Shown here: positions 1 to 64,000 of the stretch, piece by piece
Numbering within the stretch: position 1 is the stretch's first letter
Layout: each line of letters starts with the position of its first letter
From: Paragyromitra xinjiangensis
Taxonomy: Eukaryota; Ascomycota; Pezizomycetes; Pezizales; Discinaceae
Assembly: GCA_038503065.1 (NCBI GenBank)
Contig: JBCAMK010000006.1
Coordinates: 682,001-746,000, forward strand
DNA: 64,000 nucleotides
Direction of reading: 5' to 3'
Translations under genes and position numbers: made by a program
Notes under the pieces: model-generated
What the model was told of the DNA's origin: nothing
Databases searched by the model: none
The model's input: the letters and a program-made list of their open reading frames with translations, nothing else

Positions 1-684
1 TATAAAAAAATAGAAACCGGAAAAAACGATTAATCGCTTTTTTTTAAATCTTGAGGTGTGATTTCATTAAGAAGCTTAGTAGTACCATAACCCAGGTGGT
101 TGGACATACTTTATTAATTTGTCATCACTATAATCATCATGGGGAAACTTGTGTTGGTGGCTGGTATCAGAGTACGATCATGAAGTATTGGGATAAACAG
201 GTCGGGAGGCAGAAAAGACTTGATTAATTGAGAAGTCGCACCCTATATAGGCCCGAATTTAGATTGGGAGCCCCCAACTAGTACATGGAAAAACTCTTTA
301 CTAGGGGCATTGGGAGTCCCGGAAGCGAAGAGTTCTTACAGGACCGAAGTCTATATATTGGGCCTGTACTGCAGCTTAGTAGAGTTAATCAACGAAGTCC
401 TCTGTTCTCTATTTCCCGGTCCCATATTTTTCGGCATGAACCGCTGGAGATACTACTACTAGTATCGGCTCCCTAATACAGGTTTCCCTATGTACCTCCA
501 CTATTTCAGCCGTTTGTTTATTTGGCGGGTATTCGGGCTATGTTGAACCGCCCCGGGAGACCGGTCAGTAATTTAATGGAGCTCTTTCTATTGGCTAGAT
601 ATCTGTATATATATACGGAGGCTTCCGCCTCTAGTGAGCTATTGAGCGATCTCTACAATTCGCTCAAGGTTATTCCTTCATGCA

Positions 685-850
685 CGCTTAGTCATGCAAC
701 GAGTGATATTCTATGCATCCACAAAACATACCGCCCCATTGCTGCCCTGACAATTTAAACTCAAAAGGCTCCCTTCTGCCTGATCTGACGTTGGTCTTGA
801 TTCGCTGCTCGGGAGTTTCTCTTGCGGTTGCCTTGCCCTGAACGAAGTGA
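685..850 (+). repeat. Degenerate MITE-A copy
   Basis: The stretch carries the diagnostic MITE-A text (GCTTAGTCATGCAACGAGTG, then a block with ACAAAACATAC and a GCCCCATTGCTGCCC segment) but loses similarity towards its right end. It is an old decayed member of the family that has better copies at 5768, 17214, 28734, 40641 and 62135. Confidence 0.6.
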
Positions 851-1968
851 AGGGTATGAGTCTAGCGGATTTTAAATTGGCTGCCTGGTCCAGCCAATGA
901 GTTCCGGTAGCAACTAACCCTCCGGATCCAGTGTACCCTAGCCAAATATCAAATGCTCCCAGGCTTAGGAATTCTCAAGATGCTCGCGAAGTAGCCCCTG
1001 GGCGATTGCCATACAGCGGCGTGAGGTTCCGACTCCCAGCGTTCAAGATTCTTAGTGCTCTAGATTGGCAGGATACCATTGCTCGTCTAGGCTGTGCGAC
1101 CCTAGCGAAATTAGAGACAGGGCCTTCTCGGGTCGTGAAGGCCCGGGGAGATTTCTATTGGCAACTCAATCTGAGCAATGAGCCAGGCACGACGCAGAAG
1201 GCGTCCCGTTGCCAGTAGCGCTAGCGGATTGGAGAGAAAGGACCCACTGTTCATTTGTTGGTCGTGTCTTGGCATCAAGATCGGCTTCTGGTTGCGTCTA
1301 AGCTTCTAAAATAAAAATCCCGTCCAAACCAATCAATCTTTCAATAAGCCCACTAGCCTACTTACCAAATACTTCGGTGCTCATTAATGACGTTAAATCA
1401 TCACTCAATGTGAGATTTGAAGCGCGAAACGTTACAGCGGGTATGATCTACGAACCCTGTCAAACATCAACGGGTGGGGACATTATTGAATCCGGAGCTA
1501 TATGTGGGCACGAGTATCTATAAGGAGGGTGCCAAAGTAACCCCAGCCGATCCAGCCCTCTCTTGCAGATGGTTTAACTGAGGCTGACTAGGTATAACTA
1601 ACGGTCGGGTTGGAAGTACCATGGCGTGACAAAACGCATAATCATAACTCGAGCTCGGTCATCACGATAAGAGCAGTCGGAGCACATCCAGGGTGTTCCA
1701 GGCAGTTTCTGTATGGAATCACAGGCTGTATTACGTACGAACGATACACGAACAACAATGTACGCCAAGTAGAAGCGATTTTTTATTTGTGGAGTCCCAT
1801 CCAGTAGGTTGGATCTACAAAAATAACCCCTCAATATGAAAACACTTGGCTCCAAGGTTTGTTACGCAATAAAAATTATGGGGGTGCAGATGATCGCCCA
1901 GTATCTTGGCGCTTAGCACGATATTCTCCTGTACACATACAGTAGAACACTAGCTATTCTCTATCCCA

Positions 1969-2096
1969 TAGTCCGGTAAAGCTGCCCCCTCCTTTAGGGG
2001 CTAGATTATGCCGGTTAGTTAGTTTATGATTGACTAAGCTATCATTCTGTGTCTAGCCACCGCCACTTTGGGGGGGCAGCATTTTCTACCGGATTA
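1969..2096. mobile_element. MITE-C, about 128 bp, intact copy
   Basis: The ends form an imperfect inverted repeat: TAGTCCGGTAAAGCTGCCCC on the left and the complement of TAATCCGGTAGAAAATGCTG on the right. The same element occurs at 4776-5399, where another element has inserted into it. No coding capacity; it would depend on a transposase from elsewhere. Confidence 0.7.
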
Positions 2097-2994
2097 TTGA
2101 ATAAACCATGAAAGCCTATAGCTGGCCTGGAAGACAAACTTATATTCATGATCCACTTAAATCTGAAGGAACGCGACAATTAGGTGAGGGGACATATTCA
2201 GCTCTATAAATAGCCCGAGAGACACCCGTAACCAAATCACACAATAAATACCTAATAAGACCCGACATTATGCGCATGCGCCAACCATCGTTGACCCCGT
2301 GTCTTAGGGGGAATACTATATCATAAATCGCGGTCTAGCTGGAGCCTCCCAGCGAGTTTGTCTATTCATGGATTGAGCCAGCCGTTCGTTGAGTGCACTG
2401 TCAGGGATGGGCTAGGAAGGTGTACTAGATGTGTCCTTAGGGAATCGTAAATCCCTAGTGGCCGAAACCCCTAGAGGCGCTAAAAACATTCTCCACTAAA
2501 TGTAAACATAGAGAATGCCCTCTTGAACGATCACAAGCCAATTGCCGTCTGACACAGAGCAGTGCTCACCCCTTAGGAAGGATGGACTCCCTGGAAAATA
2601 TGAGGTAAACAAAATCAAAGAACAATTTTTGTTGACGAGGAATGAAGGCTGACTAACACTCGGTACGATAAAGATGCCAACAGTATCTAACGAAAGCCCG
2701 ATGAGGTAACAGCTAACTCATTTCCTTACAAATCACAGACTGGGTAAAACGAAGGAGGAACTTCAGAGAGATTTCTTAAAGGGATTGTACTGCAAACCGG
2801 GGACAAAGTTCGTGAAAGGAAATAGACAAAATAAAACCTTCGCCGTATCGTATCTCTAGCAGGCTCTTCCTGTCGAAGCCCGAAGCGCATGTCGACAAAA
2901 GATTGAATGATAAGTAACCGAAAATGCGGCTCTGTTGCCAGGAAAATGACACCCACTCTACCAAATCCATGAGTAATTCAGGGTTGTACATTCT

Positions 2995-3410
2995 CTATTC
3001 GGGGCATGGGGCTGGTTCACAAAATTCGGATGTCGCGTTGAAAGCAGCTATTGCAATATATCTTTAGAGTTGCACTCTCCCGATGAGCTCAAAGGCAGAG
3101 TATTTACCTGTAGTATCCCCTGGGTTGGCGTTGGAGCACCGCCTAGTTATACACAAATCCCACAAACCGGAAGAGTCGCCAGAACAAATGCATCTAAGTG
3201 TTTTAGGAGAACAACTGGGGGTGTCCATAGCAGTAACACCACAGCCATTCTATGGAATAGGGAAAGACGTTAGTAGAATATTGAGTAATCCACAGGATTA
3301 CCATAGCATACAGCACACTCAGGCAAGCCTTGAATCTCGTCTTGTCCAAGCACGAAGGCAAAGATCGCCGCAAGAGCAATAAGTGTGATAGCGTAAATAT
3401 TATGGTTCAT
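2995..3410 (-). CDS. Small secreted CFEM-domain protein (3 exons)
   Basis: Exons 3312-3410, 3108-3249 and 2995-3047 join to a 97-residue protein with no internal stop. Intron 1 runs GTATGC...CATAG and holds a perfect CTACTAAC branch site; intron 2 runs GTAAAT...CAATAG. Residues 1-22 form a signal peptide (MNHNIYAITLIALAAIFAFV...). The mature part carries cysteines at 32, 36, 46, 53, 55, 66, 71, 90 and 95 in the CFEM order (LPECA, C-I-C, late C). CFEM proteins are fungal extracellular or GPI-anchored proteins used in haem capture, adhesion or as effectors. No GPI-attachment tail is visible, so a free secreted protein is likely. In the usual C-x3-D-x2-C-x-C core, the aspartate that binds haem iron in well-studied members is Thr50 here, so haem binding is doubtful. 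A TATA-like box lies about 95 bp upstream. Confidence 0.8.
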
Positions 3411-3505
3411 TTTGTGTGAAAGTAGAATTGCGTGTGGTGTTGTATTTTCCCGTAGCAGATAGATAGGAATGGAAGCTTGAGATTATACAGTTCAGGTCGA
3501 TGGCC

Positions 3506-3514
3506 CTTATATTT
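3506..3514 (-). promoter_or_regulatory. TATA-like box upstream of the CFEM gene
   Basis: On the minus strand this reads AAATATAAG, roughly 95-100 bp before the CFEM start codon at 3410. That spacing suits a fungal core promoter with a short 5' leader. Inference from position and motif only. Confidence 0.4.
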
Positions 3515-4128
3515 CGAACGGCCGGGGTTAAAAGGTTATATAATGCGAGAGCACCCAACAGCAACAGTTCTTACGATTCTGCCCCCAATTGATCAAACAA
3601 CTAGAAATTCTGCTCTCTCCATATGAGGGTCCCCGGTTCTGCATTCAGATCTACTCCAGTGGGGCACGTCGGATACGAGGTCATAGACCTATTGCAATTG
3701 CGACAGTGCCCGTGTGACATCATTTTCCTAAGACAAAACTTCTTAGGCAAAATTAAATACCAAAATTAAACCTACACGTGACGGCATTAGAGCTTTTCTA
3801 CATGTTAGTCCCTGGCGAAATATCGTATCATGCAGCTATTTCATTGCTGCCATGTGTATCCATGGAAAATTCGTTGAAGCGAATCTTTCGGCAATTTCAT
3901 AAGAGAGCTCAGTCCTAAGTGAATGGATCATGTACTCTACACACACCTTCCCAGCATCCATGACAAAATGACCATAGGCTTACCAGAGACTATACCACTC
4001 TCATCAACGGATAGAACGGTTACGGTAAGTTGTTAACATCCAATTACCTAAATTGATCATCAATATGGTGAGAAAAAATTTGTTCTCTTGTGTAACCTCC
4101 ACACCCAATTGCAAACACTATGGAAGCT

Positions 4129-4300
4129 GTTGGAAATAAGCTTTCGCGCACGTGGAAGATTTTTAATGTAGCCTACTAGTGGGGCCCTAGGAGGCGGGGT
4201 TACCTATATATATCTCCTACTTGCTACTTTGTTTCCCTCGCTCATCACCAATCAATTACATCGTTATAATACCTGTAATCTTCATGTCCCTTTGACAGAA
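4129..4300 (+). mobile_element. LTR-like fragment with TATA box
   Basis: It begins TGTTGGAAATAAGC, the TGTTGGAA start common in Copia-type LTRs, and continues to a strong TATATATAT box (4205-4213) followed by CTACTTGCTACTT. The same promoter-like text appears on the minus strand near 57165-57195. No internal retrotransposon coding region is adjacent, so this is a solo LTR or fragment. The right end was not located. Confidence 0.4.
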
Positions 4301-4775
4301 GCATTCTCTTTACCACTAATTTGCGCTATGCCAAGTAAATAGGGCGGCTTCACCACACCCAGACACCCAGAATATGGCCCCGCGTCCCGCCCTTTAGTTT
4401 TTTCGCAACTGATGATCAGCTGCCAAGAACTGCGTGCATATATCTAATAAAAGCAATGGCGTCTTGTTCCTTGGATATAGATCGACAGCCAAGATATCGG
4501 AAACGCCAAGCTTGTCTCAGGATACGAGCTTCACCGCCTATAGTAACCATCTTGCGGTGTTTCCAGGTTTACCAAAAAGCCAGGAGTTTAGTAGAAAACC
4601 ATTCTGCAGCATTGCTCGTATCCTCAAAATCGTTGTATGCAATTGCTAACGAATGTGGTGTTGACCTTCCGACCGACTGCTGATTGGTGCCACGATCTTA
4701 ATCTAGCCCTCGTAACAAATTTTTTCTTCACGAACGCCACCGGAATAATAGCAAATACTGAACTAAAGCATCCTA

Positions 4776-5399
4776 TAGTCCGGTAAAGCTGCCCCTTTAG
4801 GGGGCTAGATTATGGTTGGTTACTGGTGCAGCTGACGGGTTGTTCAGTCACGTGCGGGGGAAGTGCTAGAGCAGCAGGGTGGCAACGGCTACTATTTAGT
4901 TTGTTTCGGTCCAGGATTTCTCTTCGTTTAAATCTGGATGACTCTCGGCATCAATTTGGCAGCTTTTACTCGTGATACCATCGGGTATTCAATGATACAG
5001 GGATTCTAATGAAGGGGGACGTCCTATTGGGCGAGCAAGACTTAAGACGGTGATGTATAGCACCGCCACTTCGTTGATCAAGCCATTTATGGAAGTTTTC
5101 GAACTGTCGATGCCGCTTCTTACCATATTCACCCCATATCTTGATTGGTTCGAATCCCTGTATCATTGAATACCCGATGGTATCACGAGTACTTGTTGAT
5201 ATCTGTATTATTTGTGCTGTTGGTGAACTTTTGTGATATTGTGGGTGTTTTGTGGCCGGCGCTTTGTCACGCTGCTCTAGCATTTCCCCTGCACGTGACT
5301 GAATAATATATCGGCAGCACCAGTAGTTTATAATTGACTAAGCTATCATTCTGTGTCTAGCTACCGCCACTTTGGGGGGCGGCATTTTCTACCAGATTA
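4776..5399. mobile_element. MITE-C copy split by element D
   Basis: The left part (4776-4820) and right part (5324-5399) match the intact element at 1969-2096, with a 503 bp insertion between them. Rejoining the two sides at a single TA restores the order seen in the intact copy, so the insertion came after MITE-C had settled. Confidence 0.75.
4821..5323. mobile_element. Element D, 503 bp, nested, TA-flanked
   Basis: The ends start CTGGTGCAGC and, on the opposite strand, CTGGTGCTGCC. Similarity continues inward through TTCAGTCACGTGC and TGCTAGAGCAGC. It sits between two TA dinucleotides, as expected for Tc1/mariner-like insertion. Inside is a further perfect inverted pair (4970-5006 and 5152-5188, 37 bp each). 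No transposase is recognisable. Confidence 0.7.
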
Positions 5400-5457
5400 T
5401 GGGATAAAGCCTTACGTAGAGAAATCTAAATAATATAAGGAGATAAAGGTCGTATGC

Positions 5458-5750
5458 ACTGTTAGTTTAATAGGTTCTCATTGGCCCGCTTGGGCTTGGC
5501 TAGGGCTTGGCTGGGGCTTGGCTGGGGCTAATCTATGTAAAAACTTACCTTTCGTCGTGCTTACAGGAGGGGTCGAAGGCCGCGCAGCGGCCTGAGAGCC
5601 CGACTGTGAGCACGAAAACATACTTTAGAGTAGTCTTTCTAAATTTGAGAAACAATAATGCTTCAAAGTTTCTGTCTACTGACTTTGTAAAATTGCATGT
5701 ATTCTCTTTAAATCCGGCCGCAGGCCGGACGTGGCTTGTAGTATGAATAG
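5458..5750 (+). repeat. Dispersed repeat P, copy 1
   Basis: Starts near GTATGCACTG and ends near GGACGTGGCTTGTAG. A second copy lies at 56747-57000 in the same orientation, sharing the start, the TCTCATTGGCCCGCTTGGGC block, the ATCTTTCGTCGTGC-type block and the GCCGCAGGCCGG block. This copy also holds a short tandem array of GGGCTTGGCT-like units at about 5488-5530. Class unknown. Confidence 0.6.
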
Positions 5751-5767
5751 CTAAATGCGGCACGATG

Positions 5768-5980
5768 CAGGGGTCGTTGCTTAGTTATGCAATACGGTGA
5801 GATGAACGGAGCCTAGTTATAAGACACCCACAAGAGATATTTCGTAGTAACTAATCAAGAACGATATCAAAGTAAGTAGAGAGGAGCTCTCTAAGCCTAA
5901 ACTGTTTGGGCAGCAATGGGGCTGTATGTTTTGTGTATGCATGGAGTATCACTCATTGCATGACTAAGCGCCTGCACCTG
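5768..5980 (-). mobile_element. MITE-A copy, about 213 bp
   Basis: Reads CAGGGGTCGTTGCTTAGT at the left and GACTAAGCGCCTGCACCTG at the right; the two ends are imperfect inverted repeats built on GCTTAGTCATGCA. It aligns along its length with the copies at 17214 (opposite orientation), 28734, 40641 and 62135. Non-coding. Confidence 0.7.
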
Positions 5981-6484
5981 TAAAGAACAATGCCTAGACT
6001 GATGACTAATTTTTTAAAGCTACACTTACAACCTAAACGAGGCCAGTGACATAAAAGTTGCAAATACCCAATAGATGCTGAAGCACTTGCTAGGAGGATA
6101 AATTCCTGGGCTGGGGCTATTATAACGCCGCTGAAATCCCGCGGTAAACCATTCCCGCAGCAAATAAGAAGTAGTGTTATATCTTCGATGCTTCTGCGGA
6201 AGGTTTAATATGTTGGACATAGAAGGGACGAAGGAGAGGTAAATAGTCATATGCGGAACAAAAGGAATTATAAATCCAACACGTGCTGTTAGAAATGGGC
6301 TTGCTATTCGGGTGTTGGTAGTTCACTGCAGTGGTGAGAACATCGGAATTGGAACTCCAGCAGACTAGCCAGGCCCCAGCTGCAGATGCCCTGTTACTAG
6401 CAGATTTTGCAATTCGACCTCCCAGGATACTTGCGGGCGTAGCCTAGCTTTTCAAAAAAAAAAACTGTTCCAAGGTTCATAATA

Positions 6485-6654
6485 CAGTGAAAACCGGCCA
6501 TATGGCGGATCCGGTGTGTGGCGGACAGAGGTATTTTTTTTTTGGTTGAGGGACTCAATATCCGCTGGTGGTGCGGCTCGGGAATATTGTGTCCCTTTGC
6601 TAAAGCACCTCTCTCCGCCACACACCGGATCCGCCATATGACCGGTTTTCACTG
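6485..6654. mobile_element. MITE-E, 170 bp, near-perfect inverted repeat
   Basis: Both ends read CAGTGAAAACCGG.CATATGG inward and stay matched for about 40 bp through GGATCCGGTGTGTGGCGGA. TA dinucleotides flank both sides. The near-identity of the arms points to a young insertion. No other copy is in the window. Confidence 0.8.
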
Positions 6655-9600
6655 TATCTTCTACCCGAGCTCAACTGAGTGATTGTTCATGCCGCAGTCT
6701 CATGGGTTAGGGTTAGCTTACTAACCGATACTATACCACATGTGTTAACAAAAGCGCCTTTCCACCCAAATGTCGAGGAACTTTCATGGACTAGTATGCG
6801 AGCTCCATCTATAATTTCGGGCCTGTAGGGAGTGCGGCCTCAATCGTGTCTCGGTCTCCACTTTCAACACGTGTCGAACTTGCTTAGCCGAGTGAGAACC
6901 TGTGGAGCAATCGCATGGAGACTGCTGTAGCCGAACCCGTCAGAGCGAGCCGTTGCTAAGGGCTGAAGCATCTGTCTTTAACTCTGACTTATTCAGCCTC
7001 TTGGAAAAATCGATCCTGTATACTTCTGCTTGTTACGTTATTCATGCAGCGAATCCTACGTCTCAACCTAGCGCTTCCACCAACAGTACCAACTCGGTCC
7101 CAGGTCGAAGTAAAATCGCTGAAGGCTTATTTGAGCTTATTGAGAGGCATAGGACAAAGCCGTGCCCGAATAATAAGGAAAAGAATATCGCGATCATGGG
7201 AAATCATCCACAGCAAAGAGTTGATCTACTGTACTGTCCTGGAGTGCATAGAGAGATTTGTGAATCTACAAGCAACTATCGCCAGAGCACATGCTTGAAT
7301 TCGCATATCTACCATTATATTGTGTGAATTACTGCCAATTTGTACGTGCAGACCTAACTAACCGACGTTGCTGCAAGAGTTTCCCGGCTAGGAAGCAGCC
7401 AGACGGCAAGCACGCTGATGCTAAACCTACAGATTCGCCCCTTGAAAATAGTCCTAGACCCCCTCCACAGTAAAATCAACGGATTTCTACGATAAGTCTC
7501 CATGAAGTGTGAAGTGGAAGGCTTCCAAAATCTTTTCTTATTAATATTACATTCTAGCTAGAAGTGTGTAGACAGAACAGCCTCAGCCTCTACTGTTAAT
7601 TTATCACTCAGAGTTCTATTTAGGGCATGAAAGAGGCGCGTCACAGAAATTTCCTTTAAGGACACACGACAGAGCATTTCTTAGTGCTCGCTCCAAGGGA
7701 TTATGCGGGATCCCATCTAACCTGGGAGTCACGTGAGGGAGATTCCTAACCCTAAGCACAATAAAATCCTAGACCCTAAAGCCAACAAATAAGCGTATGC
7801 TGGTTGGAACGAATAAAAAGTCAAGGTCTGAACAGAGCCCTAGATATTCCATCCGTACCTTCAGCCATCCATACTGTCCCTCCTCTGCCCCGGGCCTCAC
7901 CAACCATTTCCTTCAAATCGGAATCCCGGGCCCTAGATCCACATCCCCATAACTTGTCTGTACTCCCCCAGGAATACTCAATAGCGCTGCTCGTCTAGCG
8001 AATAGACCCCCCCCTTTCCCCTCAAATTTGTCCATTCTTTCGATCTTGTTACATCACTCATTACCCTCTGGCCAGGCACAGGGCAATATGCCTCGAACGA
8101 TATAATTGCCGAGGCCCTGTATAGCTAGACGTAGGATGAAACATTATGAAAGTCGATTAGCGCATGTCTTTATCCTTGATAACCTACGACGCCCTACCAA
8201 GCATCAGTTACCATATCGCCATATGCACATTCTCTTGAAGGGAAGGCTCACACTGTACCCCCCTAGCTATAGCAGGATGTAGAATACACTGGTATCATCT
8301 GTTCGCTTACTTGAGCTTATTTATGCCCCGAGCCGAACAGTTAGAGACGACGCCTTTCAAACCAGAACGGGGCATATGAGTACCCGCAAGTACTGCGTTT
8401 TTCGGTCCCGACGGGGCTCCAGGGCTCGGTGCCTTGATCAATTGCGACTGATGTCATGGCCATCCACGAATGGCAGTTTTCGTATGTAACGTTGAGCATT
8501 AATCAATAATAGTCATGCATCACCCGGGTCTCTTTGGCAGTAAAGTCACCGATCACTGCGCCATTCTTTTCCCCACCCTAGCCTATATGAATTCCGAAAC
8601 AAGCCTTCGAACTGGTACGAAAATATTAGTAGGAGTATGCCGGAATGGGGATCTATACACGTCTCCTGGTTACAGCATGTGCGCAACTAAATCAGTTATC
8701 ACTTAGGGATAGGATACGAACTAAATGGAATACCGTTGACTCATGAGCTTGAAAGCTTGTAATCGAGGTGGTGAGAAGTTATATTCTCAGAGCTCTGATA
8801 TCACGGGGTACAAAATATCTTTTAGCTCGAGCTGAACGTAAAACTATCGTCGGACAAGCCCTGTTCTTCAATAATCACAGCTCGTTGACTATTTGGGGGC
8901 TTATTTGCTATCACTTATAATCACAGTTCCTCCATACTCCCTAATTAAATTGCCCGCCATTTCGACAATTTCCTAGTTCCATTCGGAATTTTTAATGTTC
9001 AATTTACTGTCAATCCCGACGACTATTCACTAGAGCCTAGACAGCCTGGCCCACGCAGCCTCTCTGGGTCTCCCTGTCACTAGGCAACCTATGGTTCGTG
9101 CATCCATAAACGCCGACCAACCGGAATTGAGTGTGAACTTTTTTGTCTTATGCACCAAGGGTTACTATAGCTAGGCACGCTGAAGGGATACCGAAACCCA
9201 GGTCCATTTTCCACGAAGTAAATAGATTTAGTACTAACTTCCCTCGAGCTATGTCTTTGGATACAGGCTCTATGATTCTATTCTCCTCAATCTTACTCTT
9301 ATTTCCCTATATTATGAAAGATGTACATCACGGATGCTTAGCTACAGATGCAGCATCTCCCAGAACGTTGGACTTCGTACTTTTCACAGCAAATATGGGG
9401 CTTCCGGGCGCATGGCGAACACGGCCGGATGACTAATAGGGATTAAAGTTTCCTTATTCGGTAGTAAGAGGCCTAGGTCCGTCAAGCCAGAAAAGTAGAC
9501 TCCTGTTCGCCATGCGCCCGTAAGTCACTTTACCCCGATAGAGAGGAAGAAAATTAAAATGCAAAAGTGCAGTGTTCCAGCTCAGATCCTGAAATATTAT

Positions 9601-9965
9601 TAAGTAATCACTATAGAAGGCGACGTTCCTCCCGTTTTTATGTTGATACTGCCAGGGATAGGGTACCGAGGTCCGCGTAGCCAATCATAAAGCCAGCTGA
9701 CGCCCGCGTCATTCCACATCGAACTGCTGTTCAACGTACTAGAATCTTTGCCGGGACTCCAACGAGCCAGTATCAATTTCGAAGCTTCAGAGCCATGTTT
9801 CCCAATATTACCCCACAGTACTACGATGTATGTTCAAGCTTAAGCACGAGATGAAAAATCCTTATACTATCGCGATAAAATAATAACTAAAACATTCAAC
9901 CGGCAACCCCTATCGTCGGCTTAACGACTTTCCAGACTTTCTTCTCCTCCTACAGCCCTGGCCGC
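6655..9965. other. Gene-poor stretch
   Basis: No gene can be supported apart from the doubtful frame at 6902-7327. A 17 bp inverted pair (9405-9421 and 9504-9520, core GGGCGCATGGCGAAC) enclosing about 80 bp may be a tiny decayed inverted-repeat element. Pyrimidine-rich text around 7850-8030 shows nothing further. Confidence 0.4.
6902..7327 (+). CDS. Unassigned 141-codon frame
   Basis: This frame is longer than most in the surrounding DNA, but I recognise no domain, signal peptide or repeat in it. No intron-bounded extension was found. It could be a chance frame or a remnant exon. Confidence 0.15.
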   Translation: MEQSHGDCCSRTRQSEPLLRAEASVFNSDLFSLLEKSILYTSACYVIHAANPTSQPSASTNSTNSVPGRSKIAEGLFELIERHRTKPCPNNKEKNIAIMGNHPQQRVDLLYCPGVHREICESTSNYRQSTCLNSHIYHYIV

Positions 9966-11678
9966 TCAAAAGTGGGGCCAATATCGCTCGAGTGGTATTG
10001 TCTGATACACACCAACAGGGACATGGCGTAGACTGACAAAGGACTCGATGAAAAAGAACACACCAGCGAGTGGTACAAGACACGCAGTTACGAATATAGA
10101 TGAGACGATAAAGTTGGAAGCAAAGCCAGAGAGGTTGAAGCCGTTAGCTATAGCCGACAGGCACCAAAATATGAAGCTCGTGATAGGGACTGCAATCGAG
10201 CATATTCGCCATAGCCACATCTCCACTTTGCTCGGGAAATAGTGATTCCAAACAATACCACGAGAGATCTCGTAGACCAAACACACTAGAGCCGGTAGGC
10301 TCACGACACCCCACCCCTTTGGTAACTCGTAACCAAGGGGCCTTGCAATTAAACCCACTAGGCCATAAAATAGTTTGCCAAAATTGCGAGAAGATGAAAT
10401 CGAACTCGGGCTCGCTGACCACCCCATCCAGCAGTAAAAATCACGCGGCATATCCCAGAGACCCAGATAGCCGCCGGGGGGTCGGTTCTCGCTTAATTTT
10501 AATATATGTTCCCGGAACGCTGACTCCCGAAGAAGGTCCACAATCCTTAATTCCCCGGAATTCATCGAGCCCCTTAGAGCACTTATAAAAAACCTATGAC
10601 CGGGGGCCGGTGGTGGTCCCGAGGGTATGGAATGGCTACCACGTAGAGAGACAGATCTATGATCAGACATAAATACAGGTATATCATTACCCGAGTTATG
10701 GAATTTAAACCAAGCTGCCTCCGGAAAATCCGGGATTGAACGCCCACCGACGGTCCCAGCTGGCGGGGTTTCAACGGGCGGAGGGGCTCCGAAGGAGGTG
10801 ATCGACACTTTGTCGGGCTCCGGGCTGGATTGAACCATACCAATCAAATAACTCTCTCCATAGTAAATGAAACGTAGCGCCTCCGACTGCCGATAATCTA
10901 TGACGGGAACCGGTTCCTTGACGTTCAAAGGCTTGAACCACCATAGTGCATACATTACCACCGTACATACAACTTGGATCACGACATGAAACTCTAGGAG
11001 TGTAATCGGTAATCCAATGGCAGTACGAACAAGACACTGTACCAGCATCCAGGAAGCCTGAGCACAGGCGACAAATTTCGCTATTGTATCAGCTTTACTT
11101 TTATCGTCAGTGATCCTTTGATGCAGGAAGTCCCTCGTGATAACGCCTCCTTTTATTAACTTCATGTAGCCGTGACGATTAACTGTTTTCGGATAATTCC
11201 CAAGACAATCGGGTGGCCCTAATGTAACACCCCCCATCACAACTAAATAAGCACCAGGTAGACCCATAAGGTCTTCCTTGCTCCCACGCTCCACATTAAA
11301 GTGATCGCACCATAATTTTCGAAGATTTGCGGCGTGAATCAATTGGGCTGAGGAAAAGGCAACCACCATCTCCGGCACGAACAAACAAAATATCATCTAG
11401 AAAAACTTGGTTCCGAAAGAAACGAGTGGATTGGGGTTTGAGAGAATGTCTGGGTGGACAGCAGTCCAAGCGCAAAGAATCAACGTGATGATGCATGTTT
11501 TAAGAATATCGAAAGTGCCCCGACCCGTAGGGCCTGGGACCCAAGAGCGCTGTTCGATCTCATCTGGGATTGGAGATGTGAAAACCCCAATTGCAAATAA
11601 CACGCAGAGAACCGATAGGCTCACGATATACATTGTACCACTTGGGGCAATGATCCCGGAGAAATTGGGCTTGGGCAT
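9966..11678 (-). pseudogene. Fungal multi-pass membrane protein with one in-frame TAG
   Basis: A single frame of 571 codons runs through the region, interrupted only by TAG at 11397-11399. Before the stop: a hydrophobic N-terminal segment, then GRGTFDIL and an LCAWTAVHPDI membrane segment. After it: VPEMVVAF, several further hydrophobic helices in the last 200 residues, and the ending SLRHVPVGVYQTIPLERYWP. RGT-DIL, W-A-HP and a final Y-T-plus-PH ending mark a large, functionally uncharacterised family of membrane proteins in filamentous fungi. The stop sits where relatives, as I remember them, have Trp (K-W-M), so TGG to TAG is the simplest reading. No intron of normal length removes it. The long clean frame downstream argues that the mutation is recent, or that this is readthrough or an assembly error. 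Confidence 0.7.
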
Positions 11679-13649
11679 ATTCTATTGATATCGTTAGCAA
11701 GATACCTCTCAAGCCCTTTTCCACAGGATTGTACCTGTCTATGACTGTTTAGCAGATGGTGCTCTGCTAGAGGTTAACGTTTCCGGGCGGAGTGCCTTTG
11801 AGTTTCGTTTCGCCCTGTTCTCCGTCTTTGTCAGCTCTATTGATGCGATGACACAGGGTTCTAGGGATACTTACGTGGGCGTATAGTCAAAGCTAGGTAT
11901 CACGAATGAAGGAAGGCGACAGCGTCAAATTAGTTGTTGGTTCTGGCTGCCAGCTTGATTAGAAGCAGAACCTTTTAAACAGGCACCTCTAGGGAAATAG
12001 CACGAAAAAACAATTCTATCATATCTTTGTACCTTTGGATAGAGGGGGTTAGCCCTCCAGACTGAAGGCTGTTATCCCACGCGCAGCCAGACCGACGATG
12101 CCACGCGCGCCTTGAAAGATATCGCAGCGTAGGAGTCAAGACTAGGCGATTAGATCACAGAGAACCATCTGGCATGAGGATTCGCGATATCTTGCCCACT
12201 GCGCTCTACATACTACCCATTTTCATACATTAACCTCTATCCATTATAGATCAGATCCATGCTACACCACAACGCAAATACGATTACCCTACTGGAGCCA
12301 GCTTGTTCCCACCCATCATAAGTAGAGCAGGAGCTGAAGTATCTCGGCCCGATTGAAACTCGGACCAGTCACCTTACAAATCCAGGCATAAAATCTGCGT
12401 GCTCTGCGCAGCCTCGGCATTCGGAATTTGACACTTTGGAAAACATGAGAAATAGGGTACCAAATGCCCGATCTTTGAGCTCCACCCTGTCTACATTACA
12501 GCTAAAAACTTTTACTGTCAGGTAGCAGCGCAAATCCGACTACTAAATCGACAGCCACCACGTGTACTTCTTTAGGCGGCAGTATTTCCGTCCCAACACG
12601 CGGCCTTGCACCGCGCCCCATTCGGTATCGTGAACATATTATGGTAGTTAAGTACAAGATGGGACACAAGTACTCGAGATCAAGGGGAGTATTTTTCACC
12701 GGCATATGCCTGCATGCGCATGTTCCATGCGCCGCAACCACAACAATCGGCTTCTTCTCCAAGCTGAAATTTAGGTAAAATCTGACCCTTCCATTCTAAA
12801 GAGGTCAATTTCCCTGGTTCAGGGCGGCTGTGGCATACGGCCCACTAAACCTTTCGATATTGCTAGCGCCAATCTTTTGTTCATAAGCCAATGCCCTCGC
12901 CACGATAGTGGGTCGAAGATTTCTGAGACATCTTCTCTAGCGACATAAAACAAACTGATTGAATCGAAAAATTAGATAGAAAGGAGTCACAAAATAAGCT
13001 GATCATTATCATGATGCAAGCCTCCCGGGCCCCCGTGAGTGACAGCACATTCGAATAGGTATCTGCTCATCCGGTCCGGCACAAAATTCGTAGTTCGCTG
13101 CGCCGATCAAACAATTCAGTCCTGTTTGAAGGAGTAGTTACATAGCTCATCACTCGGGGGCAGTGGAGAAACAAAACCAATACTAACTCGTTATCCGTTT
13201 TGTGGTTCGCGTGTCTGATAAGTAGCTTTTCGAACTTCGGGGCTGTGTAAGCGATGGGCTGTTGTGATTGGAGAAAACGCGAGACATTTCGAACATAACT
13301 ACACTGATCTGTCCATTGAAAGTGCATCCATATGTCCAACAGAAAATCCTGCTGCTATGGCTCTAGATATGGTGTGACAGAATAAATCCTGCCGCCTATG
13401 GTTAGGGACGCCTCTAGCCGGAGTGGATTTTCCTCTAACTTCTAGCACTATCTCCTTCACCACCACCACAAAACTCAAACCGATTTTTTTCCCTGTAGAA
13501 CGCATAATTTGGCTCTACTCTACAGCTCTTTAGAGCCCAATTACTTTTATCTTTTGTGGTTTTGGAGCAGATGATTTTTTAAAAGTTGGGTTTTTGGTGG
13601 GAGCCAAAACAAATGTCGCATCAAGTCATTGCCCGTTAAGGTAAGTATA
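11679..13649. other. No gene seen
   Basis: Short unrelated frames only. Part of it (about 13310-13420) resembles 23210-23310, sharing a GTCCATTG..AGTGCAT block and TGACAGAATAAA, so a dispersed repeat fragment ends shortly before the pogo element. Confidence 0.4.
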
Positions 13650-15841
13650 ACGTCTTTGACTGGCTAACCGCCCGTGACTGGGAAACCGATCGGCTCGGCG
13701 CCAAGATTCCGGAACTGAAGGGGGGGAAGGAAGCGGGGTAGTAGGAGAGTAAACCACCTACAACACACATCACGATGGGTTGCCTCAAGGGAAGACAGTT
13801 AGAAGAGTGTGAGGAACACATAAAATTAGCCATGGAACACTACAATACTGCAAGGGACCCATCACTGAGACAGTCTGCCGAGAAATTTGGTATACCCTAC
13901 TCTACCTTGAGGGATCGCCTACAAGGGGCTCAAAATTGCCGAGAAAGCCATTGCAGACAACAGTTACTCACAGAGTACGAAGAAAAATCAATTGTACAAT
14001 GGTGTCAACGCATGGATGACTGGGGGTTTCCGCTCAAACTGGGGCTAGTGAAGGAGATGGCTGCATACCTTGTCAAAAAGCGGCATCGCGGGCATAAGTT
14101 AGGGGTACATTGGCTAGGGCGGTTCTTGGGACCGCATAATCCGTGAAATTTACAACACGTTTCACGACGCGTTTGGAGCGCCAGCGTGCATACGCGGATA
14201 CCCCACTGCTCCTAAAACACTATTTCGAGAAGGTATGTAGTATACTCATTATATCAACACATAACTGACATATATATTAGCTGCGTCACGTTATATGTCA
14301 GTATAACATACTCCCGAAGAACACATACAATATGGACGAAAAGGGGTTTATGATGGGGATTGCCTCTAAGTGTAAGGTAATCTGCAGGAGGGCGCAAAAA
14401 TCCACGACTTACGCGTAGCGGCAACCGCGAATGGGTGACAGTAATTGAAGGTGTATCTGCTGTGGGCGTAGCATTACCACTATGGTAATCAATCAAGGGC
14501 TGGACATTATAAGGGATGGTATGCGTAACAGAGATATGCCTACTTTCAGTTATTCTCCCGGGTGGACTGACACCTTCCTTAGTATGGAGTGGTGACTAAA
14601 AATTTTGAAAATATACTGAGAGTAAGTTACAACCCCTGCGCTTAAACTAATGTAATATACTAATATAAGCTTATAGAGCGTGGAGAATGGCGGCTCTTAT
14701 TTTGGATGGCCATGTATCTCATGTCACTTGGGAGTTTTTCGATTATTGCTTGCGCATAAAATCGTCCCTTTTGTCTACTCCCCCACTCTACCCACCTCCT
14801 ACAACCCCTGATGTGGGTCTATTTAACCTCGTCACTATAGTAATGCACTAGATCAACATATGGATAGTGGAGATTTGGGGATAAACAAGGGTCAATTTTT
14901 GCGGTCAGTGCACCCCCCCTTATCACCACATTTTAATTCTAATCAAATTATTAGATTACTTTTCCCTGCCCGGTGGCTTGCATACACCCAGTCAAACATT
15001 CTAGCTGCATGGAAGGAGGCTGGAATATGGCCTTACAATCCCCGCCAGGTCTTAAACCCGCCACCTGCCAAGCCCAAGATGTCATTTACTGTTTCCACCC
15101 CCTGCACAAGCCGCATGGCTAGGTCCACCACCAAAGAGGCCTTAGCTTTAATTAAAGGTGTCTCAGAAAGCGCATGCAAGTTACGCACACTAATAGAGCG
15201 GCTTGATAAAGGCTTGCAGCAATCTATTACCGAAAAGGAAATTGGCGATCATATACACCAAAAATTCCGGGAATCTGCAGCTAAAAAGGTCCATGCCAAT
15301 TTTTGTGACAGAAAGCGGCTTACCAAGGCTAGAGTGATTACTACTGAAGATGTCATAAGGCTGAGGGAGGCCAGAGAGTGTGCCGATGCCGAGAAAGCGG
15401 CTAAGGCAGCTACTAGGGAAGAAAAGAAAAAATTGAAGGAACTGCAAGGGCCTCCCAAACCTGAAGGCAGGGGCAGGGGTAAAAAAACCGTAGCTATATC
15501 TGAGAGTATTATTGTACATAGTATTGAGCCAGAAAATGCGGCTAGTGTGGAGGGGGTAGAGGGGGTGGAGGAGGCTGAGGAGGAGTGGCCAGATATAGAT
15601 GACTTATATGTGCCACCTGTGGATTCTACACCACTCCCAAGCTGCAAAAAGGCTAACAAGGTTTGGGAAAAAGCTCAAAAGGATCGATAGATGGAGGATA
15701 ATGTATTTAGTTTTTATTCGGAGAGATTATCTTCATAGGGCTACTATCGGGAGCCTTTTTTGTAGAGGCGCTCGCTGAGGCTCACGTTGCTACGCAGCCG
15801 ATCGGTTTCCCAGTCACGGGCGGTTAGCCAGTCAAAGACGT
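13650..15841 (+). mobile_element. Pogo/Fot1-like DNA transposon, copy 1, about 2.2 kb
   Basis: Terminal inverted repeats of about 46 bp start ACGTCTTTGACTGGCTAACC at 13650 and, on the other strand, at 15841. They match through GCCCGTGACTGGGAAACCGA. TA dinucleotides flank both ends, the target used by this superfamily. Length and gene content suit Fot1/pogo elements of fungi. The transposase inside is broken (see next entry), so this copy could move only with help. A second, heavily interrupted copy lies at 61885-63243 in reverse orientation. Confidence 0.9.
13775..15690 (+). pseudogene. Decayed pogo-family transposase
   Basis: The start at 13775 opens a psq-type helix-turn-helix (residues about 20-60, ending YSTLRDRLQGA) and a CENP-B-like second helix-turn-helix (TEYEEKSIVQWCQRMDDWG). 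Frame is lost near 14130, but the text continues with TRLERQRAYADTP and an intron (about 14232-14280, GTATGT...TATTAG), then YNMDEKGFMMG holding the first catalytic aspartate. More stops and shifts follow. The second catalytic region is visible as LDGHVSHVTWEF near 14705. The C-terminal part (14860-15690) is open again: an LAAWKEAGIWPYNP motif, then a basic coiled coil and acidic tail typical of Fot1-like proteins. At least three lesions, so inactive. Confidence 0.85.
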
Positions 15842-16566
15842 TATGGCCTAAATAGGCAGTACCTAGGCTTATTAATATGCAATGAAGATCGACTTTGGGA
15901 CTCTTAGCATGATGTTGGCGGCGCTTGGCACAATAAACTTCCAAAAACGGTAAGGATGGCGTATTACTAAGCCCAGAAATGAAAGTCGCACCCTCCGACT
16001 GCCAGCTAAAAAAAAGGGTAGCAACGGGCGCAACCTATGATCAATACCCCATGGCCATGTAGTACAACGAACAACCCTTTTAGAGGTCAATAAACATTTT
16101 ATTTTGTTCATGAAAGTTATTTTCACCATTAACAAAGAGATATCTAAGCATAATAGGAGGAAGTTTCTCAATTTCTCTGTTGCTGCTGTGCTCTCGGTGT
16201 CAGCTGCAGCTGTCGAAAGTTGCGCGCCCGTTGCTTCCCGAGTTCACTAAAAAACCAATTTTTTTAGCTAGTAGAGGCGTCCCCAGCTGTAACAGAAAAT
16301 CTGGGTTAGGGTTTTCTAACGCAGACCATAAAACCTAACATTCATTCACTTACATATATATATTGGTGCTTGAAGACTGTGTTGTAGTATTTTTATCTCC
16401 TGCGCCTTAAAACAGCTATTCTGAGAATATAATTTACCAGGTATGCCTCACGAGCCTCGAGATCTCCCTTTCCTAAATGCCTTACCAACGCGATTGGCAA
16501 ATACAGTTGCGTCCGGAAAGTCCTAAGCCTGTAACCCTGCAACTCAATGAGGATCACAACCAGTTA

Positions 16567-16736
16567 CAGTGCCAAAAAGGGGGATGCGATTGGTACAGCA
16601 TTTTTACAGTATTCTCAGAAATGCTGTATTAATTCCGCAGTGCTACGGGATTTATCAGTAAATGCAGCAGCACTCCAGAATTAATACAGCATTTTCTGGA
16701 AATACGGTAGCAGATCCACCCCATTTTTTGGTACTG
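16567..16736. mobile_element. MITE-B copy 1, 170 bp
   Basis: Ends CAGTGCCAAAAAGGGGGATG and, on the opposite strand, CAGTACCAAAAAATGGGGTG, with TA on both sides. Internally it is palindromic (two ACAGCATTT blocks facing each other). A near-identical copy at 62432-62602 lies inside the second pogo element. Inserted into copy 1 of the 3 kb repeat. Confidence 0.8.
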
Positions 16737-17213
16737 TAGTTGTAGGCCGAGCTTGACAACGGTAAATAAAAAGAGAAGAAAAATATGTAAGTACTGACCT
16801 GCCAGATAACAATCTTCTACAGAAACTACAGCCTCAACCCACCGGTAGTCATGCTCAGTAGAGGGAGGGTGCCTAGACTTTGCGGACGGGATTGCACCCT
16901 TGCCGCTGGTATTTTCAGGAGCCTATTTGCAATAGTCTCCTTCCGTACAACCTCAAGCTTCATTGCACCCCGTCTTTTTTTTAATGAGCTGCGCGTGTTC
17001 TGCACGATGGGTGACACTTAAGCTTGCCTATCGCCTTTTCGTCACCTACCTTGCCCTATATATATATATGCACAACACGGAGCGGTACAGGTTCTGGAGT
17101 ACCATCCTCGCTCAGATTTATAATATTAAATAATTTACCTTAATGTTGTTTCATTCTTCTCCTTTTCTTTGTTTACTCGCTCCTCTTGATTTTCGGGTAT
17201 AAGGGTATCAATA

Positions 17214-17428
17214 CAGGTGCAGGCGCTTAGTCATGCAATGAGTGATACTCCATGCATACACAAAACATACAGCCCCATTTCTGCCCAAACAGTTTAGGCT
17301 CAGAGAGCCCCTCTCTGCTGGCTTTGCGTTCTTGATTAGTTACTACGAAATATCTCTTGTGGTTGTCTTATAATTAGGGTCTGTTCATCTCACCGTATTG
17401 CATGACTACTAGTAAGCAACGACACCTG
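17214..17428 (+). mobile_element. MITE-A copy, 215 bp
   Basis: CAGGTGCAGGCGCTTAGTCA at the left; on the other strand CAGGTGTCGTTGCTTACTAG at the right. TA flanks both sides. It matches the copies at 5768, 28734, 40641 and 62135. This copy carries a few extra bases near its right end (ACTACTAGTAAGC). Confidence 0.75.
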
Positions 17429-18442
17429 TATACCAAGTCCATGACAATGCCAATAGCGGGAGGACTTTAGTCATTGGCAGGATTAAGCGACGTCTGACAG
17501 CCTGGCTGATCAGAACAACTTGCATGCAGCTTGCATTGCTTGTCACCCTTCCTTTACTCTACTTGGGGATCCTAGCACTGATGTAAGACCTGCATGCAGA
17601 AATGCACATGCACTTCATGGCCTAACCTAAGGGAACCAACCTGATCGGAGCAGGTCTCACTTGAAATAAAGAAGCTGCGATCGGGTGGTGCGATTGTTAA
17701 TCTTTTAATTTTCTAAATCTCATTCCTGTCCTGCCCACTATTAATTATAAGCGATCCAATTCATGATCGCTCAATCCCCCATCAACTGGCAAAAGTGTTC
17801 CTCACCACCTTGTCTTCTTCCAAATTCACGAATAGGTATCCTATGTCGATTTTCATCTGCTAGTAGTTTTAAAGTTTTTTCTCGGGTTTTGCTCTTTTAT
17901 TGCACCCAAGAAAAAATAAGACTAGCTTCAAGGTAAGAAATTAAGAGTGTATCGTATGCCGCTCCTATATTACAAGGAAAAAAGAAAAACGAGATAGGTA
18001 CTCCTTTATAGCCCGTGCGCGTACGTACGGGGGTCGGCAATGACGCGATAAGCACTTCGCATCACACTAGCATGCAGTTGACCTTTTTCGATATTCGGGC
18101 CCGCAAATCTCAGATATTTGATTACGGCGAGAGTACTCCGCTGCGATCTTGTGCCACCATGGGGAATGTTCAGGTTTGGAGAAAAGCTTATCTCATTAGC
18201 GAGAAACCACTTTTAATTCATTTAAAGCTCAGCCTCGAAGATTACTAACGGCAGTATTTTCTTGACCGCTGACAGACCCATAATCTCCCAATAATAAACA
18301 TTTCCTTAAGGAGACTGAGGGATATCTAAAAAATGATGCTCTAGAGTGTGATGGACAGCGCATCAAGTCTATCACGCGCAGTGTGTTTCTTAATCGTTTC
18401 CACAAATAGGGAAGACTAGCTGTTGCTCAAGAGGGCCAGATA

Positions 18443-18668
18443 CCGTATTATCTGGTGAAATTCGGTTTGGCGTTAGTGGGGAAAACATGCACTTATGTGC
18501 ATAAAAAGAAAGGTATCAGGTTGAACCTACGGAAATCAAAATTGCTAACACAAAAATGGTGTAGAGAAGCACTGATAGAGCTTAGACTAGCTGTATTCCT
18601 TTCTTTTTATGTACGTTAATGTATGTTCCACCCACTAGCGCCAAACCGAATTTCACTAGATAATGCGG
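18443..18668. mobile_element. MITE-F copy 1, 226 bp
   Basis: CCGTATTATCTGGTGAAATT at the left, matched by CCGCATTATCTAGTGAAATT from the right end, both continuing into CGGTTTGGCG.TAGTGG. TA flanks. A second copy at 25331-25552 lies in the other copy of the 3 kb repeat in reverse orientation and at a different site, so the two insertions are independent. Confidence 0.8.
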
Positions 18669-19987
18669 TATCGATCTTGCAAGCCACACGAGTATGAATT
18701 ATAGGCCTTGATCCAGCGCGTAGTCTTCCCCCGATCACCACGAAGACTCACGGGGTCCTCAGTGATCCTACCCCGTTAGACAACAAATCATCAAACCCAG
18801 TTAGCGTTCTAATATGCAGGGAATGTCCCGTGCTCAACTCCGTACAGCGGAGGAACTTATGATATGTGGGTCGGAGAAAGCCGGGTATAGGGATAAAGCT
18901 TCTTCTGGTACCTGTCCAGCTGCTCGCCCGGCCAGGGCACTATTACAGTAGAACTGTCAGAGCTCTGCAGAGATCTTCTTGTCATCACATTTCCGGGAAT
19001 CTCGATCTTAAAGGGAACAAGCCTGAGTTTCTTTTGTAATTCCCTCACTTCGCTCTAGAAAATTTCCTAGAGATACAGGCGGATAGCTCTTACTGTACGA
19101 CTAGTTGAAAGTGTATATAGACATTAGCTCTCATTGCACTAAGATGATTCACTAATTTCTCCATATCCAGTGCCAGGTCCCCACGCTGGAGATGAAGCAG
19201 CCTTATTTAGGTTAGGAGCGAAGCATGTGGGTGGCACCAAAAAGCTTGATTGAGGGATTATCGGACGCTGAAAAATTGCTTGACTAATCGCGGGAGCATC
19301 TTTGCTCGGGGGAAGTGCAAGAGGCCCACAGAGCACTAGAAAGTGATCATCTCACTGGTTCTGTTTCGCCACTCCTGAGTTTCTACTCGGCCCGCTGTTC
19401 AAGCGCTTAGCTGGCTTCGCCGGGTATTTCTCTCGCATCCGCCTGCAGCCCATCCCCGCTTTTTGTCATATGGGCCCTGAGAATATTCTCATTGGGCCTG
19501 CGCATGCATGAATCGCATACCTAGCACCCCCCTCGTTGCGCATGATTTTCCGATTGTCTCTTTGTTCAGGGGGGACTTCATTCGGCGCATGTAGCTTAGG
19601 CTACGGTATAATGTCCTATGTTTGATGGTTCACTTGTCTAACTGCATGATTGCTGTCACCATGAATGAAGAAGTAACAATTTCCGGGACCGAGATTTGCT
19701 TATAAAGGTCTAAGCTATCACCCTAAAACTCGTGAGCAATAACTACAATCTTTGCCCCGTTGTTCGCATATTACATTTCCACATTGTCCCCGAGCACACA
19801 TCAACCATCAACAGCTTGTCTCTGACTCATCAGAGCAGTCCTCAAGATCGTAAGCGGAAAAGGTCTACGAGCACCTTGTGTGCGAGTAGCTACTCATAAA
19901 TCATAGCTTACGCCCCGTACGGTAAGGCGAATTCAGCTGCCTCAACTAGGTTCTCTAGCTGATCTTTTGTCATTTTTAGGCTTTGAA

Positions 19988-22390
19988 ATGCTCGTGTTTA
20001 AATCTTTCTGGGTGTTCGGGATTGTGCTCACGGTTTCATATGCATATGCACTCCCTCCGAACATACCTCCACGTCTTCCTAACACTTCTCTACCGCCGCA
20101 CCCCATCCTGGACCCAAGATCATCGGTCCTAAATTTAAACGTTAGCAGTTATATTAATGGGACCACGGCTGAGTGTGTGGCAGCCGTTGGTCTTAAGATA
20201 TCGAAGTTTTTCCTCTTCAATTACATAGGTCATGCGTTTACGGTAAAGCCTGGAGCCGGATACAAGTCCACATACATGATCACCTTTGCTGTGGCATCGA
20301 TATTTCTTCCCTATTATGGGCTCCTCCTAGCTTGTCGAGGCATGGAAACATGCTCTATTCGGATGAATCATACTCTCAAGCGTGCTGGAAGAGGGGGCGC
20401 GTTATGCATCGTTGCGCGTACCAAGAAGTGGAGGCCAAGTCCTGGCGATAAAGCTTGGTGTTGGCGAACTGCCCCCACGGAACCCAGCTCAGGGGATGAA
20501 CTGTAAAATACCCCCACACGCAAGAAAGATGACTCAGCTAACAAAATCGTGCGCAGCCCGGTGGAAACAGTAAACTACCAGGGGTTGGAATTGGAGTATC
20601 TATCTCAAAAATACGTCCAGATACATGGCATGTGTCATCTCCCGCCTGGTGAAGAGTACATGCTCGCACGGCTACCTACAGACTACGATGTTGATTGGGA
20701 GGAAGTGAAGATGAAGGTTGAGGGTATGGAAGTGCCGGAGCTCAAGGATGAGGATAGCAGTATTTCCTCGAATTACAGCTTGACCCGACCAATGATTGCC
20801 CTGTTCCAGATTCTATCCGCGGTTCCTGTAATTTACCAGGCTCATTCGGATGAAAGTCGGCAATCCCACGGCTACGCAGGTTACCAGTTGACTGTTATAC
20901 CGTTTGCTCTGATGTCGATAATTAACACGTTCCAAACTATGGTCACTCCGAGTTATGGAGCCTCCTACATGGTACGATCGGATGTTATGGATGAAGCTGA
21001 GCGGCGAGGTGGCGTATTTCAGGGTGTTGTCGGGAGGGTTTTTGAGTCGACCAAGAAAATCTCGTTGGACTCATCAGTAAAGGACTATGGAGAAATAATT
21101 GGGGAAATCGGGGCTTTTGTTCCAGCGGAGCAGAGTCAGGATCCGGAGGGCGAAACGTCTAGTGGCCGCGCTACTGGTAATAGCCATACCCAACCAACCC
21201 CTAGTGGCCGCGAAAGTTCCGTGGAGAGGGTGGGAGGATCCTCTGCTTCGACTGGTAACGATATCACCCAACAGCTCCCCTCTGCCACCACGGGCGGCGG
21301 AGCCCCTAGAAAGAATACCGAAGGCGCTCGCCTATGGGTGAAGTTTCAGGATCCGGATACGGAGGAGATAACCCGTCACCTATACCCCGACCCAAAGGAG
21401 GTGGAATCGAGGAAGTACCCTAATTTCTATGCCACAAGAAAGGCTATGCACTTCATTTTTAGACACCAGGTCTGGGAGTCCTTCAGGGAAGAATTTCCTA
21501 TCATCCGATGGTTTTTAAAACCTCACGAATTGAGCAAGATGCCAAAGAGTGAAATACCAAGCTTGGAAAATAAGGCTTACAAAACGGAAGGAAACGTCAA
21601 GCAGAATATTGAAGTCCTGAGGCAGGAATCTGGCGATCCTAGTGAACCCCAGAGCAAAGACGAAATCCGCAACTTGCTAAAAATTGTACGAGTTAACCCC
21701 CAAAGGACCTGCATAGCTCGAATCTTTAAGCGGGCATCGGAGAAAAAGATCAAGGGGAGAGGAATGATCTTAGTTCCTGCGATTGGCCACCCGAGGACCC
21801 GAGGGAAGTACAAACGTGAGGTGTTCATGTACTATTTCACAGACATACTCTTCGTCCTCTCGATCGCCGCGCCGTATTTGATAACCTTTGCTTTGACAGG
21901 CTACCAAAAGGGGGGAAGCACCACGTTCCAAAGGGTGATTGTCGTGCTTTGGCTGGTGATGATGCAAGTTGCATGCATTCCCCAGAGGATCGTCTGGAAC
22001 TTTGTGCAAACCCGCCTTGTGCCGCTTGGCTCTAAAGCGTTGGATCGCGGCATATATTTTATCATTGTGGCAGGTGTATTATGGTCGGTGCCTGGAATCA
22101 TCGGATTCATCAATGTCTTACATATGATGGTCAATGACAACAAAGATACATGCGATGGCGCTTGTGAGAAACCCCCTCCAGACCCTTTGAGCTTGTACGT
22201 ATTTGCTAATTTAAACAGTTGCTCAGCTTGTGGACATATCAGGGTTCGGTACAGGAGCAACGTGAAGTTTGGAAGGAATCCACGTCTGGCCCTTTATCAG
22301 CTATATTTCTGCGCGGCAGGAGGGTATCAATTATTATTTCGGATTTTCACTTTGGCTTCTATATCTCTGTTGAGTTCCTTGATTCTGTAG
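19988..22390 (+). CDS. Orphan multi-pass membrane protein, 782 aa
   Basis: Two exons, 19988-20502 and 20557-22390, are joined over a 54 bp intron (GTAAAA, AGCTAAC branch site, GCGCAG) that removes the only in-frame stop. Residues 1-19 are a signal peptide or signal anchor. A membrane block follows (KFFLFNYIGHAFTV, then two helices), then ALCIVARTKKWRP, and further on GYAGYQLTVIPFALMSIINT, a long Ser/Gly-rich hydrophilic region (about 360-450), and a C-terminal block with at least four hydrophobic helices between about residues 600 and 700. I know this layout from functionally uncharacterised membrane proteins of filamentous fungi. The gene at 58118-59821 is a paralogue sharing the FF-L-NYG-HA and GYA-Y-LTVIP motifs. 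The last ~60 residues may contain an unrecognised intron. Confidence 0.75.
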
Positions 22391-23290
22391 TTTTATAATT
22401 GGTTTAGTTCCCGGAGCCTTTCCTAAGCTCTGAAATTTTACCGATACGTATACATCCAATCCTTCAGATTCGATCAAAAAAACACCAATACCTTTAAGAA
22501 TGCTCTCGCCTACAGCAGCATGCTAGCTGAGGGAGAAGTTAAGTAAATTGTGGCATTAAATCTCGAGCAGAGGTGTCAAAGAAAATAAACCTCTATACCC
22601 CATTCTCACGAGTCTACACGGGAGAAATAGGAAATGATATATTTCACCTATCGTATCTTAAGCGCTTCTTGTTCCCTTGGATGTAATCCAAACTTTCCTG
22701 ATACGGCTTGTGTAACTAAATGAGCGGACCAAGGGGTTTGGGATTGGAGAGAAACGTAATCAAGATACGCTAGTAGGCTCGAGGCGACCCTAACCCAGAT
22801 GTCGAGTTCCCGTGTTCACATTTCCTAGTTCTCATAGCCCGGCTGGAGTAGAGAGTCGTATACCCTGAACGAAGAACTTCGCCTTCAACCGGTACCGTGA
22901 CTGCTGCCGGGATCGGAAGGATTCCTCCACTACTGCATGGGGGGCCTCCCACCCCCTCCCAGTCCTGATGAGGTGTCCGAGTTGCCCAAATTGACTAGGT
23001 CGCGCTGTTCCCCCTCGCTATTTCCCCTCGCTAGCCGAGACCCTCACATTGCTGCGCGACGTTCGGTACCTCCTAGCAAGCCCAGTGCGCCGAGCGAACG
23101 TATGTGATTAGTTCTTAGTGTGGGTTAGGTTTACAGTCTCAAAATGCGATATCTGACTAGAACAGAAATGCGAGGGAACGTGAGAAGTTTCCAGCGGCAT
23201 GACTACCCTAATATATCCATTGGAAGTGCATGCAAATATCCAACAGAGAATTCCGCAGCTGCGGCTCTCGATGTAGTGTGTGACAGAATA
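22391..23290. other. No gene seen
   Basis: Short frames without domains. The stretch from about 23210 begins to resemble 13310-13420 and leads into the second copy of the 3 kb repeat. Confidence 0.4.
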
Positions 23291-24610
23291 AACTCGAGGA
23301 TCTGGGTTAGGGTTTCTGAACCGAACCGCCTGCCACCTCTTTCACTTGTAATACTGTAGACCGCCTTAAGCTTTGTATATTGATCCCTTGTGATTCAAAG
23401 ATAGCTATTCTAAGAAGAAACTTTGTTAGGTATATCTTCAGGTTTTCGAGATCTCTCTTGCCTAGCCATCTTCCGAGCGCAGTTGGTATTATGCTACTAC
23501 GCACTCTCCCGTTAGCACATGTTGAAAGTAAGAATTTATACGAGTAGGTAATCGATAGTTTCTTATTGTCTAATGAAGGATATTAGAAGTAAAAAAGAAA
23601 GTAAACTATAATAAATAGCAAACGACCTCGCAATTAGCGTCCCCTTGGGTCTCAACAACACTCATCTGTCAGGTGCACGAAAGCATTTCATGGCGCCACA
23701 GGTATTCCCAAAAGCCTGTTTGCGACATTCTCCCACCATGCAAGCACTCCAGCCTTATTGAACCACGTCTTTCATGAACTGCGCGTATTCTGCGTGATCG
23801 GGTGATTCCTGTCTATCCCTTTTCTACCACGTGCTTCGCCCGGGTGTGATATGGATTAGCCTGAGTTCTAGAGGAACATTTTCACTGGGACTTGGGGTAG
23901 GAGGGTGGTCTACCTAGCTTGATGCTTCTTTCGTTTCTTTACTCACGTTTCTATTGGTCTTTGGGTGTAAGAGCATCCCATACGGTAAAAATCGTGGCGT
24001 GAACGTACCTCAGAGGCTTAATGTATTGCATATTGTTCGCCCCCACCGATAATCCTTCGGCCGATTACAAGATTAAGCGATTTCTTACAGCCTGGCCGAT
24101 CAAAACAGCTTGCATGGAGCTTTTGTTGCCGGGTACTCTTATTTTGCTCCAGCTGGAGTACCCAAGTACCGAGGTAAGACTTGCATGCAGAAATGCACTT
24201 CGCGACCTAACCCAATTGAAGGGCCCTAGGGGACCCACCCTTACGCCACTTGGCGCGCTACACACGAGTTCCAATTAAAATAAAGAATAATAAGTAATAG
24301 GGGCCTTACCCTTAAAATTTGCATGAGTGCAATTCTTTTCCACTAGTGGTTCTAAAATTTTGTTTCTCGGTTTTAAGCCTTTTATTAATATTGTGCTCGG
24401 GAAAAAATAAGAATATAAGATTGGTTTTGGGGAAAGAAACTAAGCGCATTTCATGCCGTTCGTTCCTACTTGGCAAAAACGAAATACATCTTTCTGGCCC
24501 GTGTGCGCATGCGCGTGGCAGCCATGCCAAAAGAGAAGCGGGAGTTGGCATATATATGCACTTCGCATCATACTCGCATAACAACCACCAATAAGCAAAG
24601 TGCGCCGAGG

Positions 24611-25299
24611 ATAGTCTCGTGCCATACATTTCGGTCATCCAGATTTTTTCGATATTTGACGTTCAAAATCTACACAATCGCGTCAACCGCCAAAATTAAA
24701 TAGTGATTTCCAAAAAGTCTGGAATCGAGACTAGCTGAGGAGTGACTTCCCTACCACATCGTTTAACGGCAATTTGAAGACTCATATCTGCCTATCTTGT
24801 GTGTGTCCGTCATGTACGCTTGAATAAAAATAATCATCTGGGTAACTTACTGGTGAGATATTGGTCGCTAATTGCGAAAAACACACTTGGTATGAGAGAA
24901 GGTATTTCTTTGCAAATGACAAATTAAATTTTTTAGCGAGTAGAGTACTAGTGGCATTCGGTTAGCCTTTTCGATGTTCGTGCCCCACAAATCCCACACG
25001 TTCGATTACCTACAGCAGCAAAGCAATCTTGTACCACCGCAGGCTTGGGCTAAAGCTTGTCTTGTTAGCGAGATATACTTTTAAGTGGTTTAAATTTACT
25101 CTTGAATATCACCAATAAACGGCGTTATTTCTTATCACCGGTGCAGTAAGCACTAGTACTCTTTTACGTAGTCTCGATTCCAGACTTTTTGGTAAATCGC
25201 TATTTAATTTTGGTGGTTGACGCGAAGGGAGAATACAGATTTTGAACGTCAAATATCGAAAAAATCTGGACGATCGAAATGTATGGCACGAGGCTATCT
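24611..25299. repeat. Large inverted repeat with ~125 bp arms
   Basis: The left arm (about 24611-24734) holds CTCGTGCCATACATTTCG, GATTTTTTCGATATTTGACG, and AGTCTGGAATCGAGACTAG. The right arm (about 25158-25299) holds the same blocks in reverse complement. The spacer contains text that matches copy 1 of the 3 kb repeat around 18070-18270. It is either an element with long inverted ends that captured local sequence, or a local inverted duplication. Confidence 0.65.
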
Positions 25300-25330
25300 T
25301 TTACGCTGATCGAGGAAAATCTAAAGAATA

Positions 25331-25552
25331 CCGTATTATCTGGTGAAATTCGGTTTGGCGTTAGTAGAACATACATTAACGTACATAAAAAGAAAGGAAT
25401 ACAGCTGGTCTAAGCTCTATCAATGCTTCTCTACACCATTTTTGTGTTAGTACTTTTGATTTCCGTGAATTCAACCTGGTTTCTTTCTTTTTATGCACAT
25501 CAACGTATGCTCCACCCACTAGCGCCAAACCGAATTTCACAAGATAATACGG
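25331..25552. mobile_element. MITE-F copy 2, 222 bp
   Basis: Same ends as 18443-18668 (CCGTATTATCTGGTGAAATT... and its inverse) with TA on both sides, in the opposite orientation. The internal text (AAGCTCTATCA, GCTTCTCTACACC) matches copy 1 in reverse. Confidence 0.8.
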
Positions 25553-26608
25553 TAGTGGAGTATAGACAGCGCATCAAATCCACCACGCGCAGAGTGTCCC
25601 CAGACTATTGCCGCAAACCGCAAAGGCTACCCGTTGCCAGCTGCAGGGAGGACCAGATATCCAACTCGGAAGTTACACAGGTACAGATTACAGGCCTTGA
25701 TCCGCAAAATTCTTTCTCGACCGCCATAAGGACTCATGAATTCTACTCCATTAGACAGCACACTCCCAAAAACTCATCCGGAGTTCTCATGTGGCTCTCA
25801 TTGTGAATTGAGAGTTCCTTGCTCAGCTCCGTACCGCAAAGAGGAACCTCTGGCAAGTTGGGTGAGGGCGGGCCAAGTGTGGGGATAGAGTGTCTTCCAG
25901 TGCTTTCCCAGCTGGCCGCCCGGCCATGGCTCCCATTGCGTAAATTGACCGGCATATTTTAAACTTCGATCTGGCCATGTCTGTGCTACGGTAGAACCTG
26001 TCAAAACTCTGCTTGCGATCGCATTCCTGGAAATCTTAGGCTTTAGGGGAACAAGTCTGAATTTTCTTAATAATCCCCTCATTTCACTGGTCCAGCATCT
26101 TCCCTCATGTGTGACACCTAAAACTTAACTAAGGGGATTATCGCACACTGAAAAACTGCTTGGCCAATCCAGGTAGAGTCTTCGCCCGGGAACAGTGAAA
26201 AAAAGCCATGAAGCACTAGAAAGAGATCATTTCGCTCGTTCTGTTTCACCCCTCCTGAGTTTGTACTCCGCTGGTCAGACGCTTGGCTGGTTTCATTAGG
26301 AGTTTCACTCCATCCACGCGCAGCGCATTGCAGCATCTATTCCCATACGAGACTTGAGGTTATTTGCCTTAAGCTTATGCTTGCGTAAATCGCACGATCT
26401 TATTTTCATTGGCATGCAGACTCTGCTGTATAGATGCAAGAATGTCGGCGACTTGCGAGGGGTGTGGCAGATCCAAGCTTAGTTGCTAACTTTCAAGTTC
26501 GGGGGTCATTGCTCTACCTGCTGTGTGAAAGATATAAAGCTTAAGGTTGCCATCCATTATTCACTCGATCACACTTTAAGAGCTATCCTGCTTCGCTGTA
26601 TTGCCACC

Positions 26609-27772
26609 ATGTCTCGAGTCCCTCTCAAACGCCGACTTATCTATAAAGTTCTCCTTTTCATATCCCCATTCGCCATATGCAGCATAATCCCCTTCTCCTT
26701 CCTACTACTTGTACTCTCTAAACCTTCCTCCCAATCCCCCTACCCCCATCTCGAGAATCGCAGCGATGAAACCGATTCCGATGGCCAATGCGGCTTTCAA
26801 GGCGATGATAACACCTACGGTCTGGGGATCCGCCTAAGCCTCTATATTCAATGGTTTACGTTTATCCTTACCTGCGGCTTCGTAACGTGTGAGGCTACTT
26901 CTATCCGCGAGATAACAAATACCTTCCAAGGCGCCATGTTTATAACGCTCATCTACATCACTGCGACCAAAGGATCGGAGCTCTACGCAGTCGAGGCATA
27001 CATCGTGCTCAGCTTCTGCGCTGCTGGTGGCGGCGCTGAGTCCTTGATAGGCGGCGTGATAGCGGAATTGAACCATCTGAAAGATGGCAGCGACGTAGGA
27101 GAGTTTTTGGTCGCATATGTGACGCACTCAGGAGGACTTATCCAATTTCTCTTAGCAATGGGACTGCACGCTTACGGGGTATGGTTCTTTTTTACAGGGA
27201 TGGATAAAATGAAGCATCCACCCTGTAGCACGTTTATATTTTTCTTCAGTAGAGTGAATGCGTACCACTGGATACGAACGTTGATGAAGGTTACCTACAC
27301 GATAGCATTCATCTCTCTAGCTCCCGGCCTTCTCATGCTTATGGTCATCAAAATCTCGAGGGTCGTTCGAGCTATCAGTGGCGCCAAGAGCACAAAGGAC
27401 GGCGATCCAAATGTGGGGGTCGCCGGAGGCGAATCCTTAAAAACGCAAACGGCGGAGGCTACCCCCCCGGATCCAACCTCTTTTTGTGCAATTTGCGGCG
27501 GGCGGCTGGCGGCTGGAGGTTGTACGTATACATGTACATCGGTTTCGCCGAAAGATCTGGATTCTTTGGGGACCATTACCAGGACCGCGACCGTTTTAAT
27601 TCTCGGCTTTATTCGTGCATTTGTTGTTGTAACTATCGAAACGACGATCAAGTGGAATAATATCCGAGGGGTAAATGGAATAGGATCCACGGGGCAGTTA
27701 TTGCCACTAATTATTGCGGGTGGGGGACTATGCACGATTTTACATAAATGGTATAAACTCAAAACGAAATAG
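26609..27772 (+). CDS. Orphan multi-pass membrane protein, 387 aa
   Basis: Intronless. The start at 26609 is chosen because it has a strong fungal start context (GCCACCATGTC); the frame is open upstream to 26483 but that part reads poorly. Hydrophobic helices lie at about residues 11-32, 70-90, 98-118, 128-150, 178-200 and 228-250, with two more near 325-345 and 360-378. The hydrophilic N-terminal loop contains CGFQGDDNTYGLGIRLSLYI, a motif I associate with functionally uncharacterised membrane proteins in many filamentous ascomycetes. Between the two membrane blocks is a Cys-rich stretch (CAICGGRLAAGGCTYTC) that could bind a metal. No sign of decay. Confidence 0.75.
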   Translation: MSRVPLKRRLIYKVLLFISPFAICSIIPFSFLLLVLSKPSSQSPYPHLENRSDETDSDGQCGFQGDDNTYGLGIRLSLYIQWFTFILTCGFVTCEATSIREITNTFQGAMFITLIYITATKGSELYAVEAYIVLSFCAAGGGAESLIGGVIAELNHLKDGSDVGEFLVAYVTHSGGLIQFLLAMGLHAYGVWFFFTGMDKMKHPPCSTFIFFFSRVNAYHWIRTLMKVTYTIAFISLAPGLLMLMVIKISRVVRAISGAKSTKDGDPNVGVAGGESLKTQTAEATPPDPTSFCAICGGRLAAGGCTYTCTSVSPKDLDSLGTITRTATVLILGFIRAFVVVTIETTIKWNNIRGVNGIGSTGQLLPLIIAGGGLCTILHKWYKLKTK

Positions 27773-29184
27773 AAATAGCGGAGAGGCCAAAGAAACAGGC
27801 AAAGGGTGGCTATGCGGGGGATTTCAAGGCCACGGAGAATATGAGACTTGGGAGAGTAGCTAGTTGTTTTCGTCTTTTGAGAATGAATCTTGCGATAATC
27901 TTTTAAACTAGCTATGTCACGATCACAGGCGCATTGTGATGTTTTTGGATACAACCGTCAAGTTATAATAACTGATGACTATCTACATTCACCATAAACC
28001 ACGTGAAACTCGCCTCTCTATTGGGCAGGGTAATTATTCGATATCACATATCACCCCAGGTTAGGTGCCAATCAGGGAACAAGATTGAAAGAAATCACTC
28101 TTGCTGCATTGGAAACAAAACAGTTGCTTCGATTACCATTATAGATTATAGAAGAGGCTTGCTATATGTCGAGTTGGACGTTCTGAGTGATAGTGAATAA
28201 CCATGATTATATTCGATGATAAATCAAGTAAAAGAAAGCAAGAACAAGAAGAGCAACATAAGTATGGAATTGCCCCGCTACTAGCGCATTCACGAGCCCA
28301 GGCTAACTAAGCCGCCGCCACGTGCGCGGAAGGACACCACAACACTAAAAATAACCCTTATTAAGAATAAAAGGAATACTTCAACAACATCGCACCCGAG
28401 TCAAAAGAGGATCATCAATTGTAATATCAGTCTCAGTACTATTTATTGACGTATGGGAAATAAGAACTTGTCGGCTTAAAAACTAGGTGAGCCAAAGAAG
28501 CATTCTTTCGGTAGCTCACGCCGTAAAAGTTGAAAATGAAGCATTGCCGTGGTTGGTAAATCAAAAAGTTAAAGAATGTGCTTGCAGATATTCTGGAGGA
28601 CTTGTAGCTAAATTTAGGATATCTAATTATCGGTAGAAATATCAGGCATAGTATTTAGAGAATTTCTATCACTAGTTAAATCTCCCCATAGTAGCAATGG
28701 CCGCCCTGATTCATTCTAAATCATCAACAAATACAGGGGTCGTAGCTTAGTCATGGAACAGAGCCTGATTATAAGACAACCACAAGAGATATTTCGTAGT
28801 AACCAATCAAGAACGATATCAAAGTAAGTGGAGGGGAGCTCTCTGAGCCTAAATTGTTTGGGAAGCAATGGGTCTGTATGTTTTGTGGGTGCATGGAGTA
28901 TCACTCATTGCATGACTAAGCGTCTGCGTTTGTATCGGGGTTTGGCCAATCTTGTAGGTCCAGATAACCCGGTCCAAAGTATGAGAACCCGGCCCAGCCC
29001 AGGCAATAAAATAGCTGGCCCATCAGAAGCGCCTGGCCGTATATCAGTACCAGTACACCGTACCCCATCCTTTTAAGCCCTGTGGACCACACCCTAGCCT
29101 ATCCTCCAACACAAGGTTCGTATATACTTCCTAATATCAGGTTCCGTGAGTGTCTAGTAAAGCGACGTGTAGGAGAAGAAATGG
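27773..29184. other. Intergenic stretch with one MITE
   Basis: No gene seen. A MITE-A copy occupies 28734-28932. Confidence 0.4.
28734..28932 (-). mobile_element. MITE-A copy, 199 bp
   Basis: CAGGGGTCGTAGCTTAGTCA at the left, ending GACTAAGCGTCTGCGTTTG, with TA at both ends. Same orientation as the copies at 5768 and 40641. Confidence 0.75.
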
Positions 29185-29418
29185 TGTGCTTGGAAAACGA
29201 ACACGTGACCTTGTGGAAGAAAAGTATTTATTGTTATTAAGGAGTTGTAACACTATGATAGACAAGTCCCCTCAGTATTTGAGGGAAGATTTCCATCCTT
29301 TTATACACGTCTAGGTTACACATAGTTGGGTATGTTACCCTGTCTTTCTATCTATTGCATTCCAGTATTACCTAACCCTTACATAATTCCGATTTTGCAA
29401 TGCCGATTTCCAACAACC
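29185..29418 (-). mobile_element. Possible solo LTR
   Basis: On the minus strand it starts TGTTGGAAATCGGC and ends near TTTTCCAAGCACA, so the tips form a short inverted repeat. TATAAAAGG lies inside at about 29300, and AATAAATA follows further on. That order (TG start, TATA, polyadenylation-like A/T motif, CA end) fits a Copia-type LTR. I could not find a clear target duplication. Confidence 0.35.
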
Positions 29419-29419
29419 A

Positions 29420-29965
29420 GTGCCGCCGAATCCGATTTCACAAATTTTCCCCCTAAGAAATTCGGACCTTCAGATTGAGCACCAACCCACCCCTATCGAT
29501 ATATCGGCATCGCACCCACTAGCTTTCTTGCACCGCCCTTCCATGAAAACGACACATGCGGGCACATACGACGGTTCTATGGTAATTGATACTCAGTCAA
29601 CTGGGCTCCCCAAGCTCCACATCCGGAGCAGCCACCCCCACCATTCCGGAGCCAGTATTCAAACATTACCACCATCTACAGGAAGCCGTAGTCCAGTGCC
29701 AATCCCCGCCCCTTCTCTCCCCATCCTCCACGCCTCCACTCTCTCCCGCTCCTTTCTCCGTCTCGCCCCTTCCGACAACATCGTATGTAGCTCCTATGTG
29801 AACGATGAATCCCCACAATCGGTATCCATATCTTCCTCCTCTTCTGACCCTGAGGAAGAACGGTCACACACGTACAAAGTCTCGTCTCGCTTCCGTTTCC
29901 GTACCGCAAACAAGTACTGTGAGCACCCTATAATGCCTCTTTCATGGGCTGTAGCGGCATCATAG
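29420..29965 (+). CDS. Unassigned Pro/Ser-rich frame
   Basis: A 181-codon frame rich in Pro, Ser and His, with a poly-Ser block followed by acidic residues (SSSSSDPEEE). The region is also open in another plus frame and on the minus strand because of biased composition. No domain recognised; may be a disordered protein, or compositional chance. Confidence 0.2.
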   Translation: MPPNPISQIFPLRNSDLQIEHQPTPIDISASHPLAFLHRPSMKTTHAGTYDGSMVIDTQSTGLPKLHIRSSHPHHSGASIQTLPPSTGSRSPVPIPAPSLPILHASTLSRSFLRLAPSDNIVCSSYVNDESPQSVSISSSSSDPEEERSHTYKVSSRFRFRTANKYCEHPIMPLSWAVAAS

Positions 29966-30174
29966 TTTGCAATATTCCAGGGTCAGTTTCTGCGACACCC
30001 GGACTTGCATTCTCCAGCGCCGGTGATCTAGGAATCAATGTTGGTCCTTCCCACTATGGCTTCCGCTTCCCGCCACTTTCTGCGTCAAGCGTGAGCGCGC
30101 ACATGTTCTCAACAACACATATCTTGTAAAGCCATTTCAACGCTGCCCTCGAGGGGGCTCTATTGAACGGAAAT

Positions 30175-31311
30175 TTAGCCTTTTGACCGCTGCGAGACGG
30201 TAGAGTTCCGACGGGCGCGAACAGCCTCGCGCATTTGCTGTCCTACCATCGTTAGTGTTCTCATGCATAGGACTGAGATGAGGTAGTCACTTACAGGCTC
30301 AATAGTGATAAGTCTCAGATCATGTACACAATGCGTCACTGCGCCCAACAAAATGCAGTTGTGGGTGCTATTAGTTAGATTCCACAACACCTGGTCGCTC
30401 AGATCGGCACCCTCGTGTGGGAACCAACGGAACATGGATTTTGGGATGACATGGCAAGCCTGCATTCCGGGGCCACTAATCATACGTGAACACAGCCAAG
30501 AGGTATTGGTGAGAGATCGCGCAAGTGCCATCATAGGCTTTCTTGATATTTACATCAAGGTCGCGGGAGGAGAGGAATTTTGGCGGGATGTTTTTGAGTG
30601 AAAATGTAAAGCGGAACCCGTGCGGGAGCGTTTCTGTAGCGAGGAGTCGTGTGGGGTATGGACAGGGGTGCCGGTAGTTGTGCTAGAAGTAGAAATTGGG
30701 AGATAGCGGTGGGAGGGATTACGGGCGAGGGGACATGAGTTGCGCAGCCTGAGAGACGCGTTAAGAAAGTTCAGTTAGGTAGGAGATATGGGAGGGGATA
30801 CCAGCAGCAAGGCGGGAGTGCAGGTCCAGAGCGCTCATCAGAGAACACGACAAATCATGCAAGGCCAATGTCAAATCGAGGTGCAGGGGTGTAGCAGAAG
30901 TTTCCTTATCATCATATCCATCATCATCCCTGTCATTAACAGTGACTAGCTCTTCGATGTCAATGAAACTGTCCAGTATTGTCCCGGAATTCGCTCCAGA
31001 AACGGCATTCGAGGGACATGGCTCCAGATAGACGCAAGGCGACTTCAAAACTGTGGCGGCAGGCTTCCCCCAGAGCCATAAAGCGAGAATGCATCGTGAG
31101 TTGTTGCGGGCGGAGGAGGGACGGCAGTGCTGTTCAAGTCGAAGCAGAGCTTCAGATCGTTGAAGAGCCTAGCCCATGTGAGAAAGAGACCTTTATCTTT
31201 ATGTTTGGAGGGCTGAAAAGCACCAGCGATACAGCGGTCGTCCGGTGGGAGAGGTAGAAAACGAATATTCCAAGCGGAGGCGCGATCCACGGAAGTGATG
31301 GCGGTGGACAT
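30175..31311 (-). pseudogene. Decayed HNH-endonuclease-type gene
   Basis: The first part (from 31311) carries AWNIRFLPLP and CIAGAFQPSKHKDKGLFLTW, the N-terminal region I associate with fungal proteins that end in an HNH_2-type domain. A one-base frame change near 31042 leads into YLEPCPSNA. Near 30560, DVNIKKAYDGTCAIS matches the start of the HNH domain. After another frame change come QACHVIPKSMFRWF, NCILLGAVTHCVHD and LITIEP, which supply the expected His, Asn and His positions of the domain. At least two frame changes cannot be explained by introns I could find, so I call it broken. A complex intron pattern or assembly errors remain possible. Confidence 0.55.
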
Positions 31312-32348
31312 CGAACTGGGATGGGAAGGAATGTCGTTGCGGCCTTGATGCCGGGTAACCGTTATGCCGGGTAACGTCCCGTCCCGCTTATGCAGGAACA
31401 GATCTCCCCTGCAGCATCGCTTATCGATCGGCGAGACTGAAAAATCGTGCAGGAACCGAAACTGTCCGACGTTCGCTTAAGCTTATTTCGTGAGACTCGC
31501 TTCTGGGTCTGTGACGAGGCTTGGTAGCGAATATTTCCAGTCGAAACGAAACAAATCAAACCTCTTAATCTGTTTGCTTATCCAAGGATTCTTCGCCTTA
31601 CCCCCGGGTTTTATTAATATTCTTCGCATTTCTTTTGACATGTCCTCGATTTTGGACGAAATTCATCCCTCCCCTAATTTCGTTACCTCGGAGCGACTCC
31701 AGCAACCAGAAATTCAGACTATATCCCCGTTAGTCTTATTGGTGTTCTTAATCCAGAAATGGTGAAAATAGGTAAGCGATGCTGTATGAGCACTAAGAAC
31801 ATAGCCGGAATCTCACTATGCGGGCAGTGGAAGCGAATTTCCTAATAACCAGTTATTAATACACCCCTAACCCTATTCACCCACGTGAGGGTGTTAGAAA
31901 ACCGCGTGCAAGTAAGCATCAATAGGGGTTTCACATCAGAGTGTACCAAGAATATATACTTCCGATAGGAATGAGTTGGATCCTTTCTCTATCTTGTTGG
32001 AAATGGGCCTCCTAATCGGGTATACTAGTAGATGGTATACTCTAACCCTAGTGGGAAGCCCCAAGGTGAAGAGTTTTTTATGTACTAATATGTAGGCTAT
32101 GTCTACCAATTCGGGTCTGTATGAAGTGCGACTCCTCAATCGATCAAGTCTCGATCTTTACTTTCAGCATATCTGACTTTCCTAATACCGAGTGATAGTT
32201 CATACACGAGTGATATTACATGATTGGAACTACATGCAAATTCATCCCCTCTACCAGCCTTACATTTGTGCCTTGATTGAGAGCCAGCATTTCCTTCCTG
32301 GGCAGCTTGTGTCAATATGCACAACTGTCTTGCTTCCCCACTCTCGGA
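31312..32348. other. Intergenic, no gene seen
   Basis: Contains a short direct repeat (ATGCCGGGTAAC twice near 31348-31375). The stretch about 31990-32200 weakly resembles 240-480 and 6780-6900 and may be an old dispersed repeat. Confidence 0.4.
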
Positions 32349-35300
32349 TCATTCATCGGGCTTAAAGCTATCGTCAGATAGCTGACATACCCTACCGGTG
32401 GCATTCGTAACACCGAAGTGGTCACTACCAGTAATTGACTCTTCGCAGAGGTAACTACTGTATATCAGGCCTGTATACAAAGGAATTAAGGATCATCGAG
32501 GAGTAACATCGATACATACCACTGCAAAGTTTCACACCAGCCACACTTCATCTTATTACACCCATCTCTCTTCAACAGCTTCGTTCTACAGTTCCTACAC
32601 TACATCAACCACCAATCACAAATAATAGTGGATCTAAACTCACTTGCATTGTTTAAGGATTGCGTCTGTTAGCATCTTTTCTATCTGCAACCGCACACGC
32701 CCCTTCAATGCCTCTGCAGCAATAAGGTCTCGAATGATAATCGCGAGCTCCTTCTCTCTCTCGGCTACTGCTAGCTGCTTCTTGCGACTTTCTTCCTCCT
32801 CGCAACTCAATAGTCCATGTGCGTCTTTACGGCACTTCCGGCATGTGATTTTCTTACCTACATCCTGTTAGCTTTGCTGATAGATTTAGCACGGGGAACA
32901 GAAACCTACATGCTGGATTTGTGCAGGCACAAACAGTGCTCAAGTCTAACGGTCCACACTCTACAACAGTCCCACAGTTCTCGCAGATCTCAACTAGCTC
33001 TCCGATGCCGAGATCGTTAATCTTTGCTTCGAGGCTTTCGCGAGGGATATTGTTCAGGATTTCAAAGTCTAAGAAGCGGAGCACTTCTCCGCCAGGGAAG
33101 ATCTTGCCGCAAATGGTGTCGAGGCACTTTAGAACAGAGAAGTCCATGCTGAGTTGATTTATTGCATACCCGCGTGCAGCCTCTAGACAGAACGGATGGC
33201 CATCCTCACAGCGAACAGTTTCTAAGGGTGGATAGATGCGGAGACAGTGCCCGCACTCTGTACTCTCCTTATACGCTTCTTCACATGTCTTCTCGCCATG
33301 AGCGGCCTTCTTGCACTTTCTGCAGCTACTCTTCCCACCTATATTGTTATATCAGTAATTAGGCTATTCCTAGAAGATGTACAACAGGGGGGAAACGCAC
33401 AAGAACTATTCGCGCAATTCACCGCAACATCCCCACACAACGCTATACTCTCACAGTAGAGACAGAACTCGACTAGCCCTCTGATACCGAGATCATCAAT
33501 CATGGTTTCAATAATTTCGCGAGGGATGCTATTAAAGACTTCAAGGTCCAAGAAACGGAGAACTGCTTCGCCAGGGAAGATCTTGCCGCAAATGGTGTCG
33601 AGGCACTTTAGAACAGAGAAGCCCATGCTGAGTTGGTTTTTTGCGTGCCCGCGTGCAGCCTCAAGACAGAATGGATGGCCGTCTTCACAGCGGACGATAT
33701 CTAAGGGCGGGTAGGTACGCAGACAGTGCCCGCACTCTGTACTCTCCTTATACGCTTCTTCACATGTCTTCTCGCCATGAGCGGCCTTCTTGCACTTCCG
33801 GCAGCTACTCTTCCCGCCTATATTGTTGTATTAGTAATTAGGTCCCCGGAGGATGTGTAACGCGGGGAATAACGTACAAGAGCTGTTCGCGCAATTCACT
33901 ACAGCTTCATCCCCACACACCGCTACGCTCTCACAGTAGGGACAAAACTCCACAAGCCCTCTGATACCGAGATCGTCAATCTTGGTTTCAATCCTTTCGC
34001 GAGGGATGCTATTAAAGACTTCAAGGTCCAAGAAACGGAGAACTTCTTCGCCGGGGAAGATCTTGGCGCAGACCGGGTCGAGGCAATTTAGCACGGAGAC
34101 ATCTTCGCCGAGTCGATTTTTGGCATACTCCCGTGTAAACTCAAGGCAGAACGGATGGCCGCCTTCGCAGCGAGTAATCTCTAATGGCGGGTAGACGTGG
34201 AGACAATGGCCGCACTCCATACTCTCCTTATAAGCCTCTTCGCATGTCTTCGCGCCATGTGCGGCCTTCTTGCACTTCCGGCAGCTACTCTTCCCACCTA
34301 TAGTATATGAGCAAACGGGCAATTTCCGGAAAACAAAGTGGGGAATAACTTACAGGAATTATTTGCACACGTCAATTCTACTTCATTCTCACACTCGGCT
34401 AGTCTCTCACAGTAGGGGCAGAACTCTACGAGTCCTCTGATGCCGAGATCATCAATCTTGGCTTCAAGACTTTCGCGGGGGGTATCATTGTTTAAGGCCT
34501 CGAGATCCAAGAAACGGAGGACTTCTTTGCCGGGAAAGACCTTGTCACAGATCGGGTCGAGACACTTTGGCACGGAGACATTCTTGCCAAGTTGGTTTGT
34601 TGCATACTCGAGACAAAATGGATGACTGTCCTCGCAGCGAACAATTTCTAAGGGCGGGTAGACCTGGAGGCAATGCCCACACTCCATGCTCTCCTTATAT
34701 GCCTCTCCGCATGTCTTCGCGCCGTGTGCGGCTTTCTTACACTTCCGGCAGCTACTCTTCCCACCTATACTATATCAGCAAACAGGCTATTTCTAGAAAA
34801 CAGCGTGGGAGTAATGTACATGGAATATTTGCACACGTCAGCATTGCTTCATCCTCGCACTTGACTAAGCTCTCACAGTAGGGGCAAAACTCCACGAGTC
34901 CTTGGATACCGAGATCATCAATCTTGGTTTCGAGATTTTCGCGAGGCGTGTTGTTCAAGGCTTCTAGGTCCAAGAAACGGAGGACTTCTTTGCCGGGGAA
35001 GACCTTGTCACAGATGGGATTGAGACACCTTGGCACGGAGACGTCTTTGCTGAGTTTGTTTGTTGCATACTCCAGACAGAATGGGTGGCTGTCCTCACAA
35101 CGCACAATTTCTAAGGGCGGGTAGATACGGAGACAATGCCCGCACTCCGTGCTCTCCTTATAAGCCTCCTCACATTTCTTTGCACCATGTGCGGCCTTCC
35201 TACATTTCCTGCAGCTAATCTTCTCACCTATGCAATATTAGTAAACGGACCATTTCCGGAACATGGGACAAAACGCACAAGAACCATTCGTACACGCCAA

Positions 35301-35920
35301 GACTACTTCATTTTCACACCCTACCACGCTTTCACAGTACGGGCAAATCTCCACAAGCCCCGTCAGGCCAAAGCGACTAATCATGGCATCTAGTTGTTCT
35401 CGGGGTACTCCAGTAAAGATGTTTAGGTCAATGAACTGCAACACCTCTGTGCCAAGATAGGTCTCGCCGCATGAGGGAAGAACGCATTTTAGCGTAGGGA
35501 GGTCCTTGCCCAGCTGCGTTTGAGTATAGACGCGGGCGCAGGAGAGACAGATAGGATGTCCTGAGATACACTTGGAGATGTCGTTGGGGGGGTGATGGCT
35601 GTTGCAGGAGGAAGAGCAAAGGATGTGAGTAGGATCAACAGGTGGTGGGGCTGGAGAGACTACGGACGATTAGTGAAAGCACTAGGGGAGAATAGGTGAG
35701 CGGGGAGGGGCAGACCTTCTTCATCTTCGGACGACTCCATTTCGGAACCATCCTCGGACCACTCCTCCTCCTCAGTATCATAGTTTAAGATGCTGTCCCT
35801 TCCCTCTGCAAGGGTATCCAATGTCGCGTAGACTAGTTCTGCCATGAGTATGAGCAGTAGTGCAAAGAGAAGCTGGTGCTGTCTAAACGAGGGTAGAGTG
35901 TAAGAATAATTATTACTCAT
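32349..35920 (-). CDS. RBR E3 ubiquitin ligase with six tandem RING1-IBR modules, 1022 aa
   Basis: Ten exons: 35716-35920, 35279-35659, 34820-35227, 34354-34764, 33878-34297, 33401-33817, 32910-33338, 32644-32857, 32520-32594 and 32349-32457. Together they give 1023 codons with no internal stop. Exon 1 encodes a hydrophobic helix and an acidic stretch. Exons 2-7 each encode one module: RING1-like (C..C, RCE..HPFC, CL...C) then the start of an IBR (CPYCES, CAN.SC). The next exon completes that IBR with SCRKCKKAAHG...CEE. All six introns between modules are phase 1 and split a Cys codon. Exons 8-10 encode RING2: C-K-N-C, then RDGCNKMKCGWC, where the first Cys is the expected ubiquitin acceptor, then YLCEESITGSDHF. 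Known RBR ligases (e.g. parkin, RNF216) take ubiquitin from E2 on RING1 and pass it via the RING2 Cys. The repetition is the oddity. Confidence 0.9.
32857..35659 (-). repeat. Tandem exon array, six units, period about 463-481 bp
   Basis: Exon starts at 35227, 34764, 34297, 33817, 33338 and 32857 are spaced 463, 467, 480, 479 and 481 bp apart. Introns between them (about 51-60 bp) are alike too. The units at 33338-33817 and 32857-33338 are nearly identical over long stretches (such as CGGCAAGATCTTCCCTGGCG and the AAGACATGTGAAGAAGCGTA block), while the first unit (35279-35659) is the most divergent. Confidence 0.9.
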
Positions 35921-36480
35921 CTCTTCGTATCCGATCTAGTGAGTTTCTTACAGTGAGTTTTCTGGTTAGGGTGTACGCATCTAAAAGACCGACGAGGCTT
36001 GCTCCGGTCGACGATCGTAGCACTACTTTTAATGATTTGGTTTTGACTCTTAGTACCACCGAAGTTTACTAGACCTTGTTATTGATGACTTCACTTATGC
36101 AGCCTAGCCTTATGGTATAGCAAATCCTCAGTTAATTTCGATTGCTATGAAGTCGGCTAGGACTGCCAAACCCGTTGAACTTGCAGCGGAATATCTGCGG
36201 GTAATGTTGCGGGTTGCGCTGCAGCTGCAGGGTAGCACCAAAAGGTGGGGTAGAAATGCCTGAGCAGATAGCAATGTTTGCTAGGTCTTAGTATCACACA
36301 ACTAATAATTGATATGTATCTCTTGGCGGAGGCTTGCTCTCCGGACGGGTTGTAAGTACCTAGGGATTAACCATGCTACTTAGACAGCCAATATTTACCT
36401 ATATAGTCAGATTTGACTTAATGCTCCAACTGGCTAAATCCCTATTACAATTCGCACTTTCGGATATCTCCCGTTCTCTA
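35921..36480. other. Upstream region of the RBR gene
   Basis: No gene seen. It should contain the promoter of the RBR gene, transcribed leftwards, but no distinct motif stands out. Confidence 0.4.
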
Positions 36481-37258
36481 CCAGCGCAGTAAATGCATCA
36501 GTAAATGCATCAGCAAATGCATCATTTACTCACCCATTATTTTCTATGGGTAAGTCGTCGGTAAATGCATCAAATCCTTATATATTATTTCTGTGGGAAA
36601 GGCATCAGGAAAGGCATCAGGAAAGTCGTAGGGGAATGCATCAAAAGCACAGCAAAAATTTGTATGGGAAATGCATCAGGAAATGCATCAAGAAATGCAT
36701 CAAGAAATGCATCAGTAAATGCATCATTAGTGACATTATACACATTTCCCTACGACTTTCCAAACCTTAATTCAAAAGAGTCCAGAGCAAAAAGTAATCA
36801 GGTCCAGGAGTTGAACCTGGAGTATTCAGCATGTCTACTGAGTTCTTTACCACTTGCACTATCTATCATATAATTTAACTTTCCAAATAGCCAATTTATT
36901 CCAAAAAAGTAGCCAAATACACATTTACTGATGCTTTTACTGATGCCTTTCCCGACGACATTCCCAAATACACATTCTCCTACAACTTTCCCGACGACTT
37001 TCCAAAGTACCCATTTACTGATGCTTTTACTGATTCCTTTACTGATGCCTTTCCCAACAACTTTCCAAAGTACCCATTTACTGATGCCTTTACTGATGCC
37101 TTTCTTGATGCCTTTTCTAGTGGTCTTCTTATATACACATTTGTTGATGCCTTTCTCAAAAAGGACACCAGTAAAGTCGTTTGTAAATGCATCATTTCAT
37201 CCCTTTTCCCCTCAGATTTGTATGGGCAATGTGTAAATTGATGCATTTACTGCCGTAG
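36481..37258. mobile_element. Element G copy 1, about 778 bp
   Basis: Both ends face inward with GCAGTAAATGCATCA. Its body is filled with GTAAATGCATCA or GGAAAGGCATCA units in one direction in the left part and their complements in the right part, so the whole can fold back on itself. A tRNA-like stretch occupies about 36795-36870. A second copy in reverse orientation lies at 54223-55273. No coding capacity; the many ATGCAT-spaced short frames are artefacts of the repeats. Confidence 0.75.
36795..36870 (-). other. tRNA-like segment inside element G
   Basis: On the minus strand it reads AGTGCAAGTGGTAAA (A-box-like), then CCAGGTTCAACTCCTGG, a T-arm with a paired stem and TTCAA loop. The flanks do not form an acceptor stem, so it is a tRNA-derived piece, not a gene. 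The same piece is in copy 2 at about 55000-55073. Confidence 0.5.
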
Positions 37259-37418
37259 TAGAGGTTTCATTCTAAAATTGTTGGTCTTCCTGTGCGGAAA
37301 AATAGGATAGATGAACCCTATTTGAAAGGTACATGTATTTGTCTCCCACTCTCTGTAAGCATGACTTTCTCCACCTATTCTCATGCATCTCAACCAACAC
37401 TTATTCAAATAAGACATA

Positions 37419-37508
37419 CTCATGTCGCCGGGTCCCAAGATCGCCACGCGACCAGTTAATGGGTGGTTTAACCTATCACGTGACGATCTTAAAACTCGGC
37501 GACATGAG
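37419..37508. mobile_element. Very short MITE-N, 90 bp
   Basis: CTCATGTCGCCGGGTCCCAA at the left and the inverse CTCATGTCGCCGAGTTTTAA at the right, matching on through AGATCG.CACG. TA on both sides. Single copy in the window. Confidence 0.65.
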
Positions 37509-37858
37509 TACAGAGGACCAAATGGAAGCTCATATGAGCCAGAAAATACAGGTATTCACTTGTATGGAGTGCGAAGTTCTATGTACAAATGGCGTGGCCT
37601 AACCCTCAAGCTTTAGTGAGGGAGCCATCCACACCAGGATTTGGGTAAGGGTTTCGGGGTATCGGGGACAGAAAACATATCAGTTTCCGATTACTCAGGC
37701 ACCGCCCTGATTGTCGATAGGTCAACCCTTTGGGCCATATCTGAATAAAAAGATATCTTTTTATAGTTCATAGATATGTGATCTGTGCAATATCGGTCCG
37801 CCATTGCAATAGTCCTCACTCGTAGCCCAAGCAGTATTAGGGACCAACTACTCTAGAG

Positions 37859-37933
37859 GCACAACCCGAGTGTTATCATATGATAACGCTCGGGTTGTGC
37901 ATAAATCGAAGAAATGCATTTCTTTGATTTATG
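37859..37933. repeat. Two adjoining perfect or near-perfect palindromes
   Basis: A 42 bp palindrome at 37859-37900 (arms GCACAACCCGAG.GTTATCA, centred on CATATG) abuts a 34 bp palindrome at 37900-37933 (arms CATAAATC.AAGAAATG). Both would form strong hairpins. Possibly the relic of a tiny inverted-repeat element; function unknown. Confidence 0.6.
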
Positions 37934-38666
37934 CTACATTATCGTGCGTTATTAATACACTTTATCAAGGACGGGGGCAATATGACCTACCTAACTCTCT
38001 GCGCATAGACTTCACCCTCATGAGCGGTAATTCGCACGGAAAAGAAATCCCCCTCTTCCGCGCGAGAAGCTTATACGTTGCACGATACGTTGCACGATAC
38101 GCTTGATTTGCATGTGTCGTAATAAATATTACAACTAGGACATACTTTCCGCCTCACATTGGCCACGAAAGTTGTAATACCTGCGATAAGGTCAGTTTAT
38201 GGATGCGGGTGATCATGTCTCAAAGGCAGCGAAGAAAAAGAAATTTTATGTCAGGGTGCTAAGGTAAAGAAGTGCCTCTTTCGAGCCTTGGTCCTGCCTC
38301 GCCAGAGCGCCTTGGGACTTAGATATCACAGTAGACGCTCCACTGCGCACCCTTCGCTTTACCCGTATATGATTGCGTGCGCATTGCAAGTGGGGGAATG
38401 AATTCTGCGCATCCAATATGATTTGACCGTATGAAAGAGGTGTGTCAGAAATTCAAATTACCAGGATCCGGGGTCTCTTCCAGGTGGTTGATCTGTCTTA
38501 CTTGCATTGAAACGAAAAAGTGACTTATCACAACTGTCCCATCCCACTTTGTCCGCGCCTTCTCACCTCCCCTTCGCATTTTACTCTACCTATCTCCTTG
38601 CGATCGCTGCTCTGCTGATATTATGCTCCTCCTTCTCCGCCACCGCTCCAGGCCATCTCCCCCACA
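37934..38666. other. Upstream region of the vWA gene
   Basis: No separate gene seen. A small tandem repeat (ATACGTTGCACG twice, near 38074-38100) is present. The pyrimidine-rich stretch just before 38667 (TCTCCTTGCGATCGCTGCTC, CTCCTCCTTCTCC) suits a fungal promoter or leader. Confidence 0.4.
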
Positions 38667-40301
38667 ATGGCCTTCAACATCCGCCAGTACCTCGGCCTCA
38701 ATGGCACCCCCGGCGCCATTCCCTATGACCACCACACAATTGATCCCATTCCCGAGGACCTCCTTGACCGTCTCGACACAGACATTAATACCCTCATCTC
38801 ATACCTCGTAGGAGCTAAAAAGCCTCCGCAATCTGAGGTCCTTCCCTTCCTCACCCAAGCCCCCCGGTCTAACACTAGCTAACAGTATCGTAGCCACCAA
38901 CAGTAGAAGAATGCCAAAAGTCGCTCGGCGAATTCGTCAGCAACTCTGGGCTTGAGGACTTTTACCCGCCCGACGACCCGCGGCCCGAAGAGATTAGTAA
39001 GAAAATAGTTGCAATTGCTAATGACCCAAAAGCTATTCTCAACAGTCCAGAGCAGCTGGCAGAACGCGCGAAGGTCGCCCTCTATGATGTCGTCATTTAC
39101 TGCGGTAGCTCATGAACTCACTCTAAACCGTACTATAAATTTCACCCTAACTAACTCTGAATAGACGACAGCTCATCTATGGGAAACGAGGGCCGCATTA
39201 AATCGCAGGAGATTTTTGTCTCCCGTGTCAGCAAAATAATCCTCCCTCTCGCCCTGGAAGGTATCTCGGTACGCTTTATTAATCACCCCGTTGAGACCTA
39301 CGAGAATATCGATAGTGTCGATACGCTCAAGCGGTTGATAAAAAGGGTTAAGTATGAAGGAGACACGCAAATTGGGAGAATGATGAAAAAGAAGATATTG
39401 AATCCTATGGTCATTGAAAAGTCCAGAGATGGGCCGCTGAAAACGCCGTTACTTATCATTGTGATCACGGATGGGGAGGTATGTGCACTATTTTAGGGGC
39501 AGAGGAGAGGGAAGTGAGAAATCGTGCTGACGAGAAGCAGCCGTGTGGTGAGCCGATTGACCACTTCAAGAATGTCATTTTGGACTGTAAGAACGAGTTG
39601 AGGAAGACGACGAAGGGTAAAAAGGGTGTGTATTCTTTGATAATTCCCGTCTCACCTGCATTCCTTCCACTAACCAGCTCCTCTGCCTATGTAGCGGTTG
39701 TATACCAGGTTAATCAGGTTGGAAAGGACCCTGCAGCAGAAAATTTCGTCAAAGGGCTACACGAAGACCCTGAGCTAAAGGATATAATGTACTGCACTTC
39801 AGGTAGGCTCAACGCTTAGGATAGCTGTAAGAGGGTAGAAACTAAGAATGGTATGCTACAGAAACCCTAGATTATAAGATTGCCGAGCTGAAGGATAATA
39901 AGGAGGGACTGGATTTATGGGTGGGTGACCTACCTCACAAACTATACCGGATGATACCCGAGTGGCTCATATGGGTGCGGTAGTTGTTCGATCTATTGAC
40001 CAAGTTCGTGCGGAGGGGAACGGGGGCACAGAAGCCACAGAAGTCGCAGAAGCCAAAGAAACCAAAGAAACCAAGAACCCAACGAGGGGGATCGGATAGG
40101 AAGGAAGCGGAACGGAAGGAAGCGGAACGGAAGGAGATGGAGCAGAAGGAAGTGGAACGAAAGGAAGCAGAACGGAAGGAGGCGGAACGAATGGAAGTGG
40201 AACGAAGAGAAGTGGAACGAAGAGAAGCGGAAAGAAGAGAAGTGGAGCGAAAGAAAGCAGAACGTCACGAGACGCCGAATTTTGATGAAGACATCGACTA
40301 G
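38667..40301 (+). CDS. vWA-domain protein with charged helical tail, 428 aa
   Basis: Seven exons: 38667-38837, 38894-39104, 39165-39478, 39541-39629, 39678-39802, 39862-39920 and 39984-40301. Phases agree throughout. The N-terminal ~120 residues (MAFNIRQYLGLNGTPGAIPY...) match nothing I know. A von Willebrand A domain follows: YDVVIYCDDSSSM holds the metal-binding D-x-S-x-S (Asp128, Ser130, Ser132), with the Thr probably in EGDTQIG and the last Asp in VITDGE, so metal-dependent ligand binding looks intact. The C-terminus is a Lys/Pro run followed by about 60 residues of five-residue units (AERKE and variants), probably a stable single helix or coiled coil. The gene at 48274-50210 is a paralogue with an exon of exactly the same length (314 bp) for the vWA core. 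Intracellular, by lack of a signal peptide; partner unknown. Confidence 0.8.
40080..40275 (+). repeat. Coding minisatellite, 15 bp period
   Basis: Imperfect units of the type GAAGCGGAACGGAAG repeat about a dozen times and encode the AERKE-like units at the end of the vWA protein. Such arrays change length easily by slippage. Confidence 0.75.
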
Positions 40302-41072
40302 GGGTAGTATTCTTTTACGCTGTGGGTATGTCATAAGAAATATGATCGAAACATGTTATACTTCACTGGGTTGGATTACGGTCTATTGTTGATAAATCGC
40401 ATCATCTTCAAAATCAATCTCTTTGCTAAATTAACCTCTCTCGGATGTAGTTTGTTTCAGCTTCTGCCTTACCTTAGTTCCTGCGCAAGGTTAGGGTTGT
40501 GTCTTCGTACATATTTTGAGATATGTATCGGAAAAGCTCGTCCTATTTGTTGTTACTAGTGAAATGACATATTATCTGAATCTGGGCAACAAACCGCCAT
40601 AGAGGGCACATATAGAGCCACAATTTTTGTAGATAGCTTACAGGGTCGTTGCTTAGTCATGCAACACGGTGAGATCAACTAAGCCTAATTATAAGACAAC
40701 CACAAGGGATATTTCGTAGTAACCAATCAAGAACGATTAGAGAGCTCTCTGAGCCTAAACTGTTTGGGCAGCAATGGGGCTGTATGTTTTGTGGATGCAT
40801 GGAGTATCACTCATTGCATGACTAAGCGCCTGCACCTGTACAGCTTTCCCCGACGACGGCAACGCCTAGATCTGGTGCTAGCAGAAAGTTCTGACGGGCG
40901 TAAAACTAAAATAGTGGAGTTTCAGATTGTTCCAAGATTATCAAATAGTTCCTAAAACAGGCCACTCCAAAAGAATACGAAAGAGTACATCTAACAAATA
41001 AGGGCTGGTGAGGAATGATCAGAGCTCTATATATAGCGGCGAGAATCATCACTCGAGGAAAAATTTTGTATC
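40302..41072. other. Intergenic region with a MITE
   Basis: Apart from the MITE-A copy at 40641-40838, no feature is seen between the vWA gene and the serine protease gene, which converge here. Confidence 0.4.
40641..40838 (-). mobile_element. MITE-A copy, 198 bp
   Basis: CAGGGTCGTTGCTTAGTCAT at the left, GACTAAGCGCCTGCACCTG at the right, TA on both sides. One of the best-preserved copies of the family. Confidence 0.8.
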
Positions 41073-42467
41073 CTATTCGCAGTAAGCCATCCCTTCATCC
41101 CAGCTAATATCAGGGGCTTGCCATACATATTTTGCCTCTGGAATTGAGGAACGCACAAGATCGATATCACCTGTTTCGAACACTGTACAGTCACATGGAT
41201 ATTCCGGGTCTACTGGTTTGTTGAACTGTTCTCCCGGGATCCTCAGAATATATTCTGCCCGAAAAGTCGATATTTTGATGGATGGTGGATTCGAAGCGAG
41301 ATGCTCAAGCACAACAACGTTCTCCTCCTTCGGTCGATTATCGACAAGATCCCGGGTAGTAGTTATAGATCCCGGGCCACTCGTGTTTTCGGGTTTGTGG
41401 AAAGTGAGATACGTAGGTGGTTTGAGATGAGGTGTAGCCATAATATATTTTGTTGCTAGTTTTTGCTTCTTCCAGTGTACTTCAACTGGAACAAAGGCAA
41501 ATTTGGTATATCTATCCTTGCCGCGTCGTGCCAGTACTCCTGCCCCCGATCCCGGTGGAATCTTGAGGAAAATGTCAGTACCCTTGGCCCCCAAAGACCT
41601 TATGTCATGTAATCCATCCAGAAGCTCGAAAAGAATATCGCATGTGAGGAGTGTTCCGTGATTTCCATCCTGCCTCCCATAATTACTTGTTCGGGTCAGT
41701 ACCGTGTACAAATTATCCCTCGGAATACAATACGGATATGGTGAACTTACTGGATCCCAATAACGCAAGGCCCGTTCCTCTCAATACAAACCGGGCCACC
41801 ACTGTGCCCTGGGAGGGTACTAACTTGATATCTTAGTTGTCCATCCGTGATGGTGCTAATTCTCCCCTTTGCATTCTGGGCTTCTCTTATCTCGTTCGGT
41901 TCAGGACTCGGATAGCCATACACCGTTGCTTCTTGTCCGATTAATTTCTCCTTATCGGGGAGGAGACTATAGGCAAAGCCTCCAGCGTGGTCCTTCTCAT
42001 AGTCCTGCTCCTCAATCCTGATACAGCCATAGTCGTTAACACGGTTCGTCTGATTTGGCATCTTCTCGTAGCTCTTCGAGGCAAAGTACTGTCCCTTGTC
42101 GCCATACACAACTATCGTCTCGGCTCCATCAAAGATGATGTTGATTTTTACCGCATAAATGCCATCTTTGTTTATGAGGTTATGGCCAGCCGTCATTATA
42201 ACACCTTGTTTGTACCAGTCAGGCAAGCAGATGAGGAATCCTGTACCGAAATATTGAGGCTCTTCTGAGTGTGTATACGTATTAGCGAGTTATTTCCCTT
42301 ACGAAATCAGGGCTCACACCTCCGGGTGTAAAAAAGATCTCCAAAGCGCAGATACATTTAGAAACCCAATTAGTGCCGACAAGAGTGCTATGAGGCAGCC
42401 CCATCTCAGGTTGGTAGTCCCCGGCAACCTCAGCTACATCTTCCGCATTGCCGTGCCGAAGATTCAT
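41073..42467 (-). CDS. Trypsin-like serine protease with C-terminal extension, 424 aa
   Basis: Exons 42320-42467, 41751-42264 and 41685 down to 41073. The joined frame is clean and both introns have branch-like motifs (CTAAT, CTGAC). The catalytic triad of the chymotrypsin fold is complete: His77 in TAGHN, Asp127 in VNDYGCI, Ser204 in PGHSGGPV. GTGFLI before the His and VIGIHNYG after the Ser are also typical, nearest to the V8/glutamyl-endopeptidase type. There is no signal peptide, so it probably acts inside the cell. About 180 residues after the protease domain (from about residue 245) are unlike any domain I know. In fungi such cytosolic trypsin-like domains also occur as effector parts of NLR-type proteins. 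Here it stands alone, convergent with the vWA gene. Confidence 0.85.
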
Positions 42468-43110
42468 TGTGAATCGAAGGGTATTTCTGATTCTGCAAAG
42501 CTGATAAGACTCTGAAAAGAACCAACCTAGACAGCTTTAAAGGCAGCTGGACTATAGTGCTAACCTCTAGATCAGGAGCCCCGTGTATAAGTAACTATTC
42601 AGAATCACTGCAGTCCTTGTTCTACTGAAATCGGCTATGGACCTTCGGGGTAAGGACGGCATCCTATATTATATCATAGCGAGGAACAAACGCAAAACCA
42701 TCAATTCTTAGAATTTAGTTCCTTCAATCATGAGTGGGAGAAAGATCACTAAAAACAGAAAAGTGATATTTAAGAATAGGGTGCCCCACTAGGATCTCTG
42801 CAGCACTCTACGAATAGATCATGCCTGAGAATTAAGGAAGGTAATAATGGTTTTAGGCCGGATTGGATTGGTAGGATATTACGAGCAACCGAAGATACCT
42901 GAAATTTGATTTAGATTGAAGGCGTACCCACCCTCGAGCAAGAAGTATATTCTTTTTGCCATCCGGACCCAGTTCGCTTTAGAATATGAAGAGTCACAAG
43001 CACATTTCACAACGCCTTGCTTTCTAGACTACATTGCAACATCGTGAGGCGTAATCCTAACTTTCATCTCTCACCCAATACCTAAATACGATCATTCACC
43101 CCTGCGCGTA
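42468..43110. other. No gene seen
   Basis: Presumed promoter side of the protease gene; no clear TATA box or repeat noticed. Confidence 0.4.
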
Positions 43111-43247
43111 CTCGGGGCAGGCATGAAGAACCCGAAAATGCAAGCAGAAGTTGGCCAATCAGTCCGATAATGTGGCTGGGGAGAGCGAATCAAGAAATCT
43201 TACCAGCAGAGAACATTTTCCGGTTCCTCATGCATGCCTGCCCCGAG
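43111..43247. mobile_element. Short MITE-M, 137 bp
   Basis: CTCGGGGCAGGCATG at the left and the inverse CTCGGGGCAGGCATGCATGA at the right, continuing through GAACC..GAAAATG. TA on both sides. Confidence 0.65.
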
Positions 43248-43370
43248 TAGAGTACATGCAGACTCTGCAGCGTTGCATGCATAGTTGTATCTACTTAGGA
43301 CAGGTCAAGTTACATCTAGTAGGATCAAGATTCTCTATGATCTCAAAATTTAACTGCTATCTGGCGGGTA

Positions 43371-43626
43371 CAGTCACTCCTAGCCACTCGACGAAACTGG
43401 GCATTTGACGAAACTCGCTGCGAAAAAGCGAAAAACTATGAGCCCCCAGGCTTCAAGTCAGGAAACAGCGGGGCCTGGGCCCAGTCGGCAACAAATCTCA
43501 TTTGCACAATATTTTGGCCATCATGTATTTAGAATTTTTGCGAAAATTTGAAAAGTTACAAAAGTCTCCTAAGCGACGACCTCTGTTCGTCAAATGGCTA
43601 GTTTCGTCGAGTGGCCGGAGTGACTG
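43371..43626. mobile_element. MITE-K, 256 bp
   Basis: CAGTCACTCCTAGCCACTCG at the left and CAGTCACTCCGGCCACTCGA from the right end, matching on through ACGAAACT.G.CATTTGACG. TA on both sides. Single copy in the window. Confidence 0.8.
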
Positions 43627-44201
43627 TAATTGAATGGGTTATCGCAAGTGATGGCTGCGAAAAGAGCTAATCAAATATCGTAGACTAGGTAGGGAAGTTC
43701 CGCCAAGAGAGCCAGGGCATACTGGGATGAATATCATTACAACCATATTATTATATAATTATGTACGTATGCAATCACGAGCCTAGCAGGCGCCTTCCGG
43801 TGTGCGCAATCAAGGAAATAGCAAATATATTCCCGACATCCCCGATGAAATGGTCTGTTGGTATTGCCAAGATACTTCGCGTCAATGGTGCAGCTGCAGG
43901 AAGAAAAGATTTGTTGCGTCATTATGATTTATAAGTGCTGTCTTAGCGGCAAAAAAGAAAATTTTATAAACTGACGCGATATAGAGTGAACCCTAACCCC
44001 TCCCGGATAAGGAAGTTTCTGTTATTCGTTGAATTTTTAGCAGAGCGGGTCAAATCAAACAAATTGCTGATTCGTCAAACTGTGCAAGAGTAGACCACAA
44101 AAGGTCAGTCAGCAGGCCAGATAATGTTTGAAGAATATGAGTAAAGTTAACCAAATCATCATGATGGTAGTAGTGAAGTTAAATTCAATAGGCTACATAA
44201 G

Positions 44202-45477
44202 TTAATATCGGGGTTCGGTACCTTGTACAATGATTGTTATACTAGGCTGATGCCTAAAACGACCAAAAATGTTAAACCAACCCCGTGAGCCCTTCCGCCC
44301 TCCTCCCTGTCTTCCTCCTCCCCATACACCCTCTAATCCTTGCCCTGCTCCCCATGTACCCCCAGCTCCTTGCCATCCTCCCCATGCGTCCGCTACCCCT
44401 TGCCTTCCTCCCCATGCACCCCCTGCTCTAGTCTCATGCCCAGCTGCGCAGCAACCTATGGTAGGTGAGGATCCTCCCCATTGTCTCCCTGCCCCCGGCC
44501 CTGCACGGGGCGACCCTTCCGGCCCTACCCATGGTCCCGGCGATCCGCAATCTGATCCTGGCAGCTCAAATGGCCCCCATTCCCACCCTTCTCCACCACC
44601 ACATTCTTCACCTTCAAGTTCTTTGAAATCATTATTTGCATCGATTGTCCCGACCTTCTCATGGCTGCCGTTGGACTTGATGCCTATTAAATCTCCGCTT
44701 TGAGTGCTGTAGATAACCCCCGAGCCTGCCGCAATCGACAGAATACGAGTGGGAGGAGTTCCATCCACGGTGGTTCCTAGACTAAGGTCTGAAGATGGGT
44801 GAGAAATAACTCTTGATATCCCGAGTGGAGTTGAAGTTGCGCGCATTACCTAACCAGCTTCCATTCTGATGGATACATTGATGAATAGCCCCATCTTGAT
44901 GTATGTAGCTAACGCTGAGGACCCCATCTCCTGCTATAGCACATATTCCGCCAGCAGGAGCGGGCTTTGCAGCCGCTAAGTCGCCCAAAGATTTCCATGT
45001 ACCCGAACCGTCGTAAGCAACCTCCGACATTGCTCCAGAATCGACCTGGAAGTAGAGGCGAAAAAGATCCTCATATTTAGTCATTGCGAGCTTGGAATCG
45101 AGATGAGTTGCAAGTTTCAAGTTCAACAGCTCTCCTTCAAGCCATTCACATTCGTCAGGATCGTATATGTAATCCTGGAGAAAGCCCGTATCATGGACTG
45201 AGACGATAATCCCCTAAGCATTGGTGAATTTTGTAAGCTATTTCTTATCTAAACTAGCGAAGACTAAAGTCTAAGTCCAAACCTTTGATTCGTCAAAGAA
45301 GCATGCTGCTGAAGTCCCCTGCTTAGCAGGACCAAGCACCTTATGTAAAGACCACTCGTTGCGGTACGTTTTCTCGATAAGATTCTGCTCTTCCGTCTGG
45401 TAAACATAATGAACGGAATCCCCTTCAGAAGCTGCCGCTAGGGCTCCGTAGTAGCGGGCCATATCAGACATGGTCAA
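44202..45477 (-). CDS. Fucose-lectin-like beta-propeller protein with Gly/Trp-rich tail, 381 aa
   Basis: Exons 45283-45477, 44850-45213 and 44202-44788, phases 0 and 1, no internal stop. The first ~245 residues show propeller-blade repeats of fungal fucose-specific lectins: strands such as SVHYVYQTEEQNLIEKTY and RLYFQVDSGAMSEVAYDGSG, then GVLSVSYIHQDGAIHQCIHQ and GVIYSTQSGDLIGI. Each combines a Y/F-x-x pattern, a short acidic or Gly turn, and a W at the blade end (EWSL, GTWKSL, GSWL). These lectins bind fucosylated glycans, as storage, defence or recognition proteins. The remaining ~135 residues are a low-complexity tail of Gly, Trp, Ala and Gln with imperfect 9-12-residue units (AWGGRQGV, AWGGWQGAGG, TWGAGQGL, VWGGGRQGG), ending in a normal-looking 30-residue segment. 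No signal peptide. The match to the lectin family is by pattern, not alignment. Confidence 0.7.
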
Positions 45478-46146
45478 GTATCACTGTAAGGGAGACTCAA
45501 ATATCAAAATTACGATGCCTATGAAAAGAAAGTTGGCACCGGAAGCTCTTTATAGTTCTCACAACTAGCTTTCTTGTCTTGCACTATCTAGGAGGCTGTA
45601 TATGCAGTATCTATCACGCCGAACAAGAATGATCATAAAAATAGATAAAATGACCCCAGCCCTCCAATTACGCAGTGTGCGGCGATAAGATCGTGAAAAG
45701 TAAGATTCGGGGGTTGCCGAAGGCTTTGATCGCGATGTGAGTTACGAGCCCCCTACCTGTAATCCCAGTTGCTCAACTTTTCATCGAAAGCTAGCCTAGC
45801 GCTGATACTTGGCTTCATGGTAATTCTCAGAATACAGGACCGATTAAGACATGCTTATATTCACAATATGTCCAGTTGCGTCCAACAAGCTCTTGCGGTT
45901 TTTGAAGTACCATTATGCAACAAGATGCCATTTACTACTCAACAAAAAGAAACATCATGTCTCGCCATTATTGCTTAAAGCATTAGGAGTATATCCTTTA
46001 TTGTACTGGCATGATTAAGACTCAGTTGTGGGAGGCATGGTGGATCTGGGGGTGTTGTGCTATGGGGCTTGTAGTGCCTTGTTGCGTCATAGTATCTCAA
46101 AAACCGGAAGAACTTGTTGGACGCAACTGTGCTTTAGTATGCAGTA
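45478..46146. other. No gene seen
   Basis: Upstream side of the lectin-like gene. Nothing else is recognised. Confidence 0.4.
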
Positions 46147-46375
46147 CCGTATTATCTCGGCTATAGGAATGAGGCTGGCCTAAGACTACAGGAGAATACT
46201 ACAATAGTACTGGTCGAGGCCTAGGTGGCAGGATTCCTACTGCTTAGGTCGCCGGTTCGATTTTCAGTGTTTGTTCACTGGTTGTAATTGAGCCTCAACA
46301 ATTTTCGACCAGCCAGAATACAGTTCTCATCATGCTGTCTCAGGCCAGCCTCATTCCATAGCCGAGATAATACGG
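46147..46375. mobile_element. MITE-I, 229 bp, carrying a tRNA-like B-box
   Basis: CCGTATTATCTCGGCTATAG at the left and CCGTATTATCTCGGCTATGG from the right, matching through AATGAGGCTGGCCT. TA on both sides. Around 46215-46270 it holds TGGTCGAGGCCTAGGTGGC and GCCGGTTCGATTTTC, resembling the A- and B-box promoters of a tRNA gene, though no full cloverleaf forms. The tip CCGTATT.TCT is shared with MITE-F and MITE-J. Confidence 0.75.
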
Positions 46376-48273
46376 TATTAAACTTTCGCATTTAAAAACT
46401 TGATGTTGTATAGTTATCCAATCCCTCCCAAAATTCACACCCTGCCGATCGATTGCCCTTATCCTTTCACGGGCATTCTAGTATTTCGGTGAAGTCACAA
46501 AATCTCACCCCTCCAGACAGACACATCATCGACTAACCCATACCATTAATATCCAGAGTCATTATCAACCGTTACCATAGACCTAGGGGTGCAGGTTTGA
46601 GGCCTTCACTAGGGCCCGCAGTTCGATAACTATTCGCATTTTCATTCGCATGCATGAATATGAGGGGTTATGCAACGCCACCAACAAAGATTAAAAACGT
46701 CAACATGTCATCGGCAGCAGCTGTAGCCGACCAATGTTATGGATTGCGCGCAGGCGCATTGCAGGGACTACGCTGAGTCGTGGGTTACACAACATTGAAC
46801 TTCCTCATTGGCCCAAGTTTCACTGAGTGAACTTGGGAGAGTAGGTACCCCACTCAAACTATGCAAAAAAGTCAAAGGACACACCCCCAAAAAACTATCC
46901 GGAGATCTTATCAAACGTGCAGCCGAGTTCTAGTTGATGCACCACGATCAAGGCTGGCCATACCCTTTATGTACTGAAACCATTGCAAATGGCCGACATT
47001 TATAATATTACAGTAGCCGGCACAAGTTCTGCAAATATTCGCTTAGCAACGAGGATGGAACGCCGATTTTTGAGATCAAGAAATAAGCAATATAGCCACC
47101 AAAATCGATGGGAAAAAATCCCTAAATTTTGCTAAAATAACAGAAAGCATAGGCTAGGATATTTCTCAAACTCCTTAGGTATTTACTAGTATCATTGTTG
47201 AAAATTTTTGCAAGTGGGATTTTTCATGATTGTTGCCAAGCAACCTGCTACTGGCAAAAGTTCTGCAAATTGGCGCCAAGCCTTGTCGAGGCAATAAGCT
47301 CTGGACAGAAACACTCAATTTCTCCTCCAAAACTGCCTCAAAGTGGGCTAGAAAATATAGAATAATATTCCAAAATATCATATTACCTTCTCCATCAGTT
47401 GGCAGGTGCTCATACCTCCTGGTTGTTGTGTTATGTGGTGATGGAAAAAGAGGTGATCCTTTTTGTTGCTATCCGCTAATTTGCAGAACTTTTGCCGGCT
47501 ACTGTAACTATTCCTACCTACATATAATACGATACTGTATTCTGTCGGAAGGAACATTATATAGGCCTAGCTAGCCTCCAACCTTCAGAACTTGACCAGT
47601 AGAATTCAAAATCGTCATCTGATGTTGAGCGATATATTTGTAGTATTTTGAGTCAACCTCATGTCGGCATTAGCTCTGATATCACCCATCATACTGCCAT
47701 GTGCGACATGGAAAATTGTCTGAGCGCATCTATTGCGAGGTAGATTTTATGTGCCAGTCAGCCTTACAGCGCTTAAGAATTCAGATTCTTAGGGTAATTT
47801 CTGCATCAAAGCATGAAATTCTGGGTCACAAAGATTCCCCCGCCTTTCACGAGTCATAGATTAGGTTGGTAAATAGGCTGTCTAGAGTATTGTATTATTA
47901 TCTATCCCCATAGCAGAAAATCCCTTGAATTATTATCTAAACCATCCGCTAGTTCTAGCTGCCGGCTCAACTGAAATAAACAACGTGCTGCATCACTTTC
48001 CTTTCTAGTATGAGGTTGAAAACATAGGGACTGTGGTTGTGTAACACTAGAGATGTGCCAATGCGTCTATGAATTGGGGAAATGGCCGGTTAGTATGCGG
48101 ACCACACCGGTAGATACGTGGTACTCAAGTATCTTCTCGTCTTGCACTTAGAATTAAAAAGTCTGTATTGATCCGGCATCCAAGTTTACACCACCGGCCA
48201 CCACAGCAGATACGGCGGATCTCCACACACAAAGTTTAGTCAATTCCTAGTGATAGGATTACAACAATACCCC
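46376..48273. other. Intergenic region with one element
   Basis: Apart from the element at 47011-47503 I see no gene. The ankyrin-vWA gene promoter should lie just before 48274. Confidence 0.4.
47011..47503. mobile_element. Element L, 493 bp
   Basis: CAGTAGCCGGCACAAGTTCT at the left and CAGTAGCCGGCAAAAGTTCT from the right end, both followed by GCAAAT. TA flanks. An internal copy of the same end motif (CTGGCAAAAGTTCTGCAAAT) sits at about 47251. No transposase visible. Confidence 0.75.
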
Positions 48274-50210
48274 ATGAGTATCTTCGACAAGATCAAGGAT
48301 CCTAAGCACGCGTTGAATGATGTCATCCAATACATCAAAGAAAACCCTCAATGCGTCCAAGACCGGTTGGATCAACAAACGCCTCTGCATTTTGCCATTA
48401 CGGAAGAGAAGCCTGAGATTGTTGAGGTTCTTCTTAGCGCAAGGGCAGACACAAACGCTCCTGATGGCCACGGACGAACCCCTCTCTGGTTAGCAGCCAG
48501 TGTAGGAGATGTCAAGATTGCAGAGATGCTCTTACCGCATAAGCCTAGCCCCTTGTCGAGCTGTTGTACCTGTAAATTGACTATACTCCACATTGCCGTT
48601 CAAAATAGACACCATGATATGGTACAATTTTTGCTCGAGACTTTCTACTACATCAAGAGGGAGAAATTTCTCGATGCCACCGATGCCAAAGGAGAAACAC
48701 CAATGTTCAAGGCCGCCAGAAATAACGATCTCGAAATGGTTGATATATTGATAACAGATAGCGCTTCAATAACCCACGCTCGGAAAGATGGCAAGACACT
48801 TAAAGCACTCTCTAATGATGGAAAGTTTAATGCAAGAACGCAGGAAAGATTCTGTAGCAAACCCGTGAGTAAGCCCACCGGCAGAACCTTGCCCTCCTCT
48901 TCCGGATATGGTACACCTGACCCTAACGCACTTATGACCAAAGCCTCCACAAACACCAGTTAAAACGGAGAATGGAGGCCAAGGCAACAAAAATAACATC
49001 TATGAGGGCGTCATTAGCGAGTGCGGAAACAATCATGACTTCCCAGGGAAACCATTCCTGCCTTGTTTAGTTAATCATGTCAGAGATAGAAAGCTCGAGG
49101 CGTTTTTTGGTGGGGATGACAAACGAAAATTGGCCCAATGTCTCTATCAATACGCTGCTGAAGCCGAGACGTTGTCTAAAAGTCTTAAGGTAGACGGCGT
49201 AATAATGGACTGGTTAGCGCCGCTAACATTGTATGACCTTGCCATATTGATTGGTTAGTTACTCTTTCAAGTCAAAATTCGAAGTCCAAAATAATGTAAC
49301 TATCTAGGATAGACGATAGTAGGTCAATGCCGGAAGCGGACGGTGGGAAGGGTATTGATGTTGTCCGAGGCGTTATCGAAGCCATCACTCACATTTACTC
49401 CTATAGTTGCAATGGCGAAAATGGCAAATCTCTGAGTATTAGGTTCATCAATAGTGATTCCGGCGGGGATAATGTCGATGAAGCTGGCGCGAAGAAGCTT
49501 CTTGACCAACATCAATATTCTGGCCCCACAAAAATCGGTACCCAGTTGAGAAACAAGATTCTTGTCCCTTTAGTGAAGAAAGATATGAAACGACCCTTGA
49601 TAGTGATCATTATTACCAGCAGCCCGGTAAGACTCCAGAGACTCCATTCCCTTTCCCACAACTTTTACCGTATGGACTAAGGAGATACTGCATACAATTT
49701 AGGCAACAGGGGAGAATAAGGAAGCTCTACCCGGAGTTTTGATAGATTGCCTGGAAAAAACAAAATCCTTCGCCGGCGGAGAATTTTGTTCGTATAATTT
49801 TCTTTTCGATGCCTCTGCACATTGGAAGTTGACCGGGGGCTGACTCTTTTTCTTCCTGGCTTCCCCAGCTGTCTCGTTTCAGTTCTGCACCGTTGGGGAC
49901 AACATGCTTGCATCTTTCATGCTGGAAGACCTCATGGCGAACCCAAAGTTACTTCCGCATGTTGATTGTCAGCTAGGTACCAACAAAAGGTTGCGATTCC
50001 ACTATTCCCCACCACTAACGCATGCATATCAGAGAACATCCATATTAACTATTCGGGAAACTTCACAAATAATAGTGAACTTGACAAGGTACACTAGGAC
50101 TTCTCTACCACGCATACCACTTTCTGCACTCTACTAAGCTAAGGGTGTACTTCCAGATTACGAGGTTGATGCTTGGGGGGATCAATCGAAAAGTGGTCTA
50201 TCATCCCTAA
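48274..50210 (+). CDS. Ankyrin-vWA protein, 515 aa
   Basis: Exons 48274-48910, 48960-49253, 49313-49626, 49703-49787, 49869-49976, 50033-50088 and 50157-50210. Phases agree and the joined frame has no stop. Start at MSIFDKIKD is preferred over an upstream Met eight codons earlier. Residues about 25-190 hold four to five ankyrin repeats (TPLHFAITEEKPEIVEVLLS, TPLWLAASVGDVKIAEMLLP, TILHIAVQNRHHDMVQFLLE, TPMFKAARNNDLEMVDILIT). A linker follows, then a vWA domain beginning LYDLAILIDDSRSM (metal motif Asp311, Ser313, Ser315) with Thr in SGPTKIG. The position matching the last Asp of the paralogue (ITDGE) reads ITSSP, so the metal site may be altered. The gene shares the vWA exon length and the following ...VGD/NMLASF-type region with 38667-40301, but has the ankyrin front instead of that protein's N-terminus and lacks its charged tail. 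Last two exons are less certain. Confidence 0.8.
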
Positions 50211-52194
50211 GCACTGACAGGTGCTCGAATACTGATATAATATATAACAGGACACTTCTAAATGATACCTTACCCTAGTTTTTATAATACCTAGGGTTCA
50301 AATATCCACAAATATCAAGGTAGTATGCGTGAAGTATACGTGTGCTACAAGATGGACCCTGTCACTTGAATTATGTCCCGCTTGATAATGCAAAGATCAA
50401 CGATGATATTTACTACAATTTGAACACCGCACGACGACCTACACCAGAATTTAGCTATTGTTTCTCCAATTTCCCACTATAACCGTGCCCAAAGAGATGC
50501 CCCGTTGAAATCCCAGGCGGGTGGGGTGGGCAGTGAATTAGCACCTCTAAGAAGACCATGAATATCTGAATAGCGACCAGTATCCCTTATTAGCAATCTA
50601 GTTTAAACTCACATTCGTAAGAGTTCTGCTTATCAGTTGATACGCTGCGCCTCAAACAATTAACATTCTTTGACTCAATATTATATAGCAAAAACATGAT
50701 AACTGACTACAATTCCACCAAGTTCTCACGCACAGAAGACTGAGGGATTTTTCCGACCATTAACTATACGAGAGTATCGCTTAACGCCGAGGGTTGCACA
50801 AATTTGAAAAGAAAATACGCGCAGTGCTCATCATGTGCTGTTGCAGGGGTATCACTGTGAGGTTGCACGGATTACAAAAAAACAAAAAATACGCGCAACG
50901 CGCATCATGCAAGTGATCGATAATTCTGCCAATCAAACCACAGGAGGTTTCAAGGAAACTTGAAACTTAGATTTTGCAGGATTTCCTGAAATAAAACCCC
51001 TCCTCCGATCCTCACAGATAGGAACCTGAAGAGAAATCATTAAAATCTGAAGACTATTGACGTTTAAGATGTTTATGGCGCTAGGGTCGCAGTTGGCAGA
51101 CGTTTGTCCTCCGGGTAACTGATTGAGCAACAAGGCTGGGCTGCAGTCTACCGAAAGTTTATTTCAATGTCGCCCCGGCAGAAAAGTCTTGGCACATGTA
51201 TCCCTTCACGGCCGCTTGAATTGAGATCACAATTTCTGTAGTAGTGGTAAAGTGTATACAACCTTGCATAATTTATATATATTACTCTTCTTTTCCCTTA
51301 TTGCTTAAATAGTTAGGGTGTTGGTAGACAGGAGCACCAGAGAGTTTCACGAGACCGTAGCCTTACGGCGTAGAATACGATGTCTGTATTGACGTCGAGT
51401 TGGAAACAACCCTCAACAATATTCTCTGTTTGGACCAGATCTAAAATCACTGAATGGTCGCCTGATCGTATGCATCAGTTTTGTGATTTCATAAAAGTCA
51501 AGGCAACAACACGTGCAGTTCAGCGCAAGTTATATTTAGCTGAGTAGCTACTCAGAATTCTCTGAAGGCGGGGCTGTGATGTGGAACCGCACACCAATAA
51601 ACCGGCCCCCACCACTCACCAATCCGAGAATCAGTAGAAGTACCAAATTCTCAATCTTTCACATACGGACTTTACCTTGATCAGTAAAGTTATCGATCGA
51701 TTGCAGAAGCTCCTGCCATGAGCACTGCATGTGCATTTCTTTTTAAAATCTGGGAACCCTACAGTATACGTGCGCCATGTTACGCTTGACGCCATCTCAC
51801 AAGCAAAAAAAGCCTTCGATCTACAAAGTAGCAATCAAGAAAAAACGTATTCTATTGGGAGTTAGTCTCGTGCCCAACCCCATACTACCAAGCAGCAGCC
51901 ATAGGCAGTAGGGGATGGGAACGAGCCTAATTGGGAGTACAGCGCCTGTTATCAATTGTCAAGCCCTACCTATTCTTGTTGTATTCCGCCTAAATGGATA
52001 TAGCTAATCTTTTGAGGTAGAAAATGACAAGTTACAATTATAACTCTTATGGGTCGCTTTCTGGCTTACCCGATATTCAGGAGTGCTGGGTCTTGATCGT
52101 GTATCGTAATAAGCCATTTGCATCGAACTTAACGGTCCTGGGAAAGATCTATCAGTTGCAGGGAGCGATTTAATGATTCATCTCATCAAATCTA
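50211..52194. other. Gene-poor stretch
   Basis: No gene supported. Near 50784-50911 there is a partly repeated unit, twice GAG(G)GTTGCAC followed by AAAATACGCGCA and CATCATG, about 90 bp apart. An A/T-rich stretch near 51270-51310 looks promoter-like, but no gene follows it. Confidence 0.4.
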
Positions 52195-52410
52195 CCGTAT
52201 TTTCTCGAAAATAACAAATACAACCAGACCGAGTCAATTGCTGCTAGATTGGCCGAGTGGGCGTTAAGGCTCAATTGAAGCCAGTTAAGAATCAAGACAA
52301 TCTGCGCATTTAACGTAGATAGTAAGGGTTCTGCTGCCTTGGTCAGTGATATTACCGTCCTACCATGTAGCCTCAGTCCAGTTGTATTTGTTATTTGCGA
52401 GAAAATACGG
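52195..52410. mobile_element. MITE-J, 216 bp, carrying a tRNA-like segment
   Basis: CCGTATTTTCTCGAAAATAA at the left and CCGTATTTTCTCGCAAATAA from the right end, matching through CAAATACAAC.GGAC. TA on both sides. Inside, ATTGGCCGAGTGGGCGTTAAGGC (52247-52269) closely follows the A-box and D-arm of class II tRNAs (Ser/Leu), and GGGTTCTGCTGCC (52326-52338) is a degraded B-box. It is a hybrid of a MITE and a tRNA-derived sequence. Confidence 0.75.
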
Positions 52411-52717
52411 TATACAACACAGAAGTCAATTAATCGTCGTGAGTATGATCTCCACGCACTCTCGACTTTAATAGTTTGAAGGTGTGCGGAGCCGTAGTTT
52501 AACAAAGGCAGCAGCTAGCTTTCTCTCTCCCAGCTAGGCGCGTTCGGCAAAAGCTATAACGATAGGGTTAAATTCGAGTGAGGGTTGTGCTCTTCACGAG
52601 CCGCGAGACACATCAGCGACTCGTAGGCAGCAGGAAACAACTGTCCTGGATAACTCTGCCTGCCTCCGAGGGAAAATCTGCGTAGCAAGGCGGTTTCTGA
52701 ACACTGGCAATAAAAGA

Positions 52718-54067
52718 TTACTCCGCCCGCCTCCTCAAGGGTCTCCCCTCTGCACCATCTGGCACATAATCTGGATCAAGTGTCTCCCCACGTCTCGTGT
52801 CTCTATGACGCTTCTTCAGGTCCTGCATCATCCTCGACAGCGCCATCTTTTCCCTTGCTTTGTCCAACATCCTTGCATAGAGAGCAAGATCGAGCCGTAG
52901 TACTCTACCATCCTTCACGTCCGGCAGCAGGTCTGTGATGCTCAAGTCGATATGGCCGGGCGCGACAGCAGGGACGATATCTGGGGGTGAGAGAATATTC
53001 TATCCGTTTGTCAGCCACAGGGAGTGAACAAATGAGGGATATGCAGTTGAACTCACGATTCTTGAGCCGACCTGGTATACGCCGGTGTCTTGGTTGTAGC
53101 GGTAGAGCTCTGCAAAGGCAGATATTGGGCCGACATAATGGTCCACCGCGCAGCCAGCGCGCAGGCGACGATACATTTCAGGGTTAAGGCCACCCGAGTC
53201 CTCGGCATTTGAATCACCCGAATCGCCTCCTGCCTCCTTCTCCCCCGGTTCATCCCCGGGAATCTGATGTTCCTCAACATGAATTAGGACCGCAAGTTGA
53301 ACACCGCCCTCGGAACGCTCGAGCCACTGCCGCACATCATCCAGCACCTCCTCATAACTCTGCGAGAAGCCCACCTCGAACACGACGCGCGGGAAAACGC
53401 TAAGGCCTCCGTCGTCAAGTGCGATATACGCATCCGGCTGCTTCTGAAACACGGGAACCCTGCGGCTGGCGGCGGGCGTTACAGCCTGGAAGGGAAGATT
53501 GAAGTCCTCGGCAAAGCCGAGCTCGAAGCGATCTTCTTCTGATTCGGTGATGATGTTTTGGCGCCCGAGGCGGCTGAAGGACTTGTGTAGAAAGGACTCG
53601 AGGGCGCTATGCGCGGCCTTGGAGATAGGGAAAACTCGGAGCGTGCAGGTTTGCGGATTATAGTCGTATCTGGTTTTGATCAGTAGGATATTCGGAAGTG
53701 AGGTGGGGAGTCGTCACCTCAAGCGGTCAGTCATTTTCCCAGGGGTTTTCTTGGGATGGTTTAGCTCGAGCTGGAAATTCTCGTAGTCAGGCCAGGAAAA
53801 GTTAGAAAGAGTTAAACCAGGAGTATCTGAGGTGCGATTAGTGATGTAGTTAAAGACGTCTTGCAGCAGGTTGTGGCAGGGTGGCAAAAGCGGGGGTGTA
53901 GGGGGTAGCTTCGGCTTGGGCCCAGAGAGGGGACGGCTACCAGCAGCCAAAGAGTACGGAGGCGATGGCGACGGTGAATATTTGCATGGGAGATGTATTT
54001 GTTTCAGAGATGACATGGCGAGGGAGAGTTGGTGAGAGTTGGTAGAGAGAAGATCGAGGTCTGTCAA
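52718..54067 (-). CDS. PD-(D/E)XK-like protein, 414 aa
   Basis: Exons 53718-54067, 53057-53669 and 52718-52999, phases 2 and 0; the joined frame (415 codons) is clean. A Pro-rich N-terminal region and a short conserved front (YDYNPQTCTLRVFPISKAAH) precede the core: QKQPDAYIALDD, PRVVFEVGFSQSYEEVLDDV and VQLAVLIHVEE. The order (Asp, then a beta strand ending in E-V-G, then a helix and another strand) is that of restriction-endonuclease-fold proteins common in fungal accessory genes. The lysine of the E-x-K motif is replaced by Gly, so nuclease activity is uncertain. The C-terminal exon is Arg/Lys/Asp-rich and helical. It may be nuclear given the basic end (KKRHRDTRR, RPLRRRAE). A second start at codon 18 is equally possible. 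Confidence 0.65.
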
Positions 54068-54487
54068 AGGGTTATCGTTGTGGTTACCCGGCCTGGCACC
54101 ATAAGAAGAAACCTTCGCTAACTAGGGCCTGTGGGATCGGAAGCTGTCACAGCCATAGGACGAGTCGTAGCTTTTATGTATACTAGAAATAAAGCTCACG
54201 TCCCCCGGTCGCTCTCTCTGCTACGGCAGTAAATGCATCAATCTACACATTGCCCATACAAATCTGAGGGGAAAAGGGATAAAATGATGCATTTACAAAC
54301 GAGTTTACTAGTGTATTTCTTAAGAAAGGCATTAAGAGATGTGTATCTGAGAAAGTCACTAGAAAAGGTATCAGTAAAGGCATCAGTAAATGGATACTGT
54401 GGAGGGTCGTCAGGAAAGTTGTAGGAGAATGTGTATTTGGGAATGTCGTTGGGGAAAAGCATCAGTAAAAGCATCAGTAAATGTGTA

Positions 54488-54944
54488 TGGTGCACGCGCG
54501 GATAAAACTGGACCAATCAAAGTTGGCTGTGGAACGCCCTTGTCTTACAATTCTTGGCTGGAGCCTCACGAAATCTTGGGAAGAAATCTCCAACTTGAAT
54601 ATCTCAACTCCTGATGCTCCTGAAGAAGGGGTTAGTTGAACATAGACTTTATACTAGTGTTAATACCGAAATCTAGCTTTAAAAATTGTGTTTGGAGTGA
54701 AACCACCCTGCATATATTTGATCATAAGCTCAGTATTCCTTGGAATGTTCCACTCTGTACTTTCCACAGCCAAAAGATAGGTTTTATTCCGCCACAGTCA
54801 CTGGCCCTTGTGCCTTATAAAAAGATACAGAGCTTGTTTACTATGATTCTAGATCTTGTATCTTTTCTTGAGTCATTTGGCTCACTATGGGGGTTGGAAT
54901 ATCGGGCGGAATATAGTGGTCCAGTTTAAGACCTGCGTGCACCA
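54488..54944. mobile_element. Element O, 457 bp, nested in element G
   Basis: TGGTGCACGCGCGGATAAAA at the left and TGGTGCACGCAGGTCTTAAA from the right, both running into ACTGGACCA. TA duplicated at the site: copy 1 of the host element has a single TA there. The internal text includes a 98-codon plus frame (54636-54929) with no domain I recognise. Confidence 0.75.
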
Positions 54945-54999
54945 TATTTGGCCGCTTTTCCGGAAAAAGTGGGCGATTTGAGAGGTTGAACTATATGAT

Positions 55000-55073
55000 T
55001 AATAGTGCAAGTGGTAAATAACCCAGTAGATATGCTAGATACTCCGGGTTCAACTCCTGGACCTGATTACTTT
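55000..55073 (+). other. tRNA-like segment inside element G copy 2
   Basis: AGTGCAAGTGGTAAATAACC, then CTCCGGGTTCAACTCCTGGA, a T-arm with five-base stem. Acceptor arms do not pair. Counterpart of 36795-36870, with several differences. Confidence 0.5.
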
Positions 55074-55482
55074 TGCTTCTGGCTCCTTTAGATTAAGGTT
55101 TGGAAATTCGTTAGGAAATGTGTATAATGTCCCTAATGATGCATTTCTTGATGGACTTCCTGATACCTTTCCCATACGAATCTCGCCGTGCTTTTAATGC
55201 ATTGCCCTACGACTTTCCAGATGCTTTTCCCACAGAAATAATTTATAAGGATCTAATGCATTTACTGCGCTGGTAGAGTTTAGACCTATTCGGTCTATAT
55301 CACTCCCTCGAATGTTTTAGGTGGCCATATGTTGATCCTCGAAACTGCATGGGGCGGAAGCATTGTAAACAAACCAGTACCCGACTCGAGAGATTTGACA
55401 AATTAGCATTAGCATGGTTTTCTGGTGACTTAAAAGCCATGGGCGTGCTTGCTTGTGCGGAAGAAAACACTAGTGATAATCC

Positions 55483-56274
55483 ATGACTATATTTAAGGTA
55501 AATCTAGTCATGATCCCCACCTCCAGCGCCGACTTTTCCTGGCTAGACGTTCTGGAGACTGGGTCCTTTGTGTTGGGACACCATGCAGCTCTCAAACACC
55601 ACTTTGGAAATATAGTTGCGAGCCGCGCTTTGCAATTAGGAATACTGGGCACTAAGAACATTGAGGGTTCACATGTTGTTAGCATCAGGGGCCGCGAGAT
55701 CATGGCGTCGCTATTCATCCCGCAGATGTTTGAGGTGGTAGTAAAGGAGCTCAAAGATTCTCATTCGTCACTTACTACTACTCATACTAATTCTGTCGAT
55801 CCTATGGATGGTGGCCAAGTTTACCGTGTTGACAGCCTCATTTAAGTGTGTGAGACTGCCTTGAAAGGACAGAAAGACCTTCAATGTCCATTCGAGAAAG
55901 CATGAGTACCCCATCACACTAATCTGGCTCAATCGGTAAAGCTTCATTGTTTAATTCAGCCTAGCCCTTAGTCCAGTCCGATAGAAAGGATAATTACTAT
56001 GTTCTACCAAGAAAAAGATTATTTGGATTCCTCAAAGCTTGAAGAATTTCACCGCAGCCTTGTCTTATTCATGAAACCCATAGGATTCGCGGAATATCTT
56101 GTTGACTTAGCTAGCAAGTATTCTGTCGATAATAAAAGCCCTCCTAGTGTTGCTAGGCCGAAACTGAAAATTCTTCGTGCTACTTTCTCACGATCTAGCC
56201 GGAGCTGGTTAGGTGCGATTTTAGGGTTACTCGATCCGCAAGAAAATAATATCACATCCAGGGTTTGGGCTTGA
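55483..56274 (+). CDS. Unassigned two-part frame
   Basis: Two plus-strand frames, 55483-55845 (120 codons; perhaps starting at the Met of MIPTSSADFSW) and 55999-56274 (91 codons), have ordinary protein-like composition (LETGSFVLGHHAALKHHFGN; LEEFHRSLVLFMKPIGFAEY). They may be exons of one gene or separate remnants. No intron joining them cleanly was found and no domain is recognised. Confidence 0.3.
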
Positions 56275-56746
56275 GTAATCACTAATTATTTGCGCGATCT
56301 CTAAATCGAAATCCTACGACAATATACTTTCGTCAAAATGCTTCTACTAGTTGCAGGACTGCACTCAAGGTGTGCGCAGGTTCGAGCCTGCTACACCTGG
56401 GGTGTCACGGCGGGTTGGGTAGGTTCTGAAGCAGAAAGAAAGGACCCCAAGCACCCCAACCAATATTCCCCTTATCCAACCGCCAAAGTAGTACGTCATT
56501 GGTTCTCATAACATCACCCAAGGTTTGCAAGGCAAAAAGCTATCAACGAAGGCATGGCATAACTGGAATCGTATCCGGACGTAGGGCTATTGTGGATAGA
56601 TCTAGATCGTTTTTCCTTTTCGTTGCCCGTTGCTCGTTGCAGCATGAGCCCTCGCTCCCCGTTTTGAGAATTGTAGGTACTATAATCATTGTCTCGACCC
56701 TGTACATTCTAGCCGGTTATATCAAAATAATATTAGTAAATAAAAG
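56275..56746. other. No gene seen; isolated tRNA T-arm-like motif
   Basis: GCAGGTTCGAGCCTGC at about 56367-56382 has the sequence and pairing of a tRNA T-arm. A D-arm-like GGCTCAATCGGTAAAGC lies 440 bp upstream at about 55926. No acceptor stem or anticodon arm joins them. Confidence 0.35.
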
Positions 56747-57000
56747 CCGTATGCACTGTGAGTTTGATAAGTTCTCATTGGCCCGCTTGGGCTTAGCTTA
56801 GGTCAACCCATGTAGAAAGCAGAACTACATGTAGAGACCCTTAGTGTGTACTTATCTTTCGTCGTGCTCACAAAAAACATATTTTGGTCTTTCCAGATTT
56901 TTGAGAAAATATAATGCTCTGAAGTTTCCGTTTATTGACTCTGTAAACATGTATTCCCTTAGAATCCAGCCGCAGGCCGGCGCCGGACGTAGCTTGTAGA
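56747..57000 (+). repeat. Dispersed repeat P, copy 2
   Basis: Matches 5458-5750 in order and orientation: GTATGCACTG.GAGTTTGATA, TCTCATTGGCCCGCTTGGGC, TCTTTCGTCGTGCTCAC, GCCGCAGGCCGG, GGACGTAGCTTGTAG. It lacks the tandem GGGCTTGGCT array of copy 1. Confidence 0.6.
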
Positions 57001-57620
57001 GCATGAACACATCAACACTCGCCTGATGGAAGCACTGGAGATTGTTGTCTGTAGCCCTTTAGCCCAAAGGAGATGCCCACAACCGAAAGATGTTCATCCT
57101 GTTGAAAAGAGGAGTGATGATGAAAGATAGATAGACGTTGTATTGAGTGATAACCTAGCGAAGAGACATGAAGTAGCAAGTACAGATATATATAGACAAA
57201 CCCCGCCACTAGCTTCCCGCTAGTGGCCACACTAAGAACCACGAAAGCATACTTTACAACACGTCCGAACAACTGGAAGCTTCGCACCCAAAGAATACGA
57301 TTGTAGAAAGCAGCGGGTTGGGGCCTAGGGCTAATGCGATTGTTAGGTTTGTGGCTGCCGGAGGAGCTTAAAGCCCTAACGTCACGGGAAGACCTGACTA
57401 AGTGGTCGAGACTTGGCACTAGCATATAAAATCCTGTGGCTTGGTGATGTGAACACAAGAAACACACTAAGCCTAATTGGGTTTGGTTCGAGACAAGCTT
57501 CTTCTCATCATTATCATAATAAATCTTCTTTTTAAGCTTGTCTCTAGATTCCGTGCTGCGAGAGCCGTATCCGAGAGACCAGGGATTTACCTGGTGTGAC
57601 TTCCGTGGATGCAATTAATA
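57001..57620 (-). mobile_element. Possible LTR-like or promoter-bearing fragment
   Basis: On the minus strand, a TATATATAT box (about 57186-57194) is followed by CTGTACTTGCTACTTCATG, nearly the same as the stretch after the TATA box at 4205-4213. The 200-codon minus frame running through here has no recognisable domain and is probably non-coding. Class and ends are uncertain. Confidence 0.35.
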
Positions 57621-58117
57621 GCGGTGAACCGACGATTACGCGCTTGATTCCCGCTACAAAGTAACAGCTTTGTCTACCGAGTATTTAAAATAGAAATAGG
57701 TTGTGGGTAGTATACTGGCAAATTATACTTGTTATCCACCTTATCCACCGAGGTATAGAACTAACACTTTTAGAGTTAGTATCTCGTCTCCACACGCAAT
57801 CCCACCAAAGCTACACCTCTTATCATGATATCAAGCTACGGATTGATTTTCGGGGCGTAAACCGTGGTTGGATAAGGTCAAGTGCTCCAATTGGGGATAC
57901 AAAAGCATCGATCAACTCAAGAAGGCGAGCTCTATCGATTGGGGGTCTAAGATGGTTGACATATATGCCAAAAGTTGAACGCATAATCAGTAATAGAGAG
58001 ACTTTTTCGAGCTCAGCTATCAATTTTTTCCACGACGTACTAGCCCCTACCCTCCTCCACACCCACATTTACTAGTTTCCGCTATATAATAATAGTTTTC
58101 TGACACGTAACCTAAAA
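57621..58117. other. Region downstream of the membrane-protein gene
   Basis: A minus frame (57823-58068) contains FGIYVNHLRPPIDRARLLEL and could be a remnant exon; a plus frame covers the same DNA. Neither can be assigned. Confidence 0.3.
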
Positions 58118-59821
58118 CTAAATAGTTGTGCAGACGGTGTCCCCTAACATCATTTGTGCAACGACGACGAAGCCGCCGATGCTACTAGTTGACAAAACGA
58201 ACATCATTGCAAGAAAAATGAAAAAGATTTTGTGACGATTATCTTTGAGGATGCGACGTACGGGGGTTGACATCATGACTACGCTCGAAAATCCCGCCCC
58301 AACCTGGCCAATCACAATCCAGCACATAATCCATGACCGTTGGCTCAGTGTGCTGCGACCTTCTTCAAAGTTGGTCAATGAGTCTATAATGATATACGGT
58401 GCGGCAAGCACGCCCATCCCTAGGAAACCAATACTGGCCATAGGAAGCCTATCCTACCACAAAGTATCAGCAAGCGCACTGCCAAATGTCAAATTCGCAC
58501 TTACTCTCATTGACCCCGAAGGTGGATCCGGAGGCTTAACCGTGCAGTCCCCATAGACCGCCCCCACTGCACCACTAATCCCTCTTTCAACTTTTTTCCA
58601 TTCTTCCTTGTGCCACCAAAAATTTCGATCATCTTCCCCTTCCTCGGCAGTGGATTTAGCTAGTTTTATTGATAGGAAACCCCCCGACCCATCGCTAGAA
58701 AGCTTAGGTACTGATTCTTGGACCACTATCTCGTTGACTCCTACGGAATTTGTCTGAACACTGGGTTGTTCCTTGTCGGTAATTATAGTTGTAGCATCGG
58801 TAGTTATACCCAGATCATCAATTCTGGAGCTTACTCGAGTCCGATATCCCTCATCTACACGTACACCTCGGTAATAGACTAGGAACATCGAGGGGTATTG
58901 GGGTACGGTGAGACTGGCAAGAAGATTCAACAACGACATGAGTACATAAGGTATGACTGTCAATGAATAAGAGGCGTATCCAAATCTCTCAACCTGATCT
59001 CCGCGGGCTTTGTAGAGTTCAAAACTCCCGTTGATTATCTGTAAAATTGCGGCAAAAATCTTGACAAAACTATAATTGGATGCGAGGTTTGGCGCGGTAA
59101 CCTCTCCATGGCGCACTCGAAAAGCATCACGAAGTTTGTGCGGAATGTTGGTAAAGGCCTTAATAGCACGGCGGATAAATGGCGCTTGCGGTCGACGTCT
59201 GCTGACCGGATTTGGTTGGGGTACTAGTGGCCCAACAACAAAAGAAGGTGGCACTACCACGAGACAATAGTCATTAAATAGCAGGTTATCTTCTGCTGGT
59301 GATCCCATTTGGATACGGTCAGGTGATTCTCCCGTTGGATTTTGTGTTTGTGGCGAGCCCTGTTCTTCGTCCCCTGGTTGTTTATTGGCTGGCTCATGAT
59401 TTTTCACCGGGTATTGGCCGTGTACATTTCTGGACCAAGGTATGACGGTTTGACTAGCTTGATCTATTAGCTATCGTTCGTAGTTTGTGTAGAGCGTGGT
59501 GACCTACAAACGATCAGGCGTAACATATTCCGAGGGAATTACCATGCAGAGCGCACGTGCCCTCAACGCGGTCTCTAACTCCGTTTCCTTGCGTATCGTA
59601 AGACTCGTTAAGACAGCCAAAGCGGCAGCCACACCATAAGATGGCATGCAAATAGAAACCACAGCGGCTATAGTCGCGGTCAGTCGGGTAGCTCCTGGGG
59701 CGGATACGACTGTCAATGCGTGCAGTCCATAATTCAGGAGGAAGAATTTGGCAATATCGGTCCAATCAGTAGACCTGCAAATGGTGTCACCTTTCTGGTG
59801 TAAATGGTCGGTAGAATTCAT
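58118..59821 (-). CDS. Orphan multi-pass membrane protein, about 526 aa
   Basis: Exons 59543-59821, 58505-59470 and 58118-58453. Intron 2 (GTAAGT...GTGGTAG) is convincing; intron 1 is less sure. The product is a relative of the 19988-22390 protein: KFFLLNYGLHALTVV and two helices, then ALCM; next a hydrophilic region; then FGYASYSLTVIPYVLMSLLN. A Ser/Thr-rich stretch follows, then PPDPPSG just before a C-terminal block of three to four hydrophobic helices (IGFLGMGVLAAPYIII, WIMCWIVIGQVGAGF, FFIFLAMMFVL). No signal peptide is visible in this model. An extra upstream exon could supply it: a minus frame at 59939-60187 is a candidate but has no clear junction. Function unknown. Confidence 0.65.
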
Positions 59822-61884
59822 GATTGTAAGAAGTTAAAGGGGCTGGGTTTAGTTATGAGTTCCCACAGCTGCAGTATCGATATGAGTAATGCTTCGAATT
59901 GAACTATCGAGAGGAAGTGCCACCACCCGTAGTGGTGTTTAGGCGTATAATGGGTTAGGTACCAGATGCAACAGCGCAGATGCAAAAAAGGTATGTATGG
60001 CTGTGGGCGGGGCAGTTATAGGGGCGAGGGCAGAGATGAGTATTTGTAAAGATACCAAAGCCGCATCGACTTTGATGAGCTTATAACCATCCAATAGGTA
60101 ACGCAGGCCATCAGCAGGTGGCCTACCTCGTAACATGGGTGTTTGCGAGTACAAGTGACTAACAACGACTCCCTTCGCCCATTTCAAGATTTAAAGCTAG
60201 GTACCAGGTACCAGTTTTCTTCCGGTTCGTGGGGTCGCCAGGCTCTACCACTCAGACCTTCATATCAGACTCTACTAGCACCTCACATATATTTCCAATA
60301 AGAAACCATTGGCCTCTAATAATCAGTGAACTTCCAATTGTAGCATGCCGATTCAGGCCACAGTGTCCCGGTAGGGTGCAAATATCATTCCGAAACACAA
60401 GACTATCCAGAACTCCTGCGTGCGAGATTCTACCCAGTAATGATGTCGTTGTGGGTAGTATATCGAGTTTTCATTACATACTAGTAAGTTCGTATTTGCT
60501 CCTGCTGAGGTTGGCTCTCGCTACCTGTTTGAGGAGCGATGCACACCAACTGAGATATTTTGTTTTTTTAACTCAAGCGCCTAATATAGATTCATAAAGT
60601 TTACCGCAAAACAGGAACCTGAGACGCCAGGTTCAGAACCACCACATTGGCTCTTTAGAGTTTTCGGCGAAAATTCTAGCACTAGGATTGGCCACCGCCC
60701 CGTTTCTCGATCCTTTTGCTGTACACTGACCGCATCGACACTTGGAAGGATGATGCATGTATGTTGGCGTTGGAGACATTTGGGGGCGGGGCAATAGTGC
60801 AAATTTCTCCAGATAATACCCAGTAAGGAGCTCAGGATGGTGCTGCGCCTGAACTGGCGGTGCCACGTTTAGGACACGACACAACCTCTCTTAACAACTG
60901 CCCCGCGATTGTAAAGGGGAAAAACGTCAGAGAAAACTACTACCTATTGTTCCTCCTAAGAGTAAGGGCCGAAGAGTTCCCAGCTCAGTCAAAATGGGAA
61001 TTTGCACATTTTGAAAATACAAAACAAGAGCAATAAGAACCATATTGGATCACCGGGAAACCCTCAACCACTCTAGATCTGCAGGCCTCGGTTAAGCCTC
61101 GAAGTACTCGAGTCTCCCCTACGAGCTTCGCTAAAAATCTCTAATAGGTTCCCCTCTGTTCTCTCTCTCGGCCTATGTATGTCCCTTGAAATGTAGATGC
61201 TGTGGGGAAAGCAAGCTGAAGCTAGGATAATCGGAATACCTAGCTAAACAGAACCACAACAGATTAACTACCCGCATACTAACTCATCCCCGGTTGATCT
61301 TCATGATCCTAGCTGTGACTATTATCGCGCCAACTTATTTGCTTTTATCAGCCAATAAAGGCCCCCTTTTCATAATAGGCTTCACTCCCGGAATCTGAGT
61401 TGTGATACAACTATGATCATGATCATTGCGCTCGAAAAACTGCCCGAGTAGTTTACCGTCAGAGGAGCCATTTGTCAATGATCGCCACTGTTTTGTTGTA
61501 TGGTTGGTTCATCGTCGTACTAAGTGCAGGTTTCTCGAATAATACCTCTATAGTGTATTGGCCAAAAAGATACGATGCAATATAATAAGGAACTGCATCA
61601 ACGACCTCACTACGATCCCTAAGCCCCAAAGCGCCCGTATACTGCATATGCAGGAGTCTAAAAACCGAGTTCATCGTTTACAATCTTGCTTTTATTATCG
61701 CCAAGACAAGCCCTTGAACCCAATAACAATCCTCCGCACGAAGGATAACCCAAACGTCCACGCCGAGGAGTTTCAGGGTTCCGCAGAGGATAGGATAGTT
61801 ATTGAGATCTATTTGAAATGTTTTGGATGCAGTGTGAAGTCTTTCTTCAACATAAATTGGCCTGGACTGAGACAGCAGGATATA
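59822..61884. other. Gene-poor stretch
   Basis: Several frames of 80-120 codons without domains. No repeats were noticed apart from the start of the pogo copy at its right edge. Confidence 0.4.
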
Positions 61885-62134
61885 ACGTCTTTGACTGGCT
61901 AACCGCCCGTGACTGGGAAACCAATCAGCTGTGTGGCAACGCAAGCCTCAACGAGCACCTCTACAAAAAAGACTCTCGATAGTAGCCTTATGAATATAAT
62001 CTCTCCGAATAAAACTAAATATATCATCCTCCATCTGTCGATCCTTTTGAGCTTTTCCCCAAATCTTGTTAGCCTTTTTGCGGCTAGGGAGTGGTGTAGA
62101 ATCCCCAGCAGGTGGTGCATATAAATCATCTATA

Positions 62135-62354
62135 CAGATGCAGACGCTTAGTCATGCAACGAGTGATACTCCATGCACCCACAAAACATACAGCCCCGTT
62201 GCTGCCCAAACGGTTTAGGCTCAGAGAGCTCCTCTCTACTTTCCTTGATATCGTTCTTGATTGGTTACTACGAAATATCTCTTGTGGTTAACGTTGTCTT
62301 ATAATTAGGCTCAGTTGATCTCACCGTGTTGCATGACTAAGCAACGACCCCGTG
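62135..62354 (+). mobile_element. MITE-A copy inside pogo copy 2, 220 bp
   Basis: CAGATGCAGACGCTTAGTCA at the left; CATGACTAAGCAACGACCCC near the right. The pogo text CATCTATA / TCTGGCC continues across it, with TA duplicated at the site. Confidence 0.85.
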
Positions 62355-62431
62355 TATCTGGCCACTCCTCCTCAGCCTCCTCCACCCCCTCCAACCCCTC
62401 TACACTAGCCGCATTTTCTGGCTCAATACTA

Positions 62432-62602
62432 CAGTGCCAAAAAGGGGGATGCGATTGGTACAGCATTTTTACAGTATTCTAAAAAAATGCTGGATTAATT
62501 CCGCAGTGCTACGGGATTTATCAGCAAATGCAGCAGCGCTCCAGAATTAATACAGCATTTTCTAAAAATACGGTAGTAGATCCACCCCATTTTTTGGTAC
62601 TG
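62432..62602. mobile_element. MITE-B copy 2 inside pogo copy 2, 171 bp
   Basis: Nearly identical to 16567-16736. The pogo text GGCTCAATAC / TATGTAC resumes on the far side with TA duplicated. Confidence 0.85.
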
Positions 62603-62609
62603 TATGTAC

Positions 62610-63129
62610 TAGTACTAGGGTGTAGGGGAAAGTCTGGCGACAGGTGGCGGTGCGAGTAAGAAATCCCAATTTCTTCCCCTCCGCAACTCCCTAAGAGGCC
62701 TGATAAAAACGTCTAAGGGAGCAAGAATGCTATCATTAAACATCAAACAAAAAAAAAAAAGTCAAGTTGGCAAAAGTATGAAATTCAAACGAGCTTGAGC
62801 CCACTGAGAAAATAGAGTACTCTGGTGTAGGGGTGAGTCTGGCGACAGGTGGCGGTGCGGGCAGAAGATGTTGGTCTTTTTCCCCTTTCCCAACACCCTG
62901 AGAGGCCTGATAAAATGCATAACGAATAGAGAATACTATATAAAAAGATATCAACCTAGTTTATTTGATAAAACCGAAAAACTCGGGCGAGCTCGAGCCT
63001 CTCAAGCAAATGGCTGCACCGCCACCTGTCGACAGACTTGTCCCCACACTCAAAGTACAATAGCAATGGTCGTGGGGCGGGGCGGGGGATGGGGCGCCCC
63101 GTTTCCGCCTCGCCCCAAGACCAACACTA
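62610..63129. mobile_element. Element Q, about 520 bp, flanked by ATGTAC
   Basis: Bounded by ATGTAC on both sides (62604-62609 and 63130-63135); pogo copy 1 has a single ATGTAC there. Inside, GTGTAGGGG.(A/T)AGTCTGGCGACAGGTGGC occurs twice directly (about 62628 and 62823) and once inverted (about 63014-63050). The six-base duplication sets it apart from the TA-inserting elements. No coding region. Confidence 0.7.
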
Positions 63130-63451
63130 ATGTACAATAATACTCTCAGATACAGTTACAGTTTTTTCACCCCTGCCCCTGCCTTTAGGTTTGGGGGGCC
63201 CTTGCAGTTCTTTCGGTTTTTTTTCTTTCCTAGTAGCTACCGTATATTCTAAGTAAATTCGCTATCTCCGAAAAAAACGTGGGAGGGAAGCGAGGGTAGA
63301 TCGATAAATTTATTGGTCATTTTGGCTGTCACTTTGGCCACATCTGTGAAGTAACGTGTAGCTATTCAAGTAAACGCACGATGAGGTAGTAAAGCCACCT
63401 CTGGAGGCTAGGGTTCATGTTGAGGCGTCTCATCATAGGCCGTTCTCACCG

Positions 63452-64000
63452 TTGCACCTAGCTGCCCAACGGGGTCATGTGGGAGTCATCAGGCAGCTTC
63501 TCGACAGCGGCACCAGTCCTCAGCCGGAGAAACCACAGCTTACCCCATTGCATTTTGCTGCTCAGTGCAGGAACTCACATATTGTGAAACAACTACTGGA
63601 CGCGGGGGCCGCTGCCGATCCGACAGATCCGACTCAATCTACTCCACCACATCATGCTGCTTCTAACGGATTTCGATCGGTAGCCCAACTACTTATAACC
63701 GCTGATGCCAGCCCTGCGAAGGTTGATGACAATGACACTACACCACTCGGTTTAGCAGCCGCAAGTGGGCACGTTTCAATGGTCCAACTTCTTCTAGATC
63801 TCAACCCAAACATCGACAAGGTGAACAAGAAAGACGACACAGCACTCCACTCATGATCAGCAGCTGCTGGTGGGCATCTTTCAGTAGTCCATCACCTCCT
63901 TGATGCCAACGCAGACATCAACGAGTCAAAACGCAAAGGTGACACGCCACTACACTCCGCATGCGCCAATGGACATCTTTCGGTGGTTCAACTTCTTCTT
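63452..64000 (+). pseudogene. Ankyrin-repeat gene, partial, with in-frame TGA
   Basis: Five ankyrin repeats read from 63452 (LHLAAQRGHVGVIRQLLDSG, TPLHFAAQCRNSHIVKQLLD, TPPHHAASNGFRSVAQLLIT, TPLGLAAASGHVSMVQLLLD, then DDTALHS). A TGA at 63854-63856 interrupts the fifth repeat. The same frame continues straight on (AAAGGHLSVVHHLLDANADI, TPLHSACANGHLSVVQLL) to the window edge. The stop falls where many repeats have Trp or another residue, so a point mutation is likely. There is no start codon upstream in frame within 60 bp, so the 5' part is missing or lies in another exon. Ankyrin repeats bind other proteins; which effector domain they belonged to is unknown. Confidence 0.7.

Follow-up and report, generated by a model that had tools for sequence, protein, structure and literature searches.

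RBR ubiquitin ligases, as described to date, carry one RING1-IBR-RING2 set and a single allosteric ubiquitin site. According to the extracts of PMC9834252 on which we draw, RING1 of these enzymes binds the E2, ubiquitin passes from the E2 to the RING2 cysteine, and the allosteric ubiquitin site is made up of the RING1-IBR helix and the IBR. The same extracts state that RNF216 is activated by K63 di-Ub, and that HOIL-1, HOIP, parkin and ARIH1 share the E2-to-RING2-Cys relay and have an allosteric site for ubiquitin or a UBL where RING1 meets the IBR (PMC9834252).

The gene described here lies in a window of 64,000 nucleotides of genomic DNA from the fungus Paragyromitra xinjiangensis (contig JBCAMK010000006.1, positions 682,001 to 746,000); all coordinates below are those of the window unless another contig is named. 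Its product has the same C-terminal RING1, IBR and RING2 sequence and order as RNF216/TRIAD3 (human; PDB 7m4m, 8eb0) and as the single-module RNF216 of its own genome, but it differs from both in having six RING1-IBR modules, no CUE domain, five RING1s from which zinc ligand 6 has been lost, and no extension after RING2. It likewise differs from HOIL-1, HOIP, parkin and ARIH1, each of which has a single RBR unit. The initial annotation of the window had called this layout unfamiliar among described RBR ligases, and our search agrees: in the open-access literature, covered through titles, the beginnings of abstracts and a few full texts, we found no description of several RING1-IBR units combined with one RING2. 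We regard the product as an RBR protein of RNF216 descent whose front half has been amplified.

Gene structure and domain layout

The gene occupies positions 35920 to 32349 on the minus strand (Table 1), and the model for it is based on splice signals, reading frame and homology. It splices from ten exons, as initially annotated (with the strand left unstated), and its nine GT-AG introns are 49-65 nt long. The spliced frame is without internal stops, and retention of any one of the nine introns brings in a stop within 1-20 codons. Counted from the first ATG, the frame comprises 1021 residues and a stop, so that the 1022 residues first reported hold only with the stop included; counted from the second ATG, it comprises 996. 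Translation probably starts at this second ATG, at 35845, rather than at the first, at 35920, because the sequence that it opens, MAELVYATLD..RDSILNYDTEEEE, resembles by eye the N-termini of two related proteins, P0002 and P0020.

Intron 1 is in phase 1, and introns 8 and 9 are in phase 2. The phase-1 introns that cut a Cys codon in the initial annotation are borne out for introns 2-7, each of which splits such a codon (T/GT or T/GC) inside an IBR. Each inner repeat exon begins within one IBR, runs through a complete RING1 and stops within the IBR that follows; exons 3-7, of 408, 411, 420, 417 and 429 nt, have phase-1 introns on both sides.

Table 1. Features of the array gene and its predicted product, in window coordinates
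Feature	Position	Strand	Description	Basis or remark
Exon 1	35716..35920	-	Acidic N-terminal tail	ATGs at 35920 (first) and 35845 (second, likely start)
Module 1 (head type)	35172..35618	-	RING1 with C-x3-C, ligand 6 Cys; complete IBR	Exons 2-3
Module 2 (repeat type)	34709..35144	-	RING1 with C-G-H-C, without ligand 6; 4-residue deletion at start of central helix; complete IBR	Exons 3-4
Module 3 (repeat type)	34242..34681	-	4-residue deletion as in module 2	Exons 4-5
Module 4 (repeat type)	33762..34214	-		Exons 5-6
Module 5 (repeat type)	33283..33734	-		Exons 6-7
Module 6 (repeat type)	32802..33255	-	Adjoins catalytic part	Exons 7-8
IBR-RING2 linker	32649..32801	-	End aligns with donor-ubiquitin helix of RNF216	Alignment to RNF216
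RING2	32385..32648	-	Eight putative Zn ligands	By motif; exons 8-10
Predicted catalytic Cys	32558..32560	-	Residue 974 of 1021, codon TGT	Aligned with RNF216 C688
Introns 2-7 (span)	32858..35278	-	Phase 1, Cys codon split	IBR position that of the genome's single-module RNF216
Introns 2-4	35228-35278, 34765-34819, 34298-34353	-		
Introns 5-7	33818-33877, 33339-33400, 32858-32909	-		
Intron 8	32595..32643	-	Phase 2	Position matches own RNF216
Intron 9	32455..32519	-	Phase 2, within RING2	Position matches own RNF216

The product has the RING1, IBR, RING2 order of RBR E3 ligases, with extra RING1-IBR units preceding the last one, so that six RING1-IBR modules are followed by one RING2. Full IBR signatures occur six times in the protein and not once in 2000 shuffles of it, and all eight Cys/His ligands of the IBR are present in each of the six modules. 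For RING1, motif matching gives all eight ligands in module 1, which has C-x3-C; modules 2-6, the last one included, are without ligand 6. The six RING1-IBR modules of the initial annotation thus stand as far as homology and six complete IBRs are concerned, but a full set of RING1 ligands, as judged by motif, is confined to the first. Matching of the product to Pfam profiles, which the initial annotation had proposed, gives weak scores: zf-RING_14 scores 26.6 bits, exactly at its cut-off of 26.6, and IBR 18.1 bits, below its cut-off of 24.3. In the four-module relative P0001 the Pfam IBR profile scores 62.6 bits, above the cut-off. No CUE domain was found with Pfam in the window protein, which stops 11 residues past the last RING2 Cys; the C-terminal extension that follows RING2 in RNF216 is missing. 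The predicted structure of the four-module protein is of low confidence (pLDDT 48.5).

Descent from RNF216

A search of the PDB with the window protein gave three matches at E values up to 0.1, all to RNF216, the best of which (3.3e-17) covers RING1-IBR and RING2 as two separate stretches; the other RBRs considered here (HOIL-1, HOIP, parkin and ARIH1) gave no match at 0.1. The relative P0002, from Pyronema, matches RNF216 at 2.8e-18, compared with 1.6e-4 for ARIH1. When a model of this Pyronema relative was submitted to Foldseek, RNF216 was again the first match (8eb0, E 1.3e-9), with low whole-model TM-scores to 8eb0 (0.12-0.25, rmsd 25 Å) that are expected of a flexible, multi-domain model and that leave the arrangement unproved.

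When the same genome was searched for the module, 12 matches were returned, 11 of them at the array locus and one on contig 18. The contig 18 gene (L017, G000:C18:730000-739999, about 6975-4124, minus strand) is an ordinary single-module RNF216, which aligns with human RNF216 at 3.4e-43 through the RBR and beyond RING2 and has an N-terminal CUE domain (22.3 bits, against a Pfam cut-off of 21.1). Its introns were read from splice signals and frame, and all three that fall in the RBR match the array gene in both codon and phase. Judged from sequence, the array gene is a paralogue of RNF216/TRIAD3, sharing descent with the single-module RNF216 of its genome. Since all three RBR introns of the latter match, the array most likely grew by copying of the exon that lies between the IBR introns of an RNF216-type gene.

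Could the array protein nevertheless be called an RNF216 orthologue of the ordinary kind? It has six RING1-IBR units instead of one, and for that reason we class it as RNF216-derived rather than as RNF216; the RING2 extension, which belongs to the RBR-helix constructs, is missing as well. The RBR ligase kinship first proposed, with one RING2 and a catalytic Cys, is upheld and made more precise, the predicted catalytic residue, C974, being aligned with C688 of RNF216. This residue sits in a G-C-N motif, as it does in RNF216. Among the RNF216 residues named in the extracts of PMC9834252 (R660, E664, I672 and I683, of the donor-ubiquitin helix and, for I683, inside RING2), the equivalents of R660 and E664 are kept in the alignment, and those of I672 and I683 are both Leu.

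Relatives of the array protein

A protein search with the window sequence found 18 proteins, two of which have arrays. These are the four-module P0001, a hypothetical protein of 798 residues from Peziza echinospora, and the two-module P0002, a hypothetical protein of 586 residues from Pyronema omphalodes; both species belong to the Pezizomycetes. Two profile searches added P0019, a fragment with two modules of which the second IBR is degenerate, P0020, with two modules, the pieces P0021 and P0022, and one ordinary match, P0023. By pattern, none of the 17 ordinary RNF216-like proteins has more than one IBR (15 have one, two have none). Fungal proteins with three or more IBR domains and one RING2, which the initial annotation had proposed to look for, are represented by the four-module Peziza protein. 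P0001 resembles the window protein in its tandem RING1-IBR array with one RING2 (45% identity over 54% of the window protein), but differs in having four modules, a low-complexity Gly-rich linker before RING2, and Asp in place of the catalytic Cys. P0002 has a head-type and a repeat-type module and a RING2 with the catalytic Cys, but has these two modules only, together with a low-complexity linker and tail.

In a maximum-likelihood tree of 22 rows (16 array modules and six ordinary RNF216), the array modules are separated from ordinary RNF216 with support of 100/100. Modules 2 and 3 of the window protein form a pair (99/96) and modules 1-3 of the Peziza protein a group (99/99), from which it seems that amplification went on within lineages; 10 of the 19 inner branches of the tree are weak.

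Zinc ligands of the RING1 domains

Seven RING1 ligands are invariant in all 16 array modules (window, P0001, P0002, P0019 and P0020), and all eight IBR ligands are retained throughout, except in the degenerate last IBR of P0019. Ligand 6 of RING1 varies. It is Cys in window module 1, and P0001, P0002 and P0020 have Asp there in their first module; the position is taken by Tyr, Tyr, Phe, Ala and Ala in window modules 2-6, and by Ser or Ala in the remaining seven. The twelve modules without Cys or Asp here all have C-x-H-C at the first ligand pair, and the four modules with Cys or Asp all read C-x3-C, with no His. The twelve share descent, and theirs is one pattern, not twelve independent events. 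It is possible that the His of C-x-H-C replaces ligand 6 as a zinc ligand; a possible alternative is that the zinc site is lost and that the His merely occupies the E2-contact position aligned to C517 of RNF216.

Other changes also fall in this region. In modules 2 and 3 a deletion removes four residues where the central RING1 helix begins; this helix carries the E2 interface according to the extracts of PMC9834252, in which C517 of RNF216 is given as an E2-contact position. In modules 2-6 the residues aligned to C517 and Y519 are His and Leu, respectively. The RING1-IBR linker has fewer residues than its RNF216 counterpart and contains an invariant Gly, and given these features the allosteric ubiquitin site of the modules may be altered too.

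Proposed function and alternatives

Why should one half of an RBR ligase be present six times before a single RING2? In the mechanism that we propose, the exon carrying RING1 and a split IBR would have multiplied into a tandem series of six, with a single RING2 behind it. Module 6, the helix that follows it and RING2 would make up one catalytic unit, in which ubiquitin would move from E2~Ub to the RING2 Cys and from there to the substrate. Modules 1-5 would serve mainly as a multivalent ubiquitin-binding array, using the RING1-IBR helix/IBR surface to hold a ubiquitin chain or a ubiquitylated substrate beside the single active site, and so would raise avidity or processivity. We give an even chance to the proposal that in this RNF216 paralogue the amplified RING1-IBR binds ubiquitin multivalently and feeds a single active site. 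That the modules bind ubiquitin is a prediction from homology only. Because ubiquitin is read by the half that is repeated, multivalent binding is the most likely role for the five extra copies. It counts against the proposal that module 6, the expected partner of RING2, is itself without ligand 6, that the RING1-IBR linker is short and the extension past RING2 missing, and that conservation is lowest in the IBR.

The initial annotation had pictured one RING2 served by six units that dock an E2 or a substrate, and of this the single RING2 stands. A multivalent E2-docking ligase, in which each of the six RING1s would load its own E2~Ub and all would feed the one RING2, seems to us unlikely, given the loss of ligand 6 in modules 2-6, the helix deletion in modules 2 and 3, and the presence in modules 2-6 of His and Leu at the positions of C517 and Y519, both of which are contacts in the extracts of PMC9834252; moreover, a single RING2 would be the only acceptor. 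E2 recruitment by the repeat-type RING1s is therefore doubtful, and the head module may be the sole conventional one. With the IBR ligands complete in all six modules and RING1 ligand 6 lost from five, a ubiquitin-binding role is more plausible for the repeats than an E2-docking one.

RING2 itself has led us to weigh a different alternative, in which the array would bind ubiquitin or an E2 as a non-catalytic scaffold or decoy and RING2 would be a structural end-cap; the family could dispense with catalysis, which in the window protein would perhaps be a vestige. Of the five array proteins whose RING2 is readable, three have the catalytic Cys replaced, by Asp in P0001, Asn in P0019 and His in P0020, compared with its retention in 17 of 17 ordinary RNF216-like proteins (16 by pattern, P0017 by eye). 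The paired Cys and the His/Cys end, which are putative zinc ligands, are retained in RING2 of all three. Catalysis has apparently been lost from these three relatives, which suggests that the array can be worth keeping without it. For the window protein, however, we regard such a role as improbable: the catalytic Cys is retained there, as in the Pyronema protein P0002, and so are the equivalents of the donor-ubiquitin residues R660 and E664.

More broadly, and with somewhat less than an even chance of being right, these proteins could represent a new Pezizomycete RBR class in which a polyvalent ubiquitin reader, the repeated allosteric half of RNF216, is coupled to a single writer. The zinc site of the repeats would have changed, with the His of C-x-H-C taking over from ligand 6, and in several relatives Cys loss would have switched off the writer; the family would then span active multivalent ligases and dead ubiquitin scaffolds.

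A further alternative is that splicing chooses among the modules, and that cells make ligases with fewer of them in place of a single six-module product. Exons 3-7, symmetric and flanked by phase-1 introns, could indeed be skipped without change of frame. The introns, however, are short (49-65 nt) with GT-AG ends, as is typical of intron definition, and relatives with two and four modules are annotated as one protein each, although these are themselves gene predictions. We think it quite improbable that the array is used in this way.

The age of the copies bears on whether the array is real. At the DNA level the modules show 61-90% similarity over the stretches compared. Of the 15 module pairs, 14 have Ks values of 0.53-2.35 and Ka/Ks values of 0.11-0.26, and the remaining pair is saturated. 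The modules are under purifying selection. With Ks at or above 0.53, they are old and diverged, which speaks against the assembly expansion that the initial annotation had raised; the copies are not assembly duplicates. An artefact, whether of assembly or in the form of separate short genes or pseudogene copies, would fit window Pfam scores that lie at or below the cut-offs, but has next to no probability beside Ks values of at least 0.53 in all pairs, low Ka/Ks in 14 of 15, a stop-free spliced frame, conserved ligands and a four-module protein annotated in another genus, Peziza. The introns between module copies are also visibly alike, as expected from exon duplication. When the window modules are compared with those of other species, the IBR proves the least conserved third of the module (mean identity 0.45; RING1 and the linker both reach 0.51), and for this reason we do not favour the IBR as the main selected part.

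The presence of six RING1-IBR halves for each active site offers a direct test of what that half does apart from catalysis, separating ubiquitin reading from E2 loading. The system could show whether avidity or processivity depends on the number of copies, and also how an RBR becomes a non-catalytic scaffold. Public data include relatives with two, four and six modules, some of which have the catalytic Cys and some of which do not.

Other features of the window

Twelve-base repeats of the ATGCATCA type are clustered at 36487-37115, just upstream of the 5' end of the array gene. Elsewhere in the window, two long ORFs on the plus strand, at 20507-22390 (627 aa) and 26483-27769 (429 aa), contain hydrophobic stretches by eye and gave no Pfam match at 0.01. 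An ORF on the minus strand, at 41750-42289, encodes a trypsin-like peptidase domain (Pfam Trypsin_2, 8.7e-10).
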